Positions 1-64,000 of a stretch of 64,000 nucleotides of DNA are shown piece after piece. Source of the stretch: Magnetococcales bacterium. Its GTDB lineage: Bacteria; Pseudomonadota; Magnetococcia; Magnetococcales; Magnetaquicoccaceae. The position numbers and the translations under genes were made by a program. The first letter of the stretch is position 1, and the number at the start of each line of letters is the position of its first letter. The stretch lies in assembly GCA_015231915.1 (NCBI GenBank), contig JADGAR010000013.1:1-64000 (forward strand), given 5' to 3'. Under the pieces are notes generated by a model. The model saw only the letters and a list, made by a program, of their open reading frames with translations, ran no database searches and was not told the origin of the DNA.

Positions 1-1
1 C

Positions 2-1099
2 CAGGAGGCGAAGGAGGTCGAGCGCTGGTTCGAGCGGGAGAAAGGGGGGCTGGAGAGGGGGTTCGTGATGGATCTGGTCCATGCGGCGGTGGCAGGCAAA
101 CGTTGGACCCTGGCCGAGAAGGGGGCGCGCCATCTCTTTGCGGACGGGAAGGGGAAGGAGGGGCAGGGGGAGGAAAGGGTATTGCTGGCCGAGGTGCTGC
201 TCGCCTCCGGGCAGTGGCGTCCGGCGCTTCCCTTGACCGCCCTGTGGGAGCGGAGCGCGGTGGCGCGTCAGCGGGAACTCTACGCCCAGACGCGCCGTCT
301 CGCCTGGGAGCGGGAGGGGGCGGAAGGGGAGGCGATGCGTCGGATGGTGCGCGTCGCTCTGGAGCAGCCCGATTATTATGGTTTTTCAGACGATCCGGCG
401 GGATTGGCCCATCTGGCCTTGAGCCTCAAGGAAAGGGAAACGGCAGAGCGGGGCTTTTTGCTGGCGGCGCGCGGAAAGGGGGCCGAGAGCGCCGAGGTCG
501 GACAATTGCTCTATCTTTGGGGGCCGCGTCCCCCGGAGTCGGGACGGAATTGGCTGCTCGAACGGGCCGAAGCGGCCAAAGGGGAGGAGCGGGTGCGCTG
601 GCTCGTACATCTGCTTCATGCGGGGATGAGCGCGGAGGTTGTCCGTCTGGCCGGGGTGAAACCGGAAAACGACGCGGTGGCCGATGTGATGTTGCGGGCC
701 TTGTTGACCAGGGAGGAGCGGGAGGATGTGCAGCGTTGGGTTGCAGCGCGGATCGCTTCGTTGCGGGAGGCGCCCGACCGCTTGCGCCATCTGGCGCGGT
801 TGGTGGCCTCCCTCGATCTGCCGGGGGAGGCGGACATGGCGTGGCAGGCGGTGTTGGAACGCCTGCCTGGGGATGACGAGGCGTTGATGCAGGTGGCCGA
901 AACGGCGTTTGCCGCCGGGGAGTGGAGGAAGGTCACGGAACTGCTCTATCCCCGGCTGGATCGGGGGGTGATCAATCTACGGAGTTGTCAACTGATGGGG
1001 GAGAGTTTGATCCATTTGGGAGAGGAGTCACGGGGAAGGCTTTATCTGGAAGAGGCGGCGCGTCACCGGGCGGGTGTGGAGGGGGGTAGAAATGAATAG
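2..1099 (+). CDS. pelB: PelB-type TPR protein, 5' partial
   Basis: The frame is open from the first bases of the window, so the gene begins upstream and only its last 365 codons are visible. The protein is helical and Leu/Ala/Glu/Arg-rich in a TPR-like pattern, ending in a clear TPR-type segment (LERLPGDDEALMQVAETAFA). In Pseudomonas, PelB is an outer-membrane protein with a long periplasmic TPR region fused to a C-terminal porin barrel; the TPR part guides polysaccharide to PelA and the barrel. Here the frame stops at 1097-1099 and the barrel-like part is a separate gene downstream. The assignment rests on position ahead of pelC-G and on TPR character, because the sequence itself is poorly conserved. 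Confidence 0.72.
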   Translation, partial: QEAKEVERWFEREKGGLERGFVMDLVHAAVAGKRWTLAEKGARHLFADGKGKEGQGEERVLLAEVLLASGQWRPALPLTALWERSAVARQRELYAQTRRLAWEREGAEGEAMRRMVRVALEQPDYYGFSDDPAGLAHLALSLKERETAERGFLLAARGKGAESAEVGQLLYLWGPRPPESGRNWLLERAEAAKGEERVRWLVHLLHAGMSAEVVRLAGVKPENDAVADVMLRALLTREEREDVQRWVAARIASLREAPDRLRHLARLVASLDLPGEADMAWQAVLERLPGDDEALMQVAETAFAAGEWRKVTELLYPRLDRGVINLRSCQLMGESLIHLGEESRGRLYLEEAARHRAGVEGGRNE

Positions 1100-1157
1100 A
1101 TGTTTTTTTTACGTGCCGGTTGAGTCGTCTCTCCCTGCACCTGAAAAAGAAAATTTC

Positions 1158-1187
1158 TTGACATGCTCCGGCATCCATTGATAAAAT
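1158..1187 (+). promoter_or_regulatory. Predicted sigma70-type promoter inside the pel operon
   Basis: TTGACA at 1158-1163 and TAAAAT at 1182-1187 are separated by 18 bases. It lies between the TPR gene and the barrel-like gene and would start transcription about 45-60 bases ahead of the chosen start codon. It suggests that the barrel-like gene and pelCDEFG can be transcribed independently of upstream genes. Confidence 0.5.
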
Positions 1188-1237
1188 TTTTTGAAAGTTT
1201 GTTCAGGTGCTCCGGTCGTCACGACTCCATCACTGGA

Positions 1238-2641
1238 ATGCCAATCCGCGCCATGCCCCCTGCCGTTCACCGCGCACGGATCACGATTCCTCCTTTTTTT
1301 CTGCTCATCCTGCTGCTCGTCGGCTCGCCCCTGCGCGCCGGAACAGATGCGGTCAGGGTCTCCTGGACGGCTGTGCCCATCGATGAAGCCCAGCTGGAAT
1401 TGACCTTGCACGTGATCGGCTTGCGCCATTTTTTTCTGGAGAGCCGGGAACGGACGCTGGTGATCCGGTTGGAGCGCCCCCTTGACCCCGCAGGGCTGGC
1501 AGAATTGATCGATGCCCATGGCGCATGGATCTCGGACTTGCGCTACGGTTACGATTCGCTCGCGCTCCAATGGAAAGGCGATACGCGCGCCTGGATCGAA
1601 TCCGGCCCCGAACGGCTGCGGATGCGTCTGGAAAGAGATGCGTCCCGGATCCCTCCGGTTGCCGATCGGTCGCCGTCCGCCCTGGAAACCGGTGAGACGA
1701 TCCGCGACCGGAAGGAACGATTGCGCAATGCTGCCACCGTGTGGGAGAACGGGCTGCGGACCCTCCGTCACCCCATGACCGGCGAAACCCGTCACCTGGG
1801 GTATCTCGATTTCGCCCAACCCCTGAACGGCCCCTACCGCTTCCACCTGCGCATGGAAGGAGAACGGATCACGGTGGCCGATGCCATGGCTCCCGGACCG
1901 GAACGGCCCACGCAACGGGCCGTGGCCTGGCAGGCGTCCCTGGCACGGGAAGAGGAGCGGTTTGGGATGGCGCGGATCGAGCTTCATGGCCGCGACCGGC
2001 CTGGGATCGGCGTGGCGGGCGCCTTGCCGAACGGCTCCGTCACCTGGAGCGGCAACCTCCAGTGGCGCGTGCCGAATCCAGACGAGAGCGTCGCCCTGCT
2101 GCACGGCGGCACGCGGGATCAACTCGCCCTCCATGGACGTCGCGCCTGGCGGGAAGATCTGGACACGAGCTTGGGGGTGATCTTGCGCCAGTACCACCTG
2201 GAAGAGGTGCCTGCCGCCGCGCGCGGCCTGGGAGCGGTGGCACGGCTTGGCCAGGGGGGCGAGGCGTGGCTGGCGGGCCGTCTGGAACTGGGCGTGGAGC
2301 TGGAACGGGCCATCCATCAGGGGGAATGGGAGGACGGGAGGGGCAACCGGATCCATCCCTATCCCAAACCGTCGCGCCGGAATCTGACGGCGGATTGGAG
2401 CCGCCAGTGGGAAGTGAGCGACTACCTCACCGGTATGTCGCGCGTTTCCCACCGTTTCGAGCAGGCGGTGCACAAGAACACCTCCGCCCTCGGTCTGGGG
2501 TTGGAACTCCTCGCCGCCGACGACTGGCGGTTCGGTCTGGAGGCGGAAGGGGGATTGGCTCATGGTCCGGGGGCGGATGATCCCTACTTTCGGGTTATGT
2601 TTTGGCAGCGCGTGTTGACGCTGAAGGGATGGTTCAAATGA
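1238..2641 (+). CDS. Secreted outer-membrane barrel-like protein of the Pel operon
   Basis: A 467-residue protein with its own signal peptide (PFFLLILLLVGSPLRAG, about residues 20-36). After the signal is a 100-residue beta domain resembling AMIN-type domains. The C-terminal half, about 280 residues, has alternating polar and hydrophobic strands with many Trp, Arg and Gly and ends in an aromatic-rich strand, as expected of an outer-membrane barrel. I infer that it replaces the porin part of PelB. The frame is open back to 1163, but that start would sit inside the promoter; ATG 1238 or ATG 1253 precedes the signal peptide. The stop overlaps the pelC start by 4 bases. The barrel call is structural inference. 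Confidence 0.6.
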   Translation: MPIRAMPPAVHRARITIPPFFLLILLLVGSPLRAGTDAVRVSWTAVPIDEAQLELTLHVIGLRHFFLESRERTLVIRLERPLDPAGLAELIDAHGAWISDLRYGYDSLALQWKGDTRAWIESGPERLRMRLERDASRIPPVADRSPSALETGETIRDRKERLRNAATVWENGLRTLRHPMTGETRHLGYLDFAQPLNGPYRFHLRMEGERITVADAMAPGPERPTQRAVAWQASLAREEERFGMARIELHGRDRPGIGVAGALPNGSVTWSGNLQWRVPNPDESVALLHGGTRDQLALHGRRAWREDLDTSLGVILRQYHLEEVPAAARGLGAVARLGQGGEAWLAGRLELGVELERAIHQGEWEDGRGNRIHPYPKPSRRNLTADWSRQWEVSDYLTGMSRVSHRFEQAVHKNTSALGLGLELLAADDWRFGLEAEGGLAHGPGADDPYFRVMFWQRVLTLKGWFK

Positions 2642-3231
2642 AGAGCATGCATGGAATACGTCGCGCATGGGGTCCGATCGGCCTCTGCCTGACCTGGATC
2701 CTCGCTGGCTGCGCGGGGCGCGCAACCCCTTTCTCCGACTACCGGGATCCCGAGTGGCAACCCCAACGGGAGATGCGGGTGGCGGTCCTGCCCCTGGAGA
2801 ATCTGACCACAGCCCCCAACGCCGGAGTGGTGGTGGCCCAGCTCCTCGGAACGGAACTCTACGCGCGTGGACTCTTTCGACAGAGTGGGGAAGAGGATGC
2901 GCGGGTGCTCCTCTCCGGCAATCCGGTGGAAAAGGATCGTCGAACCAAGGGGGCGGAATCGACGCGCGAACTGGCCGAGAAACTGGGGGTCGAGGCGCTC
3001 CTCTCCGGCAGCGTGTCGGAATTCGCCTACCAGCACGGCCTGCGCGAGGAGCCGGTGGTGGGTATGCGCCTGACCCTGACACGGGCGAAGGATGGTAGGG
3101 TATTGTGGCAGGCCGGTCATGCCTTGCGAGGCGGAGGGGTGTTGCAGCGCTCCACCCTGATCTCCACCGCCCAACAGGCGATCCGCGACCTGGTCGGTTC
3201 CCTGGACGCAGCGACGCGACCCGCCCCCTGA
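2638..3231 (+). CDS. pelC: PelC outer-membrane lipoprotein
   Basis: A 197-residue lipoprotein with lipobox LAGC (Cys25). The mature part has the PelC/CsgG-like fold signature: MRVAVLPLENLTTAPNAG, then an alpha/beta region containing ALLSGSVSEFAYQ and a C-terminal helix with QQAIRDLVGSLD. In Pseudomonas, PelC forms a 12-subunit ring on the periplasmic face of the outer membrane that funnels the cationic Pel polymer to PelB. ATG 2638 was chosen because it forms an ATGA overlap with the previous stop and sits directly before the signal peptide; an in-frame start at 2602 would add 12 unneeded residues. Confidence 0.88.
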   Translation: MKSMHGIRRAWGPIGLCLTWILAGCAGRATPFSDYRDPEWQPQREMRVAVLPLENLTTAPNAGVVVAQLLGTELYARGLFRQSGEEDARVLLSGNPVEKDRRTKGAESTRELAEKLGVEALLSGSVSEFAYQHGLREEPVVGMRLTLTRAKDGRVLWQAGHALRGGGVLQRSTLISTAQQAIRDLVGSLDAATRPAP

Positions 3232-3238
3232 AACGGCC

Positions 3239-4642
3239 ATGCTGATCGAGAGCGACGCGATTGAACTGGGGACCGCCGTTCCGGAGCTGGAGATCATCCC
3301 GCCACCGCCCCGCCTCTTCATGGGGATCCGGCTGGTTGCCCTGCTGGAGCTGCTCCTGCTGTTGGGAATCGCGGGGGCGATCGACTTCGCCATGCTCGAG
3401 GGGCGGCGCTTCGAGGGGTGGAATCCCAATCCCCTGTGGCTCGCGGTGGTGCTGATCACGGTCCAGTACGGAACCTGGGAAGGGCTGATCGCCGCCCTGG
3501 CCGCCACTGCCTACCTGCGGCTGGGGAACTTTCCAGAACCGCGCTTTGGCCAGGATCTCTTCGATCACCTCTTCGACCTGATGCGCCTCCCTCTGCTCTG
3601 GTTCACCGGAGCGGTCCTGTTCGGCGAACTCCGGGTACGGCAGATCCGCGAACGGGATACCCTGCGCCGCTACCTGATCGAATCGCGCCTGCGCGAGGAA
3701 GAGATCACCAAGGCCTATGTCCGCATGCACCGCGCCAAGGATCGCCTCGAGACCCAGGTGGCGGGACAGACCAGCACCGTGGTATCCTATTTCAAGGCCG
3801 CCCAGACCATGGAGTGGCAGGACCCCGCCTCGGTGATGATCAACAGCGCGGAGCTGGTGCGGGTGATCCTGGGCGCCGACTCCTTTTCCCTCTTCACGCT
3901 CGAGGAGAATCACCTCGAGGTCCTTTTCCGGGAAGGGTGGCCGCAACCCGATGCCTTTGCCCAACGCCTGGATGCCAATACACCGCTCTTTCGGGCGGTG
4001 ATCGGCAATCAGCACTTCCTGGCCATCGCCCAGGCCGCTGATCGCCCCATCCTCGGCAGCGATGGGGTGTTGGCCGGGCCGCTCATCAATCGCGAAAACG
4101 GCAACATCGTCGGCATGCTGAAGATCGAACGGATGGAATTCGTGGAGTTGAACATCAGCTCCCTGGAACATTTCAAGGCCCTCTGCGAGTGGATCGGGGC
4201 CTCCTACGACAAGGCGACGCAGTTCAGCCGGGCACGCTCCGAGAGCGTGATAAACTTTGAGCATCAGCTCTATTCCAAAAGCTTTTTGTTCCGTCAGGTG
4301 CAGCTCCTCACCAATCTGGCGCGCCGCCAGAAGTTCGACCTCTGCATGATCGTCATCCAGGTGGACAGCGTGACCGGGATGAACCTGGAGGAGATGCGTC
4401 GCATCCCACTGGTGCTGGGAACCGAGATCGGCAAGATCATGCGCAAGACCGACATGGTCTTCGACTACGAACGGTCCGGTCACGAATTCGCCCTTCTGTT
4501 GCCCGCCACCCCTGCGGACCATCTCGCCATCGTCGAACGAAAGGTGCATGCCGCCCTGCAAGAGCAGGTGCAGCCCCAGCTTCCGCAGGTCCGGTTCATC
4601 CTCACGAGTCAGATCTTGCACAGCCAGGAGGCCGCGAAGTGA
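3239..4642 (+). CDS. pelD: PelD, c-di-GMP receptor of Pel synthesis
   Basis: A 467-residue inner-membrane protein. Hydrophobic segments lie at about residues 30-135 (LVALLELLLLLGIAGAIDFA and following), then a coiled coil, a GAF domain (about 175-320) and a degenerate GGDEF domain. An RKTD tetrad (Arg402-Asp405) matches the RxxD inhibitory-site motif through which PelD binds c-di-GMP. The GGDEF active-site motif itself is absent, so it should be a receptor and not a cyclase. Length matches the family (about 455). pelD follows pelC by 7 bases and overlaps pelE by 4. Confidence 0.93.
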   Translation: MLIESDAIELGTAVPELEIIPPPPRLFMGIRLVALLELLLLLGIAGAIDFAMLEGRRFEGWNPNPLWLAVVLITVQYGTWEGLIAALAATAYLRLGNFPEPRFGQDLFDHLFDLMRLPLLWFTGAVLFGELRVRQIRERDTLRRYLIESRLREEEITKAYVRMHRAKDRLETQVAGQTSTVVSYFKAAQTMEWQDPASVMINSAELVRVILGADSFSLFTLEENHLEVLFREGWPQPDAFAQRLDANTPLFRAVIGNQHFLAIAQAADRPILGSDGVLAGPLINRENGNIVGMLKIERMEFVELNISSLEHFKALCEWIGASYDKATQFSRARSESVINFEHQLYSKSFLFRQVQLLTNLARRQKFDLCMIVIQVDSVTGMNLEEMRRIPLVLGTEIGKIMRKTDMVFDYERSGHEFALLLPATPADHLAIVERKVHAALQEQVQPQLPQVRFILTSQILHSQEAAK

Positions 4643-5754
4643 ACGATACCCCGTCCGAGGCCGGCACCGAGCAGCTGCTGGATCCGATCTTCAACAACAC
4701 CTCGCCCTGCATCGCCACGTTTCTGTTGGTATGGTGCTTCACCATGGGGCTGCACAGTTGGGTTCTTTGGGAGATGATCTTGGCCGATCTCGATTTTTAC
4801 TCCTCCGGTGCCCTCACCTCGGCTCAGATCATCCTGAACCACATGGTGATCGTGTTCCTGGTGGGACTGGCGGGGTGGGTCTCCCGCTGGAGCGGATGCG
4901 GACAGGCCCTCTTCCTGCTTTTGGCCGGGGCCACGGCTGTGCTGGGATTCATCGGGATCCTGGGCACTCTGCTCGCCTTCGTGCTCTTTTTGGACTATCA
5001 GCGCTCTGCCAAACCGCTCGACGACTGGCACGAACAGCTCTTTCCCAAGGAGAACCGTCAGCAATCCGAGGAGCTGGTCGAACGATTGCAGGTCGCCACC
5101 GCAGATACTAGCGGTAATCTCTCGCCCTTTCTCGATATCCTCGCCTTTGGCAGCCAAGCGCAAAAGCTGACCATGATCTCCATGATCACCCGTCATTTTC
5201 GACCGGCCTTCTCCCGCATCCTCCTGGAGGCGGTCAATGCCCCGGACAATGCGATCCGGGTGCAGGCCGCCACCGCCGTATCCTACCTGGAAAATCGTTT
5301 CGTGCAGGAGTCGATGGCCTTGGAACAACGATTGCTTGACTCCGGGAACGACCCCAAACGGGCGCTGGATGTGGCACTCCACTATGACGAATATGCCTTT
5401 TCCGGCCTGCTCGATCCCTTGCGGGCCAAGGATACCCGAGACAAGGCCCTGCACTACTACCGGCTGTTTCTGGCGAAATTTCCAGATCATGCCGATGCGG
5501 TACACCCGGTGGCCCGGCTTCTGATCAAGAACGGATGCCACGCGGAGGCGGCGGAGTTCCTCCACGGCCTGCTCGCTCACGGCGCGGCGAACGAGACGCT
5601 TCTGGTCTGGTACATGGAGACCCTCTACCGGTTGGGGCGTTTTGACGAACTCAATCAGGTCGCGCATGCGCACTGGAAACGGTTCCGTAACAATGCCAGC
5701 TTCCCGATCCGCATTGTAGAGACCATCGCCCTCTGGGCCGGGAGGGATCGATGA
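4639..5754 (+). CDS. pelE: PelE membrane/TPR protein
   Basis: A 371-residue protein with two hydrophobic N-terminal stretches (about residues 22-50 and 55-115) followed by a helical TPR-rich cytoplasmic part (for example ALHYYRLFLAKFPDHADAVH). PelE forms the inner-membrane synthase complex with PelD, PelF and PelG. The start is GTG, with a GTGA overlap with the pelD stop, implying translational coupling. It ends in an ATGA overlap with pelF. Identity comes from architecture and position, because PelE is weakly conserved. Confidence 0.88.
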   Translation: MNDTPSEAGTEQLLDPIFNNTSPCIATFLLVWCFTMGLHSWVLWEMILADLDFYSSGALTSAQIILNHMVIVFLVGLAGWVSRWSGCGQALFLLLAGATAVLGFIGILGTLLAFVLFLDYQRSAKPLDDWHEQLFPKENRQQSEELVERLQVATADTSGNLSPFLDILAFGSQAQKLTMISMITRHFRPAFSRILLEAVNAPDNAIRVQAATAVSYLENRFVQESMALEQRLLDSGNDPKRALDVALHYDEYAFSGLLDPLRAKDTRDKALHYYRLFLAKFPDHADAVHPVARLLIKNGCHAEAAEFLHGLLAHGAANETLLVWYMETLYRLGRFDELNQVAHAHWKRFRNNASFPIRIVETIALWAGRDR

Positions 5755-7265
5755 AGGGCCTCCGTGCGCCCCCTGCGATGGCCGACATCTGCATGGTGGT
5801 GGAGGGGACCTATCCCTACGTGGCCGGCGGGGTCTCCAGTTGGGCCCACGACATCATCCGTTCCCTGCCGGAATTGAGCTTTTCGCTGGTCGCCATCCTG
5901 GCCCCCAACACCGACCTCACCCCGCGCTATCAGCTTCCCCCTAACGTGATCGGGGTTCACCACATTTTCCTGTCGCCCTTCAAGGCGAAAAGACGTTGGA
6001 CCTTTCGTCGTCCTGGGGCACCCTTCTTCCAGGCACTGGAAGCCGCTCTGTGGGAGTTCACGGAACATCCCGGTATCGTCACCCTGCACCAACTGATCAG
6101 ACTGCTGAAGGAACAACGGGAGACCTTGGGGTGGGATCTCCTGATGAACTCCCGACTCTCCTGGAACATGCTGCTCAAACTGTATGCCCGGATGCTCCCG
6201 GATGGCCCGTTTCTCGACTTCTTCTGGACCTGGCGCTATCTGATGGGCAACCTCTTCGTGATCCTGATGGCCGACCTCCCACCGGCGCGCGCCTATCATG
6301 CGGTTTCGACCGGCTTTGCCGGGCTTTTCCTGGCCCGCGCCCACCTGGAGAGCGGACGTCCGGTCTTCGTCACCGAACACGGGATCTACACGAACGAACG
6401 CCGCATCGAGATCAACATGGCCGACTGGCTCTACGAGAAGCCGCGCAGCTCGTTGCAGGTCGATCACGCGGAACGGGACCTGAAAGGGTTGTGGATCCAT
6501 TCGTTCCAGGCCTACTCCCTGGTCTGCTACCAGGCGTCGGCCTGGATCATCACCCTTTATTCCGGAAATCAGGTCTTCCAGCGGGCCGATGGCGCCGATC
6601 CGGTCAAGATGCGCATCATCCCCAACGGCATCCATTGGGAGGCCTTCGACAAGATCTGTCCGGAACCGGATCGCCCCCCCACGGTGGCCCTGATCGGGCG
6701 GGTGGTGCCGATCAAGGATATCAAGAGCTACATTCGTGCCTGCGCCATCCTGCGCGACGCCATTCCCACGGCGCGCGCCTACGTACTGGGACCAACCGAG
6801 GAGGATATGGGCTATTTCGATGAGTGTATGCAACTGATCGTACATCTAGGTCTGGGGGGCATGTTCGAGTTCACCGGACGGGTGAAACTGACCGAATGGA
6901 TGGGCCGGATCGACATCAATGTCCTGACGAGCATCAGCGAGGGGCAGCCCCTGGTGATCCTGGAGGCCGGCGCTGCGGGGATCCCGACCGTCTCCACCGA
7001 TGTGGGGGGGTGTCGGGAGATGATCGAGGGCCACCAGGACGAGGATCCCCCCTTGGGTCACGCGGGGATCATCACCCGTGTCTCCAGTCCCGCAGAGACG
7101 GCCCAGGCCCTGATCCGTCTGCTCAGCGACCGGGAGACTTATGATCGTTTCAGCGCGGCGATCCGGGCCAGGGTGAAAAAATATTACGCCCTGGGGGATC
7201 TGAAGCAGACTTATTCCGGCATTTACGCCGAGCTTTGCGCCCGCCCGGACGAGGAACGGCTGTGA
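5751..7265 (+). CDS. pelF: PelF glycosyltransferase (GT4 family)
   Basis: A 504-residue cytosolic polymerase of Pel synthesis. The N-terminus carries the PelF hallmark DICMVVEGTYPYVAGGVSSW (residues 12-31). The C-terminal GT-B domain has ALIGRVVPIKDIKSYIRA and the EX7E-type donor-site region SEGQPLVILEAGAAGIP. Length matches Pseudomonas PelF (507). It polymerises UDP-activated N-acetylhexosamine with PelD, E and G. ATG 5751 overlaps the pelE stop; an internal ATG at 5778 (MADIC) is an alternative start. No PelA hydrolase/deacetylase gene is visible in the window. Confidence 0.96.
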   Translation: MKGLRAPPAMADICMVVEGTYPYVAGGVSSWAHDIIRSLPELSFSLVAILAPNTDLTPRYQLPPNVIGVHHIFLSPFKAKRRWTFRRPGAPFFQALEAALWEFTEHPGIVTLHQLIRLLKEQRETLGWDLLMNSRLSWNMLLKLYARMLPDGPFLDFFWTWRYLMGNLFVILMADLPPARAYHAVSTGFAGLFLARAHLESGRPVFVTEHGIYTNERRIEINMADWLYEKPRSSLQVDHAERDLKGLWIHSFQAYSLVCYQASAWIITLYSGNQVFQRADGADPVKMRIIPNGIHWEAFDKICPEPDRPPTVALIGRVVPIKDIKSYIRACAILRDAIPTARAYVLGPTEEDMGYFDECMQLIVHLGLGGMFEFTGRVKLTEWMGRIDINVLTSISEGQPLVILEAGAAGIPTVSTDVGGCREMIEGHQDEDPPLGHAGIITRVSSPAETAQALIRLLSDRETYDRFSAAIRARVKKYYALGDLKQTYSGIYAELCARPDEERL

Positions 7266-7295
7266 ACGCACCCTGGAACCCCGGAGGCTGACGCC

Positions 7296-8681
7296 ATGGC
7301 TGGGATCGGGTTCGTATTGCGGCGACTGACCTATCAGGACAATCTCCTGGGGCTTTTGGCCGGTTTCGGGTACTCCTCGTTGGTGGCCACCGGGCCGTGG
7401 ATCTTCACGATCCTGGTGTTGAGCGGTTCCGGGGCGGTGATGGCGCTTTTCACCAATCCCGATGAACAGCTTGTCTTTCAGTCGATCGTGATCTATAATT
7501 TTTCTTTTTCCTTGGTCCTTACCGGCCCATTGAATCTGGTGATCACCCGCTATGTGGCGGACATGATCTATCGCAAGGATATCCGTGAGGTGCCGGGGAC
7601 CCTGATGGGGGGTGGGATCCTCCTCAACCTGATCAATTTCCCCCTGGCGCTTTATTATTACCTGGCCTGGGTGGAGGCTCCCCTCACCCTGCGCATCTTC
7701 GGGGTGATCAACTACACGATCATCTCCAACATCTGGTTGGCCACGGTTTTCGTGACCGCGCTGAAGGCCTACGAACTGGTGATCCGCATTTTTGTGCTGG
7801 GGATGGGACTGGGGTTTGTGGCCAATATCCTTTTGTCGTTGCAGTTCGGGATTCATGGGATGCTCTTCGGGTTCAATATTGGCCTGTCGGTGATCCTCTT
7901 CGCCCTGTACGGGCGGATCTTCGCGGAGTATCCCCACGACGTGCGCAATCTGTTCGGGTTCATTGCCTATTTCCGCACCTATTGGGATTTGGCGTTGAGC
8001 GGCTTTCTGATCAATGCGGCGGCTTGGATGGACAAATGGATCATGTGGTTGTCACCCGACAAGGTGGTGATTGCCAAGGGGTTCATCTCGTGTCCGATGT
8101 ATGACAGTGCCATGTTCACGGCCTATCTCACGATTGTCCCCTCCATGGCCACCTTCCTGATGAACATGGAGACCGAGTTCTACGAGCGGTATCTGAACTT
8201 CTATCGCAACGTAAGCCGCCACGTCACGCTTGATGTCTTGCGCAAGGCCCATCGCCGTATGGTTGAATGTCTCCATACCAGTGGACGCAATTATATGATA
8301 TTTCAAGGTTCTATCTCCATTACTGCCATCCTGCTGGCCCCCAAGCTCTTCGAGCTTCTGTCCCTCGATTTTCAGACCATCGGGATCTTCCGGTTGGGGG
8401 TTCTCGGGGCTTTTTTCCATATTCTGGTCCAGTTTCTGATCATCGTCCTCTCCTATTTCGACCTGCGCCGGATGATCCTGTTGGTGAGCGCCTTCTTCCT
8501 GCTCACCAATGGGTGGTTCAATTGGCATTATATGCAATTCGGATTCGCTTATTATGGTTATGGTTATTTCCTGGCTAGCTTGGTGAGCTTTGTCCTGGCC
8601 TATCTGATCACCTTCCGTAAGGTCGAGGATCTGATCTATCAGACCTTCGTCGTCTCGAACGCCTCCGTCAACCGGGAGTGA
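7296..8681 (+). CDS. pelG: PelG polysaccharide transporter
   Basis: A 461-residue integral membrane protein with about 12 hydrophobic segments and the conserved PelG opening GIGFVLRRLTYQDNLLGLLA. It belongs to the MOP/Wzx-like flippase group and forms the inner-membrane channel of the Pel synthase. A GGAGG Shine-Dalgarno at about 7282 precedes ATG 7296. It is the last gene of the operon; I see no clear intrinsic terminator in the 180 bases after it. Confidence 0.95.
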   Translation: MAGIGFVLRRLTYQDNLLGLLAGFGYSSLVATGPWIFTILVLSGSGAVMALFTNPDEQLVFQSIVIYNFSFSLVLTGPLNLVITRYVADMIYRKDIREVPGTLMGGGILLNLINFPLALYYYLAWVEAPLTLRIFGVINYTIISNIWLATVFVTALKAYELVIRIFVLGMGLGFVANILLSLQFGIHGMLFGFNIGLSVILFALYGRIFAEYPHDVRNLFGFIAYFRTYWDLALSGFLINAAAWMDKWIMWLSPDKVVIAKGFISCPMYDSAMFTAYLTIVPSMATFLMNMETEFYERYLNFYRNVSRHVTLDVLRKAHRRMVECLHTSGRNYMIFQGSISITAILLAPKLFELLSLDFQTIGIFRLGVLGAFFHILVQFLIIVLSYFDLRRMILLVSAFFLLTNGWFNWHYMQFGFAYYGYGYFLASLVSFVLAYLITFRKVEDLIYQTFVVSNASVNRE

Positions 8682-8859
8682 GGAGGGTGAAGCTGTTGGT
8701 GGCGGTGAGGATAGCCAATGCGTTGGCTTCTTTTTTAGCTGTTTGCCCCAGGTTGGGGATGAAGCAGTGTAACCGCCAATTTCTCCCCAGGGTTCCCGGC
8801 GTTGACTGAATGATGTACCATCGTCCTCCACTGCAATTTTTTTCCAGGCGGGCGACGAG

Positions 8860-9183
8860 ATGGAAGAGAGAACGAGAAGGAGCCGTCACGGGCAGGCATT
8901 TTGGTTGAGTCACATTGTGGCGTGCAAGCAGGCTGGCGGTGGGGTTTCGGCGTACCTGCGAGAGCACGGGCTTTGCGAGCAAAGCTTTTACCGCTGGCGG
9001 AAAAAGTTGTTGTTGAGCGGGGATCTGCCGGTACAGCCTGCAGCGCCGATGTTTCAGCGTCTGGAGGTGTTGCCGTCTCCTGCGGTTCTGGAGGAGAAAT
9101 CGTCGTCGGGTTGCATGGCCATATTGGCTGACGAGAGTATCCCATTCCTGGCTTTCCAGAGAATATTGCTTGCCGGTGGATGA
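8860..9183 (+). CDS. IS66-type accessory protein TnpA, isolated remnant
   Basis: A 107-residue protein. Its first 50 residues match the helix-turn-helix of the IS66-family OrfA/TnpA protein: FWLSHIVACKQAGGGVSAYL followed by HGLCEQSFYRWRKKL. IS66 elements normally also carry TnpB and the large TnpC transposase; neither is visible in the flanks (8682-8859 and 9184-9334), and no terminal inverted repeats were found. I read this as a degraded or solo copy beside a tRNA gene. The 3' half (after about residue 55) is not recognisable. Confidence 0.62.
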   Translation: MEERTRRSRHGQAFWLSHIVACKQAGGGVSAYLREHGLCEQSFYRWRKKLLLSGDLPVQPAAPMFQRLEVLPSPAVLEEKSSSGCMAILADESIPFLAFQRILLAGG

Positions 9184-9334
9184 GGTAAGCGGAGTTCAGT
9201 CAACGTGGAGGTCGATTGTCCAGTGGAGGCAGCCACCACAGGCTGGGTCAGTTTTCGCCAGGGCAGGGGAGGCAACATCGCCGTTCCTCGTGTGTCGGAG
9301 AGTCAGCAACTAAAGAATGCTAGTAAAAACGAAA

Positions 9335-9423
9335 TGGCGGAGGAGCAGGGATTCGAACCCTGGGTGGGCAAGGCCCACAACGATTTTCGAGACCGTCCCA
9401 TTCGACCGCTCTGGAACTCCTCC
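9335..9423 (-). tRNA. tRNA-Ser (CGA)
   Basis: The reverse strand folds as a class II tRNA with a long variable arm. The acceptor stem is GGAGGAG paired with CTCCTCC, then discriminator G and an encoded CCA. The T-loop is GGTTCGAATCC. The anticodon loop CTCGAAA gives anticodon CGA, which reads serine UCG codons. Length 89 bases including CCA. Confidence 0.95.
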
Positions 9424-9492
9424 GTAAGCAAAAGATGATACCCGGTCGCCGCGCATTTGACAACCGGCACATAAGGATCGACGCAAAAAAAA

Positions 9493-10854
9493 TCATGCCC
9501 CGCCATGCGTGCCCTGGCGCCGCATGGCGCGATAACAGATCACAAGAAACAGGATCCCGCCAATCACGGCAATGCCGCCGCCGATTCCGGTCAGGCCCAT
9601 GGCCAGTTTCTTGGGCAGGGTCTCCAACCCCTGGGCCGCTCCGGCAGTCTTGCGCTGCACGCCCAGCATCCCGGACCAGGCCAAGCCGAACACATGCAGC
9701 AACGATCCCCCGCCATACGCCCACAACTGAACAGCAGCCCAGCGGCCATCCGGCACCCGAAAACCCAAACGCGGCAACAACAGATAGGTCAAACCCATGT
9801 AGGCCACGGTCACCGCCACGATCTCTCCATGATAGTGCGAAGGAATCGTGACATTCAGCCCCTGAATCAAAAACCCGATCCCCCCTCCCACCCCAAACAA
9901 TACCAACGACAACCGCAACGCCAGCCGCAACGGTTGCCCCCCGGTGTCGGACGCCCCGCGCGCCCCCCACCAGGCCGCCAACCCGACCGGCAAGGCGGCT
10001 ACACCGCCACCATATTTCATCAAATCGGCAAAACCACTCTGAAAGCCTGGATCGCCAGGACGATACAGCCAATGCAATACCGGACCTGCCAACACCGGCA
10101 GCGCGCCCAACGACAACAACAATACCGCGACACGGGGGGTCAACGGCTCCCGTCCGCCCCCGGCACTCGCCAGCCACAGCCACGCCACCATCACCAACTG
10201 GGTATGGGTGAACTGCAACAAATGGCCACCCCCCCAGAACAACACTTCATAATAGGCCAGTCTTTCCCCGATGGCAGGCATGGTCAAATAACCCCAGACC
10301 CACGATACCAGAGAAAGCAACACGATCCACAGTCCGCTCGCCACCCCGAACCGCAATGCCCATCCCCCAGGCGTCCACCCCCCCTCGGGAGGCCGCATGC
10401 GCAATCCATAACCGGCCATCACCCCGCTGCCAAGCAGAAACAACACCAATCCCACAAAAAAGGCCCCGTTCTCCAATACCGGGATATAGTTGTTCATGTA
10501 TGGGGCATCCGCCCCCAAAAACGGCGCAAAGGTGATGAGCAACGCCCCCGCGAACGACACCCCCAAGGCCACGAAACCAATCCCACCCCCGCCACCCCCG
10601 CCCAAACAGGCCAGAAATCCGGCATAGGAAAGAAACCACACCAGCACCGAAAGATCGACATGAATCACCAGCGCAGTCTTGAACGATCCGGTCCAGGGCA
10701 ACCAGTCATGCACCACCGGCGTGCGCGCCACCAGAATCAAGATCACTACCAGACCCGCACCCACCAACGAATAGAGCGCCAGCTTCAACCATCCTGCCGC
10801 CAGACGCCGCGCCGCCCCCTCCGGGACCGGCAAAAAGAAACCCTGATCCGTCAT
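9493..10854 (-). CDS. Haem-copper oxidase-like subunit I (stand-alone)
   Basis: A 453-residue membrane protein with about 12 hydrophobic helices. Helix-embedded histidines fit the haem-copper oxidase/NO reductase subunit I superfamily: ALVIHVDLSVLVWFLSYAGF, GGGHLLQFTHTQL, VLHWLYRPGD, IPSHYHGEIVAVTVAYMGL and GGSLLHVFGLAWSG. It resembles the short cbb3-type subunit I-like proteins of sulfur and nitrogen oxidisers. No CcoO, CcoP, NorC or subunit II gene is adjacent, so partner and activity (O2 or NO) are unknown. The frame extends to 10914, but an AGGAGG at about 10861-10866 favours the paired ATGs at 10857/10854. Confidence 0.75.
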   Translation of the reverse strand: MTDQGFFLPVPEGAARRLAAGWLKLALYSLVGAGLVVILILVARTPVVHDWLPWTGSFKTALVIHVDLSVLVWFLSYAGFLACLGGGGGGGIGFVALGVSFAGALLITFAPFLGADAPYMNNYIPVLENGAFFVGLVLFLLGSGVMAGYGLRMRPPEGGWTPGGWALRFGVASGLWIVLLSLVSWVWGYLTMPAIGERLAYYEVLFWGGGHLLQFTHTQLVMVAWLWLASAGGGREPLTPRVAVLLLSLGALPVLAGPVLHWLYRPGDPGFQSGFADLMKYGGGVAALPVGLAAWWGARGASDTGGQPLRLALRLSLVLFGVGGGIGFLIQGLNVTIPSHYHGEIVAVTVAYMGLTYLLLPRLGFRVPDGRWAAVQLWAYGGGSLLHVFGLAWSGMLGVQRKTAGAAQGLETLPKKLAMGLTGIGGGIAVIGGILFLVICYRAMRRQGTHGGA

Positions 10855-10997
10855 CATCGCCTCCTGTGCTTCCGACAAAACCATCCATCCCCCATCATAA
10901 CCCATCACGCCCATCCTGTCCTCCCCCTATATTGCGTTTTTGAAAGGCACATTTCTTGCTTTTTAACATTTCAACCGCCCGCAAGGGAGAGGAAATT

Positions 10998-11041
10998 TTG
11001 ACATTTCTCAAGCATTAGCAAACGATTTCAAGGAGTTACCA
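10998..11041 (+). promoter_or_regulatory. Possible gapR promoter and ribosome binding site
   Basis: TTGACA at 10998-11003 is a perfect -35 hexamer. The best-spaced -10 candidate (AACGAT, 17 bases downstream) is poor. AAGGAG lies about 6 bases ahead of the gapR ATG. The ribosome binding site is solid; the promoter is tentative. Confidence 0.35.
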
Positions 11042-11314
11042 ATGCCGCAGACCCATACCGCATCCAAACCCACCGAATACCAGGGCATCGCCGGTGACGT
11101 TCTCATCCAATACTTCGAACGGATCGAGCGCCTCGAGGAAGAGAAGGTCGCCATTGCCGATGACATCAAGGCCGTCTTCCTGGACGCCAAAGGCAACGGC
11201 TTCGATGTCAAAACCATGCGGGAAATCCTCAAGATCCGCAAAATGGAACGGGCCGCTCTCGAAGAGCAGGAGGCCATGATCCACCTCTATCGCGAAGCCA
11301 TCGGCATGCATTGA
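11042..11314 (+). CDS. gapR: GapR/DUF2312 nucleoid-associated protein
   Basis: A 90-residue all-helical protein matching DUF2312 (GapR): LIQYFERIERLEEEKVAIAD, then IKAVFLDAKGNGFDVKTMRE and ILKIRKMERAALEEQEAM. GapR binds AT-rich, overtwisted DNA and stimulates topoisomerases ahead of forks in Caulobacter. The family is characteristic of Alphaproteobacteria and allies, which is the best taxonomic hint in this window. A good AAGGAG site precedes the start and a strong hairpin follows the stop, so it is probably monocistronic. Confidence 0.93.
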   Translation: MPQTHTASKPTEYQGIAGDVLIQYFERIERLEEEKVAIADDIKAVFLDAKGNGFDVKTMREILKIRKMERAALEEQEAMIHLYREAIGMH

Positions 11315-11321
11315 CTCGCCT

Positions 11322-11351
11322 GGCCGCATCCGGCCAAGCCCGGATGCGGCC
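11322..11351 (+). terminator. Hairpin terminator after gapR
   Basis: A perfect 12-base-pair stem (GGCCGCATCCGG with CCGGATGCGGCC) and a 6-base loop begin 8 bases after the gapR stop. There is no T-run (the stem is followed by AATCCCC), so it may be a weak or factor-assisted terminator. It separates gapR from the repeat-protein operon. Confidence 0.65.
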
Positions 11352-11431
11352 AATCCCCCCCCCGCGCATCCCAATCCATTTCCGTATAAAATCATACTGA
11401 TAATTCTGGCGCCTTTTGTCAGAGATTCCGC

Positions 11432-11460
11432 TTGACTTTGCAACGACGATTTGCGATAAT
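11432..11460 (+). promoter_or_regulatory. Predicted sigma70-type promoter of the repeat-protein operon
   Basis: TTGACT (11432-11437) and GATAAT (11455-11460) are separated by exactly 17 bases, one mismatch from consensus in each hexamer. Transcription would start near 11467, about 67 bases before the ATG at 11534. It also excludes longer in-frame starts for the first repeat protein. Confidence 0.65.
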
Positions 11461-11533
11461 CTGTTCAAAAGATCCAAATCGGTCGCACCAAGGCCTTCCC
11501 AATCCAAATTTCATCCTAAATCTGGAGAACGCA

Positions 11534-11875
11534 ATGAAAACAATCTCGAAATCCGTTATCATGTTTTCCGCCTTGGTCGCGGGCGCTGTGATCATGGGAT
11601 CCTCCGCTCAGGCTGCCGGCACCCAGAGCCAGCCGGGTGGCGCGGTGCAGATCCAGGGCAATACCGAGCTGAACACCAATGTCCAGGGCGGCGTGAAGCA
11701 AAACGTCAAGGGCAGCAACAACAAGGCCACCACCAACGTCGGCGGCATCCAGGGCACCGTGCAGATCCAGGGCAACACCAAGGTCAATACCAACGTCAAG
11801 GGCGGTGTGGTCAATTCCGTCGAGGGCAGCAACAACGAATCCCAACTGAACGTGGGTGGCATCCAAGGCAAGTAA
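11534..11875 (+). CDS. Secreted curlin-like repeat protein 1
   Basis: A 113-residue protein with a Sec signal peptide (residues 1 to about 28, ending SSAQA). The mature part is two copies of a roughly 38-residue repeat: VQIQGNTxxNTNVxGGVxxxV followed by xGSNNxAxxNVGGIQG. The GSNNxA core fits the GxxNxA part of the curlin consensus (QxGxxNxA), and Gly/Asn/Gln/Val content is amyloid-like. I infer a secreted fibre-forming subunit exported by the CsgG-like lipoprotein encoded four genes downstream. A promoter lies 74 bases upstream. The start was chosen because MKTISKS begins the signal peptide. Confidence 0.7.
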   Translation: MKTISKSVIMFSALVAGAVIMGSSAQAAGTQSQPGGAVQIQGNTELNTNVQGGVKQNVKGSNNKATTNVGGIQGTVQIQGNTKVNTNVKGGVVNSVEGSNNESQLNVGGIQGK

Positions 11876-12278
11876 GTCTTTGTATTTTTCCAAAACCAAC
11901 AACCTGATATCCAAGGAAAGAAACACCATGAAAATCAAACAGTCCCTGCAAATCGTCGCCGCCGCCGCCCTGATCGCCGGATTCGGCGTCTCCTCGGTCT
12001 GGGCCGCCGCTTCCCAAACCCCGACCGGACAAAGCCAGACCGGCGGGGCCGTCCAGATCCAGGGCAACACCAACCTGGACACCAACGTCCAGGGCGGCGT
12101 GAAACAGGAAGTCAAGGGCAGCAACAACAAGGCCACCACCAATGTCGGCGGCGTCCAGGGCACCGTGCAGGTCAAGGGCAACACCAAGTCCAGCACCAAC
12201 GTCAAGGGTGGCGTCACCAACCAGGTGAGCGGCTCCAACAACGACTCCCAACTCAGCGTGGGTGGCATTCAGGGCAAG
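11638..12278 (+). repeat. Tandemly duplicated repeat-coding segment
   Basis: The segments at about 11638-11872 and 12042-12278 are near copies in DNA and protein, and each is internally repeated twice (period about 114-117 bases). Four homologous repeat units therefore lie within 640 bases, a substrate for unequal recombination. Confidence 0.7.
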
Positions 12279-12281
12279 TAA
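11928..12281 (+). CDS. Secreted curlin-like repeat protein 2 (paralog)
   Basis: A 117-residue close paralog of the preceding gene. The signal peptide (MKIKQSLQIVAAAALIAGFG... ending VWAAA) precedes the same two 38-residue repeats, with identical segments such as NVQGGVKQ, VKGSNNKATTNVGG and the C-terminal SVGGIQGK. Long stretches are also alike at DNA level, so the pair looks like a recent tandem duplication, as with csgA/csgB-type major and minor subunits. An AAGGAAAG site precedes ATG 11928; the gap from gene 1 is 52 bases. Function inferred: fibre subunit or nucleator. Confidence 0.7.
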   Translation: MKIKQSLQIVAAAALIAGFGVSSVWAAASQTPTGQSQTGGAVQIQGNTNLDTNVQGGVKQEVKGSNNKATTNVGGVQGTVQVKGNTKSSTNVKGGVTNQVSGSNNDSQLSVGGIQGK

Positions 12282-12315
12282 TCCTCTCCCTCGGTAACCA
12301 TGTGGAGGCATCGGA

Positions 12316-12771
12316 ATGTCCAACAACCATCGCACACCGCCCTTCCTGACGGGCCTGATGTTGCTGGCCACCCTGACGAGCGCCTCCGCATGGTCCGGGG
12401 TGATCCCCGACGAACCCGCACTCGACGACCCTCAGGCCGTGGAGTTCCAACTCGCCCCCAGAATCAGCACCCAGAAGCATGCCGGAGGCAAAGCCCCGGA
12501 TAAATCCAAAAAATCTTTTCAGGAGATCCCCGATCCGGGCGCCTCGTCTGCGGAAATGCCCGCCATGCAGATCCGCGGCAACCAGGTCCCCAATCCCAAG
12601 TTCAAGCCCATGACCTCTCCGGGATCGGTCCAGATACGCTCCAACAATCCGGGAGTCCAACTGCAGGGCCATACCCAAATGGATACCGGAATGCAAGGTG
12701 GAGTTCAGCACAAGTCACAAGGACGCGACAATAATAATGACATGAATATTGGCGGCATGCAGAATAAATGA
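12316..12771 (+). CDS. Secreted protein with one degenerate curlin-like repeat
   Basis: A 151-residue protein with a signal peptide (LTGLMLLATLTSASAWSG). The middle is a low-complexity Pro/Lys region. The C-terminal 40 residues are a Met-rich, decayed form of the repeat in the two upstream genes: VQLQGHTQMDTGMQGGVQHK followed by GRDNNNDMNIGGMQNK. The shared ending (IGGMQNK versus VGGIQGK) supports common ancestry. It may be a minor subunit or surface anchor. GTGGAGG precedes ATG 12316. Confidence 0.62.
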   Translation: MSNNHRTPPFLTGLMLLATLTSASAWSGVIPDEPALDDPQAVEFQLAPRISTQKHAGGKAPDKSKKSFQEIPDPGASSAEMPAMQIRGNQVPNPKFKPMTSPGSVQIRSNNPGVQLQGHTQMDTGMQGGVQHKSQGRDNNNDMNIGGMQNK

Positions 12772-12812
12772 TTTTTATGATCAGACGGATGGGAACATTA
12801 AGGAGAAAAATT

Positions 12813-13115
12813 ATGAAAACGATCAATGTAGGGATAGTGGCGCTCCTGCTCGCCTTCACCGCTTCCAGCACGGTTTTGGGAGACGACCTGAACAAGCGCA
12901 GGGACATGGACAACAACTCCTCGGCCAAGATGCTGCGCGCCGAGGCCGAGGCCATGCGGCAAGGATCGGCCCAGGACATGCGCTCCGGCAAGTCCCTGAC
13001 CAAACCGGCCAAATGCAACACCAGCGTCGGCAATGTCACCATTCAAAAAGGGGCCATGGCGCCTCGCGAAGTCAATACCTTTGTCAAGGGGGATGTGATC
13101 AGTGTCTGCAAATAA
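12813..13115 (+). CDS. Small secreted protein with C-terminal cysteine pair
   Basis: A 100-residue protein with a signal peptide (MKTINVGIVALLLAFTASST), a charged Met/Arg/Ala helix, and a C-terminal domain bounded by two cysteines (Cys72 and Cys99) that could form a disulfide: CNTSVGNVTIQKGAMAPREV, then NTFVKGDVISVCK. I do not recognise the family. Its position between the repeat proteins and the CsgG-like gene, with which it overlaps by 14 bases, suggests an export accessory or minor component of the same system. TAAGGAG precedes ATG 12813. Confidence 0.6.
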   Translation: MKTINVGIVALLLAFTASSTVLGDDLNKRRDMDNNSSAKMLRAEAEAMRQGSAQDMRSGKSLTKPAKCNTSVGNVTIQKGAMAPREVNTFVKGDVISVCK

Positions 13116-14655
13116 GAGCCGTTTCTCTCTCCATGCCCGCCGTACCCTGCTGGCCCTGACCGCGATTCTGGCCGCCTCCTGCGGCGGATCCTTGCCCGAT
13201 CCGGAAAAGGCCAGCGTCTCCATGGCGCCCAAGGGCATGCCCACCCGCAACCTGACCGGATTCACCGATGCCCTGCGTTGCATGGACAACCTCTTCCTGG
13301 AACACCGGAAAAAGGGCTACAAACTCACCAGCACCGCGATGAACGACTCCACCGGCAAGCTGGCTCTCGGGGTGCGTGACATGCTGATGACCACCGTGTC
13401 GGCCATGAGCGCCTCCAGCGGTGCGGTCACCTACATCGACATGGACCAGACCGGCGGCAGCGACTCGGTGAACGTCCTCACCGAAAAACTGCTCGGCATG
13501 AACGCCATGCGCATCGACATGCCCCAGGCTTACATCCGCGGTTCCATCAGCCAGGTGGACGACTCCGTGATGTCGGGCAAGAAGGGCGGTGCCATCACCA
13601 CCGGGATCATCGACATCGGTGCCTCCCAGGACCGCAGCGTCTCCTCCATCACCATGGACATGCTCCTCATGGACATGGCCTCGCGCACCAACCTCCCTGG
13701 TCTTCACGCCAGCAACATGATGGCCGTCACCCGTTCCGGCCAGGGGATGGACGCCGGCATCTCCGGCGGCAAGATCATCAAGGCCGGCATTCAGTTCAAC
13801 GTCAGCCAGGACAGCGCGGAAAGCAGTGGTCAAGCCGTGCGTACCCTGGTGCAGTTGGGCCTGATCGAACTGATCGGCAAATGGACCAAGGTCCCCTACT
13901 GGACCTGTCTGGAGATCGAGGGCAACAATCCCCAGGTCCGCACCCAACTGCGCGAATGGTATGATCGCATGACCCCGCAAGACCGGGTCAAGTTCATCCA
14001 GGCCGGCCTGAAGGGGAGCGGTCACTACCAGGGCAACGTGGACAGCCGCGAAAGCGACGTGCTGCGTTCCGCCATCGCCAGATACCAGACCGACCGCAAC
14101 CTGGTCCCCAACGGCAACGTCTCCTTCGAGGTCTACGAGGCCCTGATGCAGGGCAAGGTCAATCTGTCGGCCATGCCCACCGAAACGCCCAAGCAGCAGG
14201 AGGTGATCACCTCGGCCAATCCGATCAACATCCGCCTCTCCACCGAGGGCGACCGGACGGATTACCGGGTGGGCGAGAAACTGGTGGTCAATCTCGCTCT
14301 CTCCCGTGGCGGTTATCCCTACTGCTACTATCGGGATGGCGACGGGACCATCGCCCAGATCTATCCCAACCGCTTCCAGCCGGACAAGCAGGTGCAGGGC
14401 GGCCAGCCCATCTCCATTCCGCCGGGCAGTGGCTTCTCACTGGCCTTCAGCAAGGCCGGGGTCGAGGAAGAGGTGATGTGCATGGCCAGCGATGCCGATA
14501 TCGGCTCCCTGCTGCCCAAGGAGTGGCTGGTGAAGGAACTGACCCCCATGAAGGTGCGCAGCCTGGACGAAATCGCCAAGACCATGACCGAACGCAGCAC
14601 CAAGATGACCTCCATGAAGCCGAGCGTGCAGAAGTTGAAGGTCAGGGTCAGATGA
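13102..14655 (+). CDS. Lipoprotein with CsgG-like, peptidoglycan-binding and DUF4384-like parts
   Basis: A 517-residue outer-membrane-type lipoprotein; lipobox ILAASC with Cys27. Residues about 45-275 look like a CsgG/HfaB-type pore subunit: AYIRGSISQVDDSVM, SSITMDMLLMDMASR and the closing helix GQAVRTLVQLGLIELIGKWT. Residues about 285-355 resemble a peptidoglycan-binding fold (LRSAIARYQTDRNLVPNGNV). Residues about 370-490 fit DUF4384 (YRVGEKLVVNLALSRGGYPY, then YCYYRDGDGTIAQIYPN). In curli systems CsgG forms the secretion pore for amyloid subunits, so this is the likely exporter for the upstream repeat proteins. The start is GTG 13102 with a GGGGG site 9 bases upstream. Confidence 0.68.
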   Translation: MSANKSRFSLHARRTLLALTAILAASCGGSLPDPEKASVSMAPKGMPTRNLTGFTDALRCMDNLFLEHRKKGYKLTSTAMNDSTGKLALGVRDMLMTTVSAMSASSGAVTYIDMDQTGGSDSVNVLTEKLLGMNAMRIDMPQAYIRGSISQVDDSVMSGKKGGAITTGIIDIGASQDRSVSSITMDMLLMDMASRTNLPGLHASNMMAVTRSGQGMDAGISGGKIIKAGIQFNVSQDSAESSGQAVRTLVQLGLIELIGKWTKVPYWTCLEIEGNNPQVRTQLREWYDRMTPQDRVKFIQAGLKGSGHYQGNVDSRESDVLRSAIARYQTDRNLVPNGNVSFEVYEALMQGKVNLSAMPTETPKQQEVITSANPINIRLSTEGDRTDYRVGEKLVVNLALSRGGYPYCYYRDGDGTIAQIYPNRFQPDKQVQGGQPISIPPGSGFSLAFSKAGVEEEVMCMASDADIGSLLPKEWLVKELTPMKVRSLDEIAKTMTERSTKMTSMKPSVQKLKVRVR

Positions 14656-14665
14656 GATGAACAAA

Positions 14666-14702
14666 CAGGCCCCCGGCATGCCGGGGGCCTGACTCCTTTT
14701 TC
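14666..14702 (+). terminator. Intrinsic terminator of the repeat-protein operon
   Basis: A perfect 26-base palindrome (14666-14691; arms CAGGCCCCCGG) can form an 11-pair GC stem with a 4-base loop, followed 5 bases later by a T-run (14697-14702). It lies 10 bases after the lipoprotein stop and separates the operon from the OmpA-type gene. Confidence 0.88.
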
Positions 14703-14729
14703 GAGTGTATGTGTCAACGGAGGCGGATC

Positions 14730-15473
14730 ATGAAGGCTTTGCGGAGTTTACGGTTGTTGGTCTTGATGCTGGGGTTGACCGTCGCGGTCTCTGCCGTGGA
14801 GGCCGGCGAAGGCGCCAGGAAGGGGGGAACCACGATGTTTCAGGACCCGCCCAATCCCGCCGAAATCCTGGAGGCTCTGGGAGAAAAGCCCAAAATCAAA
14901 TACCGCGGCCCCAAGACTCGCGCCATCGTGATCGAGGGGGAGTCCGCCGCCGTCTCGGCTCCGGCGGCGATGCCTCCGGATGTCTCCGATTACAATTCTG
15001 CCCCAGCGGCCCCGGAACCGATGGCCGTCAGCGCCCCTCCGCCGCGACAGGAGATGGCCGCCCCGGAACCCATGGAAGAGTCCCGGCCCGCCCCGGCCAA
15101 AAAGAGCGCCAAAAAGAGCGCTGCCTATGCCAAACAACCCAAGGTCGCCTTCCCTTTGACCTTCGAGGTCAATTCCGCAGTCCTGTCACCCCAGGCCATG
15201 AGCTACGTGGACAGCATGGCCGCCGCCTTGCAGCAAAAGCCGGACATGACCTTGTACATCAGCGGTCATACCGACTCCTCGGGCAGCGACGACATCAACA
15301 TGCCGCTCTCCTTGCAGCGTGCCGAGGCGGTCAGGCAGTATTTGCAAGACAGGCATAACATCGCTCCCACCCGCATGAGCGTGGCCGGCATGGGTTCTTC
15401 CGAATTGTTGATCCCGGCAAGACCCAGGGCCGAGGAGAACCGGCGGGTGGAATTCGTCAAGAGCAACAATTGA
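14730..15473 (+). CDS. OmpA-family peptidoglycan-binding protein
   Basis: A 247-residue protein with a signal peptide (LRLLVLMLGLTVAVSAVEA), a long Pro/Ala-rich linker (about residues 75-140) and a C-terminal OmpA-like domain: FEVNSAVLSPQAMSYVDSMA, then LYISGHTDSSGSDDINMPLS and LQRAEAVRQYL. The domain binds meso-DAP peptidoglycan and ties envelope structures to the wall. There is no N-terminal barrel, so it is probably periplasmic. GGAGG precedes ATG 14730. It starts a second transcription unit of envelope genes after the terminator. Confidence 0.88.
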   Translation: MKALRSLRLLVLMLGLTVAVSAVEAGEGARKGGTTMFQDPPNPAEILEALGEKPKIKYRGPKTRAIVIEGESAAVSAPAAMPPDVSDYNSAPAAPEPMAVSAPPPRQEMAAPEPMEESRPAPAKKSAKKSAAYAKQPKVAFPLTFEVNSAVLSPQAMSYVDSMAAALQQKPDMTLYISGHTDSSGSDDINMPLSLQRAEAVRQYLQDRHNIAPTRMSVAGMGSSELLIPARPRAEENRRVEFVKSNN

Positions 15474-15495
15474 ATTGGCGCCAGATCGGGAGACG

Positions 15496-15795
15496 ATGAT
15501 GCCGCGACTTTTCTTGGCAGCAGTTTTGATGGCCTTCTCACTTGCGCCGGTTTCTTCCGCCTTGGCGGAGGTTACCAGCGATGAGGGCAATCTGTTCACC
15601 CGTCCCGGTCACTTCTCCCTGACCTGCTGGCAGCAGGGGGTGAAGATCGTGGAGCGCAGCAATCTCGCCACCCTCAAGGAGAATCCCATGCTGGGTCAGT
15701 CGCCGCTCCACTTTGTCACCCGTGGCAAGGAGCGGTTGCCGGTACAGATCTTCCACATGGGCGAAACCTTCTGCATCGTGCAGGGCGAGCCGTGA
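15496..15795 (+). CDS. Small secreted protein of unknown function
   Basis: A 99-residue protein with a signal peptide (MPRLFLAAVLMAFSLAPVSS, then ALAE). The mature part has two cysteines (in LTCWQQGVKIVER and ETFCIVQGEP) that could pair. I do not recognise the family. A GGGAG site favours the paired ATGs at 15496/15499. It overlaps the next gene by 4 bases (GTGA), so it belongs to the operon of the OmpA-type and GIN-type genes. Confidence 0.7.
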   Translation: MMPRLFLAAVLMAFSLAPVSSALAEVTSDEGNLFTRPGHFSLTCWQQGVKIVERSNLATLKENPMLGQSPLHFVTRGKERLPVQIFHMGETFCIVQGEP

Positions 15796-16589
15796 ACGGA
15801 TGGCGTGCGGGTGTGGCGGTGGGATGGCTGGCCCTGTTGCCCGGTCTGGGCCTGGCTGCCGAAGACACCAGCTTCGCTGCTCGCGCCATCGAGTTGGAGG
15901 GGATTCACGGTGAGGTCTCCATCATGCCGGGGGCGAGCGGTGACCAGGTGCACTGGCGGCATGCCAAGAGCGCTGCTGCGGCCTTCAACGGGCAATTGGT
16001 GAATGGTGTGGTCCGTTTCTCCCCCAAGGCCGCTGCAGGCGGCGGGTCGGTGGCGGTGCGCACCGAGGGCGGGGTCACGGTGGTGGAGTCCGGGGTGGGG
16101 AATCGGGTTTCCGTCAATGTGGGCAACTCCGGCACGTCGGTGGAGGTCCATTCGAAGCCCCCGCCGCGTCTCGAACTGGTGGTCCCGAAAGGGATGACGA
16201 TCCGGGCGCGCCAATCCTCCGGGAAGTGGCGCATCGGTGATGTGGAGGGACCGGTTGACTTTTCGCTGCTTTCCGGCGAGGCCGAGATCGGACGTGTGGG
16301 CGCAACGATCGTGCTGCTGGATGGCGCCGGGGAGATCCGGGTCTCCCATGTCACCGGCAACCTCAAGGCGGTCGTGGACGGCAGCGGTTCCCTGCGCGTG
16401 AAGGACGGGCGGATGGAGATGTTGCGGGTCACTCTGAACGGAACCGGCGACGTGCATGTGGGAGGGGTCTCCCGCCAGGCCGAGGTGGCGCTCAACGGCA
16501 CGGGCAACATCGATATCGCCAGAGTCTCGGAAAGACCGGTCGTGATGCGGGAGGGGGTCGGCGACGTGCGCATTGGGGGATGGGAATGA
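15792..16589 (+). CDS. GIN/DUF2807-like secreted beta-repeat protein
   Basis: A 265-residue protein with a short signal peptide (VAVGWLALLPGLGLA). The mature part is strand-rich and quasi-repetitive. Its last 120 residues have the ladder typical of GIN (DUF2807) or DUF4097 beta-helices: IRVSHVTGNLKAVVDGSGSL, VTLNGTGDVHVGGVSR, VALNGTGNIDIARVSE. Such domains occur in secreted or surface adhesin-like proteins; no enzyme motif is seen. The start GTG 15792 overlaps the previous stop (GTGA). Function in this locus unknown. Confidence 0.65.
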   Translation: MNGWRAGVAVGWLALLPGLGLAAEDTSFAARAIELEGIHGEVSIMPGASGDQVHWRHAKSAAAAFNGQLVNGVVRFSPKAAAGGGSVAVRTEGGVTVVESGVGNRVSVNVGNSGTSVEVHSKPPPRLELVVPKGMTIRARQSSGKWRIGDVEGPVDFSLLSGEAEIGRVGATIVLLDGAGEIRVSHVTGNLKAVVDGSGSLRVKDGRMEMLRVTLNGTGDVHVGGVSRQAEVALNGTGNIDIARVSERPVVMREGVGDVRIGGWE

Positions 16590-17407
16590 GAAACACCAAT
16601 CGAATGCATCGCTTGCGTCTGGCCATCGGTCTGTTCGGGACGCTCTGGGTCGCCCAGGCGGTGGCAGAACCTTTCGAAGAGGGGTTGCAATCCTACAATC
16701 AGGGGGATTATGCCAAGGCCATGAAACTTTGGCTGCCCCTGGCACGCGAGGGGAGCAGTGGGGCGCAGAACAACATCGGCGTCTTGTACGACAACGGCCT
16801 TGGGGTGGAAAAAAACGCCCAGGAGGCCATCAAGTGGTTTCAGATGGCTGCCGGCAGTGGGGACACGGCGGCTCAGTTCAACATGGCGGTCAAGGGCATC
16901 GAGGTCGCCGCAAGTCCGGCGGATCAGTCGGTGGCCTTCCAATATTTTCGCCAGGCTGCAACCCATGGCCATCCCGATACCATGAACAATCTCGGTGGCA
17001 TGTTCGATCAGGGGATCGGCACCACCCAGGATCGCATCGAGGCCATCAAGTGGTATCGCAAGGCCGCCAACCAGGGGTCGCACCTGGCCAGCTACAATCT
17101 CGGGGCCAAGTATTTCCTGGGTCAGGGGGTGAACTCCGACATCAAGGAAGCGGTCAAGTGGTACCGCAAGGCTGCGGAAATGGGCAACAATCGCGCCCGC
17201 TATCGCCTCTCGTCCTTGTACGAGGAGGGCAACTCCGGCGTGGAGAAGGATCTTGTGCAGGCCTATTACTGGTATACCCTGGCCGGGGACAACAACCCCG
17301 AGGCGATCCGGCGTCGTGACCGCATGGCGGTCAACATGACCCAGGCCCAGTTGGTGGATGCCAAGATGCTGGTCAGGAAGTGGAATGCCAAGAAAGGACA
17401 AAAGTAA
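16586..17407 (+). CDS. Secreted Sel1-repeat protein A
   Basis: A 273-residue protein: signal peptide (LRLAIGLFGTLWVAQAVAEP), then about six Sel1-like repeats (for example GAQNNIGVLYDNGLGVEKNA, EAIKWFQMAAGSGDTAAQFN and EAVKWYRKAAEMGNNRARYR). Sel1/TPR-like solenoids are protein-interaction scaffolds, often periplasmic, with roles in envelope and signalling complexes. ATG 16586 overlaps the previous stop (ATGA); an in-frame ATG lies two codons upstream at 16580. A second Sel1 gene lies nearby at 17827. Confidence 0.87.
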   Translation: MRNTNRMHRLRLAIGLFGTLWVAQAVAEPFEEGLQSYNQGDYAKAMKLWLPLAREGSSGAQNNIGVLYDNGLGVEKNAQEAIKWFQMAAGSGDTAAQFNMAVKGIEVAASPADQSVAFQYFRQAATHGHPDTMNNLGGMFDQGIGTTQDRIEAIKWYRKAANQGSHLASYNLGAKYFLGQGVNSDIKEAVKWYRKAAEMGNNRARYRLSSLYEEGNSGVEKDLVQAYYWYTLAGDNNPEAIRRRDRMAVNMTQAQLVDAKMLVRKWNAKKGQK

Positions 17408-17609
17408 CGCCCAACACCCCGCCGGGGCTGTCAAGGGGACGCGCGATCTCCTGGACCAGGTGATCCGGGCCAGGCAGGCTCTCGACTATTTTGCCAATGA
17501 CGCCCTGAACGAACGGGGCGAACTGCGCGACGGAACCGCCGTCCGTTCCCACCTCAACGCCGCCAAGGCCCATGTGATCCGGGCCATGGAGATGGCGCAA
17601 AACCTGTAA
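17385..17609 (+). CDS. Small helical protein, unknown
   Basis: A 74-residue hydrophilic, helix-rich protein (LLDQVIRARQALDYFANDAL, then LNAAKAHVIRAMEMAQNL) without a signal peptide. It overlaps the Sel1 gene by 23 bases in another frame. It is short and unrecognised, but its regular amphipathic pattern and lack of rare codons make it plausible. Start uncertain: ATG 17385 assumed. Confidence 0.5.
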   Translation: MPRKDKSNAQHPAGAVKGTRDLLDQVIRARQALDYFANDALNERGELRDGTAVRSHLNAAKAHVIRAMEMAQNL

Positions 17610-17826
17610 TCGTTCTCACGGCAGACCCATGACAGACCCGAACGCACCCTCTCGCCTGCGCCTGAACCTTGGCTGGGGATCTGATCGTCTGTCAGGTTGG
17701 AGCAATTGCCATGGCCATGGCTGGACAACAGCGTCGGTGCAGAACGTTTTTTTGTATGCGTTTCCCATCGGATCTGGTAAGATAGCTCATCTGCTCAAAG
17801 GCGCCAAACACGAAAAGAGTCCAGCC

Positions 17827-18747
17827 ATGAACAATAAACGGTCATTCATCCGTTTTTTTGCCGCGCTTGCCGTAATGGCTCCGATGGCCTGGACATGGCC
17901 AACCCCCTTGGTGGCCGACGAGTACGAAGGGAGCCAATCCCTCGACGAAACCCTGCGTGCGGCCAACAAGGGCACTGCCGATGCCCAGAACAGCCTCGGC
18001 ATCGTCTACCGCGACGGTCTTGGCGTCCCCCGTGACTATAAAAAATCACTCAAGTGGTTCCGACAGGCCGCCGAACAGGGGCTGCCCGAGGCCCAATACA
18101 ACCTGGCCCTCATGCATCAGGACGGCAAGGGGGTGGCCAGGGATGACGCAGAGGCGCGCAAATGGCTGCGACAGGCCGCCGACAAGGGGTTCGCGGAAGC
18201 GCGCTACCACCTGGGTGTCCTTTGCCTCAAGGGCCAATCGGACCTCCCGGCGAACGAGACGGAGGCGCGCCAATGGTTCCGGAGCGCCGCCGAACAAGGC
18301 TTGGCCAGCGCCCAGTACAAACTGGGCATGATGTGCCTCGACGGCAGGGGAGGGGCGCCGGACGAACAGGAGGCTGCCCGCTGGCTCCGCCTGGCCGCCG
18401 ATCAGGAGTTCGCCCGTGCCCAGACCAGCCTCGGCATGCTGCATGCCGAGGGTAGGGGCGTGGAGAAGGATCCGGTGCTGGCCGTCATGTGGTTCGGGCT
18501 TGCCGCGCAGCAGGGGGATCCCAATGCCTCCAAACAGCGCGAGGCGCTCCTCAAGACCATGACCCCGGAGCAGATCGCCGAGGCGCAAAAGCGGATCATC
18601 TCGTGGACCCCGCCCGCCCTGGAAAAGGGCCGCGCTTCCAGCCAGGCCGGGGCCAAGCCAGCGGCCCCCGCCGGATCGGTCGTCGCCCCGCAACCCGTGG
18701 GCGATGGGCGTCAGACGCCATCCTCCAGTCAGGCGGTCTCGTTTTGA
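17827..18747 (+). CDS. Secreted Sel1-repeat protein B
   Basis: A 306-residue protein: signal peptide ending near AWTWPTPLVADE, then about seven Sel1 repeats (ADAQNSLGIVYRDGLGVPRD, KSLKWFRQAAEQGLPEAQYN and so on to about residue 235) and a Pro/Ala-rich tail. The frame is open to 17629 but has no signal sequence upstream; ATG 17827 precedes the signal peptide. The 217-base gap from the previous gene suggests its own promoter, though none is convincing. The stop overlaps the likely dnaE start. Confidence 0.87.
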   Translation: MNNKRSFIRFFAALAVMAPMAWTWPTPLVADEYEGSQSLDETLRAANKGTADAQNSLGIVYRDGLGVPRDYKKSLKWFRQAAEQGLPEAQYNLALMHQDGKGVARDDAEARKWLRQAADKGFAEARYHLGVLCLKGQSDLPANETEARQWFRSAAEQGLASAQYKLGMMCLDGRGGAPDEQEAARWLRLAADQEFARAQTSLGMLHAEGRGVEKDPVLAVMWFGLAAQQGDPNASKQREALLKTMTPEQIAEAQKRIISWTPPALEKGRASSQAGAKPAAPAGSVVAPQPVGDGRQTPSSSQAVSF

Positions 18748-21700
18748 TCGTTCATTTGCATGTTCATTCCGCCTACTCGCTGCTGAATTCCACCATCAGC
18801 CTGGACGCCCTGGTTGCCCGCGCCAGGCAGTTCGGCATGCCGGCCCTGGCCCTCACGGATCAAGGCAATCTCTTTTTGGCGGTGCAGTTCCAACTCGCCT
18901 GCCTGAAGGCAGGCATCAAACCCATCCTGGGCGCGCAGCTCCTGATGGTCCCCAACCGCCACGACAAGAGCGTCCGGCCCGATCAGGAGGTGCGGGACCA
19001 GATCATTTTGCTGTGCCGCAACGCCACCGGATGGCGCAACCTGATGCGCCTGGTCTCCGTGGGTTTTCTGGAAGGGAGCCACGACAAACCCCGCATCGAC
19101 CCGGAACTGCTGCAACGCCACAAGGATGGCCTGCTGGCCCTTTCCGCTGGCGCCAAGGGGGCGGTGGGACGCCACCTTGGCGCCGGTCGCACGGACCTGG
19201 CCAACGCCGCGGCCCGTTGGCTGGGGGAACTCTTCCAGGACCCGGAGACCGGCGCCCCCGGCTTCTATCTGGAACTCCAGCGCCACGGAGACCCCGGCGA
19301 GGAGGAGTTGATCCAGGCGACCGTGACCCTCGCCCACACCTTGGGCCTGCCGATCGTGGCCAGCAACGATGTCCATTTCCTGGACAAGAAGGATCATCGC
19401 GCCCACGACGCCCTGGTCTGCATCGGGACCGGTCACACCATCCCGGAGGAAAACCGCCCCCGCATCAACGACCAGCGCCACTTCGCCTCCCCGGAGGAGA
19501 TGGAGGAACGGTTCGCCGATCTCCCCGAAGGCCTGGCCAATACCCTGCACATTGCCAAACGATGCAACTTCCGCATGGAACTGGGCAAGACCGTCCTGCC
19601 CGATTTCGCCATCCCCGAGGGCGAAGACCTCGGCACCTGGTTGCGCAGCGAGGCGGAACGCGGCCTGGCCCGACGCATCGCCGGCATCATCGCCCCCCGC
19701 ACCGATCCCGCGCAACTTCCCGCCGTGGCCCGGCACTACCGGGAACGGCTGGAGTACGAACTGGATGTCATCGTGCAGATGGGGTTTCCGGGTTATTTCC
19801 TCATCGTTTCCGACTTCATCCGCTGGGCCAAGGGCCAGAAGATCCCCGTGGGACCTGGCCGCGGCTCCGGGGCCGGTTCCGTGGTGGCCTGGGCCATGGA
19901 CATCACCGACCTCGACCCGTTGCGCTACCAACTGCTGTTCGAGCGGTTCCTCAATCCGGAGCGGGTCTCCATGCCGGACTTCGACGTGGACTTCTGCATG
20001 GATCGCCGCGACAAGGTGATCCAGTATGTCCAGCACAAATACGGCAAGGACCGGGTGGCCCAGATCATCACCTTTGGCACCCTTCAGGCGCGCATGGCCC
20101 TCCGGGATGTGGGCCGGGTGCTCCAGTTCCCTTATCCCCAGGTGGACCGCATCGCCAAGCTGGTGCCCAACATCCTGGGCATCACCCTGCAGGAGGCCAT
20201 CAACCAGGAGGAACGGCTGCAACAACTGATCCGGGAGGAGCCGGAAATCGGGGAACTCATCGAACTCGCCCTCGCCCTGGAAGGATTGCCCCGTTCTGCC
20301 GGGACCCATGCCGCCGGTGTGGTGATGGCCAACGGCCCCCTCACCGAGATGGTTCCCCTCTATCTGGATCCGCGCTCCGACATGCCGGTGACCCAGTTCA
20401 ACATGGTCGATGTGGAAAAGGTGGGGCTGGTCAAGTTCGACTTCCTTGGCCTCAAGACCCTCACGGTGATCGACGACGTGCTGGGCATGGTCAACGCGGG
20501 TCGCCGGGAGCGGGGCGAAGCGGAAATCGACATCAACCTCATCGACATGGAGGACCAAGCCACCTACCGTCTGCTGCAGAGCGGCCAGACCAGGGGGGTG
20601 TTCCAACTGGAATCCTCCGGGATGCGGGAGATCCTCAAAAAACTGGCCCCGGACGCCTTCGAGGAGATCATCGCCCTGGTGGCCCTCTACCGGCCCGGCC
20701 CGCTGGGTTCGGGGATGGTGGACGACTTCATCGACCGCAAGCACGGTCGGGCCGACCTGGCCTATCCTTTGCCGCAACTGGAACCGATCCTCAAGGAGAC
20801 CTATGGGGTGATCCTTTACCAGGAGCAGGTGATGAAGATTGCCCAGGTCCTGGCCGGCTACACCCTGGGGGGGGCCGATCTGCTGCGCCGTGCCATGGGC
20901 AAGAAGAAGCTTTCGGAGATGCTCTCCCAGCGGGAGATCTTCGTGCGCGGCGCCCTGGCCAACGGCGTCCACAAGGAACGGGCGGAGTTCATCTTCGACC
21001 TGATGGAGAAATTCGCCGGTTACGGGTTCAACAAGTCCCATTCGGCGGCCTATGCCCTGATCTCCTACCAGACCGCCTGGCTGAAGGCCCACTACCCGGT
21101 GGAGTTCATGGCCGCCACATTGACCTGCGACATCATCAACACCGACAAGCTGGCCCTCTTCATCCGGGAGTGCCGCAACATGAAGGTTCGGGTCCTGCCG
21201 CCGGACATCAACCGCTCGCAAACCGTATTTTCGGTGGAGGAGCAAGCCGTCCGCTACGGGCTGGCCGCCATCAAGAACGTGGGGGAGGGGCTCATGGAGG
21301 CGCTGGTCAAGGCGCGCAACGATGGCCCGTTTTCCACCCTGTACGATCTGTGTCGGCGTATTGCCGTTGCCGGCCTCAACCGCCGGGTGCTGGAAAACCT
21401 GATCAAATCCGGCGCCTGCGACGGACTGGGCAGCAGTCGCGCCGCCATGCTGGCCGGACTTGCGGACACCATGACCCAGGCGTCAAGGCGCCAAGCCGAC
21501 CAGGGCAAGGGATTCCTGACCCTCTTCGACGAGGCGGAAGAAGGTCCCGCCCTGCCGGAAGTCCCGGAGTGGTCCTTCGATGAGAAGATTTTGTTCGAGA
21601 AGGAGGCCATCGGTTTTTTCATCACCGGCCATCCGGCCCAGCAATATGCCGCCGAACTGGCATCCTACGGCATCGATTCCATCGCCCGGACCCGGCACCG

Positions 21701-22226
21701 CATCCGCTCCAGGGCGGACAACAACGTCAAGAGCCGTGTGGCCGGAGTCGTGGCGGAAAAGAAGCTGCACCGCACCCGCAAGGGCGACCGGATGGCATTT
21801 CTCACCCTGGAGGATCACGAGGAACAGATCGAGGCGGTGCTTTTTTCCGATGTCTATCAGGCCAGCCAGGAACTTCTGGAGGGCGAGGGACTGATCGTTT
21901 TGGAGGGGAGCCTGGAGCCGGGCGAGGAGGAACCCAAAGTGATGGTGGAAAGGGTCCTCGACCTGGAGAGGGTCCGCCGGGAGTGGTGCCGCAAACTCCT
22001 CCTGCGGGCCGATGCGCTCGCCTGCAACGAGACCGCCCTGGAGAAGCTGCGTGCCATCCTCGCGCGTCATCCCGGTTTGGCGTGTCAGGTGCACCTGGAA
22101 CTGCACCTGACCGGCAAGGTGGCGCGTTTCGTCCTGGGGGACGGGCTGCGGGTCACCCCGAACGGACTTCTGCTGGAGGAGTTGCGCCGGTTGCTGGGTC
22201 CGGAGGGGGCGCTTTTTTGCGGTTGA
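18744..22226 (+). CDS. dnaE: DNA polymerase III alpha subunit
   Basis: A 1160-residue DnaE1-type replicative polymerase. The PHP domain opens with IVHLHVHSAYSLLNS. The catalytic palm has GPGRGSGAGSVVAWAM and PDFDVDFCMDRRDKV (Asp412, Asp414 and Asp416 region). The fingers contain AGTHAAGVVM; the HhH and OB-fold regions follow. The usual E in HSEYSLLDG is A here and D is N, mild PHP changes. The frame is open further upstream inside the Sel1 gene; a TTG at 18744 overlapping the Sel1 stop fits the normal DnaE N-terminus. No ATG or GTG is nearby, so the unusual start is inferred. Confidence 0.95.
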   Translation: MIVHLHVHSAYSLLNSTISLDALVARARQFGMPALALTDQGNLFLAVQFQLACLKAGIKPILGAQLLMVPNRHDKSVRPDQEVRDQIILLCRNATGWRNLMRLVSVGFLEGSHDKPRIDPELLQRHKDGLLALSAGAKGAVGRHLGAGRTDLANAAARWLGELFQDPETGAPGFYLELQRHGDPGEEELIQATVTLAHTLGLPIVASNDVHFLDKKDHRAHDALVCIGTGHTIPEENRPRINDQRHFASPEEMEERFADLPEGLANTLHIAKRCNFRMELGKTVLPDFAIPEGEDLGTWLRSEAERGLARRIAGIIAPRTDPAQLPAVARHYRERLEYELDVIVQMGFPGYFLIVSDFIRWAKGQKIPVGPGRGSGAGSVVAWAMDITDLDPLRYQLLFERFLNPERVSMPDFDVDFCMDRRDKVIQYVQHKYGKDRVAQIITFGTLQARMALRDVGRVLQFPYPQVDRIAKLVPNILGITLQEAINQEERLQQLIREEPEIGELIELALALEGLPRSAGTHAAGVVMANGPLTEMVPLYLDPRSDMPVTQFNMVDVEKVGLVKFDFLGLKTLTVIDDVLGMVNAGRRERGEAEIDINLIDMEDQATYRLLQSGQTRGVFQLESSGMREILKKLAPDAFEEIIALVALYRPGPLGSGMVDDFIDRKHGRADLAYPLPQLEPILKETYGVILYQEQVMKIAQVLAGYTLGGADLLRRAMGKKKLSEMLSQREIFVRGALANGVHKERAEFIFDLMEKFAGYGFNKSHSAAYALISYQTAWLKAHYPVEFMAATLTCDIINTDKLALFIRECRNMKVRVLPPDINRSQTVFSVEEQAVRYGLAAIKNVGEGLMEALVKARNDGPFSTLYDLCRRIAVAGLNRRVLENLIKSGACDGLGSSRAAMLAGLADTMTQASRRQADQGKGFLTLFDEAEEGPALPEVPEWSFDEKILFEKEAIGFFITGHPAQQYAAELASYGIDSIARTRHRIRSRADNNVKSRVAGVVAEKKLHRTRKGDRMAFLTLEDHEEQIEAVLFSDVYQASQELLEGEGLIVLEGSLEPGEEEPKVMVERVLDLERVRREWCRKLLLRADALACNETALEKLRAILARHPGLACQVHLELHLTGKVARFVLGDGLRVTPNGLLLEELRRLLGPEGALFCG

Positions 22227-23015
22227 TCACTCCTGTTCGTCTGTTCCCTTTTTCAGGAAGCAGTACTGTGTGATTGACTGCATGCAGCCCGGATTGAGAA
22301 TCCGGCCCCGCTTGCCACGGATGGTCAGCATTTCCAGTTCGCGGAAATGTTTCAGTGTGCGGCTGACCGTTTCCATGGCCAGTCCCAGATGATTGGCGAT
22401 GTCGTTTTGCATCATGGGCACGCGGAACTCGTGCATGGGAAAGCCGTGACGCGCGTACCGTTCCGCGAGATTGAGGAAGAACGCCCCCAGCCGCTCCTCG
22501 GCGGTGCGCATGCCCAGGATCAGTCCCTGGCGTTGGCATTGCCTGAGGTGTTCCAGGAGGATCTTGACCATCTGTTCCCGGGACGATGGCAGAGGTTCTC
22601 TCTGGAGGCCGCCCTGCTTAAGTGGCATGAAACAGACCTTGCTCTCCTCGAGGGCAATGATGGTGAAGCTGTAGGTTGCCGATTGCAGGTCCTCCACTCC
22701 CATCAATTCCCCCGGCAGGTGGAACGAGGCGACCTGTTCGCCATACGGTTCCTGCATGACGATACTCTTGAGGCCGCCACTCTTCACCGCGTAGATCCCT
22801 TCGAACGGCTGGCCGGCCCGATACACCACCTCCCCCTTGGCCAACGGCATATGGGTGGTCAGGAAATGGGTGAGCATCTCCGGCGTCAGGCTGGCGAAGA
22901 GTTGCAGGAACCCGAACAGATTGCAATCGATGCAGGCCACCTCGCCTTGATCCGCGCAACTCTGCCTGCCGCTCCGTCTTTTTTTTGTCGGTTCATCCAT
23001 GGCGTTCATGTTCAA
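22227..23015 (-). CDS. Fnr-like Crp-family regulator with Fe-S type cysteines
   Basis: A 262-residue Crp/Fnr protein. The N-terminal cysteine cluster (Cys20, Cys28, Cys31) plus Cys128 could ligate an oxygen-sensing 4Fe-4S cluster; the spacing (CX7CX2C) differs from E. coli FNR (CX2CX5C). A cNMP-fold sensor (about 45-160) is followed by the HTH NDIANHLGLAMETVSRTLKH, whose ETVSR recognition helix is that of FNR and predicts TTGAT-N4-ATCAA sites; one such site lies before nosZ. The start forms an ATGA overlap with the upstream deacetylase, so both are in one transcript. Confidence 0.87.
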   Translation of the reverse strand: MNMNAMDEPTKKRRSGRQSCADQGEVACIDCNLFGFLQLFASLTPEMLTHFLTTHMPLAKGEVVYRAGQPFEGIYAVKSGGLKSIVMQEPYGEQVASFHLPGELMGVEDLQSATYSFTIIALEESKVCFMPLKQGGLQREPLPSSREQMVKILLEHLRQCQRQGLILGMRTAEERLGAFFLNLAERYARHGFPMHEFRVPMMQNDIANHLGLAMETVSRTLKHFRELEMLTIRGKRGRILNPGCMQSITQYCFLKKGTDEQE

Positions 23016-23785
23016 TAATCCCGCATCAACCCGAAACGATATCCTTCCCGCTTGCCGAGACGAATCAAACGGCTCAGTTGTTCGATGGCAGGGCCGGTAT
23101 CGAAATGGAAATCATGCATCAACACCACCACCTTGCCCGGTTTGACCGATTGTTCGGAGACGAAGCGGCTCCTGATCCGGGCAAACAGGGTGTCCACCCC
23201 TTCCAGGGCGTTGCGCCGTCCCGACTTTTGCCACTCCACGTCCCAACCATATAAGACAAATCCGTTGGCGAAAAGTTTGGCGATCCCCTCCGGGATCTCG
23301 TCGTTGCGACCCGTGGGATAGGTGTGCTCGGAGACGTACCGGTCATCGAAACGCCAGTCGATGCGGGAGGGAAGGCGTGTGGGATATGGGGGATTCCGGA
23401 AACCAAGTACATCATTGTTTTTGGCAAAATCCGCCAGCATCCCCTCCGGGTCGGCATAGAACTCACGATAGCGTTCGTGGGCATGCGTCATGGAGTGGTT
23501 GCCAATCTGCACCAAAGGACTTGCCTGCAGCATTCGCCAGGTTTCCTTCCGGTGCGCATTAATGAAATGCTCGCCCACGAGGAAAAATGTACCTGGAACC
23601 TGCTCGCGCGTCAACACTTCCAGAATGGCGCGTGTCCCTTCCCGGGGACCATCGTCGAAGGTCAGAAACAGCTTGTGCCCCGCATCGGCCCACAGGGGCC
23701 GCGTCGTCACCAGCAGCAACAACAACCCCATCAGCAGCAGTCTGTTGATCTTGTCACCTGTCGATCTGAAACAATGAATAAATCG
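23012..23785 (-). CDS. Secreted polysaccharide deacetylase
   Basis: A 257-residue CE4-family NodB-homology protein behind a signal peptide or membrane anchor (LLLMGLLLLLVTTRPLWADA). Motif 1 is TFDDGP (43-48; metal-binding Asp46), motif 2 HSMTH (98-102; metal histidines), and the C-terminal motif is VVVLMHDFHFD. It deacetylates an N-acetylated glycan in the periplasm. PelA normally deacetylates Pel, but this gene is far from the pel operon, so the substrate is open. ATG 23785 was preferred over an upstream in-frame TTG. Confidence 0.87.
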   Translation of the reverse strand, partial: RFIHCFRSTGDKINRLLLMGLLLLLVTTRPLWADAGHKLFLTFDDGPREGTRAILEVLTREQVPGTFFLVGEHFINAHRKETWRMLQASPLVQIGNHSMTHAHERYREFYADPEGMLADFAKNNDVLGFRNPPYPTRLPSRIDWRFDDRYVSEHTYPTGRNDEIPEGIAKLFANGFVLYGWDVEWQKSGRRNALEGVDTLFARIRSRFVSEQSVKPGKVVVLMHDFHFDTGPAIEQLSRLIRLGKREGYRFGLMRDY

Positions 23786-23890
23786 CATTCTCGCATATAC
23801 CAAAAAAATTCGCAACGATTGACCTCGTCCAGCAAATCCGGGATGATGATTGGGTCGTTTGATCCCTCAACCTCACGGTAGAGCCGCCCC

Positions 23891-25498
23891 ATGACCATCC
23901 CACAGGAATCCAACATCGCCCACTGGTTCCACCGCAGCGTCCTGAATCATGCCACGCGCCCTGCATTGCACGTCGAGGGGAACACCTTTCGATACGAGGC
24001 GTTGCACCAGCGGGTCATCCGTCTCGCCTCGGCCATCGAACGGCTCGCGCCCAACGAGGCGCCCGCCATCGGCCTGTTCGCCTACCGCTCCCTGACGGCC
24101 TATGCCGGGGTATTGGGGATCCTTTATGCGGGCAAGGGGTATTTGCCGTTGAATCCGAATTTTCCCGTCTCCCGCAACCTCCACATCGCCGATCTGGCCG
24201 AAATCGAACTTTTGATCGTGGACCGCCATTGCGAGCCTATGGCCCCGGAACTGCTGAGCGCGGTGCGCAAGAATCTGACGGTGCTGCTGCCCGATCATGC
24301 CACCCTTCCGGACTGGACCGGGACGTTGCCCCGTCATCGTTTCGCCGTCCAACGGGAGATCCTCGACCCTCCTCCCCATCTGGATACCCCCAGGGAACCG
24401 TCCGGAGAACTGGCCTATCTGCTCTTCACCTCTGGCAGCACCGGCACCCCCAAGGGGGTGATGGTCTCCCCTGGCAACGTCAACGCCTTTGTCGCCACCA
24501 TGCTGGAGCGCTACCGGCCCACCCCGGAGGACCGTTTTTCCCAGCACAGCGATCTGACCTTCGATGCCTCGGTATACGACCAGCTGGTCTGCTGGGCGGC
24601 AGGGGCCTGTCTCTATCCGGTCCCGCAGAAGGTGCGCATGGCCCCGGCCCAGTTCATTCGCGACCACGGTCTCACCTTCTGGGAATCGGTTCCCGCCGTG
24701 GTGCAGTTCATGAAGCGGATGTATCTGCTCAAGCCCGGCGCCTTTCCCTCCCTGCGCTGGAGCGTCTTCGGCGGGGAGAAGTTGACGCTGGAAACCGCCC
24801 GCATCTGGCAGGCCGCTGCTCCCAATGCATGCATCGACAACTCCTACGGACCCACCGAGGGGACCATCTGCATCACCGGCTATATCTGGCAGCCGGGCCG
24901 TTCCGAGGAGGAGTGCCACAACGGCAATGTCCCCATCGGTCTTCCCTATCCCGGCCAACGCACTGCCATCCTGGACGGCGACCGTCTTCTGGAGGAGAGC
25001 GATGGCGCCAGGGGAGAACTGCTCCTGTGCGGTTCCCAGGTCACTCCGGGCTACTGGAAAAACCCGGACGAAACCGCCCGCGCCTATGTGGAAATCGCCG
25101 ACAGCCAGGGCCGGATGCAGCGTTGGTACAAAACCGGCGATCTGGTGACCTGGCAACGCGGGGTTGGTTTGCATTATCTGGATCGGGTGGACCGGCAATT
25201 GAAGATCCGGGGCTATCGGGTGGAGTTGTCCGAGATCGAGCATGTGCTGGGTCAGGTGGCCCGTACCGATCAGGTTGCCGTGGTCGGCTGGCCCATGGAG
25301 GGAGAAAACGTGACGCACGTGTTGGGATTCGTCTGCGGATCGTCGGTCGCGGACGAGGAGATCCTGGAAGGGTGTGCCAAACGTCTGCCCAATTACATGG
25401 TTCCCCGGCGAATCCGGCGTCTCGCTCAATTGCCGGTCAATGCCAACGGCAAAACCGACCTGAGGCAATTGAGCGAGATGATCGCGCCCGATGATTGA
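23891..25498 (+). CDS. Stand-alone amino-acid adenylation (AMP-forming) enzyme
   Basis: A 535-residue ANL-superfamily protein with all adenylation motifs: A3 LLFTSGSTGTPKG (about 179-191), A5 NSYGPTEGT (about 316), A7 YKTGDLV, A8 VDRQLKIRGYRVELSEIEHV and A10 LPVNANGKTDL with the catalytic Lys. It ends after A10 with no carrier or condensation domain, as in DltA or stand-alone NRPS A enzymes. I see no carrier-protein gene beside it, so substrate and acceptor are unknown. It is flanked by oppositely oriented genes and is probably monocistronic. Confidence 0.85.
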   Translation: MTIPQESNIAHWFHRSVLNHATRPALHVEGNTFRYEALHQRVIRLASAIERLAPNEAPAIGLFAYRSLTAYAGVLGILYAGKGYLPLNPNFPVSRNLHIADLAEIELLIVDRHCEPMAPELLSAVRKNLTVLLPDHATLPDWTGTLPRHRFAVQREILDPPPHLDTPREPSGELAYLLFTSGSTGTPKGVMVSPGNVNAFVATMLERYRPTPEDRFSQHSDLTFDASVYDQLVCWAAGACLYPVPQKVRMAPAQFIRDHGLTFWESVPAVVQFMKRMYLLKPGAFPSLRWSVFGGEKLTLETARIWQAAAPNACIDNSYGPTEGTICITGYIWQPGRSEEECHNGNVPIGLPYPGQRTAILDGDRLLEESDGARGELLLCGSQVTPGYWKNPDETARAYVEIADSQGRMQRWYKTGDLVTWQRGVGLHYLDRVDRQLKIRGYRVELSEIEHVLGQVARTDQVAVVGWPMEGENVTHVLGFVCGSSVADEEILEGCAKRLPNYMVPRRIRRLAQLPVNANGKTDLRQLSEMIAPDD

Positions 25499-25509
25499 AG
25501 AGTGCGTCT

Positions 25510-26025
25510 CTACCCCTGGCGATGCCCCTGCGTCCGCCAGGCACGCCGCAGTCCATCGGCGAAACAGTGGCACAATTGCGGATGGTGGCGCGCCAGATGG
25601 CGGAATTGATGGGAGTTCAGGCTCAGCAGATTGGTCTCGCCCACGGCCATGGCGGAGTGATCGTGGGGCATCCCGCTCAGACACCCCTCCACCCCCAGGC
25701 AATCCCCTTCCCCCAGCAGCAACCGATCCTTCCAGCGATCCGTCGGTTTTTCCTCCTCCAGGTTCACGGCGCCGAAGGGACCCCAGTCCAGCCACTGTCC
25801 CGGCGCGGTTCGATGCCCGATCGCCACATTTCCCTCCCGAATGACATACAATTGATTGCTCCGCTCCCCCTCTCCGAAGAGGAGATCCCCGTCCTGGACC
25901 TGGATATGCTGCACCATTTCCAGAAGTTCGCGGCATTCCCGTGTTGCAAATGCCTTCAAATAGCCATGGTTTAACATCCAATGATAATCGTTATCACTGC
26001 CCCCGAACTGCATCGTTTGTTCCAT
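25510..26025 (-). CDS. Cyclic-nucleotide-binding domain protein
   Basis: A 171-residue protein consisting of one cNMP-binding beta-roll (VQDGDLLFGEGERSNQLYVI, then LLLGEGDCLGVEGCLSG) with no HTH, so it is a sensor or adaptor and not a transcription factor. GGGGAG upstream supports ATG 26025 (the frame is open to 26097). A near-perfect Fur-type palindrome lies inside codons 10-15. The gene converges with the adenylation gene, leaving 11 bases between their stops. Confidence 0.72.
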   Translation of the reverse strand: MEQTMQFGGSDNDYHWMLNHGYLKAFATRECRELLEMVQHIQVQDGDLLFGEGERSNQLYVIREGNVAIGHRTAPGQWLDWGPFGAVNLEEEKPTDRWKDRLLLGEGDCLGVEGCLSGMPHDHSAMAVGETNLLSLNSHQFRHLARHHPQLCHCFADGLRRAWRTQGHRQG

Positions 26026-26118
26026 GATTTTTCTCCCCTGTCGTTTCCGTCGGTCTTGTTGTCTTGAGTTGCAATAATAGCAAAACGAGACCCGCATGTC
26101 AAGCGGGAAAGGAATCGG

Positions 26119-27075
26119 TCAGCGCAGGGCGTGTTTTTTCATGCGATACAGAAGGGTATCCCTGGTCAGGTCCAGCAGGCGTGCGGCATGGGTGCGGTTG
26201 CCATTGGTGCGTTCCAGGGCGGCGAGGATCAGATCGCGTTCCAGGTGATCGAGGTTGATGCCGCCGTTGGGCAGGGTGATGGCGACGGCGCGGGGCGAGG
26301 AGATGGCGGCGGCCAGTTGGGCATGGAGGAATTCGACGCCGATCTCCTGGCCGGGATGAAAGATCACGGCGCGCTCGCACAGGTTGCGCAGTTCACGGAT
26401 GTTGCCTGGCCAGGGGTGGTCGAGCATGACCGACAAGGCGGCATTGGAGAAAAACGGACACAAGGCGGCATGGTGCGCGGCGAACCGTTGCAGGAAGGCG
26501 TTGGCCAGCAATGCCACATCCCGACCCCGATCCCGCAGGGGCGGCAGGACAAGGGGGACGACCTGCAAGCGGTAGTAGAGGTCCTGGCGGAAGCGGCCTG
26601 TGTTCACCAGGGAGGCGAGGTCGCGGTTGGTGGCGGCGATCACCCGGACATCGACCCGTTTCGGCAATTCGCAGCCGAGGGGCTGGCATTCGCCATTTTC
26701 CAGGAAGCGCAGCAGTTTTGCCTGGATGGAGAGGGGCATGTCGCCGATTTCGTCCAGGAAGAGGGTGCCGCCGTGGGCGGTGGCGATGCGTCCGGCCCGT
26801 TCCTGGGCAGCGCCGGTGAAGGCGCCCCTGGCGTGTCCGAAGAGTTCGCTTTCCACCAGGGATTCGGTCAGGGCAGCGCAGTTGACGGCCACGAAGGGGC
26901 CTTTGGCGCGTGGGGAATCGGTATGAATGGCGTGGGCGAGGAGTTCCTTGCCGACGCCGGACTCGCCCTGGATGAGGACCGTGGCCCCGGTGACCGCCAC
27001 GAGGCGCGCGGCGCGCATCACCGAGGTGAATGCCGGCGAGTCGCCCATGATTTCGATGTGTTGTGGTGGTTTCAT
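26119..27075 (-). CDS. Sigma54-dependent transcriptional activator without sensor domain
   Basis: A 318-residue bacterial enhancer-binding protein made of an AAA+ domain and a Fis-type HTH. Visible motifs are Walker A GESGVGKE, the sigma54-contact loop GAFTGA, Walker [13 protein letters not shown], and the C-terminal [23 protein letters not shown]. No receiver, GAF or PAS domain precedes it, so control must come from a partner or expression (compare PspF and HrpR/S). The start overlaps the stop of the DsbD-like gene (ATGA), so the two are coupled. Confidence 0.9.
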
Positions 27076-27779
27076 GGCGGAATGAGACAATTGACCCGGT
27101 TGTCGGTTGGATGCCAGTGAGGATTATGCACGTTCCAGCCCAGAAAGATCAAGTTCAAAATACCGATTCCCAACAATAGCCAGGCGCCGATGCGGCGGAA
27201 GCGGCCCAGATAGCCGGTGAGCCAACCGGCGGAGACCATCACCGGCAGGGTGCCGAGGCCGAAGAGCAGCATCACCGCAGCCCCGGACAGGGCGGAACAG
27301 GCGGTGCTGCTCCACAGGAGCGCGCCGTAGACCAAGGAGCAGGGAAACCACCCCCACACCACGCCGAAGAGCAGCGCCTGTCCCATGGTTCCGGGGGTCA
27401 TGAAGCGGCGGGCCACGGGTTCCAGCCAGGCCCACAGCCGGCTGCCCACGGCTTCCATGTGGCGCAAGCCCGGCAGGCGTCCCAGGAGAAACAGACCGTT
27501 GCCGACCAGGATCACCCCGGCGAAACCGCGCAACAGGGTATGCCCGTATTCCGGTGAAAGCGTGGTGAACAGGGTCTGGCCGAAGAGGACGACCAGCCCG
27601 CCCGCCAGGGCATAACTGGCGACGCGCCCTGCATTGGCCGCCAGCAGGAAGCCCCAGGGCCGCCCGGAGGAAGCCAGATGCCAGGACATGGCCCCGACGA
27701 TGCCGCCGCACATCCCCAGGCAGTGCAGCACGCTGGAGAAGGCCAGCAGCAGGGGCACCAGAAGAGAGACGTTTTCCAC
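27072..27779 (-). CDS. DsbD/TauE-SafE-like membrane protein
   Basis: A 235-residue protein with six or seven hydrophobic segments and the motif HCLGMCGGI in the first helix, typical of the UreH/DsbD_2-like branch of the TauE/SafE group often found near cbb3 oxidase genes, where it is linked to copper delivery or cytochrome biogenesis. A second Cys motif is [12 protein letters not shown]. The start is GTG 27779, 3 bases after a 36-codon gene, and the stop overlaps the sigma54 activator gene. Confidence 0.8.
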
Positions 27780-27782
27780 CGT

Positions 27783-27893
27783 TTATTCGTCTTGCCTGGG
27801 ATCTTTCGGAGCGCGGCAGCGCCACAGCCACCAGATCGCCAGACCGGTCAAGGCGACGTTGAAGACGATGCCAACGATCCAGAAGGTACTCAT
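27783..27893 (-). CDS. 36-residue single-helix membrane peptide
   Basis: A small frame ATG 27893 to TAA 27783: one hydrophobic helix (FWIVGIVFNVALTGLAIWWL) followed by a basic then acidic tail. It is read just ahead of the DsbD/TauE-like gene on the same strand. Size and topology recall the small cbb3-oxidase assembly or accessory proteins (CcoS/CcoQ-like), but it lacks a diagnostic motif. A real gene is likely from position and composition; function is unknown. Confidence 0.55.
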   Translation of the reverse strand: MSTFWIVGIVFNVALTGLAIWWLWRCRAPKDPRQDE

Positions 27894-28019
27894 GAGAAGC
27901 CGTTATCCATTCCACCTGACATCATTGATCCCTGCAACCGAAGCGCACGCATGATACCGCACACCCGTGGCACAATAAACGAGGAAAATTGCGGGGCAGC
28001 GCCTGTCCGCGCAATAAAG

Positions 28020-28967
28020 CTAGGCATGATTGCAAAGCCTCAATTCCAGAGGATGGGGCTGGAGGTACCATTGTTCGGCGAGGTAGGGCAGATCGAATTG
28101 GCGCACATGGTGGTTGAGCAGGGTGATGGGGACCAGCCGTGGCAGATCTCCTTTCTTGTAGGCCGTCAACAACTCCAGCATTTCGGCTTTTTCATCGTTT
28201 GTCAGGTGTTTCTTGAGAAAGCCCATCATGTGCAATATCGCATCCACATGCTTTCCGGGGGTGGCCAGCCGGCCCATGGCCTCCATCAGCAAGGCGCCGT
28301 ATGCCTCCCATGGGGGGAGGTTGTCTTTTGTCATGTTGCCGATCAACTGGCCCATGCGACGCATATGCACCGGGCTGTGGGCCATGAGCAGAAATTTGTG
28401 ACGGGAATGGAATGCCACCAGTTCCCTGGCAGAGGGTTCCTGGAGCAGGGTTTGCCAGCGATGATGGACGAAAATCCTTGTGATGAAATTTTCTCGCAAC
28501 GCGGCATCGCCGAGTCGTCCTTCTTCGGTCACGGGCAACAGGGGCATGGCGGTGCGCAAACGACGGGCAAACAGGCCGATGCCCTTGCCGTCGGGCAGAC
28601 CCGCATCACGTTGCACCCGGACTTTTTCCATGCCGCAGGAGGGGGAATTCCCTTTCAGGACGAAGCCATGGAGATCGGCCCCGGCCAGACGTGCGACAAT
28701 GCTTTCGCAGGTCTCGACGAGGGGCCTGGTCAGATCGCGGCGGGTGCGATGGCTGATCAACCGGGGCGTTGCCGGATCGCCTTCCAGCCGCATCGACTCC
28801 CTGGGGATCCCGAAGCCGGCCTCCACCTCCGGGCAAACCGGCACCAGGCAAAAGACGGTTCCCAGCATGCCGGTGATGTAGCCATCCCGCTTGTGGCCGC
28901 CATCGAAGCGCACCTCGTCGCCCAGCAGACACTGGCTGACACCGATGTGGATCCGGGGAGTCTCCAT
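28020..28967 (-). CDS. DUF523-DUF1722 (YbgA-type) protein
   Basis: A 315-residue two-domain protein. The N-terminal DUF523 has conserved cysteines: VSQCLLGDEVRFDGGHKRDG, PVCPEVEAGFGIPRESMRLE and LKGNSPSCGMEKV. The C-terminal DUF1722/YbgA domain starts at FVHHRWQTLL and includes FHSRHKFLLMAHSP. DUF523 proteins may be thiol- or metal-dependent; the exact role is unsettled. The frame is open far upstream, but ATG 28967 matches the family N-terminus; it follows lipA by 17 bases on the same strand. Confidence 0.87.
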   Translation of the reverse strand: METPRIHIGVSQCLLGDEVRFDGGHKRDGYITGMLGTVFCLVPVCPEVEAGFGIPRESMRLEGDPATPRLISHRTRRDLTRPLVETCESIVARLAGADLHGFVLKGNSPSCGMEKVRVQRDAGLPDGKGIGLFARRLRTAMPLLPVTEEGRLGDAALRENFITRIFVHHRWQTLLQEPSARELVAFHSRHKFLLMAHSPVHMRRMGQLIGNMTKDNLPPWEAYGALLMEAMGRLATPGKHVDAILHMMGFLKKHLTNDEKAEMLELLTAYKKGDLPRLVPITLLNHHVRQFDLPYLAEQWYLQPHPLELRLCNHA

Positions 28968-28984
28968 GTCGATAACCCGTTCGT

Positions 28985-29848
28985 TCAAATGCAATGGCCC
29001 TTTGATTCCATGCCTGCCTGGGCATGCAGCGACGACCTGGCCAGGGGATGGCTTTCCACCCGGGCAAAACCCATCGCCAGCGCCCGTGCGCGCAAGCTGG
29101 TGAAAAAATCCGGCGGCCAGTAGCGGACCACCGGGAGATGGGCGCGGCTGGGGGCCAGGTACTGGCCGATGGTGAGCGCCGTCACCCCGTTTGCCCGCAG
29201 ATCGGCCATAACGGCCAAAATCTCCTCCTCTTCTTCGCCAAGCCCCAGCATGATCCCGGATTTGACCATCGGCAGGCCATGTGCGGCAGCGCGGGCCAGC
29301 AGGGTCAGCGATCCTTTGTAGTCGGCCCCGGCGCGCACCGCCGGGTAGAGTCGCGGCACCGTCTCCACGTTGTGATTGAACACCTCGGGAGCCGCCGCGA
29401 ACACCCGTTCCGCAGCCTCCGGACACCTCCGGAAGTCCGGGGTGAGCAGTTCGATGGTGATGGTCGCGTTGCGGGCGCGCAGCGCGGTCACGCAGGCGGC
29501 GAACTGAGCGGCCCCGCCATCCGGCAGGTCGTCGCGGGTCACGGAGGTGATCACCACATGCCGCAAGCCGAGCCGGATCACCGCCTCGGCCAGACGCTCC
29601 GGTTCTCCGGGATCCGCCGGAGCGGGGCGTCCGGCGGTCACGTTGCAGAAGCCGCAGCCCCGGGTGCATACCGTGCCCAGGATCATGAAGGCCGCAGCCC
29701 CGTCTTCCCAGCAGCCGCCGATGTTGGGACAGTTGGCCGCCTGGCAGACCGTGCCCAGCGCATGCTCCCGCACCAGCCGATCCATGCGCCGATACCCCTC
29801 GGAGCCGGGCAGGGGAACCCGCAGCCAGCGGGGCTTGGCGAGGGGCAA
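28985..29848 (-). CDS. lipA: Lipoyl synthase
   Basis: A 287-residue radical-SAM enzyme that inserts two sulfurs into protein-bound octanoyl groups. The auxiliary cluster motif is CQAANCPNIGGCW, the SAM cluster motif CTRGCGFCNV and the C-terminal serine motif RSSLHA (usually RSSYHA). The start is TTG 29848, directly after the preceding stop, with GGAGG 8 bases upstream inside the DHH gene. lipB is not in the window. The N-terminus is shorter than in many LipA proteins, but all catalytic motifs are present. Confidence 0.95.
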   Translation of the reverse strand: MPLAKPRWLRVPLPGSEGYRRMDRLVREHALGTVCQAANCPNIGGCWEDGAAAFMILGTVCTRGCGFCNVTAGRPAPADPGEPERLAEAVIRLGLRHVVITSVTRDDLPDGGAAQFAACVTALRARNATITIELLTPDFRRCPEAAERVFAAAPEVFNHNVETVPRLYPAVRAGADYKGSLTLLARAAAHGLPMVKSGIMLGLGEEEEEILAVMADLRANGVTALTIGQYLAPSRAHLPVVRYWPPDFFTSLRARALAMGFARVESHPLARSSLHAQAGMESKGHCI

Positions 29849-30943
29849 CTACTTTTCCTCCATGCCGATCTTTTTGAAGAATTTCCGGCGGATCTTGGCG
29901 TCGAAGGCGTTCCATTTGAGTTGGGAGAGTTCTTCGTTGTCGTTGCCGGACAGAAAGCCCAACGGAATCTCGAAGCCTCCGGCTCCGGCCTTGCCGCCTC
30001 CGTAGAAGATCCCATGTTCGGTGCGACCGAGGACATCCTTGAGAAAGGCGTCCGGCCCCAGGCTGTTCTTGCTGGTCCGCAAGGAGCCGTGAATGCACTC
30101 CCCGCCGTCGGGCAGCGTGACGACGCCGTAGACCACTGCGGTATGCACCGTGTCTTCGGTCAGGAGGAAATCCGCTGCCTGCGGGATGGCGTCGCGATCC
30201 TCTCCGCGCAGGTAGCCCACCCCCGACAGGCACAGCCCGGCGCGGATCATCCGGTTGGCCAGGGCCAGCCGGATCACCTCCATCACCTTGTGGTTGCGGC
30301 GCTGATGGAGGATGTCCATCAGCAGGTCGATGTCGTAGAACGGTTGCAGAAAGGCCGCCGCCGTGAAATCGAACGGCTGCGCCCGGATCATGGAACCGGT
30401 TTCGCTGATGATGCCATGCATCAGCGCGGTGGCCAGACGGCGATGTTCCGGCCTGGAGGGGCGCATGGTCATCAGCCCCTCGGCCAGATAGTGGGCGAAG
30501 ATCGACGCACAGGCCCCCACATCCCGGATGTCCGTGAACAGCGGCGCCTCCAGGCGGTTTTGCAGGTCATGGTGATCCACCACCGCCAGCACCGGCACCT
30601 TGGCCGCGTCGAGCCGCTCCACCAGGGTGCTGGTGGTGCCCTGGTTGTCCACGAAGACGCTGCCGTGATAACGGTGCTTGGCGAACTCTTCCTCGTTCCA
30701 CTCCCGCACCGGAATGTCCAGCAGGTTGATCAGGGCGATGTTCTCCTGATGGCTGATGCGTCCGGCGTAGAGCAGATCCGCGTGAATGCCGTGCTCCTCG
30801 GCCAGGAGTTGATAGGCCAGTCCACAGGAAATGGCATCCGGATCGGGAAAGTCTTGCAGAATCACCGCGTGTCTTTCCCCTTCGCGACCGGAGAGCATGG
30901 CCTTGAGTTGCGCAGCCTTGCTTTTTGCATCCAGTTCTTCCAT
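29849..30943 (-). CDS. DHH/DHHA1 family phosphoesterase
   Basis: A 364-residue protein of the NrnA/RecJ-like DHH superfamily: motif I DPDAISCG, motif II VDNQ, motif III AVVDHHD and the C-terminal DHHA1 glycine motif GGGKAGAGGFEIPLGF. Family members hydrolyse nanoRNA, pAp or c-di-AMP. The substrate cannot be told from sequence. ATG 30943 was chosen (the frame is open to 31057, but that extension is low-complexity). lipA follows without a gap, so co-transcription is likely. Confidence 0.87.
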   Translation of the reverse strand: MEELDAKSKAAQLKAMLSGREGERHAVILQDFPDPDAISCGLAYQLLAEEHGIHADLLYAGRISHQENIALINLLDIPVREWNEEEFAKHRYHGSVFVDNQGTTSTLVERLDAAKVPVLAVVDHHDLQNRLEAPLFTDIRDVGACASIFAHYLAEGLMTMRPSRPEHRRLATALMHGIISETGSMIRAQPFDFTAAAFLQPFYDIDLLMDILHQRRNHKVMEVIRLALANRMIRAGLCLSGVGYLRGEDRDAIPQAADFLLTEDTVHTAVVYGVVTLPDGGECIHGSLRTSKNSLGPDAFLKDVLGRTEHGIFYGGGKAGAGGFEIPLGFLSGNDNEELSQLKWNAFDAKIRRKFFKKIGMEEK

Positions 30944-31031
30944 TTTTCTTATGCCTCGCTCGTTGTCCGGAGTGGGGTGACCCTGTGTCGTGCTCGGGTC
31001 GTCGTATCCCAATCTACCAAAGGAGAGTCGC

Positions 31032-31454
31032 ATGGGGAAAGTCACAGCGCGCGTCAAGCTCGTCGAAGGGATTCAAATGGTCGGAGAATCGGGTTCCGGC
31101 CATGCCGTGGTCATGGACGGCAGCCCCGAGGTGGGGGGACGCAACTTGGGGGTGCGCCCCATGGAATTGTTCCTGATCGGCCTGGGCGGGTGCGCCAGCA
31201 TCGATGTGCTGACCATCCTGCGCAAGGGGCGTCATAACGTCAGCGATTGCGAAGCCAGAATTCAGGGCACCCGCGCGGAGTCCGATCCCAAGGTTTTTCT
31301 GGAGATTCAGATGCATTTCATCGTCACCGGCAAGGACGTTCCTGCCAAGGCGGTGGAGCGGGCCATTCAACTCTCCGAGGAAAAATACTGTTCGGCGGCG
31401 GCCATGCTGGCCAAGACCGCCACCATTCACACCAGCTTCGAAATCGTGGAGTGA
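31032..31454 (+). CDS. OsmC-family peroxiredoxin-like protein
   Basis: A 140-residue OsmC/Ohr-fold protein with both redox cysteines in the right context: LFLIGLGGCASIDVLTILRK and SEEKYCSAAAMLAKTA. These enzymes reduce organic hydroperoxides, though many YhfA-type members have unknown substrates. AAGGAG at 31019-31024 supports ATG 31032. It is followed within 8 bases by a DsbA-like gene and then etfB, forming a likely three-gene redox operon. Confidence 0.9.
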   Translation: MGKVTARVKLVEGIQMVGESGSGHAVVMDGSPEVGGRNLGVRPMELFLIGLGGCASIDVLTILRKGRHNVSDCEARIQGTRAESDPKVFLEIQMHFIVTGKDVPAKAVERAIQLSEEKYCSAAAMLAKTATIHTSFEIVE

Positions 31455-31462
31455 TCCTTGTC

Positions 31463-32089
31463 ATGTGTTCCAGGCGCCTTTTTCTCGCATGGCTGACTTT
31501 GCCTCTGCTGTCGGCTGTCTCGGCACGGGCCGAGCCGTTCCTGCCCAAGGCAGGCGTTCATTACGAGACCATCACGCCTCCGGTCCCCCCCGCCGCGCCC
31601 GGGCCGGAGGTGGTGGAGGTCTTCAATTTCAAGTGTCCGCACTGTTACGAGTTCCATCCCCACATGACCGCCTGGTCGCTCAAGATGAAGGACCGGTATG
31701 CGATCAAGAGCCTGCCCATCGCCTTTTCCAGCCAGTCCGATCTGCCGGTGCGCGCCTATCACGCGGCAGCGTTCCTGGGACGCGGCGAGGAGATGAAGCA
31801 TGCCATCTTCACGGCGCACTTCGATGAGGGGGTCAATATCGACTCCCCTGCGGAGTTGATCACCCTGGCTGCGGGACTGAAGCTGGATGCCACCCGGTTC
31901 AAGGAAAACCTGAACGGTTTCGCCGTGAACGGCAAGGTCTCCCAGGGCCGCGCGCAGGCCGGCGCCTATGGAATCGCGAGTACGCCTACCCTGGTGATCA
32001 ATGGACGTTATCGCGTCTCCCCAGGCAAGCATGACGGGCATGACACCGGGCGGCTTTTCGCCATCGTGGAGTCTCTGGCCGCGCAATGA
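31463..32089 (+). CDS. DsbA-like thiol:disulfide oxidoreductase
   Basis: A 208-residue periplasmic thioredoxin-fold protein. Signal peptide RLFLAWLTLPLLSAVSARAE; active site FNFKCPHCYEFHPH (CPHC, the DsbA-type dipeptide); helical insertion; cis-Pro loop ASTPTLVINGRYRV. It should introduce disulfides into exported proteins, possibly including the two-cysteine proteins at 12813 and 15496. ATG 31463 was chosen ahead of the signal; GTG 31451 is an alternative. The stop overlaps the etfB ATG (ATGA). Confidence 0.9.
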   Translation: MCSRRLFLAWLTLPLLSAVSARAEPFLPKAGVHYETITPPVPPAAPGPEVVEVFNFKCPHCYEFHPHMTAWSLKMKDRYAIKSLPIAFSSQSDLPVRAYHAAAFLGRGEEMKHAIFTAHFDEGVNIDSPAELITLAAGLKLDATRFKENLNGFAVNGKVSQGRAQAGAYGIASTPTLVINGRYRVSPGKHDGHDTGRLFAIVESLAAQ

Positions 32090-32832
32090 TCGTGCTGGTC
32101 GCGGTCAAGCAGGTCCCGGATCCCAACGCCCCGGTTCGGGTGACCCCGGATGGCCGGGACGTGAACACCCTGGGCGCCCGACCGGTACTCAATCCTTTCG
32201 ACGAAATCGCCCTGGAGGCGGCCCTGCGTCTGCGGGAGACCGGCGTGGCGCAAGAGGTGGTCGTTGCCGGCATTGGACCGGAGAGCTGGGAAGGAGGCCT
32301 GCGCACCGCCCTGGCCATGGGTGCGGATCGGGCAGTGCGAGTGGCAGCGCCCGATTCCGTCGCCCCCCTCCTGGTGGCCCGTCTCCTGGCCGCCTTGATC
32401 CGGCGGGAAGGGGCGCGCCTGCTGCTCGCGGGCAGACAGGGTGTGGATCTGGACCACGGCCAGACCGGTCCCCTGACCGCCGGGATCCTGGGCTGGGGAG
32501 AGGCGACCTGCGTCGTCGAATGGCGGGTGGAGGAGGATCGACTGCAGGCCCGTTGCGTGGTGGATGGCGGGCACGAATGGCTCGTCCTGCCCCTTCCTGC
32601 CGTGGTCACCGTGGATCTGGGGTTGAATACCCCCCGTTACGCCTCCCTGCCCAACATCATGCGGGCGCGCAACAAACCCGTGGAGCTGATTCCATCCTCG
32701 ACCCTGGGCATCTCCCTCGAGGAGTCCCCGCTGGAGACCCTGGCCGTGCTGCCGCCGCCGGTACGGCCTCCCGGCGTGCGGGTGGGGAGCGTTGCGGAAC
32801 TGGCGGAACGGCTGTTGACATGGGGGCGTTGA
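32086..32832 (+). CDS. etfB: Electron transfer flavoprotein beta subunit, no alpha nearby
   Basis: A 248-residue EtfB protein: N-terminus VLVAVKQVPDPNAPVRVTPD and the beta-subunit signature VTVDLGLNTPRYASLPNIMR plus ARNKPVE. It normally pairs with EtfA to carry electrons from acyl-CoA and other dehydrogenases to the quinone pool, with AMP bound in the beta subunit. No etfA follows; the next gene encodes a FIST protein. Either etfA lies elsewhere or this copy has another partner. It overlaps the dsbA-like stop by 4 bases. Confidence 0.93.
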   Translation: MIVLVAVKQVPDPNAPVRVTPDGRDVNTLGARPVLNPFDEIALEAALRLRETGVAQEVVVAGIGPESWEGGLRTALAMGADRAVRVAAPDSVAPLLVARLLAALIRREGARLLLAGRQGVDLDHGQTGPLTAGILGWGEATCVVEWRVEEDRLQARCVVDGGHEWLVLPLPAVVTVDLGLNTPRYASLPNIMRARNKPVELIPSSTLGISLEESPLETLAVLPPPVRPPGVRVGSVAELAERLLTWGR

Positions 32833-32837
32833 AGATT

Positions 32838-32857
32838 TCACAATGATACAATTGTGA
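32838..32857. promoter_or_regulatory. Inverted repeat before the FIST-kinase operon
   Basis: TCACAAT (32838-32844) and ATTGTGA (32851-32857) form a perfect 7-base inverted repeat with a 6-base spacer, beginning 6 bases after the etfB stop and 34 bases before the FIST gene start. It could bind a dimeric repressor or activator of the downstream sensory operon; it is too short and AT-rich to be a good terminator. Confidence 0.4.
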
Positions 32858-32890
32858 GTTTTTGCCAATTTTATTACAGGGGAAAAATCC

Positions 32891-34039
32891 ATGTTGCTGG
32901 CGACTTGTCACTATCGGCCTGGGCATGGCTGGGATGTGCCACCGGATCCGGCCTGGGACTCGGAACGAACGTTGTTGATTCTTTTCGGCGCGCCGGACAC
33001 GGGTCCCTTGACGGATGGCGTGGACGATCTGCGGCGTGCCTTTCGGGCGGCGGCCTGGATCGGCTGTTCCACCGCCGGGGAGATGCACGGCGCCGCGCTG
33101 CTGGACGGCTCGCTGGTGGTGGCGGTCATTCGGTTTGAGCATACGGCGGTGCGGGTGGTGCGCGAGGCGATCCGGGAGGGCGAGGCGTCCGACGCGGTTG
33201 GTGCCCGTCTGGCCACAGGATTGAACGCGCCGGATCTGATGGGGGTTTTTGTCCTCTCCGACGGTCTGGTGGTGAACGGTTCGGCCCTGGTGCAGGGCCT
33301 GACCGCCGGCTTGCCCACCGGCATGGCGATCACCGGGGGGTTGGCCGGGGATGGCGACCGGTTTCAAAAGACGTGGGTGATGGACAAGGACGGATTCCTG
33401 GAAAACCACGTGGTCGCGGTGGGCTTTTACGGGGGACGGATCCGCATCGCCCACGGCTCCAGGGGTGGATGGGACATTCTGGGACCGGAGCGCCGAGTCA
33501 CCTCCTCGCGGGGGAACGTGCTGTACACCCTGGATGACCAGCCGGCCCTGGTCTTGTACAAGAAATACCTCGGCGACCGGGCCTCCGGGTTGCCGGCGAC
33601 CGGGTTGCTGTTCCCCCTGGCCATCCGCAACCCGAGCGACGAAGCCAATCCCACGGTGCGTACCATCCTGGCGGTGGACGAGGCGCAAAATTCCATCACC
33701 TTTGCCGGGGATGTGCCGCAAGGCTGCACGGTTCGTCTGATGCGCGCCAACATGGAACGGCTCATCGACGGCGCGGCGGATGCCGCGCGTTTGGGCATCG
33801 ATTCGGCGGGAACGCGGGTCTCCGGACACCCCTTGCTGTGCGTGGCCATCAGTTGCGTGGGGCGCCGCCTGGTGCTCGGACAGCGCACCGAGGAGGAGAT
33901 CGAAGCCGTGCTGCAGGGCTTGCCTGCAGAAAGCGAACTGATCGGGTACTACTCGTATGGCGAGCTTTCCCCCCTGGCCAACGGTCTTTGCGACCTGCAC
34001 AACCAGACCATGACCCTGACGTTGTTGTGGGAAACGTGA
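32891..34039 (+). CDS. FIST-domain sensory protein
   Basis: A 382-residue protein with FIST-N (about 20-210: AAWIGCSTAGEMHG, GVFVLSDGLVVNGSALVQGL, then GMAITGGLAGDGDRF) and FIST-C (about 215-365: SDEANPTVRTILAVDEAQNS, ending LIGYYSYGELSPL and LHNQTMTLTLL). FIST domains are predicted sensors of small ligands such as amino acids. No transmembrane segment, so cytosolic. AGGGGAAAAA precedes ATG 32891. The stop overlaps the hybrid kinase start (GTGA), strongly suggesting that the FIST protein supplies the input for that kinase. Confidence 0.9.
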   Translation: MLLATCHYRPGHGWDVPPDPAWDSERTLLILFGAPDTGPLTDGVDDLRRAFRAAAWIGCSTAGEMHGAALLDGSLVVAVIRFEHTAVRVVREAIREGEASDAVGARLATGLNAPDLMGVFVLSDGLVVNGSALVQGLTAGLPTGMAITGGLAGDGDRFQKTWVMDKDGFLENHVVAVGFYGGRIRIAHGSRGGWDILGPERRVTSSRGNVLYTLDDQPALVLYKKYLGDRASGLPATGLLFPLAIRNPSDEANPTVRTILAVDEAQNSITFAGDVPQGCTVRLMRANMERLIDGAADAARLGIDSAGTRVSGHPLLCVAISCVGRRLVLGQRTEEEIEAVLQGLPAESELIGYYSYGELSPLANGLCDLHNQTMTLTLLWET

Positions 34040-35781
34040 ACGAAATCTGGCACAGGCTGCTGGTCCGGCAACTGCGCAAGCTGGGCCTCACCCCCGATCA
34101 TCCCCCGGATGAGGTGCGCTGGCGGGAGTTGCTGCGTGTCATCGCCCGGACCTATCATGACGCCGACCGGGACCGTTATACCCTGGAGCGCTCCCTGACC
34201 ATCTCCTCGGAGGAGATGCAGTCCCTCTATCGGCAGAAGGAATCGGATGCGGCGCGGATGTGGGAGATCACCGCCAATCTGGCCGAGGGGCTGTACGTGG
34301 TGGATCGGGATGGCCGGATCACCTTCATCAACCGTTTTGCCCTGAACAGTCTGGGATGGCGCGAGGACGAGGCGTTGGGACGCAATGCCCATGCCCTGTT
34401 CCGTTACATCAGGGGGGACGGCGCGTCGTGTCCGATCGAGCGCGTGCTCGGTGCTGCCCAGGCGGTCGTCACCGAGGAGGGGACCCTGCAGGATCGCCAG
34501 GGCAATGTGATCCCGGTGGCCATGAACGTTTCGCCCATCCTGCGAGACCATGCGGTGACCGGTGCGGTGGTGTCGTTTCGTGACATCACGAAGCGCAAAC
34601 AGGTGGAGGAGGATCTGCAGCAGGCCAGGGCGCGGGCCGAGGAGGCGGCGCGGGTCAAGGGAGAGTTCCTGGCCGCCATGAGCCACGAGATCCGCACCCC
34701 CATGAACGTGGTGCTGGGCATGTCGGAACTGCTGCTGGAATCCGCTCTCGATCCGGAACAGCGCCATTATGCCGAAACCATGCATCAGTCCGGCAAGGTG
34801 CTGCTGGGCGTGATCAACGATGTGCTGGATTTTTCGCGTCTGGAATCCGGTCGCATCACCGTGGTCGCGACGCCTTTTTCTCCTCGCAAGGTGGTGGAGG
34901 AGGTGACCCACCTGATGCAGATGAGCGCCGAGGAGCAGGGGGTGATTCTGCTTTCCGGGGTGGGGGCGGCGGTGCCGGAGGCGGTGCTCGGCGACGATGG
35001 ACGGGTGCGTCAGGTCCTCATCAACCTGATCGGCAACGCCATCAAGTTCACCCCTGAAGGCCAGGTGACGGTGAGTCTGACCATGGACCACCAGGAGGAG
35101 AACACCTTGCTGTTCAAGGTGACCGACACCGGTATCGGCATCCCGGGGGAACTTCTCGAAGTCATTTTCGATCAATTCATTCAAGCGGATGCCGGGGTCA
35201 ACCGCCGTTACGGCGGTTCCGGACTGGGTTTGGCCATCAGTCGCCGCCTGGTGGAGTTGATGGGGGGACGGATCTGGGTGAAGAGCCGGCAGGGGGCGGG
35301 GAGCATCTTTTGTTTCACGTTGCCCGCGCGTCCGGTGGCGGCGCTCCCCCAGGGGGAGACCATGCCGGAGGAGGGGGGCGTTGCCCCCGTCTGGACGGGG
35401 CGGCCCCTGACCATCCTGCTGGCCGAGGATGTCAAGATGAACCAGGCCCTGTTTCTGGCTTATCTGGTGCAGACACCCCATGCCGTGGTGGTGGCCGAGG
35501 ACGGTCGCGAGGCCCTGAACCGCGTCAAGGAGGGGAGATTCGACGTGGTGATCATGGATGTCCAGATGCCGGAGATGGACGGCCTCACCGCCACCCGTCT
35601 CATCCGTGCCTGGGAGCGGGAGGCCGGTCGTCCTCCCATGCCGATCATCGCCTTGACGGCCCATGCTTTGGAAGGGGAACGGCTGCGTTGTCTGGAGGCG
35701 GGCTGTGACCGCTATTTCACCAAACCGATCCGCAAGAAGGTTCTGCTGGAGGTCCTGGAGGGCGTGGCTGCCCAGAGGTGA
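34036..35781 (+). CDS. PAS hybrid histidine kinase paired with the FIST protein
   Basis: A 581-residue cytosolic hybrid kinase: helical N-terminus (about 1-75), PAS domain (about 78-195; [20 protein letters not shown]), HisKA ([10 protein letters not shown], His217), HATPase ([36 protein letters not shown]) and a C-terminal receiver ([11 protein letters not shown], acceptor Asp508 in [11 protein letters not shown], then ALTAHAL). All catalytic residues look intact. The start is GTG 34036 (GTGA overlap with the FIST stop). No response regulator with a DNA-binding domain is nearby. Confidence 0.93.
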
Positions 35782-35798
35782 GGGGAAAGGGGGGGAAG

Positions 35799-36821
35799 AT
35801 GATGCAACGGAAGCGCACATGGATCGGGTTGGCGATGCTGGGGCTGCTGGTGCTCGGCGCTGGCGCTGGCCGGGCGGAGGACGGGGAGGGGGTGCCTGTC
35901 ACCCTCAAGGGGCCGGCCTTCTCCGATCCGGACCAGTTGGCCGACAAGCCGGAGGCGTGGCGCCAGTTGCCCATACGCCACAAACCACCCGACGAGGGCG
36001 CAGAACTGGCCATCCTTCTGGACCAGAACAACTATCCCGCCCTGTTGCCCCTGATCCGGGAGTATGCCGCCGTCAACCGGATCGACATCTCCCTGCGGGA
36101 AGGGACCTGTGGCCCGGCGATGGAGGGGATCAACCGCAAGCAGGTGGATATCGGCGCCTCCTGTTGTCCGGTGGCCCAGGCGGATCGTTTGCCGGGGTTG
36201 CGGTGGCATACCATCGGCATTGCCCCTCTGGCCATCCTGGCCAACGGGGAGGACCCGGTCGAAGGGTTGACCACGGACGAGGTGCGCCGGATCTTTCGCG
36301 GCAAGGTGACCCGCTGGTCCCAGATTCCCTCCGTGGCCGGGAAGTTCCCGGAGGATGCGCCGGTCTTTCCGGTCATCCGCTTTCACTGCAAGACCCGTCC
36401 GGGACACTGGCGTCTGATTCTGGACAACGAGGAACTCTTCGGCCCGCGCGCCGAGCAGGTGGGGAGCATGCTCGACATGGTGACCAACGTGGCCAAGCGG
36501 CGCGGTGCTTTGGGGTACGAGGAGAACTGGCATACCATCAATCAGCCGGAGTTCCGGGAGCGCCTGCGGACCCTCCGCATCGACGGTCACTCCCCTCTGG
36601 ACCGGGAGGCGGTGCGCACCGGGCGCTATCCCTTCTATTTCGTCTACACTCTTTCCACCTGGACCGAGCCGCATACCGCCAATCCCAAGGCGGATGCGCT
36701 GGTGCGCTTTTTGATCGGGCAGGCCGGACGCATCGATCCGGCCTATCACGTGATCCCCGCTGCCGAGTTGCGCGGCGCTGGCTGGAAATTCCGCGACGAC
36801 GAACTGATCGGAGAACCCTGA
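35799..36821 (+). CDS. PstS-like periplasmic substrate-binding protein
   Basis: A 340-residue exported protein: signal peptide WIGLAMLGLLVLGAGAGRAE, then a type-II binding-protein fold of the PstS-like group (DQNNYPALLPLIREYAAVNR, NRKQVDIGASCCPVAQ, then VEGLTTDEVRRIFRGKVTRW). In ABC transporters such proteins bind phosphate, but no permease or ATPase gene is near, and the gene sits between two sensor kinases. I infer a ligand-sensing role. GGGGGAAG favours the ATGs at 35799/35802; the frame also has a GTG at 35778 overlapping the kinase stop. Confidence 0.83.
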   Translation: MMQRKRTWIGLAMLGLLVLGAGAGRAEDGEGVPVTLKGPAFSDPDQLADKPEAWRQLPIRHKPPDEGAELAILLDQNNYPALLPLIREYAAVNRIDISLREGTCGPAMEGINRKQVDIGASCCPVAQADRLPGLRWHTIGIAPLAILANGEDPVEGLTTDEVRRIFRGKVTRWSQIPSVAGKFPEDAPVFPVIRFHCKTRPGHWRLILDNEELFGPRAEQVGSMLDMVTNVAKRRGALGYEENWHTINQPEFRERLRTLRIDGHSPLDREAVRTGRYPFYFVYTLSTWTEPHTANPKADALVRFLIGQAGRIDPAYHVIPAAELRGAGWKFRDDELIGEP

Positions 36822-36824
36822 ATC

Positions 36825-38798
36825 ATGACGGATGCTGGCGTCATGCCGCAGACGGGGTGGCGACGGCTTTGGCGGCGCACCACCCTGACCGTCAAGGCCG
36901 CGTTCCTCACGCTGCTCCTGGGAGGGGTCTCCCTGGTCGGCGTCGATTACTGGCAGACCTCCCAGGTCAGGGATCTGGTCCGGCAGCGCCTGCTGGACGA
37001 ACTGGAGGGACAGGCGCAACGGGACCGGTTGCAGTTCGATCAGCACATCCGTTCCCAGGAGCAATCCATCCGTCTGTTCGCCCGTCAGGACCGGCTCGTC
37101 CGCTATGTGGAGTCCATGTCGCCGGCATGGAATGCGGCAACCACTCCCGCGTATCGCTGGCATCCCGACGCGCCGCCGCCCTGGATGCCGCCGCGCTCGG
37201 TGTTGCGGGGGCTGGTGGCCGCTCCCAACCTCTACCTCCTGGATGGCCACAGGCAGGTGCGCGAGATCGCCGCCCGCGACGAATCGCCCACCACGGCGTC
37301 GGATGACCGGAATGTCCAGGCGTTTCTGGAGCGGCTCGAGGCCTCTTCAGAGCAGCAACACATCCTGGCCGATGCCGAAGGGTGGGTGCGTCTGTTCACC
37401 ATCGCGCCGGTCGTGCCGGAGTCGGCTTCGCTGCGGGAACCGGCGGGCTTCATCCTCTGGGTCGCCCCCATGGACAACGATTTCCTCTCCTTTTTCCGTG
37501 GCCTCACCGAGGCCGATACCAGCGTGGCCCTGCTGAACGCGGAGAGCGACCGGGTGGTGGCCAGTTCCAGACCCGACCGGGTTGCGGTGGGCATCTCCCA
37601 GGAGCGGTTGGCCGACGGCAATATCCTGTTCGGCAAGCTCCTCGATTACGGGTCCAAGGTCAACTTCCCCTTGCGTTTCGTCAGCGTGGCGCCCGTCTCC
37701 GGCATCGACGGGATCACGACGCGCATCATCGCCTCCCTGCGTCGGCAGTTCGTGATCGGATACGGCGTGCTGGCGGCCTGTTCCCTGATCCTTGTGATCC
37801 TGATCATCCGGCGGGTGCAAGGCTTCACCGAGGGGATGCTGGAGACGGCGACCGCCAGGCTCGGGCTGAACAAACGGATCATTCCCCCCGGCGATCCGTT
37901 GCTGATGATCCGGGAGCAGATCGCATGGATGACCGGGGAGATCCTTGCCGCTCGTGACCTGGAACAAAGCCGCCAGACCGAATTGCAGACGACCAACGAC
38001 TCCCTGAGACACTCGCTGGAGATGATCCGCACGGCCCAGGAACAGTTGGTCGAGGCGGAAAAGATGGCCTCCCTGGGCGCCCTGATCGCCGGAGTGGCCC
38101 ACGAGATCAATACCCCGGTGGGCACCGGGGTCACGGCTGCCTCCTACCTGGAAGACCGCAGCCGTGTGATCGCCGAACGCCATGCCGGGGGCAATCTCGA
38201 CGCCGGGGAGTTGGCGATTTTCCTGGATGATGCGCGTGAATCGTCGCAGATGATCCTGCGCAACCTGTTGCGCGCCTCCGAACTGGTGCGCGGCTTCAAG
38301 CAGGTGGCGGTGGATCATTCCCGCGAGGATCGGCGGCTCTTTTCCTTGCCGGAGTATCTCCATGATGTCCTGGGCACGCTGCAGCCCATGTTGGCCAAGA
38401 CCCGACACGTCATCGATGTGGAGACTCCCCCGGAGTTGCACATCGACAGCTATCCGGGCGCGTTCGCCCAGATCGTCACGCACCTTGTGGTCAATGCCCT
38501 CATGCATGCCTATCCGGATGGCGAGGCGGGCCGGATGCGGCTGCGGGTGAGCCGGCAGGGGCACGAATTGCATTTGCATTTCTCGGATGACGGACAGGGG
38601 ATGGCGGAGCAGGATCGGCAGAGGATCTTCGAGCCGTTCTTCACCACCGCTCGCCATCGGGGTGGAATGGGGCTGGGGATGCATATCGTTTTCAATCTTG
38701 TCACCCGGACCTTGCAAGGGACGATTCAATGTGCGAGCATTCCCGGTCGGGGGACGTCCTACGAGGTCGTGATTCCCTTGAATGAGCTTTCTTTATAG
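36825..38798 (+). CDS. Membrane sensor histidine kinase
   Basis: A 657-residue kinase with two membrane segments (about 23-42 and 306-328) enclosing a roughly 260-residue periplasmic sensor, probably of the CACHE type. Cytoplasmic side: linker/coiled coil, HisKA with VAHEINTPVG (His426), and HATPase with VNALMHAYPDGE, FSDDGQGM and GGMGLGMHIVFNLV. It begins 3 bases after the PstS-like gene, so that protein may present a ligand to its periplasmic domain. There is no receiver domain, and no cognate regulator gene follows. Confidence 0.9.
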   Translation: MTDAGVMPQTGWRRLWRRTTLTVKAAFLTLLLGGVSLVGVDYWQTSQVRDLVRQRLLDELEGQAQRDRLQFDQHIRSQEQSIRLFARQDRLVRYVESMSPAWNAATTPAYRWHPDAPPPWMPPRSVLRGLVAAPNLYLLDGHRQVREIAARDESPTTASDDRNVQAFLERLEASSEQQHILADAEGWVRLFTIAPVVPESASLREPAGFILWVAPMDNDFLSFFRGLTEADTSVALLNAESDRVVASSRPDRVAVGISQERLADGNILFGKLLDYGSKVNFPLRFVSVAPVSGIDGITTRIIASLRRQFVIGYGVLAACSLILVILIIRRVQGFTEGMLETATARLGLNKRIIPPGDPLLMIREQIAWMTGEILAARDLEQSRQTELQTTNDSLRHSLEMIRTAQEQLVEAEKMASLGALIAGVAHEINTPVGTGVTAASYLEDRSRVIAERHAGGNLDAGELAIFLDDARESSQMILRNLLRASELVRGFKQVAVDHSREDRRLFSLPEYLHDVLGTLQPMLAKTRHVIDVETPPELHIDSYPGAFAQIVTHLVVNALMHAYPDGEAGRMRLRVSRQGHELHLHFSDDGQGMAEQDRQRIFEPFFTTARHRGGMGLGMHIVFNLVTRTLQGTIQCASIPGRGTSYEVVIPLNELSL

Positions 38799-38814
38799 GG
38801 TGATTGAAGTTATT

Positions 38815-39702
38815 ATGGGCAATCACAAGAGCGATGAAAAAAAAGATCCGAAATTCGCGGTCGTTCTGTCCGATACGGACAATGACCTCGCATCGGTGCA
38901 ATACGCCCTGCGGATCGTTGGGGTATGCAATCGCAAGGGGGAGTGGCGCAAGCGGATCCGGGGGATCCGGGTGATCCATACCGGAGACTGGCTCAACAAA
39001 TGGAACCCCTCGATCGAGATGTTGGATTTTTTTCAGAAATTGACGCGCACCGCCCCTGCCGGATGCGACCTGGTGATCCTGAACGGCAACCATGAACTGG
39101 AGATCCTGCGGCGTGCCCAACTGGGGGAGTTTCCTCATCTCGGCCAGGGGCGGTTGCGCTTTCTGCGCACTCGCGACCTGTTGCACGTTTTTGGCAAAAG
39201 CCTGTTTCTGCACGGTTATCCTACTTATCATCTCCTGAAATTCCTGCAACAGATTCAGCGCGAGCAGGACGGCCTGAACCGGTTCAACGAACGGGTGCGC
39301 AAGGCGTTCTACGAGGGGGAGCACGCCCTGTTCAAACAGGAAGAGGGCAAGATCCTGATGGGCAATATCAAGCGGGCGCGGCAATACTATCGCGAGGCGT
39401 GTCACGATGGCGAGACCCGGGGGGTGAAGGTCAGCCGGCTGCTCAAGAGCATGGGGATTCATACCGTGGTGCATGGCCACAGTCCCAACATCCTGGTGCA
39501 GAAGGACAACGAGTTCCGGCTGGAAACGCCGGGGATCCGGCTGGTCAACAACGACAATCAGCCCCGCAAGAGCCTGTTGGGTGCCGCCATCGTGGATCCG
39601 GAAGGGGGGGTGGTCTTCGTGAATACCCGGGAGATGTACTGGCAGGGGGGAGAGCAGACCTTCAAGAAGCGGATCCGGACGATTCTGGGGCTGCACCGCT
39701 GA
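38815..39702 (+). CDS. Calcineurin-like metallophosphoesterase
   Basis: A 295-residue phosphoesterase. The metal motifs are recognisable but altered: motif 1 VVLSDTDNDL (usual GDIHG/GDxH), motif 2 HTGDWLNKW, motif 3 LNGNHE, and late motif VVHGHSP. The SDTDND variant lacks the usual motif-1 His, so metal coordination may differ. The substrate is unknown; related proteins act on bis-nucleoside tetraphosphates or phosphoproteins. The start is uncertain: ATG 38815 is assumed; ATG 38782 overlaps the kinase gene by 17 bases. Confidence 0.8.
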   Translation: MGNHKSDEKKDPKFAVVLSDTDNDLASVQYALRIVGVCNRKGEWRKRIRGIRVIHTGDWLNKWNPSIEMLDFFQKLTRTAPAGCDLVILNGNHELEILRRAQLGEFPHLGQGRLRFLRTRDLLHVFGKSLFLHGYPTYHLLKFLQQIQREQDGLNRFNERVRKAFYEGEHALFKQEEGKILMGNIKRARQYYREACHDGETRGVKVSRLLKSMGIHTVVHGHSPNILVQKDNEFRLETPGIRLVNNDNQPRKSLLGAAIVDPEGGVVFVNTREMYWQGGEQTFKKRIRTILGLHR

Positions 39703-39715
39703 GGTCGCCCCCGCG

Positions 39716-41062
39716 TCAAGCCGTGGCCCTGCGGCGGCGCGGCAGCAGGGCCTTGAGGATCTCCCACAGGAAGCGCAGCGTGAAACGGGGGTGGGCGGCT
39801 TCCAGGAGGATCCTGCGATAGGTGGCGCTGCCGGTGAAGGAGTTCCACAAAAAGATGCTCATGGGGCGGCGTGGTCCGGCCAGGGCCTGTTCGCGCCGGG
39901 TCATGGAGAGGATCCCAAGGCGCAGGAAGGCGAGTTTTTTCGGCAGGGCGATCATGTCGAACACCATGTGTCCGAGTTGATTGTCCCGTTTGAGACGGTT
40001 GCAGATGGGCAGATAGTGTTTTTGGAAATCGTCGGCGCCGATGCCGAAGAAGACCGCAGTGGCGGCACAGGCCCGGGCGGTGAGATAGGCGGCGCCGATG
40101 CCGTCCTTGTAGAGCCGGGAGACCCCGCAGTCGCCCACCAGGGCCACGCGGTCGGTGAAGAACCGTTGCGGCTCGCCGATGTTGCATTTGGGCAGGCAGT
40201 GGCACATGCCGCGCGGCGGTTCCCATTCCGGCGGGAAACAGCGCCGTACCGCCGGGTCGTCCAGGAAGGCGTTGACCAATTCGTCCGTGATCTCGCCCTG
40301 GATGCACAGGGTGACATAGGGGCCTTTCGGGATGATGGCCGCGAACTTCAGGCCGGGGATGTCCAGCAGGAAGACGTTCATGGCCGATCCCACGTAGCGT
40401 TGCACGATGTCGCGACCGAGGTGGAATTCGCTCACGTAGGCCTTGACGGTCTCCGGCGGGGCGTAGCCGAAGTCCCAATCCTCGAACAGTTTCATGCCCC
40501 CCCCGTTGACCCCCACCGCGCCGATCAGCAGGTCATAGGCCCTGGAGGTGCCGTTTTTGGTTTCCACCCGCGGGCGATCCGCCTCCCAGGAGAGCTTCAT
40601 CACCCGCTCCGGGACGTGTTTGGCTCCCTTGGCGGTGGCCAGATCGAGCAGGTAACTGTCGAAACTGAGCTTGGGCAGTTCCTGGTGTGCTTCCTTGCCA
40701 TCCGGTTTCGGACCCCCGCCCCGGTAGACGGTGGCGATGCGCATCTGTACCAGGGGCAGATGGATGTGTACCTGCCCGTCCCGGGTGTGCAGGCGGTAGC
40801 TGTCCACGGAGTTCATGATGACATCCGAAGGAATGAGGATCCCCTCCATGGAGAGATTCTGCAGCATCGATTCGGAGATCAGCCCGCCGCAGTGGTTGCA
40901 CCCCTTGGCCCCGGTGCAGTCGAACGCCTTGGGTTCGAAAATGTCCACCTCGATCCCCTCCAGCCCGATGCGTCTGGCGAAATCGAGCAGGAAATAGGCG
41001 GCGAACGAGCCGGCAGGTCCTCCGCCGACCACGGCGATTTTCGAGTCGTTGGTCAATTCCAT
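39716..41062 (-). CDS. FAD-dependent oxidoreductase (geranylgeranyl reductase-like)
   Basis: A 448-residue flavoprotein: N-terminal Rossmann motif KIAVVGGGPAGSFAAYFLLD, internal motif RVALVGDCGVSRLYKDGIGA (the second FAD motif of this superfamily), and a Cys-rich stretch after the first motif (FDCTGAKGCNHCGGLISESM) plus CHCLPKCNIG that could hold a metal or disulfide. The C-terminus is helical and basic. Family members reduce isoprenoid or act on quinone-like substrates; the substrate here is unknown. GGGGGAG precedes ATG 41062. It is divergent from the cNMP/HD-GYP gene. Confidence 0.82.
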   Translation of the reverse strand: MELTNDSKIAVVGGGPAGSFAAYFLLDFARRIGLEGIEVDIFEPKAFDCTGAKGCNHCGGLISESMLQNLSMEGILIPSDVIMNSVDSYRLHTRDGQVHIHLPLVQMRIATVYRGGGPKPDGKEAHQELPKLSFDSYLLDLATAKGAKHVPERVMKLSWEADRPRVETKNGTSRAYDLLIGAVGVNGGGMKLFEDWDFGYAPPETVKAYVSEFHLGRDIVQRYVGSAMNVFLLDIPGLKFAAIIPKGPYVTLCIQGEITDELVNAFLDDPAVRRCFPPEWEPPRGMCHCLPKCNIGEPQRFFTDRVALVGDCGVSRLYKDGIGAAYLTARACAATAVFFGIGADDFQKHYLPICNRLKRDNQLGHMVFDMIALPKKLAFLRLGILSMTRREQALAGPRRPMSIFLWNSFTGSATYRRILLEAAHPRFTLRFLWEILKALLPRRRRATA

Positions 41063-41186
41063 GGCATCTCCCCCGAGGGTCCATCCTGGCAAGGCTGGAT
41101 TGGACGTTTGGAAAATTATATAATGCAATTGTCATGGATCATAGTGAAAAATGGTGCAGTGGGCATGGAGCGATAGAGGTGCTGTG

Positions 41187-42161
41187 ATGTTGTTCAAAAT
41201 CAGAGAGCCGAAATTAGGCAAGATGTATCCCGCCGGGGAGATCATCGCCAGCGAGGGGGATGTGGCCACCCATCTGCATATCGTGCAATCCGGTCTGGCC
41301 GAGGTCTATCGCACCGGCTTCGACGGCAGGCGCATCCGGTTGACCCTGCTCAAGGCCGGGGACATGTTCGGCAGCATGGCGCTGTTCGACAAGAAACCCT
41401 TTCATTCCAGCATTCAGGCCCTGGATGATACCTGGGTCCTGCTCATCGACAAGAAGGCGATCCTGCGGCGCATCTACGAGGATCCCTCCCTGGTCCTGCG
41501 CATCATGGAGAACCTTTCGGGACGAATCCGGCGCCAGGATGACGAAATCCTTGATCTGAACAACGGGTATCAGGCCGCCATCGGGGGACTGGTCACCCTG
41601 GCCGAGGCGGCGCGCGCAGGGGGAGGGGACAATCCCGTCGTCCATCTGGTCGGTCGGCTCGGAGAACAACTGATCGCCATGGGGTGCTTCCCGGAGATCC
41701 TGGACAAGGGCTACCTGGAAAATTTGAAAATCGCCTGTTTGTTCTACGATATCGGCAATTCCGGTCTCCCGGAGGAGTTGCGCACCCGCCAGGGGGGGTT
41801 GCAGGAAAAGGAACGGGAGTTGCTCAAGACCCACATCCACATCGGCTCGAAGGTGTTGACCAGGGCCGCCGAGGCGGTGCGGGGCGGCGGCGCCCATTTC
41901 CAACTCGCCGCAGAACTGGCCCAGTTCCATCACGAAAAATTCGACGGCAGCGGATACCTGGGTTTGAAGGGGATGTACATCCCGGTCAGCGCCCGCATCG
42001 TGGCCGTGGTGGATGTCTATTCTGCGCTGCTTTCCGACCGCAGTTACCGCAAACCCTTGACACCGGCACAGGCAATGGCGTTCATCAAGGAGAGAGCGGG
42101 AACCCATTTCGATCCCCAAGTGACGGATGCATTCGTGGCGATGGGTTCCTCGATGGATTGA
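41187..42161 (+). CDS. cNMP-binding protein with degenerate HD-GYP domain
   Basis: A 324-residue protein: a cNMP-binding beta-roll (about 10-120; GEIIASEGDVATHLHIVQSG, then DMFGSMALFDKKPFHSSIQA) fused to an HD-GYP-like domain (about 145-320). The catalytic HD pair is replaced by Tyr187-Asp188 in FYDIGN, and the GYP motif reads GYLGLKG; HHEKFDGSGY and SYRKPLTPAQAM are retained. It probably binds but does not hydrolyse c-di-GMP. It lies 45 bases ahead of nosR on the same strand. GAGGTG precedes ATG 41187. Confidence 0.85.
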   Translation: MLFKIREPKLGKMYPAGEIIASEGDVATHLHIVQSGLAEVYRTGFDGRRIRLTLLKAGDMFGSMALFDKKPFHSSIQALDDTWVLLIDKKAILRRIYEDPSLVLRIMENLSGRIRRQDDEILDLNNGYQAAIGGLVTLAEAARAGGGDNPVVHLVGRLGEQLIAMGCFPEILDKGYLENLKIACLFYDIGNSGLPEELRTRQGGLQEKERELLKTHIHIGSKVLTRAAEAVRGGGAHFQLAAELAQFHHEKFDGSGYLGLKGMYIPVSARIVAVVDVYSALLSDRSYRKPLTPAQAMAFIKERAGTHFDPQVTDAFVAMGSSMD

Positions 42162-42206
42162 CGTGCAAGGGATTTTTGCAAGGGAACAGCAGGGAGTTTG
42201 GCGGCA

Positions 42207-44312
42207 ATGAGAATGATTTTTGTTTGTTTTTTGTGGGTGGTACTCCTGCTGCCCGCAGCGGACGCCATGGCGCGGAGTTTCGGGGATTTCAACGTGGAAG
42301 TGGCACCTGGGGAGGTCTTTCCCGGCGCGGAACGGTTCGACGCCATGACCGGAACTCCTCCGGCGGCCAAGGCCTACAAGAACGGTCAGGCGGTGGGGTG
42401 GGTGTTTCTCACCAGCGACATCGGTTATTCCGGAAAACCCATAGATGTCCTGGTGGGAATGCGCAACGACGGGGAGATCACCGGCGCCAAGGTGGTCCGG
42501 CATGCCGAACCGATCCTGCTGGTGGGGATCCCGGAGCAGAAGCTGTTCGATTTCGTGGCGCGTTATGCCGGTCGCAATCTGGTGGAGGAATACCGGAAAG
42601 GCGGCAAGACGGAAGTGGACGCCATCAGCGGCGCCACCGTGACGGCGATCGTCATCAACGACGGCATGCGCCGCGCCGCCTTGCGGGTGGCCGGGGGCGG
42701 CAAGGAGGAGGCGCCCAAGGCAAAGGTCACCCTGCTCGATCCCCCTTACGCCCCTGCGGACTGGGGCGATCTGCTCAAGGAGGGGGCGGTGCGCCGCCTG
42801 ACCTTATTGCAGCGCGAGATCGACGATGCCTTCCGCAAGATCGGTGCCGGCAGCGGCGAACCCTACGAAAAACCGGCACCGCCGGATCGCCTCTTCATCG
42901 ATTTGCACGTGGCGCTGGTCAGCCCGGAAGCGATCGGGCGCAACCTGCTGGGGGAGGCCGAATTCGCCAACATGCGTCAATGGCTCGCGCCGGGTCAGCA
43001 GGCGGTGCTGATCATGGGCAACGGCTCCTATTCGTTTCGCGGGTCGGGGTTCGTGCGCGGCGGCATCTTCGACCGCTTCAAGATCAACCAGGATGGCAAC
43101 GGCACCCTGTTGCGCGATCACCAGTACCGCCGCATGCGCAACCTCGCCCCCGGGTTCCCGGAGTTCGAAGAGATCGGTCTGTTCAAGCTCCCCACCGACG
43201 GCGCCCTCGACCCGGCCCGTCCCTGGAGCCTGGAACTGCTCACCCATCGCCCCACCGGCCCCATCGAAAAGGTCTTCACCAGTTTTCAATTGCCTTACGC
43301 TCTGCCGGATCGCTTCGTCCGGCAGGAGGAGACGGCAGCCCAGGCAATCCCGGCCCCACCCGTCGAAACCCCGTTGTGGGAGCGCATCTGGCGGGACCGG
43401 ATCGGGGATGTGGTTGTGCTGGGGGTGTCGCTGGCGGTGCTGACCGTGATTTTCTTCTTCCAGGAGTGGTTCACCACCCGACCGTTGCTGGTCACATGGC
43501 TGCGGCGGGGCTTTCTGCTCTTTTCCGTGGTCTGGATCGGCGGGTATGCCCAGGCCCAGTTGTCGGTGGTGAACGTCTTCACCTTCCTGCACTCCCTGAT
43601 GGAGGGTTTTCGCTGGGACTTCTTCCTGCTCGAGCCGTTGATCTTCGTTTTGTGGTGCGCCACGGCGCTTTCCCTGCTGTTTTGGGGCCGCGGGGCGTTT
43701 TGTGGCTGGTACTGCCCGTTCGGGGCGCTGCATGAACTGCTCAACTGGGTGGCGCGTCACTTCAAGGTGCCGCAATACCGCCTGCCCTTCGCCTGGCATG
43801 AGCGGCTGTGGGCCATCAAGTACATCCTGTTTCTGGGATTATTGGGCATCTCCCTCTCCTCGATGGCCATGGCGGAACGGTTGGCCGAGGTGGAACCGTT
43901 CAAGACCGTCATCCTGCTGCGGTTTCAACGGGAGTGGCCCTATGTGGCGTGGGCTGTGGCGATCCTGGTCGCGGGGCTGTTCGTGGAACGGGTTTTTTGC
44001 CGTTATCTCTGTCCGCTGGGGGCGGCCCTCGCCATTCCCGGTCGCATGCGGATCTTCGCCTGGCTCAAGCGCCGCCGGCAGTGCGGAGAACTCTGCTCCA
44101 ACTGCGGCGACGAGTGTCTGGTGCAGGCGATCCAACCCAACGGCGAGATCCACCCCAACGAATGCCTGTATTGTTTGCGTTGCCAGTTGAACTATCACAA
44201 CGAAACGGTTTGTCCCACGCTGATCATGCGCCGCAATCGTCGGGAACGGCGTGATTCGGCAGCGGCGAGGGATTTGGAAAATTCCGTTAAAATTGATCAA
44301 GGTCAAATTTGA
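42207..44312 (+). CDS. nosR: NosR, N2O-reduction flavoprotein/Fe-S membrane protein
   Basis: A 701-residue NosR. Order: signal peptide, periplasmic FMN-binding domain with covalent-FMN motif DAISGATVTA (about 145), several membrane segments, two CX3CP motifs (CGWYCPFGAL and CRYLCPLGAA), and cytoplasmic ferredoxin-like cysteines (CGELCSNCGDEC and ECLYCLRCQLNYHNETVCP). It feeds electrons to NosZ and is needed for nos expression. ATG 42207 is preferred over an in-frame TTG at 42198. It is the first gene of nosRZDFYL. Confidence 0.95.
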   Translation: MRMIFVCFLWVVLLLPAADAMARSFGDFNVEVAPGEVFPGAERFDAMTGTPPAAKAYKNGQAVGWVFLTSDIGYSGKPIDVLVGMRNDGEITGAKVVRHAEPILLVGIPEQKLFDFVARYAGRNLVEEYRKGGKTEVDAISGATVTAIVINDGMRRAALRVAGGGKEEAPKAKVTLLDPPYAPADWGDLLKEGAVRRLTLLQREIDDAFRKIGAGSGEPYEKPAPPDRLFIDLHVALVSPEAIGRNLLGEAEFANMRQWLAPGQQAVLIMGNGSYSFRGSGFVRGGIFDRFKINQDGNGTLLRDHQYRRMRNLAPGFPEFEEIGLFKLPTDGALDPARPWSLELLTHRPTGPIEKVFTSFQLPYALPDRFVRQEETAAQAIPAPPVETPLWERIWRDRIGDVVVLGVSLAVLTVIFFFQEWFTTRPLLVTWLRRGFLLFSVVWIGGYAQAQLSVVNVFTFLHSLMEGFRWDFFLLEPLIFVLWCATALSLLFWGRGAFCGWYCPFGALHELLNWVARHFKVPQYRLPFAWHERLWAIKYILFLGLLGISLSSMAMAERLAEVEPFKTVILLRFQREWPYVAWAVAILVAGLFVERVFCRYLCPLGAALAIPGRMRIFAWLKRRRQCGELCSNCGDECLVQAIQPNGEIHPNECLYCLRCQLNYHNETVCPTLIMRRNRRERRDSAAARDLENSVKIDQGQI
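44293..44306. promoter_or_regulatory. FNR/NNR-type binding site before nosZ
   Basis: TTGAT-CAAG-GTCAA matches the FNR consensus (TTGAT-N4-ATCAA) at 9 of 10 positions. It overlaps the last codons of nosR and ends 117 bases before the nosZ start. The stretch after it also holds TGTGAAATCACA (44361-44372) and a short CCCC-TTC-GGGG hairpin. The Fnr-like regulator at 22227-23015 has the matching recognition helix. Confidence 0.55.
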
Positions 44313-44423
44313 TGCGGGTTTTGCATTGCCCTCGCAACGGGTGATGTGGCACAGTCGGCGTGTGAAATCACACACCCCTTCGGGGGAATCATCATCCTTT
44401 TCATGTTATTTTGGGAGAGAAAC

Positions 44424-46361
44424 ATGTCCGAAGAGTGCAAATTGGGTTTGACGCGTCGTGACTTGCTGGGCACCGGAATCAAGGTGGCTGCGGTTGGCGG
44501 TCTGGCCGGGATGACCGGTCGGGCGGCGGTGGTTGGCGGTGGCGCTCTGGCCGGCGCGGCGGGATTCTCCCAGTCCGCAGAGGCCGCCGGTTCCGCCGAC
44601 GTGCCTCCGGGACAGTTGGACGAGTACTACGGATTCTGGAGCGGCGGTCACTCCGGCGAGGTGCGTGTGCTGGGTCTTCCCTCCATGCGCGAACTGACGC
44701 GCATCCCGGTCTTCAACCGCGAAAGCGCCACCGGCTGGGGCCTGACCAACGAAAGCAAAAAGATCCTCTCCGAAGGGCTTACCCCGGAGACCAAGGCATT
44801 CCTGAAAAAGCAGGGCATGGTCACCTATGATCACGGCGACTCCCACCATCCGCGCATGTCCTATACCGACGGCGCCTACGACGGACGCTATCTCTACATC
44901 AACGACAAGTCCAACACCCGCATCGCCCGCATCCGCATCGACATCATGAAGACCGACAAGGTGCTGGAGATCCCCAACGCCCATGCCATCCACGGCCTGC
45001 GCCTGCAGCGCTATCCCAAGACCGGCTACGTCTTCTGCAACAGCGAGATGCGCATCCCGCTCCCCAACGACGGTCGGGACATGAGAGACCCCAAGAAATA
45101 CGTCGGCATCTTCTCCGCCGTGGACGGCGAAACCATGAAGATGGCCTGGCAGGTCAAGATCAGCGGCAACCTGGACAACTGTGACGCGGACTATCAGGGC
45201 AAATACGCCATCTCCACCTGCTACAATTCGGAAGAGGGGGTCACCACCGCCGAGATGACCGCCGCCCCGGCGGACCATGTGGTGATCTTCAACATCAAGG
45301 CCATCGAGGAAGCGGTCAAGGCGGGCAAGGTCGAAATGATCGCCGGCGTCCCGGTGGTGGATGGCCGCAAGGATGCCAAATCCCAGTTCACCCGCTACAT
45401 CCCCATCGCCAGCAACCCCCACGACGCCAATGCCGCCCCGGACGGCAAGCACGTGATCGTCAGCGGCAAGCTCTCCCCGACGGTCTATGTCATCGCCTGG
45501 GAGAAGGTGGACGAACTCTTCGCCGGCAAGATCACCGAAAAAGAGGTGATCATCGCCAATCCGGAAATCGGCCTCGGGCCTTTGCACACCACCTTCGACG
45601 GTCGTGGCAATGCCTATACCTCCGTCTTCCTGGACAGCCAGATCGTCAAATGGAACATCGAGGACGCCATCAAGCAGGCCAAGGGCGAAAAGGTCAATCC
45701 CGTCCGCCAGAAGCTGGATGTCCACTACCAGGTCGGCCACACCAACGCCTCCATGGCCGAAACCAAGGAAGCGGACGGCAAATGGCTGGTGGCCCTGTGC
45801 AAGTTCTCCAAGGACCGCTTCCTCAATGTGGGTCCCCTGAAGCCGGAAAATGACCAGTTGATCGACATCTCCGGCGACGAGATGAAACTGGTCCACGATG
45901 GCCCCACCTTCCCGGAACCCCACGACGCCATCATCGTCCACAAGTCCAAGGTCAATCCCATCGAAATCTACAAGGCGGACGACCCCCTCTTTGCCGACCT
46001 GCACGCCCTGGCCAAGAAGGATGGTGTCGTCCTGGGCAAGGACAGCAAGGTGATCCGCGACGAAAAGACCAAACAGGTGCGGGTCTATCTGGTCACCCAT
46101 GCCCCCACCTTCAGCCTGACCGATTACACCGTCAAGCTGGGTGACGAGGTCACCGTCATCGTCACCAACGCGGACGAGGTGGTGGACCTCACCCACGGCT
46201 TCACCATGGTGGGTCACAACGTCTGCTTCGAGGTCGGTCCCCAGGCGAGCGCCTCGGCCACCTTCAAGGCGGATCGTCCTGGCGTGTGGTATTACTATTG
46301 CCAGTGGTTCTGCCATGCCCTGCACATGGAAATGCAGGGTCGCATGTTCGTTGAAGCGTAA
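44424..46361 (+). CDS. nosZ: Nitrous oxide reductase
   Basis: A 645-residue periplasmic copper enzyme reducing N2O to N2. A twin-arginine signal (LTRRDLLGTG) marks the Tat-exported clade I type. The seven-bladed propeller region contains HHPRMSYTDGAYDGRYLYIN and GLGPLHTTFDGRGNAYTS for the CuZ centre; the C-terminal cupredoxin has the CuA site YYYCQWFCHALHMEMQGRM. GGGAGAG supports ATG 44424. The C-terminus overlaps the nosD start by 11 bases. Confidence 0.98.
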   Translation: MSEECKLGLTRRDLLGTGIKVAAVGGLAGMTGRAAVVGGGALAGAAGFSQSAEAAGSADVPPGQLDEYYGFWSGGHSGEVRVLGLPSMRELTRIPVFNRESATGWGLTNESKKILSEGLTPETKAFLKKQGMVTYDHGDSHHPRMSYTDGAYDGRYLYINDKSNTRIARIRIDIMKTDKVLEIPNAHAIHGLRLQRYPKTGYVFCNSEMRIPLPNDGRDMRDPKKYVGIFSAVDGETMKMAWQVKISGNLDNCDADYQGKYAISTCYNSEEGVTTAEMTAAPADHVVIFNIKAIEEAVKAGKVEMIAGVPVVDGRKDAKSQFTRYIPIASNPHDANAAPDGKHVIVSGKLSPTVYVIAWEKVDELFAGKITEKEVIIANPEIGLGPLHTTFDGRGNAYTSVFLDSQIVKWNIEDAIKQAKGEKVNPVRQKLDVHYQVGHTNASMAETKEADGKWLVALCKFSKDRFLNVGPLKPENDQLIDISGDEMKLVHDGPTFPEPHDAIIVHKSKVNPIEIYKADDPLFADLHALAKKDGVVLGKDSKVIRDEKTKQVRVYLVTHAPTFSLTDYTVKLGDEVTVIVTNADEVVDLTHGFTMVGHNVCFEVGPQASASATFKADRPGVWYYYCQWFCHALHMEMQGRMFVEA

Positions 46362-47652
46362 CCCCTTGTTGTTGCGTTTGCCTTTTCCAACGGCCAGGGC
46401 GATCCTGGCCGTTGGTTTTCTTGCGCCCGCGTCGGGGCTGGCCGAGACCCTGGTTCCGCCCGGAACGGAGAGTCTGCGGCAGGCCATCGCCGCTGCCCGG
46501 CCCGGCGAGACCTTGCGACTGGCAAGCGGGATCCATGGCCCGGCGGTGGTGGATAAAGCGATCATTCTGGTGGCAGACCCCGGCGCCGTGGTGGATGCCG
46601 GCGGCAAGGGGAGCGTCCTGACCATCACCGCGCCCGACGTGGTGGTGCGCGGCCTGACCCTGATCGGTTCCGGCAGCGAGGAAACCGAACTGGACAGCGG
46701 CATCCTGTTGCACAAACCCGCTGCCAGGGCCATCATCGAGGAGAATCGCCTCACAGGCAATCTTTACGGCATTGCCGTGCAGGGACCCCCGGAGGTGGTG
46801 GTGCGGCGCAATGAGATCGTCAGCCGCAACGATCTGCCGCTCAACCAGCGGGGCAATGGCATCAACATCTGGGACACCACCCGTTCGCTCTTCGAGGGAA
46901 ATCGTGTCCAGGGCGGACGGGACGGGCTGTACATCCATACGGCGCATGGCAACACCATTCGCGACAATCGCTTTTTCGACCTGCGTTTTGCCGTGCATTA
47001 CATGTATGCCAACGACAGCGAGGTGACCGGCAATCTTTCGGTGGGCAACGAGGTGGGCCTGGCCCTGATGTATTCCAATCGCCTCAAGGTGTTGCGCAAT
47101 GTCTCCCTGCGGGATCGGGATCATGGTCTGATGTTTCACTCTTCACACTATTCGGAACTGGGTGGGAATCTGGTGCGGGGCACCAGCGCCAAATGCACCT
47201 TCATCTATACCTCCACCCGTACCTCCATTCATCACAATCGTTTCGAGGGGTGCGACATCGGCATTCATTTCACTGGCGGGGCAGAGAAGAATGAAATTTA
47301 TGAAAACGCCTTTATCGGCAATCAGACCCAGGTGAAATATTCGGGGATGGTGCATTACGAGTGGTCCAAGGGGAAGCGGGGCAACTTCTGGAGCGACAAT
47401 CCGGCCATCGATCTGGACGGCGACGGGATCGCGGACGTGGCCTATCGTCCCAATACGTTGATGGACCGGGTGGTGTGGAGTTATCCTCTTGCCAAATTGT
47501 TGCTCTCCAGTCCGGTGATGGAGACCCTGCGGGTGGCGCAGGGCCGTTTTCCCGCGCTTGCTCCTGGGGGCGTGGTGGACAGTTGGCCACTGATGACCCC
47601 GCCGCCTTTGCCGGACGGGCTGCCGATGGAGCAGGAAGCGCACAAGGAATGA
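46351..47652 (+). CDS. nosD: NosD periplasmic copper-site maturation protein
   Basis: A 433-residue exported protein of the CASH/parallel beta-helix type with repeated NxIxxN rungs (for example EENRLTGNLYGIAVQ, HTAHGNTIRDNRFFDLRF and IHHNRFEGCDIGIHF). It works with the NosFY ABC transporter to mature the CuZ centre of NosZ. No ATG or GTG fits: the Sec signal peptide is read from TTG 46351 (leader KRNPLLLRLPFPTARAILAV), giving an 11-base overlap with nosZ; the frame is open further upstream inside nosZ. Confidence 0.92.
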   Translation: MKRNPLLLRLPFPTARAILAVGFLAPASGLAETLVPPGTESLRQAIAAARPGETLRLASGIHGPAVVDKAIILVADPGAVVDAGGKGSVLTITAPDVVVRGLTLIGSGSEETELDSGILLHKPAARAIIEENRLTGNLYGIAVQGPPEVVVRRNEIVSRNDLPLNQRGNGINIWDTTRSLFEGNRVQGGRDGLYIHTAHGNTIRDNRFFDLRFAVHYMYANDSEVTGNLSVGNEVGLALMYSNRLKVLRNVSLRDRDHGLMFHSSHYSELGGNLVRGTSAKCTFIYTSTRTSIHHNRFEGCDIGIHFTGGAEKNEIYENAFIGNQTQVKYSGMVHYEWSKGKRGNFWSDNPAIDLDGDGIADVAYRPNTLMDRVVWSYPLAKLLLSSPVMETLRVAQGRFPALAPGGVVDSWPLMTPPPLPDGLPMEQEAHKE

Positions 47653-48548
47653 GCAACTCCGTCATTGCCGTCGAGGCACTGGTCAAACAGTTTCCCCGTC
47701 ATCGCGCCCTGGATGGGATCTCTTTCGCCATCCCGCCTGGGGTGTGCGTGGCCTTGCTGGGTCACAACGGTGCGGGCAAGAGCACCTTGATGAAACTGCT
47801 GCTGGGCTTGACCCTGCCCACCTCGGGCAGCGTGCGGGTGCTGGGGGAGGATCCGGCACGCGCGGCGTTGACCTTTCGCCGCCAGTTGGGGTTTTTGCCG
47901 GAGAACGTGATTTTTCACGACATGTTGACCGGCACGGACACGCTGGCCTTTTATGCGCGGCTCAAGGGGGAGGGGAGCGAGCGGTGCTTGGGGCTGTTGG
48001 AGCGGGTGGGTCTGGCCCATGCCGCCGGGCGGCGGGTAAAGACCTACTCCAAGGGGATGCGGCAGCGTCTGGGTCTGGCGCAGGCGTTGTTGGGCCGTCC
48101 CAGGCTGTTGTTGCTCGACGAACCGACCACCGGTCTGGATCCCATGTTGCGTCAGGAGTTTTATCGCATCATTCAGGAACTGCGCGGCGAGGGGGTGACG
48201 GTCCTGTTGTCATCGCATCTGCTGACCGAACTGGAGGCGCGCACCGATCTGGCCATCATTCTGCGTCAGGGGAGCTTGCGGGCTTACGGTTCGCTGGAAG
48301 AACTGCGCGCCAGGGCCGCGCTCCCCGCCCGTCTGCGGGTGGTGACGCAGGAGCCGGAGCGGCTGGCGCGCATGCTGGAGGGGATCCCGCTCGCCTTGCG
48401 GGAACCGGGATGGGTGGAACTGGAGTGTCCGGTGGAGGAGAAGATGGCCCTGTTGCGCCGGGTTGCCCAACTCGGCGCGGATCTCGTCCGGGATGTGGAG
48501 GTCCAATTGCCGAGTCTGGATGATGTTTATGTGCATTTTGGGCATTGA
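47649..48548 (+). CDS. nosF: NosF ABC transporter ATPase
   Basis: A 299-residue ATP-binding protein: Walker A GHNGAGKST, signature YSKGMRQRLGLAQALLG, Walker B RLLLLDEPTTGLDP and switch His in SSHLL. With NosY it powers a sulfur- or copper-related step of NosZ CuZ assembly through NosD. ATG 47649 overlaps the nosD stop (ATGA). Confidence 0.95.
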   Translation: MSNSVIAVEALVKQFPRHRALDGISFAIPPGVCVALLGHNGAGKSTLMKLLLGLTLPTSGSVRVLGEDPARAALTFRRQLGFLPENVIFHDMLTGTDTLAFYARLKGEGSERCLGLLERVGLAHAAGRRVKTYSKGMRQRLGLAQALLGRPRLLLLDEPTTGLDPMLRQEFYRIIQELRGEGVTVLLSSHLLTELEARTDLAIILRQGSLRAYGSLEELRARAALPARLRVVTQEPERLARMLEGIPLALREPGWVELECPVEEKMALLRRVAQLGADLVRDVEVQLPSLDDVYVHFGH

Positions 48549-48571
48549 GCGTTGGTCGAAGGGGAAGGTTG

Positions 48572-49399
48572 ATGAGTCCGTTATGGGTGATCGCTGGCAA
48601 GGAGATGCGTGACGCCACGCGCAACCGTTGGGTGGTGAGCGCCACGCTGCTTTTGGCCGGGTTGGGGTTTGCGCTCGCCTTTCTGGGGAGCGCCCCTACC
48701 GGGACCCTGGGGGCCAAACCATTGGCCGTGACCGTGGTGAGTCTCTCCAGTCTGACCATCTTTCTGGTGCCGTTGATCTCCCTGATGCTGGCCTACGACG
48801 CCCTGGTGGGCGAGGCGGAACGGGGGACGCTGCTGCTGCTGCTCGCCTATCCGGTGAGCAAAGGGCAGGTGTTGTTGGGAAAATTCATCGGCCATGTCGG
48901 GGTGCTCGCCCTGGCCACCATCGTGGGCTACGGTTCCGCCGGGCTGGCGGTGGGGCTGGGCAGCGGCGGGGCCGACCTGAAAAGCTGGCAGGCCTTCGGT
49001 TCGTTGCTGGGGAGTTCCGTGCTGCTGGGCGCGGTCTTCATCGCCCTGGCCTATCTGGTGAGCGCCCTGGCCAGGGAGCGCGGTTCGGCGGCGGGGGTGG
49101 CCATCGGGGTGTGGCTGTGGTTCGTGGTCCTGTACGACATGGGCCTGCTGGGGGTGCTGGTGGCATCCAAGGGGCAGATTCACGAAAAGATCTTTCCCTG
49201 GCTGCTGCTTGGGGATCCCGCCGATGTGTTCCGCCTGTTCAACCTGACCGCTTTCGACAACGTGCGCGCCTTTTCCGGCCTGGCGGGATTGAGCGGACAG
49301 GTGGATTTCTCCCCGCGTTTTCTGCTGGCGGTTCTGCTGGCCTGGGTATTGGTCCCCTTGACCGGGGCGATGATCGTGTTTCGCAAGCGGGAGTGGTGA
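48572..49399 (+). CDS. nosY: NosY ABC transporter permease
   Basis: A 275-residue ABC-2 type permease with about six hydrophobic segments, starting with the family motif VIAGKEMRDATRNRWVVSAT and containing DALVGEAERGTLLLLLAYPV. It partners NosF. GGGGAAGG precedes ATG 48572 (an upstream in-frame ATG at 48545 lacks a site). The stop overlaps the nosL start by one base (TGATG). Confidence 0.94.
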   Translation: MSPLWVIAGKEMRDATRNRWVVSATLLLAGLGFALAFLGSAPTGTLGAKPLAVTVVSLSSLTIFLVPLISLMLAYDALVGEAERGTLLLLLAYPVSKGQVLLGKFIGHVGVLALATIVGYGSAGLAVGLGSGGADLKSWQAFGSLLGSSVLLGAVFIALAYLVSALARERGSAAGVAIGVWLWFVVLYDMGLLGVLVASKGQIHEKIFPWLLLGDPADVFRLFNLTAFDNVRAFSGLAGLSGQVDFSPRFLLAVLLAWVLVPLTGAMIVFRKREW

Positions 49400-49872
49400 T
49401 GAAACGGTTTTTTTGGATGTTGACATTGCTGGCCTTGACCGTCTGCGGCAAGGTCGAGGAGAAGATCCCCGCTCCCCTGGAGCCGACCGCCGCCGCCAAG
49501 GGGTTCTATTGCGGCATGGCCCTGACGGAACATGCAGGTCCCAAAGGGCAGATCCATGTGGCCGGCGAGAAGGAGGTGTTGTGGTTCTCCTCGGTGCGGG
49601 ACGCCTTCGCCTATCTGAAGAACGAAGGGGCCACCCGGCGCATCGTGGCCTTCCATGTCAACGACATGGGACGGGCGAACTGGGAACATCCCCAGCCCGG
49701 GACCTGGATCCCGGGCCGGGAGGCGCACTATCTGATGGAGTCGAACAAAAACGGCGGCATGGGGGTGCCGGAGATCATTCCCTTCGCCAATCCGGCCACC
49801 GCGCAGGAGTGGCAGGGCAGGCACGGTGGCCGGGTGGTCTCCTTCGACGAAGTCATGAAGTCGCCCCAGTGA
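49399..49872 (+). CDS. nosL: NosL copper-chaperone lipoprotein
   Basis: A 157-residue NosL. It has a hydrophobic leader with Cys16 (LALTVCG; Val before Cys is an unusual lipobox) and the Cu(I) site FYCGMAL (Cys38, Met40). The conserved body includes [14 protein letters not shown] and [13 protein letters not shown] plus [12 protein letters not shown]. NosL delivers copper to apo-NosZ. It is the last gene of the nos operon; its 3' end overlaps that of the convergent ilvD by 20 bases. Confidence 0.93.
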
Positions 49873-51703
49873 TCCGGCTCAAATCCCGCACGGCCCCCTT
49901 GGCGGCAGAAGAGGCGAGGGCGGCATAGGCGCGCAGCGCGGCGGAAACCGGACGGTCGCGCTCGATGGGGGCGAATCGGGTGATGGCTCGACGCCGCGCA
50001 TCGAGGGTGGCCGGGTCCACGTCCAGGTGAATCGTCCGGTTGGGAATGTCGATGACGATACGGTCCCCTTCCTCCACCAAGGCGATCACGCCCCCTTCCG
50101 CCGCCTCCGGGGAGACGTGGCCGATGGACAATCCCGAGGTCCCGCCGGAAAAACGACCGTCCGTGATCAGGGCGCACGCCTTGCCCAGCCCCTTGGACTT
50201 GAGAAAACTGGTGGGATAGAGCATCTCCTGCATGCCGGGTCCTCCCTTCGGGCCTTCGTAGCGGATCAAGACCACGTCGCCCGCCTGAATCCTGTCGCCA
50301 AGGATCGCCTCGCAGGCGGTCTCCTGGCTTTCGAAAATGCGTGCCGGGCCAGAAAAATGCCAGATGGCGGCATCCACGCCGGCGGTCTTGACGATGCAGC
50401 CGTCCTCGGCCAGATTGCCGAACAGCACCGCCAGTCCCCCGTCCTGGGAGTAGGCGTGCGCCGCCGAGCGGATGCACCCCTCGCGCCGGTCCAGATCCAG
50501 CGCGGGCCAGCGGCAGGACTGGCTGAACGGTTCGGTGGTGACCCGGCCACCGGGGGCGGCCAGATGACGGGTTTTGGTCGTCTCCGTTGCGGTTGGGGAG
50601 ACGATGTCCTCTCGGGCGAGGGCCTCCCGCAGGGTGGGGGCGTGGATGGTCTTGCAGTCAGCGTGCAGCAGGCCGGCGCGGTCCAGTTCTCCCAGAATGG
50701 CGAAGATCCCACCCGCGCGGTGGACATCTTCCATGTGATAGCGGTCGGTGGAGGGGGCCACCTTGCACAGGCAGGGGACGCGGCGCGACAGGCGGTCGAT
50801 GTCGGCCATGGTGAAGGCCACCCCGCCTTCGCTGGCGGCGGCCAGCAGGTGCAAGACGGTGTTGGTCGAGCCTCCCATGGCGATGTCGAGGGACATGGCG
50901 TTTTCGAAGGCGGCGAAACTGGCGATGGAGCGGGGCAGGACCGAGGTGTCGTCCTGTTCGTAATGGCGCTTGCACAAGGCGACGATCAGGCTGCCGGCCT
51001 CCTCGAAGAGCGCCCGGCGGTCGGCATGGGTGGCCAGCAGGGTGCCGTTGCCCGGCAGGGCCAGGCCCAGGGATTCCATCAGGCAGTTCATGGAGTTGGC
51101 GGTGAAAAGACCGGCGCAGGAGCCGCAGGTGGGACAGGCGGAACGCTCGATGGTTTCCAGGTCCCCTGCGGAAACCCGGTTGTCGCCCGCCGCGATCATC
51201 GAGTCGATGAGATCCAGTTTGCGGGCCGTGCCGTCGTTCAAGGTGGCCTTGCCCGCCTCCATGGGGCCGCCGGAGACGAAGACTGCCGGGATGTTCAGTC
51301 GCATGGCGGCCATGAACATGCCGGGGGTGATCTTGTCGCAGTTGGAAATGCACACCATGGCGTCAGCGGCGTGGGCATTGACCATGTATTCGACGCTGTC
51401 GGCGATGATCTCCCGCGAGGGAAGGGAGTAGAGCATCCCGCCATGGCCCATGGCGATGCCGTCGTCGATGGCGATGGTGTTGAACTCTTTGGCGATCCCG
51501 CCGGCGGCATGGATGCGCGCGGCCACGATCTCCCCCAGGTGTTTCAGATGGACATGTCCGGGGACGAACTGGGTATAGGAGTTGGCAATGGCGATGATGG
51601 GACGGCCAAACTCCTCCTCGCGGATGCCGGTGGCGCGCCACAATGCGCGGGCGCCGGCCATGTTGCGGCCATGGGTGGAAACGCGGGAGCGGAACTGGGG
51701 CAT
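49853..51703 (-). CDS. ilvD: Dihydroxy-acid dehydratase
   Basis: A 616-residue IlvD, which makes 2-oxo acids for valine, leucine and isoleucine. Fe-S cysteines lie in [12 protein letters not shown] and [19 protein letters not shown]; the C-terminal Ser-containing active site is [23 protein letters not shown] 51703 (MPQFRSR) has AAGGAG 7-8 bases upstream; the frame is open to 51781. The gene is convergent with nosL, with overlapping 3' ends, so transcripts of the two operons may interfere. Confidence 0.96.
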
Positions 51704-51813
51704 TGGTGACTCCTTCCTCGGGCGGGGATTGTCATTGGGGCGATTGTGGTGGATAATGGGCCAAGCACGGTTCTTTGGCATCGTTTATTTTTTTCGCACG
51801 GGCATCCATTCCA

Positions 51814-52431
51814 ATGGCACATCTTATCAGCATTCATCCCAAGAATCCACAGCAGCGTCTCATTCTCCAGGCGGCGGAGATCGTGCGGCAGGGGGGGATC
51901 ATCGTCTATCCCACCGATACCACCTACGGCTTGGGGTGTGCCGTCTCCAACCGCAAGGGGGTGGAGAGGATCATGTGGATCAAGCAGTTGGCCTCTTCCC
52001 ATCAGCTTTCGGTGCTGGTTTCCGACCTTTCGGACATCGCCCGCCTGGCGCGGGTGGACAACGGCACCTATCGGCTGTTGCGCAAGTTGCTGCCCGGTCC
52101 TTATACCTTCATTCTGGATGCGACCCGCGAGGTGCCCAAGTCGCTGCTGCCCAAGCGCAAGACCATCGGCCTGCGCATCCCGGATCACCCGATCTGTCTG
52201 GCCTTGTTGCAGGCGTGCGGCGAACCGTTGCTTTCCACTTCCATGCGTTTTCCCGGCGAGACCGATATCCTCAGCGATCCGGTCGAGATCCATTCCCGCA
52301 CCGACCATCTGGTGGATGCCGTCATTGACGGCGGCATCCTGCCTGCGGCTCCCTCGACCGTGGTGGACCTCACCGGCCCTGCGCCGGTGGTGCTGCGCGC
52401 GGGGGCGGGGGATCCTGGCGTGTTCGTGTAG
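51814..52431 (+). CDS. Sua5/YciO/YrdC-family protein
   Basis: A 205-residue YrdC-fold protein (GGIIVYPTDTTYGLGCAVSN, KRKTIGLRIPDHP and APSTVVDLTG). The family makes threonylcarbamoyl-AMP for the t6A37 tRNA modification; the YciO branch is similar but functionally less certain. The KQxR/SxN-type motif is only partly kept (KQLASSHQLSVLV in place of KxRxxxKP), which favours the YciO subgroup. ATG 51814 starts MAHLISIHP; no strong ribosome site is seen. Confidence 0.87.
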   Translation: MAHLISIHPKNPQQRLILQAAEIVRQGGIIVYPTDTTYGLGCAVSNRKGVERIMWIKQLASSHQLSVLVSDLSDIARLARVDNGTYRLLRKLLPGPYTFILDATREVPKSLLPKRKTIGLRIPDHPICLALLQACGEPLLSTSMRFPGETDILSDPVEIHSRTDHLVDAVIDGGILPAAPSTVVDLTGPAPVVLRAGAGDPGVFV

Positions 52432-52442
52432 GCGTCATTGCG

Positions 52443-52509
52443 CAGGGGATTTTTTTGTATATCTTTTTTGAATGATGTCTATACAAAAAATGCAAAAAAT
52501 ATCCCCCTG
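52443..52509. repeat. Long AT-rich imperfect inverted repeat
   Basis: TTTTTTGTATA (52451-52461) pairs perfectly with TATACAAAAAA (52480-52490) around an 18-base loop. An outer GGGGAT (52445-52450) pairs with ATCCCC (52501-52506), leaving a 10-base bulge on one side. It lies between the YrdC-type gene and the FKBP gene and is far richer in A/T than its surroundings. It might act as a transcription terminator, a regulatory RNA structure or a small mobile-element relic; no coding potential is seen. Confidence 0.6.
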
Positions 52510-52613
52510 ACGGCTTGCGTCGGTTGGGATGGATTTCATCGCGGATCAACATCCGGTAATATGCAGGCCGGAGGAGGGAGCATCACGACGCAGCGAGGCA
52601 CAGGAGGGGCGAG

Positions 52614-53096
52614 ATGGGAGCGTTTTTGGGAAAATTGCGGGTGCGGTTGTTCAACCTGATCCTGGGGCGCAAACGGGCGGATTGGCATCGCCGGGCAGGG
52701 GAGGAGTACCGCGCCAAAAACGGTGCGTTGGCCGGCGTCACCACCACCCGCAGCGGTCTGCAATGGCAGGTCCTGCGTCCGGCGGACGGACCCAAGCCGG
52801 AATTTTCCAGTCGGGTGCTGGTCCATTATCGGGGAACCTTGGTGGATGGCACCGAGTTCGACAGTTCCTACGCGCGGGGCGAGCCGATCACCTTCGGGCT
52901 GCTGGATGTGATTTCCGGGTGGCGCGAGGGATTGCAATTGATGTCCGTCGGCAGCCAGTATCGTTTTGTGCTGCCGCCGGATATCGCTTATGGTGGAACG
53001 GGGGCGGGTGGGTTGATCGCCCCCTGGTCCACCTTGATCTTCGAGGTCGAACTCCTCGCCATCGAGGAGAAGGACCGCAACAAGAAAAAGTCATGA
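52614..53096 (+). CDS. FKBP-type peptidyl-prolyl isomerase
   Basis: A 160-residue protein with an N-terminal basic amphipathic segment (about 1-40) and a complete FKBP domain: SSRVLVHYRGTLVDGTEFDS, ISGWREGLQLMSVGSQYRFV, LPPDIAYGGTGAGG and WSTLIFEVELLAIE. It catalyses proline cis-trans isomerisation. There is no clear signal peptide, so cytosolic or membrane-associated. A GGAGGGG site precedes ATG 52614. Confidence 0.93.
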   Translation: MGAFLGKLRVRLFNLILGRKRADWHRRAGEEYRAKNGALAGVTTTRSGLQWQVLRPADGPKPEFSSRVLVHYRGTLVDGTEFDSSYARGEPITFGLLDVISGWREGLQLMSVGSQYRFVLPPDIAYGGTGAGGLIAPWSTLIFEVELLAIEEKDRNKKKS

Positions 53097-53134
53097 GGCC
53101 AGTGCCTGACTGGCGCGGTCCCGAACCGGTTTCA

Positions 53135-53455
53135 TCACCAGTTCCAGGGCATCCACGATCCGCCTGGGCCACGGTTGTAGTACGGGTAATACCCGCCATA
53201 ATAAGGATAATACCCGCCGCCGTAGTAGGGATAGTAGCCGCCGCCGTAGTAAGGATGGTAGCCGCCGCCGTAGTAAGGATTATAGCCGCCGTAGTAGGGA
53301 TAATAGCCCCCGCCGTAATAGGGATGGTATCCCCCGTAGTAGGGATATCCCCCCCAGGGACCTCTTCCCCACCAGGCATCGCTGGTGGACGGTGTGGCCA
53401 GGATGGCTCCCCCCAGCAGGGCAGCCAAACCAAGGGTGATGGCGTGTTTTTTCAT
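53135..53455 (-). CDS. Tyr/Gly-rich secreted protein, sulfur-globule-protein-like
   Basis: A 106-residue protein: signal peptide (MKKHAITLGLAALLGGAILA, cleavage near TSDA), then WWGRGPWGG and about ten tandem copies of a [HYN]PYYGG[GY] unit, ending RGPGGSWMPWNW. Composition, size, signal and WW/GPW start resemble the structural envelope proteins (SgpA/B/C) of purple sulfur bacteria, which coat periplasmic sulfur globules. GGGAGG lies 10 bases before ATG 53455. Other Tyr/Gly-rich cell-surface proteins look similar, so this is a good but unproved match. Confidence 0.68.
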   Translation of the reverse strand: MKKHAITLGLAALLGGAILATPSTSDAWWGRGPWGGYPYYGGYHPYYGGGYYPYYGGYNPYYGGGYHPYYGGGYYPYYGGGYYPYYGGYYPYYNRGPGGSWMPWNW

Positions 53456-53484
53456 TCTCTCGATACCTCCCGATGATGGTGAAG

Positions 53485-54177
53485 ATGAATGATTCCCCAG
53501 TTGCTTTAATTGATAACAAATCCATTTGCCGATTTCAACCGGATTTTGTTTCCCCGTTGCGGGTGACCGGCGTGGTGCTGGCAGGCGGTCTTTCCCGGCG
53601 GATGCACGGTCGCGAAAAGGCTTTTCTCCCCTTTGGCGAGGGGGTGTTGCTGGACCGGACGCTGGCCAGATTCGCTGCGCAAGTGGAGCGCGTGGTGCTG
53701 AGCGCCAATGGCGATCCCTCCCGTTTCGTCCGTTTCGGTGCCCAGGTGATTCCCGATCCCCGCCCTGGTCATCCCGGTCCCCTGGCGGGGGTGGAGGCGG
53801 CCTTTCTGGCCACGGGAGCCGACTGGCTTCTGTCGGTCCCGGTGGATCTGCCGTTCCTGCCGATGGACCTCGGCGCGCAGTTGGGTGCCTGGGCCGACCG
53901 CGACAATCCACAGCCAGTGGTGGCTGCAAGCGGATCTCGGCTGCATCCGGTGGTGTGTCTGTGGCCCCGGGTCGTTTTGCCTTGGATCCAAAACGCCCTG
54001 GATGCCGGCCAACCCCGTTTGCTGGATTGGTTCGCCACCCATCCGCACCGGATCGTTTCCTTCGACCGGGGGCCGCATGGGGTGGATCCCTTTTTCAACG
54101 TCAATACCCCGGATGCCCTGATGGAGGCGGCGCACATGGACGACACGTCCGCCGGTGAACGGCCATGCATGCCCTGA
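53485..54177 (+). CDS. mobA: Molybdenum cofactor guanylyltransferase
   Basis: A 230-residue MobA-type nucleotidyltransferase: GVVLAGGLSRRMHGREKAFL (substrate loop with LAGGxSxRMG-like signature; His replaces Gly in RMG), IPDPRPGHPGPLAGVEAAF, VPVDLPFLP and the C-terminal FFNVNTPDAL. It links GMP to Mo-molybdopterin for enzymes such as nitrate reductase. The start could be ATG 53473 or 53485; about 25 extra residues precede the usual N-terminus either way. It overlaps the next gene by 13 bases. Confidence 0.9.
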   Translation: MNDSPVALIDNKSICRFQPDFVSPLRVTGVVLAGGLSRRMHGREKAFLPFGEGVLLDRTLARFAAQVERVVLSANGDPSRFVRFGAQVIPDPRPGHPGPLAGVEAAFLATGADWLLSVPVDLPFLPMDLGAQLGAWADRDNPQPVVAASGSRLHPVVCLWPRVVLPWIQNALDAGQPRLLDWFATHPHRIVSFDRGPHGVDPFFNVNTPDALMEAAHMDDTSAGERPCMP

Positions 54178-57100
54178 AATTCAAGATCCTGGTCCAGTTC
54201 GTCGTCCTCATCCTGGTGATGATCGCCTGCGGCGCCCTGGGGATCCTGTGGCAGCAGACCAGCGAGAATCAACGCCAGACCCTTCAACTGGCGGACGCCA
54301 TTCAGGCTGCCATCGAGGATTTCGAGCAGCACGAGGCGACCCTCATGCAGGCCTCCATCAACATCATCAAGCGCAATGACGCCATTCGGCAGGCACTGCT
54401 GAACAGGGACCGGGAGCGGCTGCTGGCCATCTCCGGGGCGTTGTTCCAGGAGTTGCGCGAGGATTTTCGCATCACCCATTTTTATTATCATCTGCCCGAT
54501 CGCATCAATCTGCTGCGGGTCCATCAACCCGACAGGCATGGCGATTCGATCGGTCGCGAGACCCTGCAACTGGCCATGGAACGCGGTCGAACCGCCTCCG
54601 GCATCGAGGTCGGTCCCTTGGGCATGTTGACGCTGCGTACCGTGACCCCCTGGTACGACGAGGGACGGTTGATCGGCTTCCTGGAAATGGGCAAGGATGT
54701 CGAGACCTGGACGGAACCCCTGGAAAGACAGTTCCAGGCACGCATCCATTGGTTCGTTCCCAAACAAGAGTTGCAGGCGACCGATCGCGCTGCCTCCCCG
54801 ACCTGGCATCCCGCCGCAGGCAGCGTGCTCATGCCGCCGGAATCCGACAAGGCCCTTCCGCCTTATCTGCACCGGCTCGCTGCGGATCTGGACACCCCAG
54901 GCAGGCATCTCCGCTGCAATATTCCCTTTGAAGACGACCATTTCAACGTGATCCGTCTGCCGCTCCGCTCCCCCACGGGCCGGGAGGTGGCCTTTCTGGT
55001 GGCCGGCAAGGATGCCAGCGAACAGGTGCATCACTCCCAGTGGATCATCAGCCTGGGGTTGGTCGTGGGCCTGCTGGTCGGCATGGGGTTGATCCGGCTG
55101 TTCGGCAGGTTGCTGGATCTCCTGGAGAGTCGGCTGTGCCGGGCGGAGCACCGTGAATCGTTGCTGGGGCGCATCGTGGACGCCTCGTGGCATCCCATTT
55201 TCCTGTGCGATGCCTCCTCCGGGGCGATTCTGCAGGTCAATCTGGGCGCATTGCGCGTGTTGGGGTATGCGGAAGGGGAATTGCTCGCCACCAGCATTGC
55301 CGGGTTGGTGGTGGAGGCGTATCGGGAGACCTTCATGCAGGCTTTCCACAGCTTGCGCCTGGGCACCAAGAACCGGGTCGCCGTGCAGGGGATGCTGCGC
55401 AAACAAGACCAGGCGACCTTTTACGTGGAGATGCATCTGCAACTGTTCGACATGGAACGGCCTCCGGTGGTGGTGGTCATGGTGCAGGATATCACCATGC
55501 AGAAACAGTTGTTGGTTTCCTTGCAGGAGACCTTGTCCGTCACCGAATCGGCCAATCGGATGAAAAGCGAATTTCTGGCCAATATGAGCCATGAAATCCG
55601 TACACCATTGAACTCCATCATCGGTCTGACCGATCTGATTCTCAATGCCAAGATTTCCAGGGCAGATCAGCGCCACAATCTGGAGATCGTGTTGCGTTCG
55701 TCCGAGTGCCTGCTGGAACTGCTGAATTCGGTTCTGGACGTGGCCAAGATCGACGCGGGGCGTCTGGTTCTGGAACGGGTATCCTTCGACCTTTCCGGCC
55801 AGGTCGAGAATGCCTGTGCGCCTTTGGCTTTGCGGGCGTGGCAAAAGGATGTGGAACTGTTTTGCGATATCGATCCAGATGTCCCGCAAACCCTGATCGG
55901 TGATCCGGTGCGCCTCAAACAGGTGATCACCAACCTGCTCAACAACGCCGTCAAGTTTACCAACGCCGGCGAGGTGGTGTTGCGCATCGCGCTTCTGGAG
56001 TGCTCGCAACAGCCCGAAAAAACCGTCTGGCTGCATTTTTCCGTGGCCGACACCGGCGTCGGCATCCCGGAAGAGATGCATGCCCGGATTTTCGAGCGCT
56101 TCACGCAGGCGGATGGCTCCACCACCCGCAAATTCGGCGGGACGGGTTTGGGGTTGAACATCTGCAAGCATCTCGTGGCCATGATGGAGGGGGAGATCTG
56201 GCTGGAGAGCAAAGTGGATTGCGGGAGTGTGTTTCATTTCGTGGTGCGATTCGGAGTCGCCGACCGCTGCCAGGAGGAACGTGGCGAGCGGGTGGCCATG
56301 GAGAACACACAACGGTACATCCCGCCGCAATTCCGGATGGACGGGGTGCGGATGCTGTTGGCCGTCCCCCATGCCAGGGGACGCGCAATCGTCGCCAGGC
56401 TGTTGCGTCAGGCCGGCGCGAGGATCGATGAGGTGACGGATGCCGAAGGTCTGCGGGGGAGTCTGGGCGCGGCCAGGGCAGGGCAGGACCGGTTCGATCT
56501 GTTGATTCTGGATCATGACCTCGTCGGCGAGATCGAGGCGGAGGATCCGGGGACAAAGATTTTGTTGTTGATGCCGGGCAACGCCAGCACCTTGCCGTGG
56601 GAGGAGATTGTCTGGCTGCGGGAGGCGGGGGTGTTGCGCAAACCGGTGTGGAAATTTCGGTTGCTCAAGGCGGTTCGTCAGCGTTTGTCCGACGCCCCGC
56701 CCCCCATGGAACTGCCAGCGCCCGTGGTGACGCGGATCGTCGCGCCCATGGAGCTTCTGCTGCTCGAAGAAAATCCCAGGGATCAGCAGATCGTCAAGAT
56801 GATTTTCGAGGCGGATGGTCATGGGGTACGGATCGTGGATTCGGGGCAGGAAGCCATTGCCACGTTGCGGGAGAAATCCTATGATCTGTTGTTGATCCAG
56901 GTGCGCGGGGATGGGGTGGGGGGGCTGGAGACCATCCGGAATCTGCGCCGCGAGGAGGCGGAAAAAAGGGTCAGTCGCCCCGTGCCGATCATCGCGGTGG
57001 GCGGCAAGGGAGGGGTGGAGCAGGAAAACCGGTGCCGGGAGGCCGGTGCGGATGGTTTCTATACCAAGCCGTACCGTGCCGAGCAGTTGTATGATCAGAT

Positions 57101-57482
57101 CGCCAGGATCGTGCGTCACAGGCAGCAGAATGCGCCCTCCGTGACCCCGAAGGTCAACGCTCCCCCGTTGAAGCCGGTGGATTTGGATCCGGTGGCGTTC
57201 GCGCAAAAGAGCGCGGAGTTCATGCGGCAATTGCCTGGCGCCCTGGAAGAGTTGCGCAAGGCTGTTGGGGAGCGGAGCGCGGTGCGCGTGGCCAGGCTCG
57301 TGGGGGTGTTGAATGACACCTCCAGGGAGATCGGTGCCTGGCGGATCGCGGTGCAAGGGATTCGCCTGCGGGGCAACGCGGAACAGAATCGCTGGGAGGA
57401 GTCGCGGGAGGCATTGGAAAAACTGACGCAACTCTGTCATGAGGCCGGGAAGGCCTTGCTGGAGAGGGAGTCCGAGCAATAA
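54165..57482 (+). CDS. Large hybrid histidine kinase with a pseudo-receiver
   Basis: A 1105-residue membrane kinase: TM1 (8-28), a periplasmic sensor of about 260 residues with a double-CACHE/HAMP-like layout, TM2 (about 288-310), PAS (about 325-445), HisKA ([13 protein letters not shown], His476), HATPase (NLLNNAVKFT, DTGVGIP, GGTGLGLNICKHLV), two receiver-like domains and a C-terminal HPt-like helical region. In the second receiver the expected acceptor Asp is Gln912 (LLLIQVRGDG), so it cannot be phosphorylated normally; the first (LLILDHDLVG) is also divergent. The ligand is unknown. Confidence 0.9.
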   Translation: MHALKFKILVQFVVLILVMIACGALGILWQQTSENQRQTLQLADAIQAAIEDFEQHEATLMQASINIIKRNDAIRQALLNRDRERLLAISGALFQELREDFRITHFYYHLPDRINLLRVHQPDRHGDSIGRETLQLAMERGRTASGIEVGPLGMLTLRTVTPWYDEGRLIGFLEMGKDVETWTEPLERQFQARIHWFVPKQELQATDRAASPTWHPAAGSVLMPPESDKALPPYLHRLAADLDTPGRHLRCNIPFEDDHFNVIRLPLRSPTGREVAFLVAGKDASEQVHHSQWIISLGLVVGLLVGMGLIRLFGRLLDLLESRLCRAEHRESLLGRIVDASWHPIFLCDASSGAILQVNLGALRVLGYAEGELLATSIAGLVVEAYRETFMQAFHSLRLGTKNRVAVQGMLRKQDQATFYVEMHLQLFDMERPPVVVVMVQDITMQKQLLVSLQETLSVTESANRMKSEFLANMSHEIRTPLNSIIGLTDLILNAKISRADQRHNLEIVLRSSECLLELLNSVLDVAKIDAGRLVLERVSFDLSGQVENACAPLALRAWQKDVELFCDIDPDVPQTLIGDPVRLKQVITNLLNNAVKFTNAGEVVLRIALLECSQQPEKTVWLHFSVADTGVGIPEEMHARIFERFTQADGSTTRKFGGTGLGLNICKHLVAMMEGEIWLESKVDCGSVFHFVVRFGVADRCQEERGERVAMENTQRYIPPQFRMDGVRMLLAVPHARGRAIVARLLRQAGARIDEVTDAEGLRGSLGAARAGQDRFDLLILDHDLVGEIEAEDPGTKILLLMPGNASTLPWEEIVWLREAGVLRKPVWKFRLLKAVRQRLSDAPPPMELPAPVVTRIVAPMELLLLEENPRDQQIVKMIFEADGHGVRIVDSGQEAIATLREKSYDLLLIQVRGDGVGGLETIRNLRREEAEKRVSRPVPIIAVGGKGGVEQENRCREAGADGFYTKPYRAEQLYDQIARIVRHRQQNAPSVTPKVNAPPLKPVDLDPVAFAQKSAEFMRQLPGALEELRKAVGERSAVRVARLVGVLNDTSREIGAWRIAVQGIRLRGNAEQNRWEESREALEKLTQLCHEAGKALLERESEQ

Positions 57483-57579
57483 AGATTCCGACCTTCGCTG
57501 ACGCGTCGGAGGTCAGGACGTTTTTCACCTGGAAACGAAAAAGAGAGTGCCATTATAAAGTTGGATCGGGGATTGCAAT

Positions 57580-57945
57580 ATGATGAACGAATCACATGAC
57601 GCTGCCCAGGCAGAACTGGACGAGTTGTTGGAGGAGGAACCCACGCTGTTGGAGCGCATCGCGATCCTGGAAAGCGACGTGAAGCTGCTCAAGTCCATCG
57701 TGAATGCGATGCCTACCCTGTTGGAGAAGGACAAGCAGGATGCGCGCAAGAGCATGGAGGAGGTCAAGGTGCTGCAGAACCGGATGACGGAGATTGCCTC
57801 CACCACGGTGCAGTCCAACCAGAAGATGGAGCATCTCGGCAAGGTGGTGGAGGTGGTCAAGAAGGAGACCAATTCCTGGATGGTGGTGATCATCATCTGT
57901 TTCAGCATTTTCTTCATTGTTTCTCTCTTTATCAGGGCGGGTTGA
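57580..57945 (+). CDS. Coiled-coil protein with C-terminal membrane anchor
   Basis: A 121-residue protein: acidic N-terminus, long coiled coil (about 20-95; LLERIAILESDVKLLKSIVN, then SMEEVKVLQNRMTEIASTTV) and a C-terminal membrane helix (SWMVVIIICFSIFFIVSLFI). The tail-anchored topology suggests a scaffold or partner of membrane complexes. I do not recognise the family. It follows the large kinase by 97 bases and precedes another small gene by one base. Confidence 0.72.
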   Translation: MMNESHDAAQAELDELLEEEPTLLERIAILESDVKLLKSIVNAMPTLLEKDKQDARKSMEEVKVLQNRMTEIASTTVQSNQKMEHLGKVVEVVKKETNSWMVVIIICFSIFFIVSLFIRAG

Positions 57946-57946
57946 G

Positions 57947-58195
57947 ATGAACGGCGACGAACTGGACGACCATATGCGGATCGAGGAGGAAATCGGTGTC
58001 GAGGTCAGGAGGATGCTGCGCGGCAACATGACCGCAATGGCAGCCCCGTTGCAGGAAATGTCCGATCAGGAGCGTCGGATCTTCGCCGAGGCCGGTTTGG
58101 GACATGCCGTGGAGGAGTTGTTGCCGTCGGCGCGCATGGAGTTGCGGCTTGCGCGCGCGTTCACCCAGAGGCGGAAGCAGGGAAAAAAACGGTGA
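57947..58195 (+). CDS. Small acidic/basic helical protein, unknown
   Basis: An 82-residue cytosolic protein with no recognised motif ([20 protein letters not shown]; basic end RRKQGKKR). It lies between the coiled-coil gene (one-base gap) and nfo (GTGA overlap), so the three are probably co-transcribed. ATG 57947 is chosen on the GTTGAG spacing. Confidence 0.62.
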
Positions 58196-59037
58196 AGCGG
58201 GTCGGTGCGCACGTCAGCATTGCCGGCGGTGTGGCCAACGCCCCCCGGAACGCCATGGCCATCGGCGCCAGGGCCTTTGGCATGTTCACAAAAAATCAGC
58301 GTCAATGGCGGGCCAAGCCGCTGACCGCCGCCGAGATCGACGCCTTCGCCCTGGCGATGCATGAGGCGGGGTATGCCCCGCAACACGTTCTGCCCCATGA
58401 CGGTTATCTGATCAATCTGGGTCATCCGGACGCCGCCTTGCGCCAGCAGTCCCTCGATGCCTTCATCGACGAGATGGAGCGCTGCCGGTTGCTGGGGCTG
58501 GACCGTCTGAATTTCCATCCCGGCAGTCATCTGCGCCAGATTGCCCCCGAGGCGTGCCTGGATCTCATCGCCGATTCCGTCAATCGTGCCCTGGATGCGG
58601 TGGCAGGCGTGACCGCCGTGATCGAGAACACCGCCGGTCAGGGATCCAATCTGGGGTACTCCTTCGAGCAGCTTGCCCACATCATTCATCGGGTGGAGGA
58701 CAAATCCCGGATCGGGGTCTGCCTGGATACCTGTCATGCCTTCGTGGCCGGCTACGAGTTGCGCGACCCCGAGGGTTTCGCCGCCACCATGGCCGCTTTC
58801 GAAACGGTGGTCGGTTTTGCCTGGCTCAAGGGGATGCACATCAACGATTCCAAGCCCGGTCTCGGGGAGCGGGTGGATCGTCACCACAATATCGGTCATG
58901 GGCAACTGGGGGTGGAGCCGTTCCGCCGGATCATGATCGACCCGCGTTTCGAGGAGATTCCCCTCATCCTGGAGACCATCGACGAGACCCTCTGGCCGGA
59001 GGAGATTCGGCTGCTTTATTCCTTCACGACGGTTTGA
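58192..59037 (+). CDS. nfo: Endonuclease IV
   Basis: A 281-residue AP endonuclease of the TIM-barrel type with zinc-site motifs [40 protein letters not shown] and [11 protein letters not shown]. It cleaves abasic sites and 3'-blocked ends during base-excision repair. The start is GTG 58192, overlapping the previous stop. A strong hairpin follows the stop. Confidence 0.96.
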
Positions 59038-59038
59038 A

Positions 59039-59067
59039 CCATGCGCGGTTGAAAGAACCGCGCATGG
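59039..59067. terminator. Bidirectional hairpin between nfo and the carbonic anhydrase gene
   Basis: CCATGCGCGGTT and AACCGCGCATGG form a perfect 12-pair stem with a 5-base loop in the 48-base gap between convergent genes. No T-run follows on either strand, but the position fits a shared terminator. Confidence 0.7.
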
Positions 59068-59085
59068 AATCCCACGGTCCCGGCC

Positions 59086-59778
59086 CTACAGCCACTCCAC
59101 CTTGCCGTTTTCGATGTGATAGAGCGCGCCGATGATCTTCATCCTGCCGGATTCGCGCAGCTGATAGAGTTCCTGGCTGCTGGCCAACAGGGTCTGGATG
59201 GATTGATGCACGTTCTCCTTGATGGCATCCAGTACCAGTGCGTCTCCGGTGGTGCCCTTGGCCTTCGCCCGCTCCACGGCTGGGATGATGTGTTCCACCA
59301 GTTTCGGGATGTTGCCTTTGACCTGCACGCCCTTGACCACGGCGCTCACCGCACCGCATTGGGTGTGTCCCATCACCACCACCAGGGGGGTCATCAGGTG
59401 GCTTGCGCCATATTCCGTCGTACCGGCTTCGTCGATGTCGATGACGTTGCCCGCCACCCGGACGACGAACAGATCGCCGATGCCCCGGTCGAAGAGGTGT
59501 TCCACCGGCACCCGGGAATCGGAACAGGAGATGATCGTGGCAAAGGGGTGCTGCCCCTTGCTGGCGGTCTCCCCGATCCGTTGCGCGGTCAGGTTGGGCC
59601 GTTCCGTCTTGCCGGCCAGAAAGCGGGCGTTGCCCTCTCTGAGCAGTTGATATGCCTGTTCCGCGCTCATGGGCGGGGCTTGTTCGTTGGCCCCCGGCAG
59701 TCGCGGCAGGAGCAGGGCGCTCACGCCGACGGCCAGCCCGGCGAGCAGACCGCGTCGGGAAATGGAGTGGTCACACAT
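59086..59778 (-). CDS. Tat-exported beta-carbonic anhydrase
   Basis: A 230-residue beta-class carbonic anhydrase, interconverting CO2 and bicarbonate. Zinc ligands: Cys85 and Asp87-Arg89 (ISCSDSRVP), His138 and Cys141 (GHTQCGA). The leader SISRRGLLAGLAVGVSALLL carries a twin-arginine motif, so the enzyme should act in the periplasm, which is less common for this class. AGGAGAA precedes the ATG. Periplasmic CO2 hydration would suit an autotroph. Confidence 0.92.
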   Translation of the reverse strand: MCDHSISRRGLLAGLAVGVSALLLPRLPGANEQAPPMSAEQAYQLLREGNARFLAGKTERPNLTAQRIGETASKGQHPFATIISCSDSRVPVEHLFDRGIGDLFVVRVAGNVIDIDEAGTTEYGASHLMTPLVVVMGHTQCGAVSAVVKGVQVKGNIPKLVEHIIPAVERAKAKGTTGDALVLDAIKENVHQSIQTLLASSQELYQLRESGRMKIIGALYHIENGKVEWL

Positions 59779-59977
59779 GATGGTTCTCCTGTCGAAAAAA
59801 AATCCGAATTTTATTGAAGGTTGCGAAGTCTTTGCAATTTAATCGTTTCGGGTGGGGCGGGCAACCCATTCCGCGCGCAGGAAGGATATTTCCTTGAATT
59901 GTCTTGCGGCGCGGGGGTATCGTCTTGCCCATTATCCAGGATTTTTTCCACTTTTGTGTGGCGAGTCAACCATCATC

Positions 59978-60973
59978 ATGTTGCAATTCGCCTGGCCTTG
60001 GGTGTTTTTGCTCCTGCCGATTCCGTATCTTGCCCGGCGTTTCGGCGCACCTGCCCCTGTGCGGGAAGCGGGCGCGCTGGAACTCCCCTTTGTCGAGGAT
60101 TTCATCGGCAGCGCCCTTGCCGACGCGCCCCAGGAGCGTCCTGTGCGTTGGGTCATGGCCCTGGCGGTGGTGGCGTGGGTGTTGCTGGTGTGTGCGGCGG
60201 CCCGTCCGGAGTGGTTGGGCGAGGCGACCGAACTGCCGGCCAGTGGCCGGGACCTGATGTTGGCGGTGGACCTTTCCGGGAGCATGCAGACCAGGGATTT
60301 CGTGAGCGAGGGGCAGCCGGTGGACCGGATCACCGTGGCCAGGCGGGTGGGGGCGGAGTTCATCCGGCGCCGGGTGGGAGACCGCACCGGCTTGATCCTG
60401 TTCGGCGCCCAGGCCTATTTGCAGGCCCCTCTCACCCTGGACCGGGAGACCACCGCCACCCTGCTGGAAGAGGCGGTGATCGGACTGGCCGGCAAGGAGA
60501 CCGCCATCGGGGATGCCATCGGTCTGGCAGTGAAGCGGATGCGCGAAAGCCCGCACAATTCCCGCGCCCTGATCCTGGTGACCGACGGGGCCAACACCGC
60601 CGGCAGCGTGGCTCCGCTCACCGCCGCCCGGCTGGCCGCCGACGCGCGGCTCAAGATCTATCCCATCGGGGTGGGCGCGGACGAGATGACCATCCGCACC
60701 TTTTTCGGCGCCCGCAAGGTCAATCCCTCGGAGGATCTGGACGAACCGACCCTGACCGCCATTGCCGAAATGACCGGGGGACGTTATTTCCGGGCCAAGG
60801 ATGGCGCCGGTCTGGAGGAGATCTACCGCCTGCTGGATGAGTTGGAGCCGGTGGCCAGGGAGGTCAACGCCTACCGGCCCAAACGGGCGCTGTTTCACTG
60901 GCCGTTGGGGGTGGCGTTGTCGTTGGCCGTTTTTTTGACGCTCAGGCGGTTGCGGGGGGGCGGATGGCCATGA
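59978..60973 (+). CDS. batA: BatA-type VWA membrane protein
   Basis: A 331-residue protein: N-terminal membrane segment (WPWVFLLLPIPYLARRF), second segment (VMALAVVAWVLLVCAAARPE), a VWA domain with MIDAS motif DLSGSM (98-103) plus TDGANTAG, and a C-terminal membrane helix. In Bacteroides, Bat proteins support aerotolerance; in Francisella and Leptospira they serve stress tolerance. The frame is open to 59852, but ATG 59978 begins the membrane segment. moxR, usually upstream, is not in the window. Confidence 0.9.
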   Translation: MLQFAWPWVFLLLPIPYLARRFGAPAPVREAGALELPFVEDFIGSALADAPQERPVRWVMALAVVAWVLLVCAAARPEWLGEATELPASGRDLMLAVDLSGSMQTRDFVSEGQPVDRITVARRVGAEFIRRRVGDRTGLILFGAQAYLQAPLTLDRETTATLLEEAVIGLAGKETAIGDAIGLAVKRMRESPHNSRALILVTDGANTAGSVAPLTAARLAADARLKIYPIGVGADEMTIRTFFGARKVNPSEDLDEPTLTAIAEMTGGRYFRAKDGAGLEEIYRLLDELEPVAREVNAYRPKRALFHWPLGVALSLAVFLTLRRLRGGGWP

Positions 60974-62673
60974 TGGCGGATGGATGGCATTGGATGCGGC
61001 CCTGGTGGCTGACGGCTTTGCTGTTGCTGCCGCTTTTGTGGTGGATGTGGCGGCGCGAGGGCGCGGGCAGGGGTGGCGACTGGGCCAGGGTGTGCGATCC
61101 GCATTTGTTGCCCCATCTGTTGCGCGCGTCGGCGAGTGCCGGAGAGGGGCGTCGTTTTCCCTTCCTGTTGGCCCTGGCCCTGCTGCTGGCCGTGTTGGCC
61201 CTGGCCGGTCCGGTCTGGCGCAAGCTGCCCCAGCCTCTATTTCGCGCGGAGACGACCATGATCGTGCTCCTGGATCTCTCCCTTTCCATGGATGCCGGCG
61301 ATGTGAAACCCAGCCGTCTGGAGCGGGCGAAGCTGAAGATCGCGGATCTGCTCGGCAAGCGCAAGGAAGGAACCACGGCCCTGATCGTCTTTGCCGGCGA
61401 TGCCTTTCCCGTCACCCCGCCCACCACGGACATCCAGACCATCAACGCCCAGTTGCACGCCCTGACCACGGACATCATGCCCGTGCTCGGCAGTCGTCCG
61501 GATCGTGCCCTTGCCTTGGCCGGGAAGATGTTCGCCCGGACGGATCCCTTGGCGCGGGGGGTGGTGGTGCTGATCACGGATGCGGAAGTCGCACCAGATG
61601 CCCTGGAGCAGGCATCCGCTTTGCGCCGGCAGGGACATCGGTTGCTGGTTCTGGGGGTGGGCACCCCGGAGGGGGCGCCGATCCCGTTGCGCAAGGGGGG
61701 CTTTGTGCGTGACGGTCAGGGTGGCATCGTCATCCCGCGCCTGGAGGAGGAACCCTTGCGACAGTTGGCCGCCAGTGGCGGCGGGGGGTATGCCCGCATG
61801 GAGGGGGATGACCGGGATCTGGATGCCTTGTTGGCGCTTGCCCGTGCGCGACCGGACGATCCGGTCAAGGCCACCACGTTGGCTGCGGATCTTTGGCAAG
61901 AGGAAGGCCCCTGGCTGTTGCTCCCTTTGTTGCCTCTGGCGGCCTGGGGGTTTCGGCGCGGCTGTCTGGTGGTGCTGTTTTGTCTGGTCGGCGTCCGGCC
62001 CGCTGAGGCCGTGGATTGGGGCGCATTGTGGCAAACCCCGGATCAGTCGGGGGCGGAGCGTCTGGCCGCCGGCGATGCCGAAGGCGCTGCCAGCCGTTTC
62101 GTCGATCCGGCATGGAAGGGGGTGGCACTCTATCGGGCCGGTCGTTATGAGGAGTCCCTCGCGGCCATGAGTGGCCTGGAGAGCGCGGACGCCTGGTACA
62201 ATCGGGGCAATGCCCTGGCCCGGCTGGACCGCTTGCCGGAGGCTGCGCGAGCCTACGAAGAAGCCCTGAAACGTCAACCGGGGCACGAGGATGCCCGCCA
62301 CAATCTGGAACAGGTCAAAAAGCGCCAAGAGTCGCCACCTCCCCCGCAACAAAGCCAGTCCGGCAAGGAACCGGAACAGCAGACCAACGAGATTTCCAGG
62401 AAAGAGGAAAAGCCGACTGCCCAGGAGAGAGCGGAGTCCGGGGAGGCAAAACAAGAAGAAAAACAAGAGGCAAAACAAGAAGAAAAACAAGAAGAAAAAC
62501 AGGAGGCAAAACAGGAGGAAAAGCAGGAGGCAAAGCAGGAGGAAAAGGAACTTGCACAGCAGCAGTGGCTCAGAAGAATCCCGGATGATCCCGGAGGCTT
62601 GCTGAGGCGCAAGTTTTTGTATCAATATCAGCAAAGGCAGACTCCTTCCAGACAGGAGACCAACGCATGGTGA
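60964..62673 (+). CDS. BatB/BatC fusion: VWA protein with TPR and KQEE-repeat tail
   Basis: A 569-residue protein. The N-terminal half is BatB: two membrane segments, then VWA with DLSLSMDAGD and TDAEVAP, and a further membrane pair at about 315-345. It continues into a TPR unit (AWYNRGNALARLDRLPEAAR) as in BatC. The last 120 residues are Pro/Gln/Lys/Glu-rich with tandem KQEEKQEAKQEE units and a basic C-terminus. Start uncertain: ATG 60964, 60970 (ATGA overlap) or 60973. It overlaps batD by 7 bases. Confidence 0.87.
   Translation: MAMMADGWHWMRPWWLTALLLLPLLWWMWRREGAGRGGDWARVCDPHLLPHLLRASASAGEGRRFPFLLALALLLAVLALAGPVWRKLPQPLFRAETTMIVLLDLSLSMDAGDVKPSRLERAKLKIADLLGKRKEGTTALIVFAGDAFPVTPPTTDIQTINAQLHALTTDIMPVLGSRPDRALALAGKMFARTDPLARGVVVLITDAEVAPDALEQASALRRQGHRLLVLGVGTPEGAPIPLRKGGFVRDGQGGIVIPRLEEEPLRQLAASGGGGYARMEGDDRDLDALLALARARPDDPVKATTLAADLWQEEGPWLLLPLLPLAAWGFRRGCLVVLFCLVGVRPAEAVDWGALWQTPDQSGAERLAAGDAEGAASRFVDPAWKGVALYRAGRYEESLAAMSGLESADAWYNRGNALARLDRLPEAARAYEEALKRQPGHEDARHNLEQVKKRQESPPPPQQSQSGKEPEQQTNEISRKEEKPTAQERAESGEAKQEEKQEAKQEEKQEEKQEAKQEEKQEAKQEEKELAQQQWLRRIPDDPGGLLRRKFLYQYQQRQTPSRQETNAW
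62446..62548 (+). repeat. Tandem KQEE/KQEA-coding repeat tract
   Basis: About eight tandem 12-15-base units encoding Lys-Gln-Glu-Glu or Lys-Gln-Glu-Ala within the batB/batC fusion gene. The low-complexity run is prone to slippage, so copy number may vary between strains without a frameshift when units are multiples of three. Confidence 0.75.
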
Positions 62674-64000
62674 AGAGAACCCTGATGGCGCTATGGTTGT
62701 TCATGGCGTTGTTTCCCCAGCTCCTCATGGCAATGGAGATCCAGGTGCGTGCTTCCCGCAATCCGGTGTCGTTGACGGAATCCTTCACCTTGACCTTCGA
62801 GGCCCAGGGTGGGGTGGATGGCGATCCGGATTTTTCTCCCCTGGAAAAGGATTTCGACATTCTGGGCCGCAACCAGAGCAGCAGCTTCCAGTTCATCAAC
62901 GGCGTGCGCGGGCACTCCGTCACCTGGAGCCTGGAGTTGATGGCCAAACGGGCGGGGACCCTGACGATCCCGGCCATCCTCTTCGGCAAGGAGCGCACCG
63001 CGCCGGTCGTCATCACGGTCGAGAAAGGCCACGCCGTGCAGCCGGATCCGGCAGGAGGCGATCCGGAAGGGATCCTGTTGGAGGTGGAGGCCACCCCGAG
63101 CCATCCGTATGTACAGGAGCAGGTGATCCTGACCATCCGTTTTCTGCGCGGGGTGGAGATCCTCAACGCCTCCCTGACCGAACCCCGTCTGAGCACCGGC
63201 GAAGGGGTCCTGGAAAAACTGGGCGAGGACCGGAATCTCGAAGTGACGCGCGGCAACCGTCGCTATCGCGCCATCGAGCGGAGTTACGCCCTTTTCCCCC
63301 AGAGCAGCGGCCAAATGGTCCTGGCCCCGGTCACGCTGACCGCCCAACTCCCCGGCTCGGGGGGGGGAAGCCCGTTGAGTGATTTTCTCAATACGCCGTT
63401 TTTCTCCAACATTCCGCAGCTGGGGCGTCCGGGGCGTACCGTGCGGGTGGTCGGCAAGCCGATCGAATGGAACATCCAGCCGGCCAGGCCCGACTTTGCC
63501 GGGCAGTGGTTGCCGGCCCGTCGTCTGCTGTTGTCCGAAAAGTGGAGTCCGGACCCGCCCACCTTCCGGGTGGGGGAACCGGTCACACGGGTTCTGACGC
63601 TCCAGGCCGACGGGCTTACCGCTGCCCAGTTGCCCGCATTGCCGGAGCGGATCCCGGATGGCCTGCGCGCCTATCCCGACCGTCCCGCGCTGGAAGAACT
63701 CAAGAGCGAGAGCGGGGTGGTGGGCAAACGCATGGAAAAGATCGCCCTGATTCCCAACGCCCCAGGCAGTTTTCGCCTTCCGGCCCTGGAGATCTCCTGG
63801 TGGAATACCGAAACCAAAAGCAGGGAGATCGCCCGTCTGCCGGAACGCGACATCACGGTCCTGCCGGGGACACAGCCGACCCCATCCCCGGCACCCGCAC
63901 CGGTCGTCGAACCACCACGGACGGATGCACCGGCCAAGCCGATGCTTCCCGTGCCCGTCGCCACCGGGGAGAGCGGCAACGGCGGGGGATATTGGCCCTG
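62667..64000 (+). CDS. batD: BatD-type (BatD/oxygen tolerance) protein, 3' partial
   Basis: The first 444 codons are visible; the frame is open to the window end. Signal peptide (LMALWLFMALFPQLLMAMEI), then Ig-like beta domains of the BatD family: VRASRNPVSLTESFTLTFEA, LGRNQSSSFQFINGVRGHSV, FPQSSGQMVLAPVTLTAQLP. The remaining residues should hold the C-terminal membrane helix. GGAGAC precedes ATG 62667, which overlaps the previous stop. It completes batA-batBC-batD. Confidence 0.9.
   Translation, partial: MVKRTLMALWLFMALFPQLLMAMEIQVRASRNPVSLTESFTLTFEAQGGVDGDPDFSPLEKDFDILGRNQSSSFQFINGVRGHSVTWSLELMAKRAGTLTIPAILFGKERTAPVVITVEKGHAVQPDPAGGDPEGILLEVEATPSHPYVQEQVILTIRFLRGVEILNASLTEPRLSTGEGVLEKLGEDRNLEVTRGNRRYRAIERSYALFPQSSGQMVLAPVTLTAQLPGSGGGSPLSDFLNTPFFSNIPQLGRPGRTVRVVGKPIEWNIQPARPDFAGQWLPARRLLLSEKWSPDPPTFRVGEPVTRVLTLQADGLTAAQLPALPERIPDGLRAYPDRPALEELKSESGVVGKRMEKIALIPNAPGSFRLPALEISWWNTETKSREIARLPERDITVLPGTQPTPSPAPAPVVEPPRTDAPAKPMLPVPVATGESGNGGGYWP

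Follow-up and report, generated by a model that had tools for sequence, protein, structure and literature searches.

The question raised by this locus is what a run of small secreted repeat proteins does beside a large lipoprotein in a Magnetococcales bacterium, and whether these genes belong with curli. A sequence-only reading of the window (the whole stretch of 64,000 nucleotides analysed here) had proposed a compact, curli-like operon of four small signal-peptide genes and a 517-residue lipoprotein gene. These five genes (11534-14655, forward strand) were confirmed: the N-termini of g1-g4 are signal-peptide-like, that of g5 carries a lipobox-like AASC with Cys27, and comparison with a 95%-identical copy in Magnetococcales bacterium WMHbin3 gave dN/dS values of 0.14-0.34 across all of g1-g8, a sign of purifying selection that marks them as real genes (Table 1). 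Our preferred reading, to which we give a probability of about two in three (0.68), is that the locus encodes an export and assembly system which belongs to the CsgG/HfaB superfamily, is anchored to peptidoglycan and serves β-repeat surface proteins.

Table 1. Features of the locus and its surroundings, in window coordinates
Feature	Position	Strand	Description
pel-type cluster	3239-8681	+	PelD-like GAF/GGDEF, TPR protein, PelF-like glycosyltransferase (DUF3492), PelG (E 5e-128)
Sigma-70-like promoter, predicted	11432-11460	+	TTGACT-17-GATAAT, extended -10; consensus scan
g1	11534-11875	+	signal-peptide repeat protein, 113 aa; dN/dS 0.20
g1 repeats, 38 aa each	11645-11758 and 11759-11872	+	
g2	11928-12281	+	g1 paralogue, 117 aa; dN/dS 0.21
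g2 repeats, 38 aa each	12051-12164 and 12165-12278	+	
g3	12316-12771	+	secreted protein, 151 aa; dN/dS 0.20
g3 degenerate 38-aa repeat, C-terminal	12655-12768	+	
g4	12813-13115	+	100-aa secreted protein of an undescribed family; invariant C68, C99
g5	13102-14655	+	517-aa lipoprotein; GTG start; overlaps g4
g5 residues 45-275, CsgG/HfaB-like domain	13234-13926	+	hhalign, Foldseek
g5 residues 294-348, PG_binding_1	13981-14145	+	Pfam E 3.9e-8
g5 residues 388-464, DUF4384	14263-14493	+	Pfam E 3.3e-17
Terminator-like hairpin, predicted	14666-14691	+	11 pairs, between g5 and g6
g6	14730-15473	+	OmpA-C (peptidoglycan-binding) envelope protein; Pfam E 3.8e-20
g7	15502-15795	+	small secreted protein; conserved CWQxGxKI and C-terminal Cys motif
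g8	15792-16589	+	DUF2807 (head GIN) protein; Pfam E 1.7e-5

This reading turns on the identity of g5. Pfam finds only PG_binding_1 and DUF4384 in the g5 of the window, which bears out the extra wall-binding and DUF4384-like parts that had been ascribed to the exporter; PF03783 (CsgG) has no match in it, and the match to NCBIfam HfaB (NF037935) is weak (E 0.015, 14.5 bits, with an equivalog cut-off of 300). An Azospirillum relative matches HfaB with an E-value of 8e-6, and among 65 relatives of g5 the HfaB model is matched at E ≤ 0.01 in 46 and the Pfam CsgG family in 15 (best E 3.4e-5), with DUF4384 present in all 65 and PG_binding_1 in 45. When residues 1-285, represented by an alignment of the 65 relatives, were compared with the two families using hhalign, the probability was 98.1 (E 1e-13) for CsgG and 98.9 (E 2.3e-17) for HfaB. 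On these sequence comparisons g5 is nearer to HfaB, the holdfast anchor, than to CsgG. CsgG and HfaB are nearer to each other (E 2e-48) than either is to g5, which therefore appears to form a third branch, more divergent than the other two.

A search of PDB sequences with g5 gave no match. In a Foldseek search with the AlphaFold2 model (mean pLDDT 77.6), the best 23 PDB matches are all CsgG, with E-values down to 6e-8 and modest TM-scores of about 0.45-0.6 by target length. The model places long strand pairs, at low confidence, at the positions of the CsgG membrane hairpins (residues 143-219), and the stretches with pLDDT below 50 (residues 155-176 and 214-239) are likely membrane segments. 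A CsgG fold had been expected in residues 45-275; both Foldseek and hhalign return CsgG there, and fold, profiles and Pfam agree on a CsgG-like exporter domain. We conclude that g5 joins a divergent CsgG/HfaB domain, in its N-terminal part, to PG_binding_1 and DUF4384.

The gene order is widespread, not a local arrangement: it is also seen in Azospirillum, Pasteurellaceae, Comamonas, Rhodocyclaceae, Thiotrichales and others. A scan of our collection gave 79 named g5 loci, from Magnetococcales, Azospirillum, Roseomonas-type bacteria, Geminicoccaceae, Thiotrichales, Pasteurellaceae, Comamonas, Rhodocyclaceae and other groups, and g5 is matched at E ≤ 1e-15 in 19 of 398 sampled Pseudomonadota genomes, about half of them from the class of the window itself. 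The g4 gene lies immediately 5' of g5 in 38 of the 79 loci; its family, which has no informative match in Pfam or NCBIfam, retains two invariant cysteines near the C-terminus. In 36 of 72 loci, same-strand signal-peptide proteins with internal repeats precede g5; the corresponding counts are 4 of 76 for the region downstream of g5 and 5 of 72 for the opposite strand. These upstream proteins go with g4: they are present in 29 of 34 testable loci that have it versus 7 of 38 that lack it, a split obtained by combining two locus lists by hand. Because the loci share ancestry, such counts are not independent events.

Neither g4 nor recognisable repeats are present in roughly half of the g5 loci, chiefly in Azospirillum and Roseomonas relatives, and g5 may therefore do something else there; in the Azospirillum-type loci the same pore may serve other cargo. 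In two Azospirillum-type loci, DUF4399-type proteins precede g5 in place of the repeat proteins and g4 (L016, 4793-5897; L056, 5278-5856). Three loci encode a 391-residue repeat-rich secreted protein 3' of g5, possibly a further cargo (L088, 8636-9808; L089, 8644-9816; L094, 4647-5819).

The limits of the unit are wider than first drawn. The single promoter of the sequence-only reading corresponds to a predicted site with 10 of 12 consensus matches, and the block is conserved upstream of the operon of a relative (L028). The putative terminator, a GC-rich hairpin followed by ACTCCTTTTT, retains its stem in L028, with a different loop; both assignments are predictions from consensus or conservation. 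The hairpin does not close the conserved neighbourhood: g6 and g7 lie beyond it and accompany g5 in many genomes. An OmpA-type gene directly follows g5 in 25 of 75 loci, including Azospirillum, under a strict rule, and in 8 further loci an OmpA-type frame starts inside g5. The g7 family is present in 50 of 91 loci (a set that includes some loci twice under different identifiers), always encoded on the same strand as g5 and 3' of its start. Relatives of g8 are more loosely associated, occurring in 19 loci, 16 of them on the g5 strand. We consider g6 a probable part of the same module; the unit reaches past the terminator to g6 and g7 and perhaps to g8. A DUF2807-type relative of g8 is flanked by two long repeat proteins 5' of g5 in the loci of a Thiodiazotropha and of a Ctena symbiont (L074, 3019-5477; L078, 3130-5590).

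Several features flank the unit. Directly 5' of the promoter is a gene for a GapR-type DNA-binding protein (PF10073; 11042-11314, forward strand), a neighbour shared with L028, and further upstream on the reverse strand (9493-10914) a 473-residue COX1-like membrane protein, under the Pfam cut-off, is possibly a divergent relative of heme-copper oxidases. Two successive Sel1-repeat proteins (16580-18747, forward strand) and then DNA polymerase III alpha follow g8. An Rfam search of 10500-17500 found no riboswitch or other RNA family.

The mature g1 and g2 proteins are paralogues, 80% identical, and each carries two 38-residue repeats. The GSNNxA core attributed to all of these repeats is exact in the first repeat of each protein only (GSNNKA), the second ones having GSNNES and GSNNDS. 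With its single degenerate repeat, g3 is a candidate minor subunit. An AlphaFold2 model of mature g1 (mean pLDDT 81) is all-β and regular, with four strands per repeat, in keeping with the β-structure anticipated for the repeat proteins; against the PDB it has no significant Foldseek match, the best being the FapC amyloid at E 2. An NCBIfam match of g2 to PraB (E 7e-4) was rejected: its score of 19 is below the cut-off of 120, and the matched residues (5-68) are mostly signal peptide.

The sequence-only reading had called the subunits curlin-type, which our sequence comparisons do not support. PF07012 (curlin) is absent among the families listed for 27 members of the repeat family, the curlin repeat family of Pfam has no match in the whole genome at E ≤ 0.001, and hhalign of the repeat family against curlin repeats gives a probability of 2.7%. 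We also built a curlin HMM from CsgA, CsgB and the curlins of CsgG loci, with shuffled sequences as a control (mean -0.4 bits, sd 2.2). The Magnetococcales repeat proteins score 2-6 bits (maximum 6.2) compared with 25 for E. coli CsgA and 32 for CsgB, and nearly all other members of the family are at or below the shuffled level. Beyond the GxxNxA core, a curlin identity of the g1 and g2 repeats is thus without support from Pfam, the HMM or hhalign. The repeats also differ in length, 38 residues versus the 23 ± 5 of curlin repeats (PMC10192328) with their QxGxxNxA pattern. What the locus shares with the csg operons of E. coli is a CsgG-fold lipoprotein and paired repeat subunits of β-rich predicted structure; what sets it apart, besides the repeats, is the additional domains at the C-terminus of g5 and the absence, which had been correctly noted for CsgE and CsgF, of any match to CsgE (PF10627), CsgF (PF10614) or PF03783 in the whole Magnetococcales genome at E ≤ 0.001.

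Could the subunits nevertheless be degenerate curlins that have lost the glutamine ladder and leave through a CsgG variant that works without CsgE and CsgF? The retained GxxNxA core would fit, and some curli systems do lack both accessory proteins; Dueholm et al. also report Alphaproteobacteria where curlin subunits alone could be identified (PMC3521004). Given the profile scores and the repeat length just described, we regard divergent true curli as very improbable. A comparison with Fap, the functional amyloid of Pseudomonas, extends to a compact operon with its own outer-membrane exporter (a prediction here) and to the non-significant fold match of g1 to FapC. The exporter FapF is of an unrelated type, and none of the window proteins searched matched a Fap family.

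The HfaABD system of Caulobacter crescentus is the closer parallel, sharing with our locus the HfaB-type lipoprotein domain, including the TxFSxaLrCmD / TPYSxALxC stretch, and small secreted partners encoded beside the lipoprotein. This raises the alternative of a surface complex, built from g5 and the repeat proteins, that ties an exopolysaccharide such as Pel to the outer membrane instead of making free fibres. The nearness of g5 to HfaB speaks for it, as does the fact that HfaA and HfaD are HfaB-dependent surface proteins that anchor a polysaccharide (PMC6707917), and a pel-type cluster lies 3 kb 5' of the operon. The near-identical operon of G027, however, comes from a genome in which PelG has no match; three further genomes (G001, G011, G043) have Pel and the operon on different contigs, the assemblies being fragmented. 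With linkage not conserved among relatives in the PelG search, we discarded a functional connection and treat the proximity as coincidence or local convenience. HfaABD also differs in that g5 carries PG_binding_1 and DUF4384, has an OmpA-type neighbour, and is partnered by a Cys-pair protein and 34-38-residue repeat proteins; the g4 family matches no HfaA-type NCBIfam model, and the one HfaA/HfaD-like pair seen beside an HfaB (L112) has, by eye, no obvious similarity. We consider an analogue of the holdfast anchor unlikely, and less likely still that g5 is a periplasmic scaffold or activator on peptidoglycan, a CsgG-fold protein of the LpoB or FlgT type with the repeat proteins as structural elements of the envelope. 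Some CsgG-fold relatives are indeed not known as export pores, g5 has a peptidoglycan-binding domain and weaker Foldseek matches to FlgT and HpaA, and one of the 65 relatives matches LpoB; but CsgG outranks all three, the strand pairs at the membrane-hairpin positions would be needless in a scaffold, and the neighbours are secreted repeat-type proteins, like those of curli and holdfast loci.

Under the preferred reading of an anchored export system, the fold suggests that lipidated g5 would insert into the outer membrane and oligomerise there into a CsgG-like pore, which its C-terminal PG_binding_1 domain, probably together with the OmpA-type g6, would tether to the cell wall. In Caulobacter, HfaA and HfaD depend on HfaB to reach the cell surface, and HfaB is regarded as a translocon of the CsgG type (PMC6707917); by analogy with this precedent, g5 most likely exports g1-g3. 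The main subunits g1 and g2 and the minor subunit g3, secreted by the Sec pathway, would leave unfolded through the g5 pore and, outside the cell, fold into open-ended β-repeat structures that could stack into fibres, possibly amyloid, or a surface coat serving adhesion or biofilm formation. The g4 protein, whose Cys-bracketed C-terminus weakly resembles one repeat, would act at the pore, likely as an adaptor, nucleator or cap.

More tentatively, and at somewhat less than even odds, we propose that these loci represent a third, undescribed branch of the CsgG/HfaB superfamily across proteobacteria, including Pasteurellaceae, in which a pore with its own peptidoglycan anchor is combined with a Cys-pair gate or nucleator (g4) and with non-curlin amyloid subunits built of 34-38-residue β-repeats. 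No published description of such a system, of DUF4384 together with CsgG, or of CsgG with a peptidoglycan-binding domain and a functional amyloid was found in a search that left aside subscription journals and preprints. If the proposal is true, CsgG-type export of amyloids or adhesins would reach beyond what the curli and holdfast-anchor models imply, and a whole branch of it would escape the standard curli HMMs for CsgE, CsgF and the curlin repeat. It would also offer a compact system, in culturable groups such as Azospirillum, Comamonas and Pasteurellaceae, in which to ask how much of the csg machinery the export of β-repeat proteins needs, and would provide candidate functions for lipoproteins with DUF4384 and peptidoglycan-binding domains and for two unnamed families of small proteins, those of g4 and g7.
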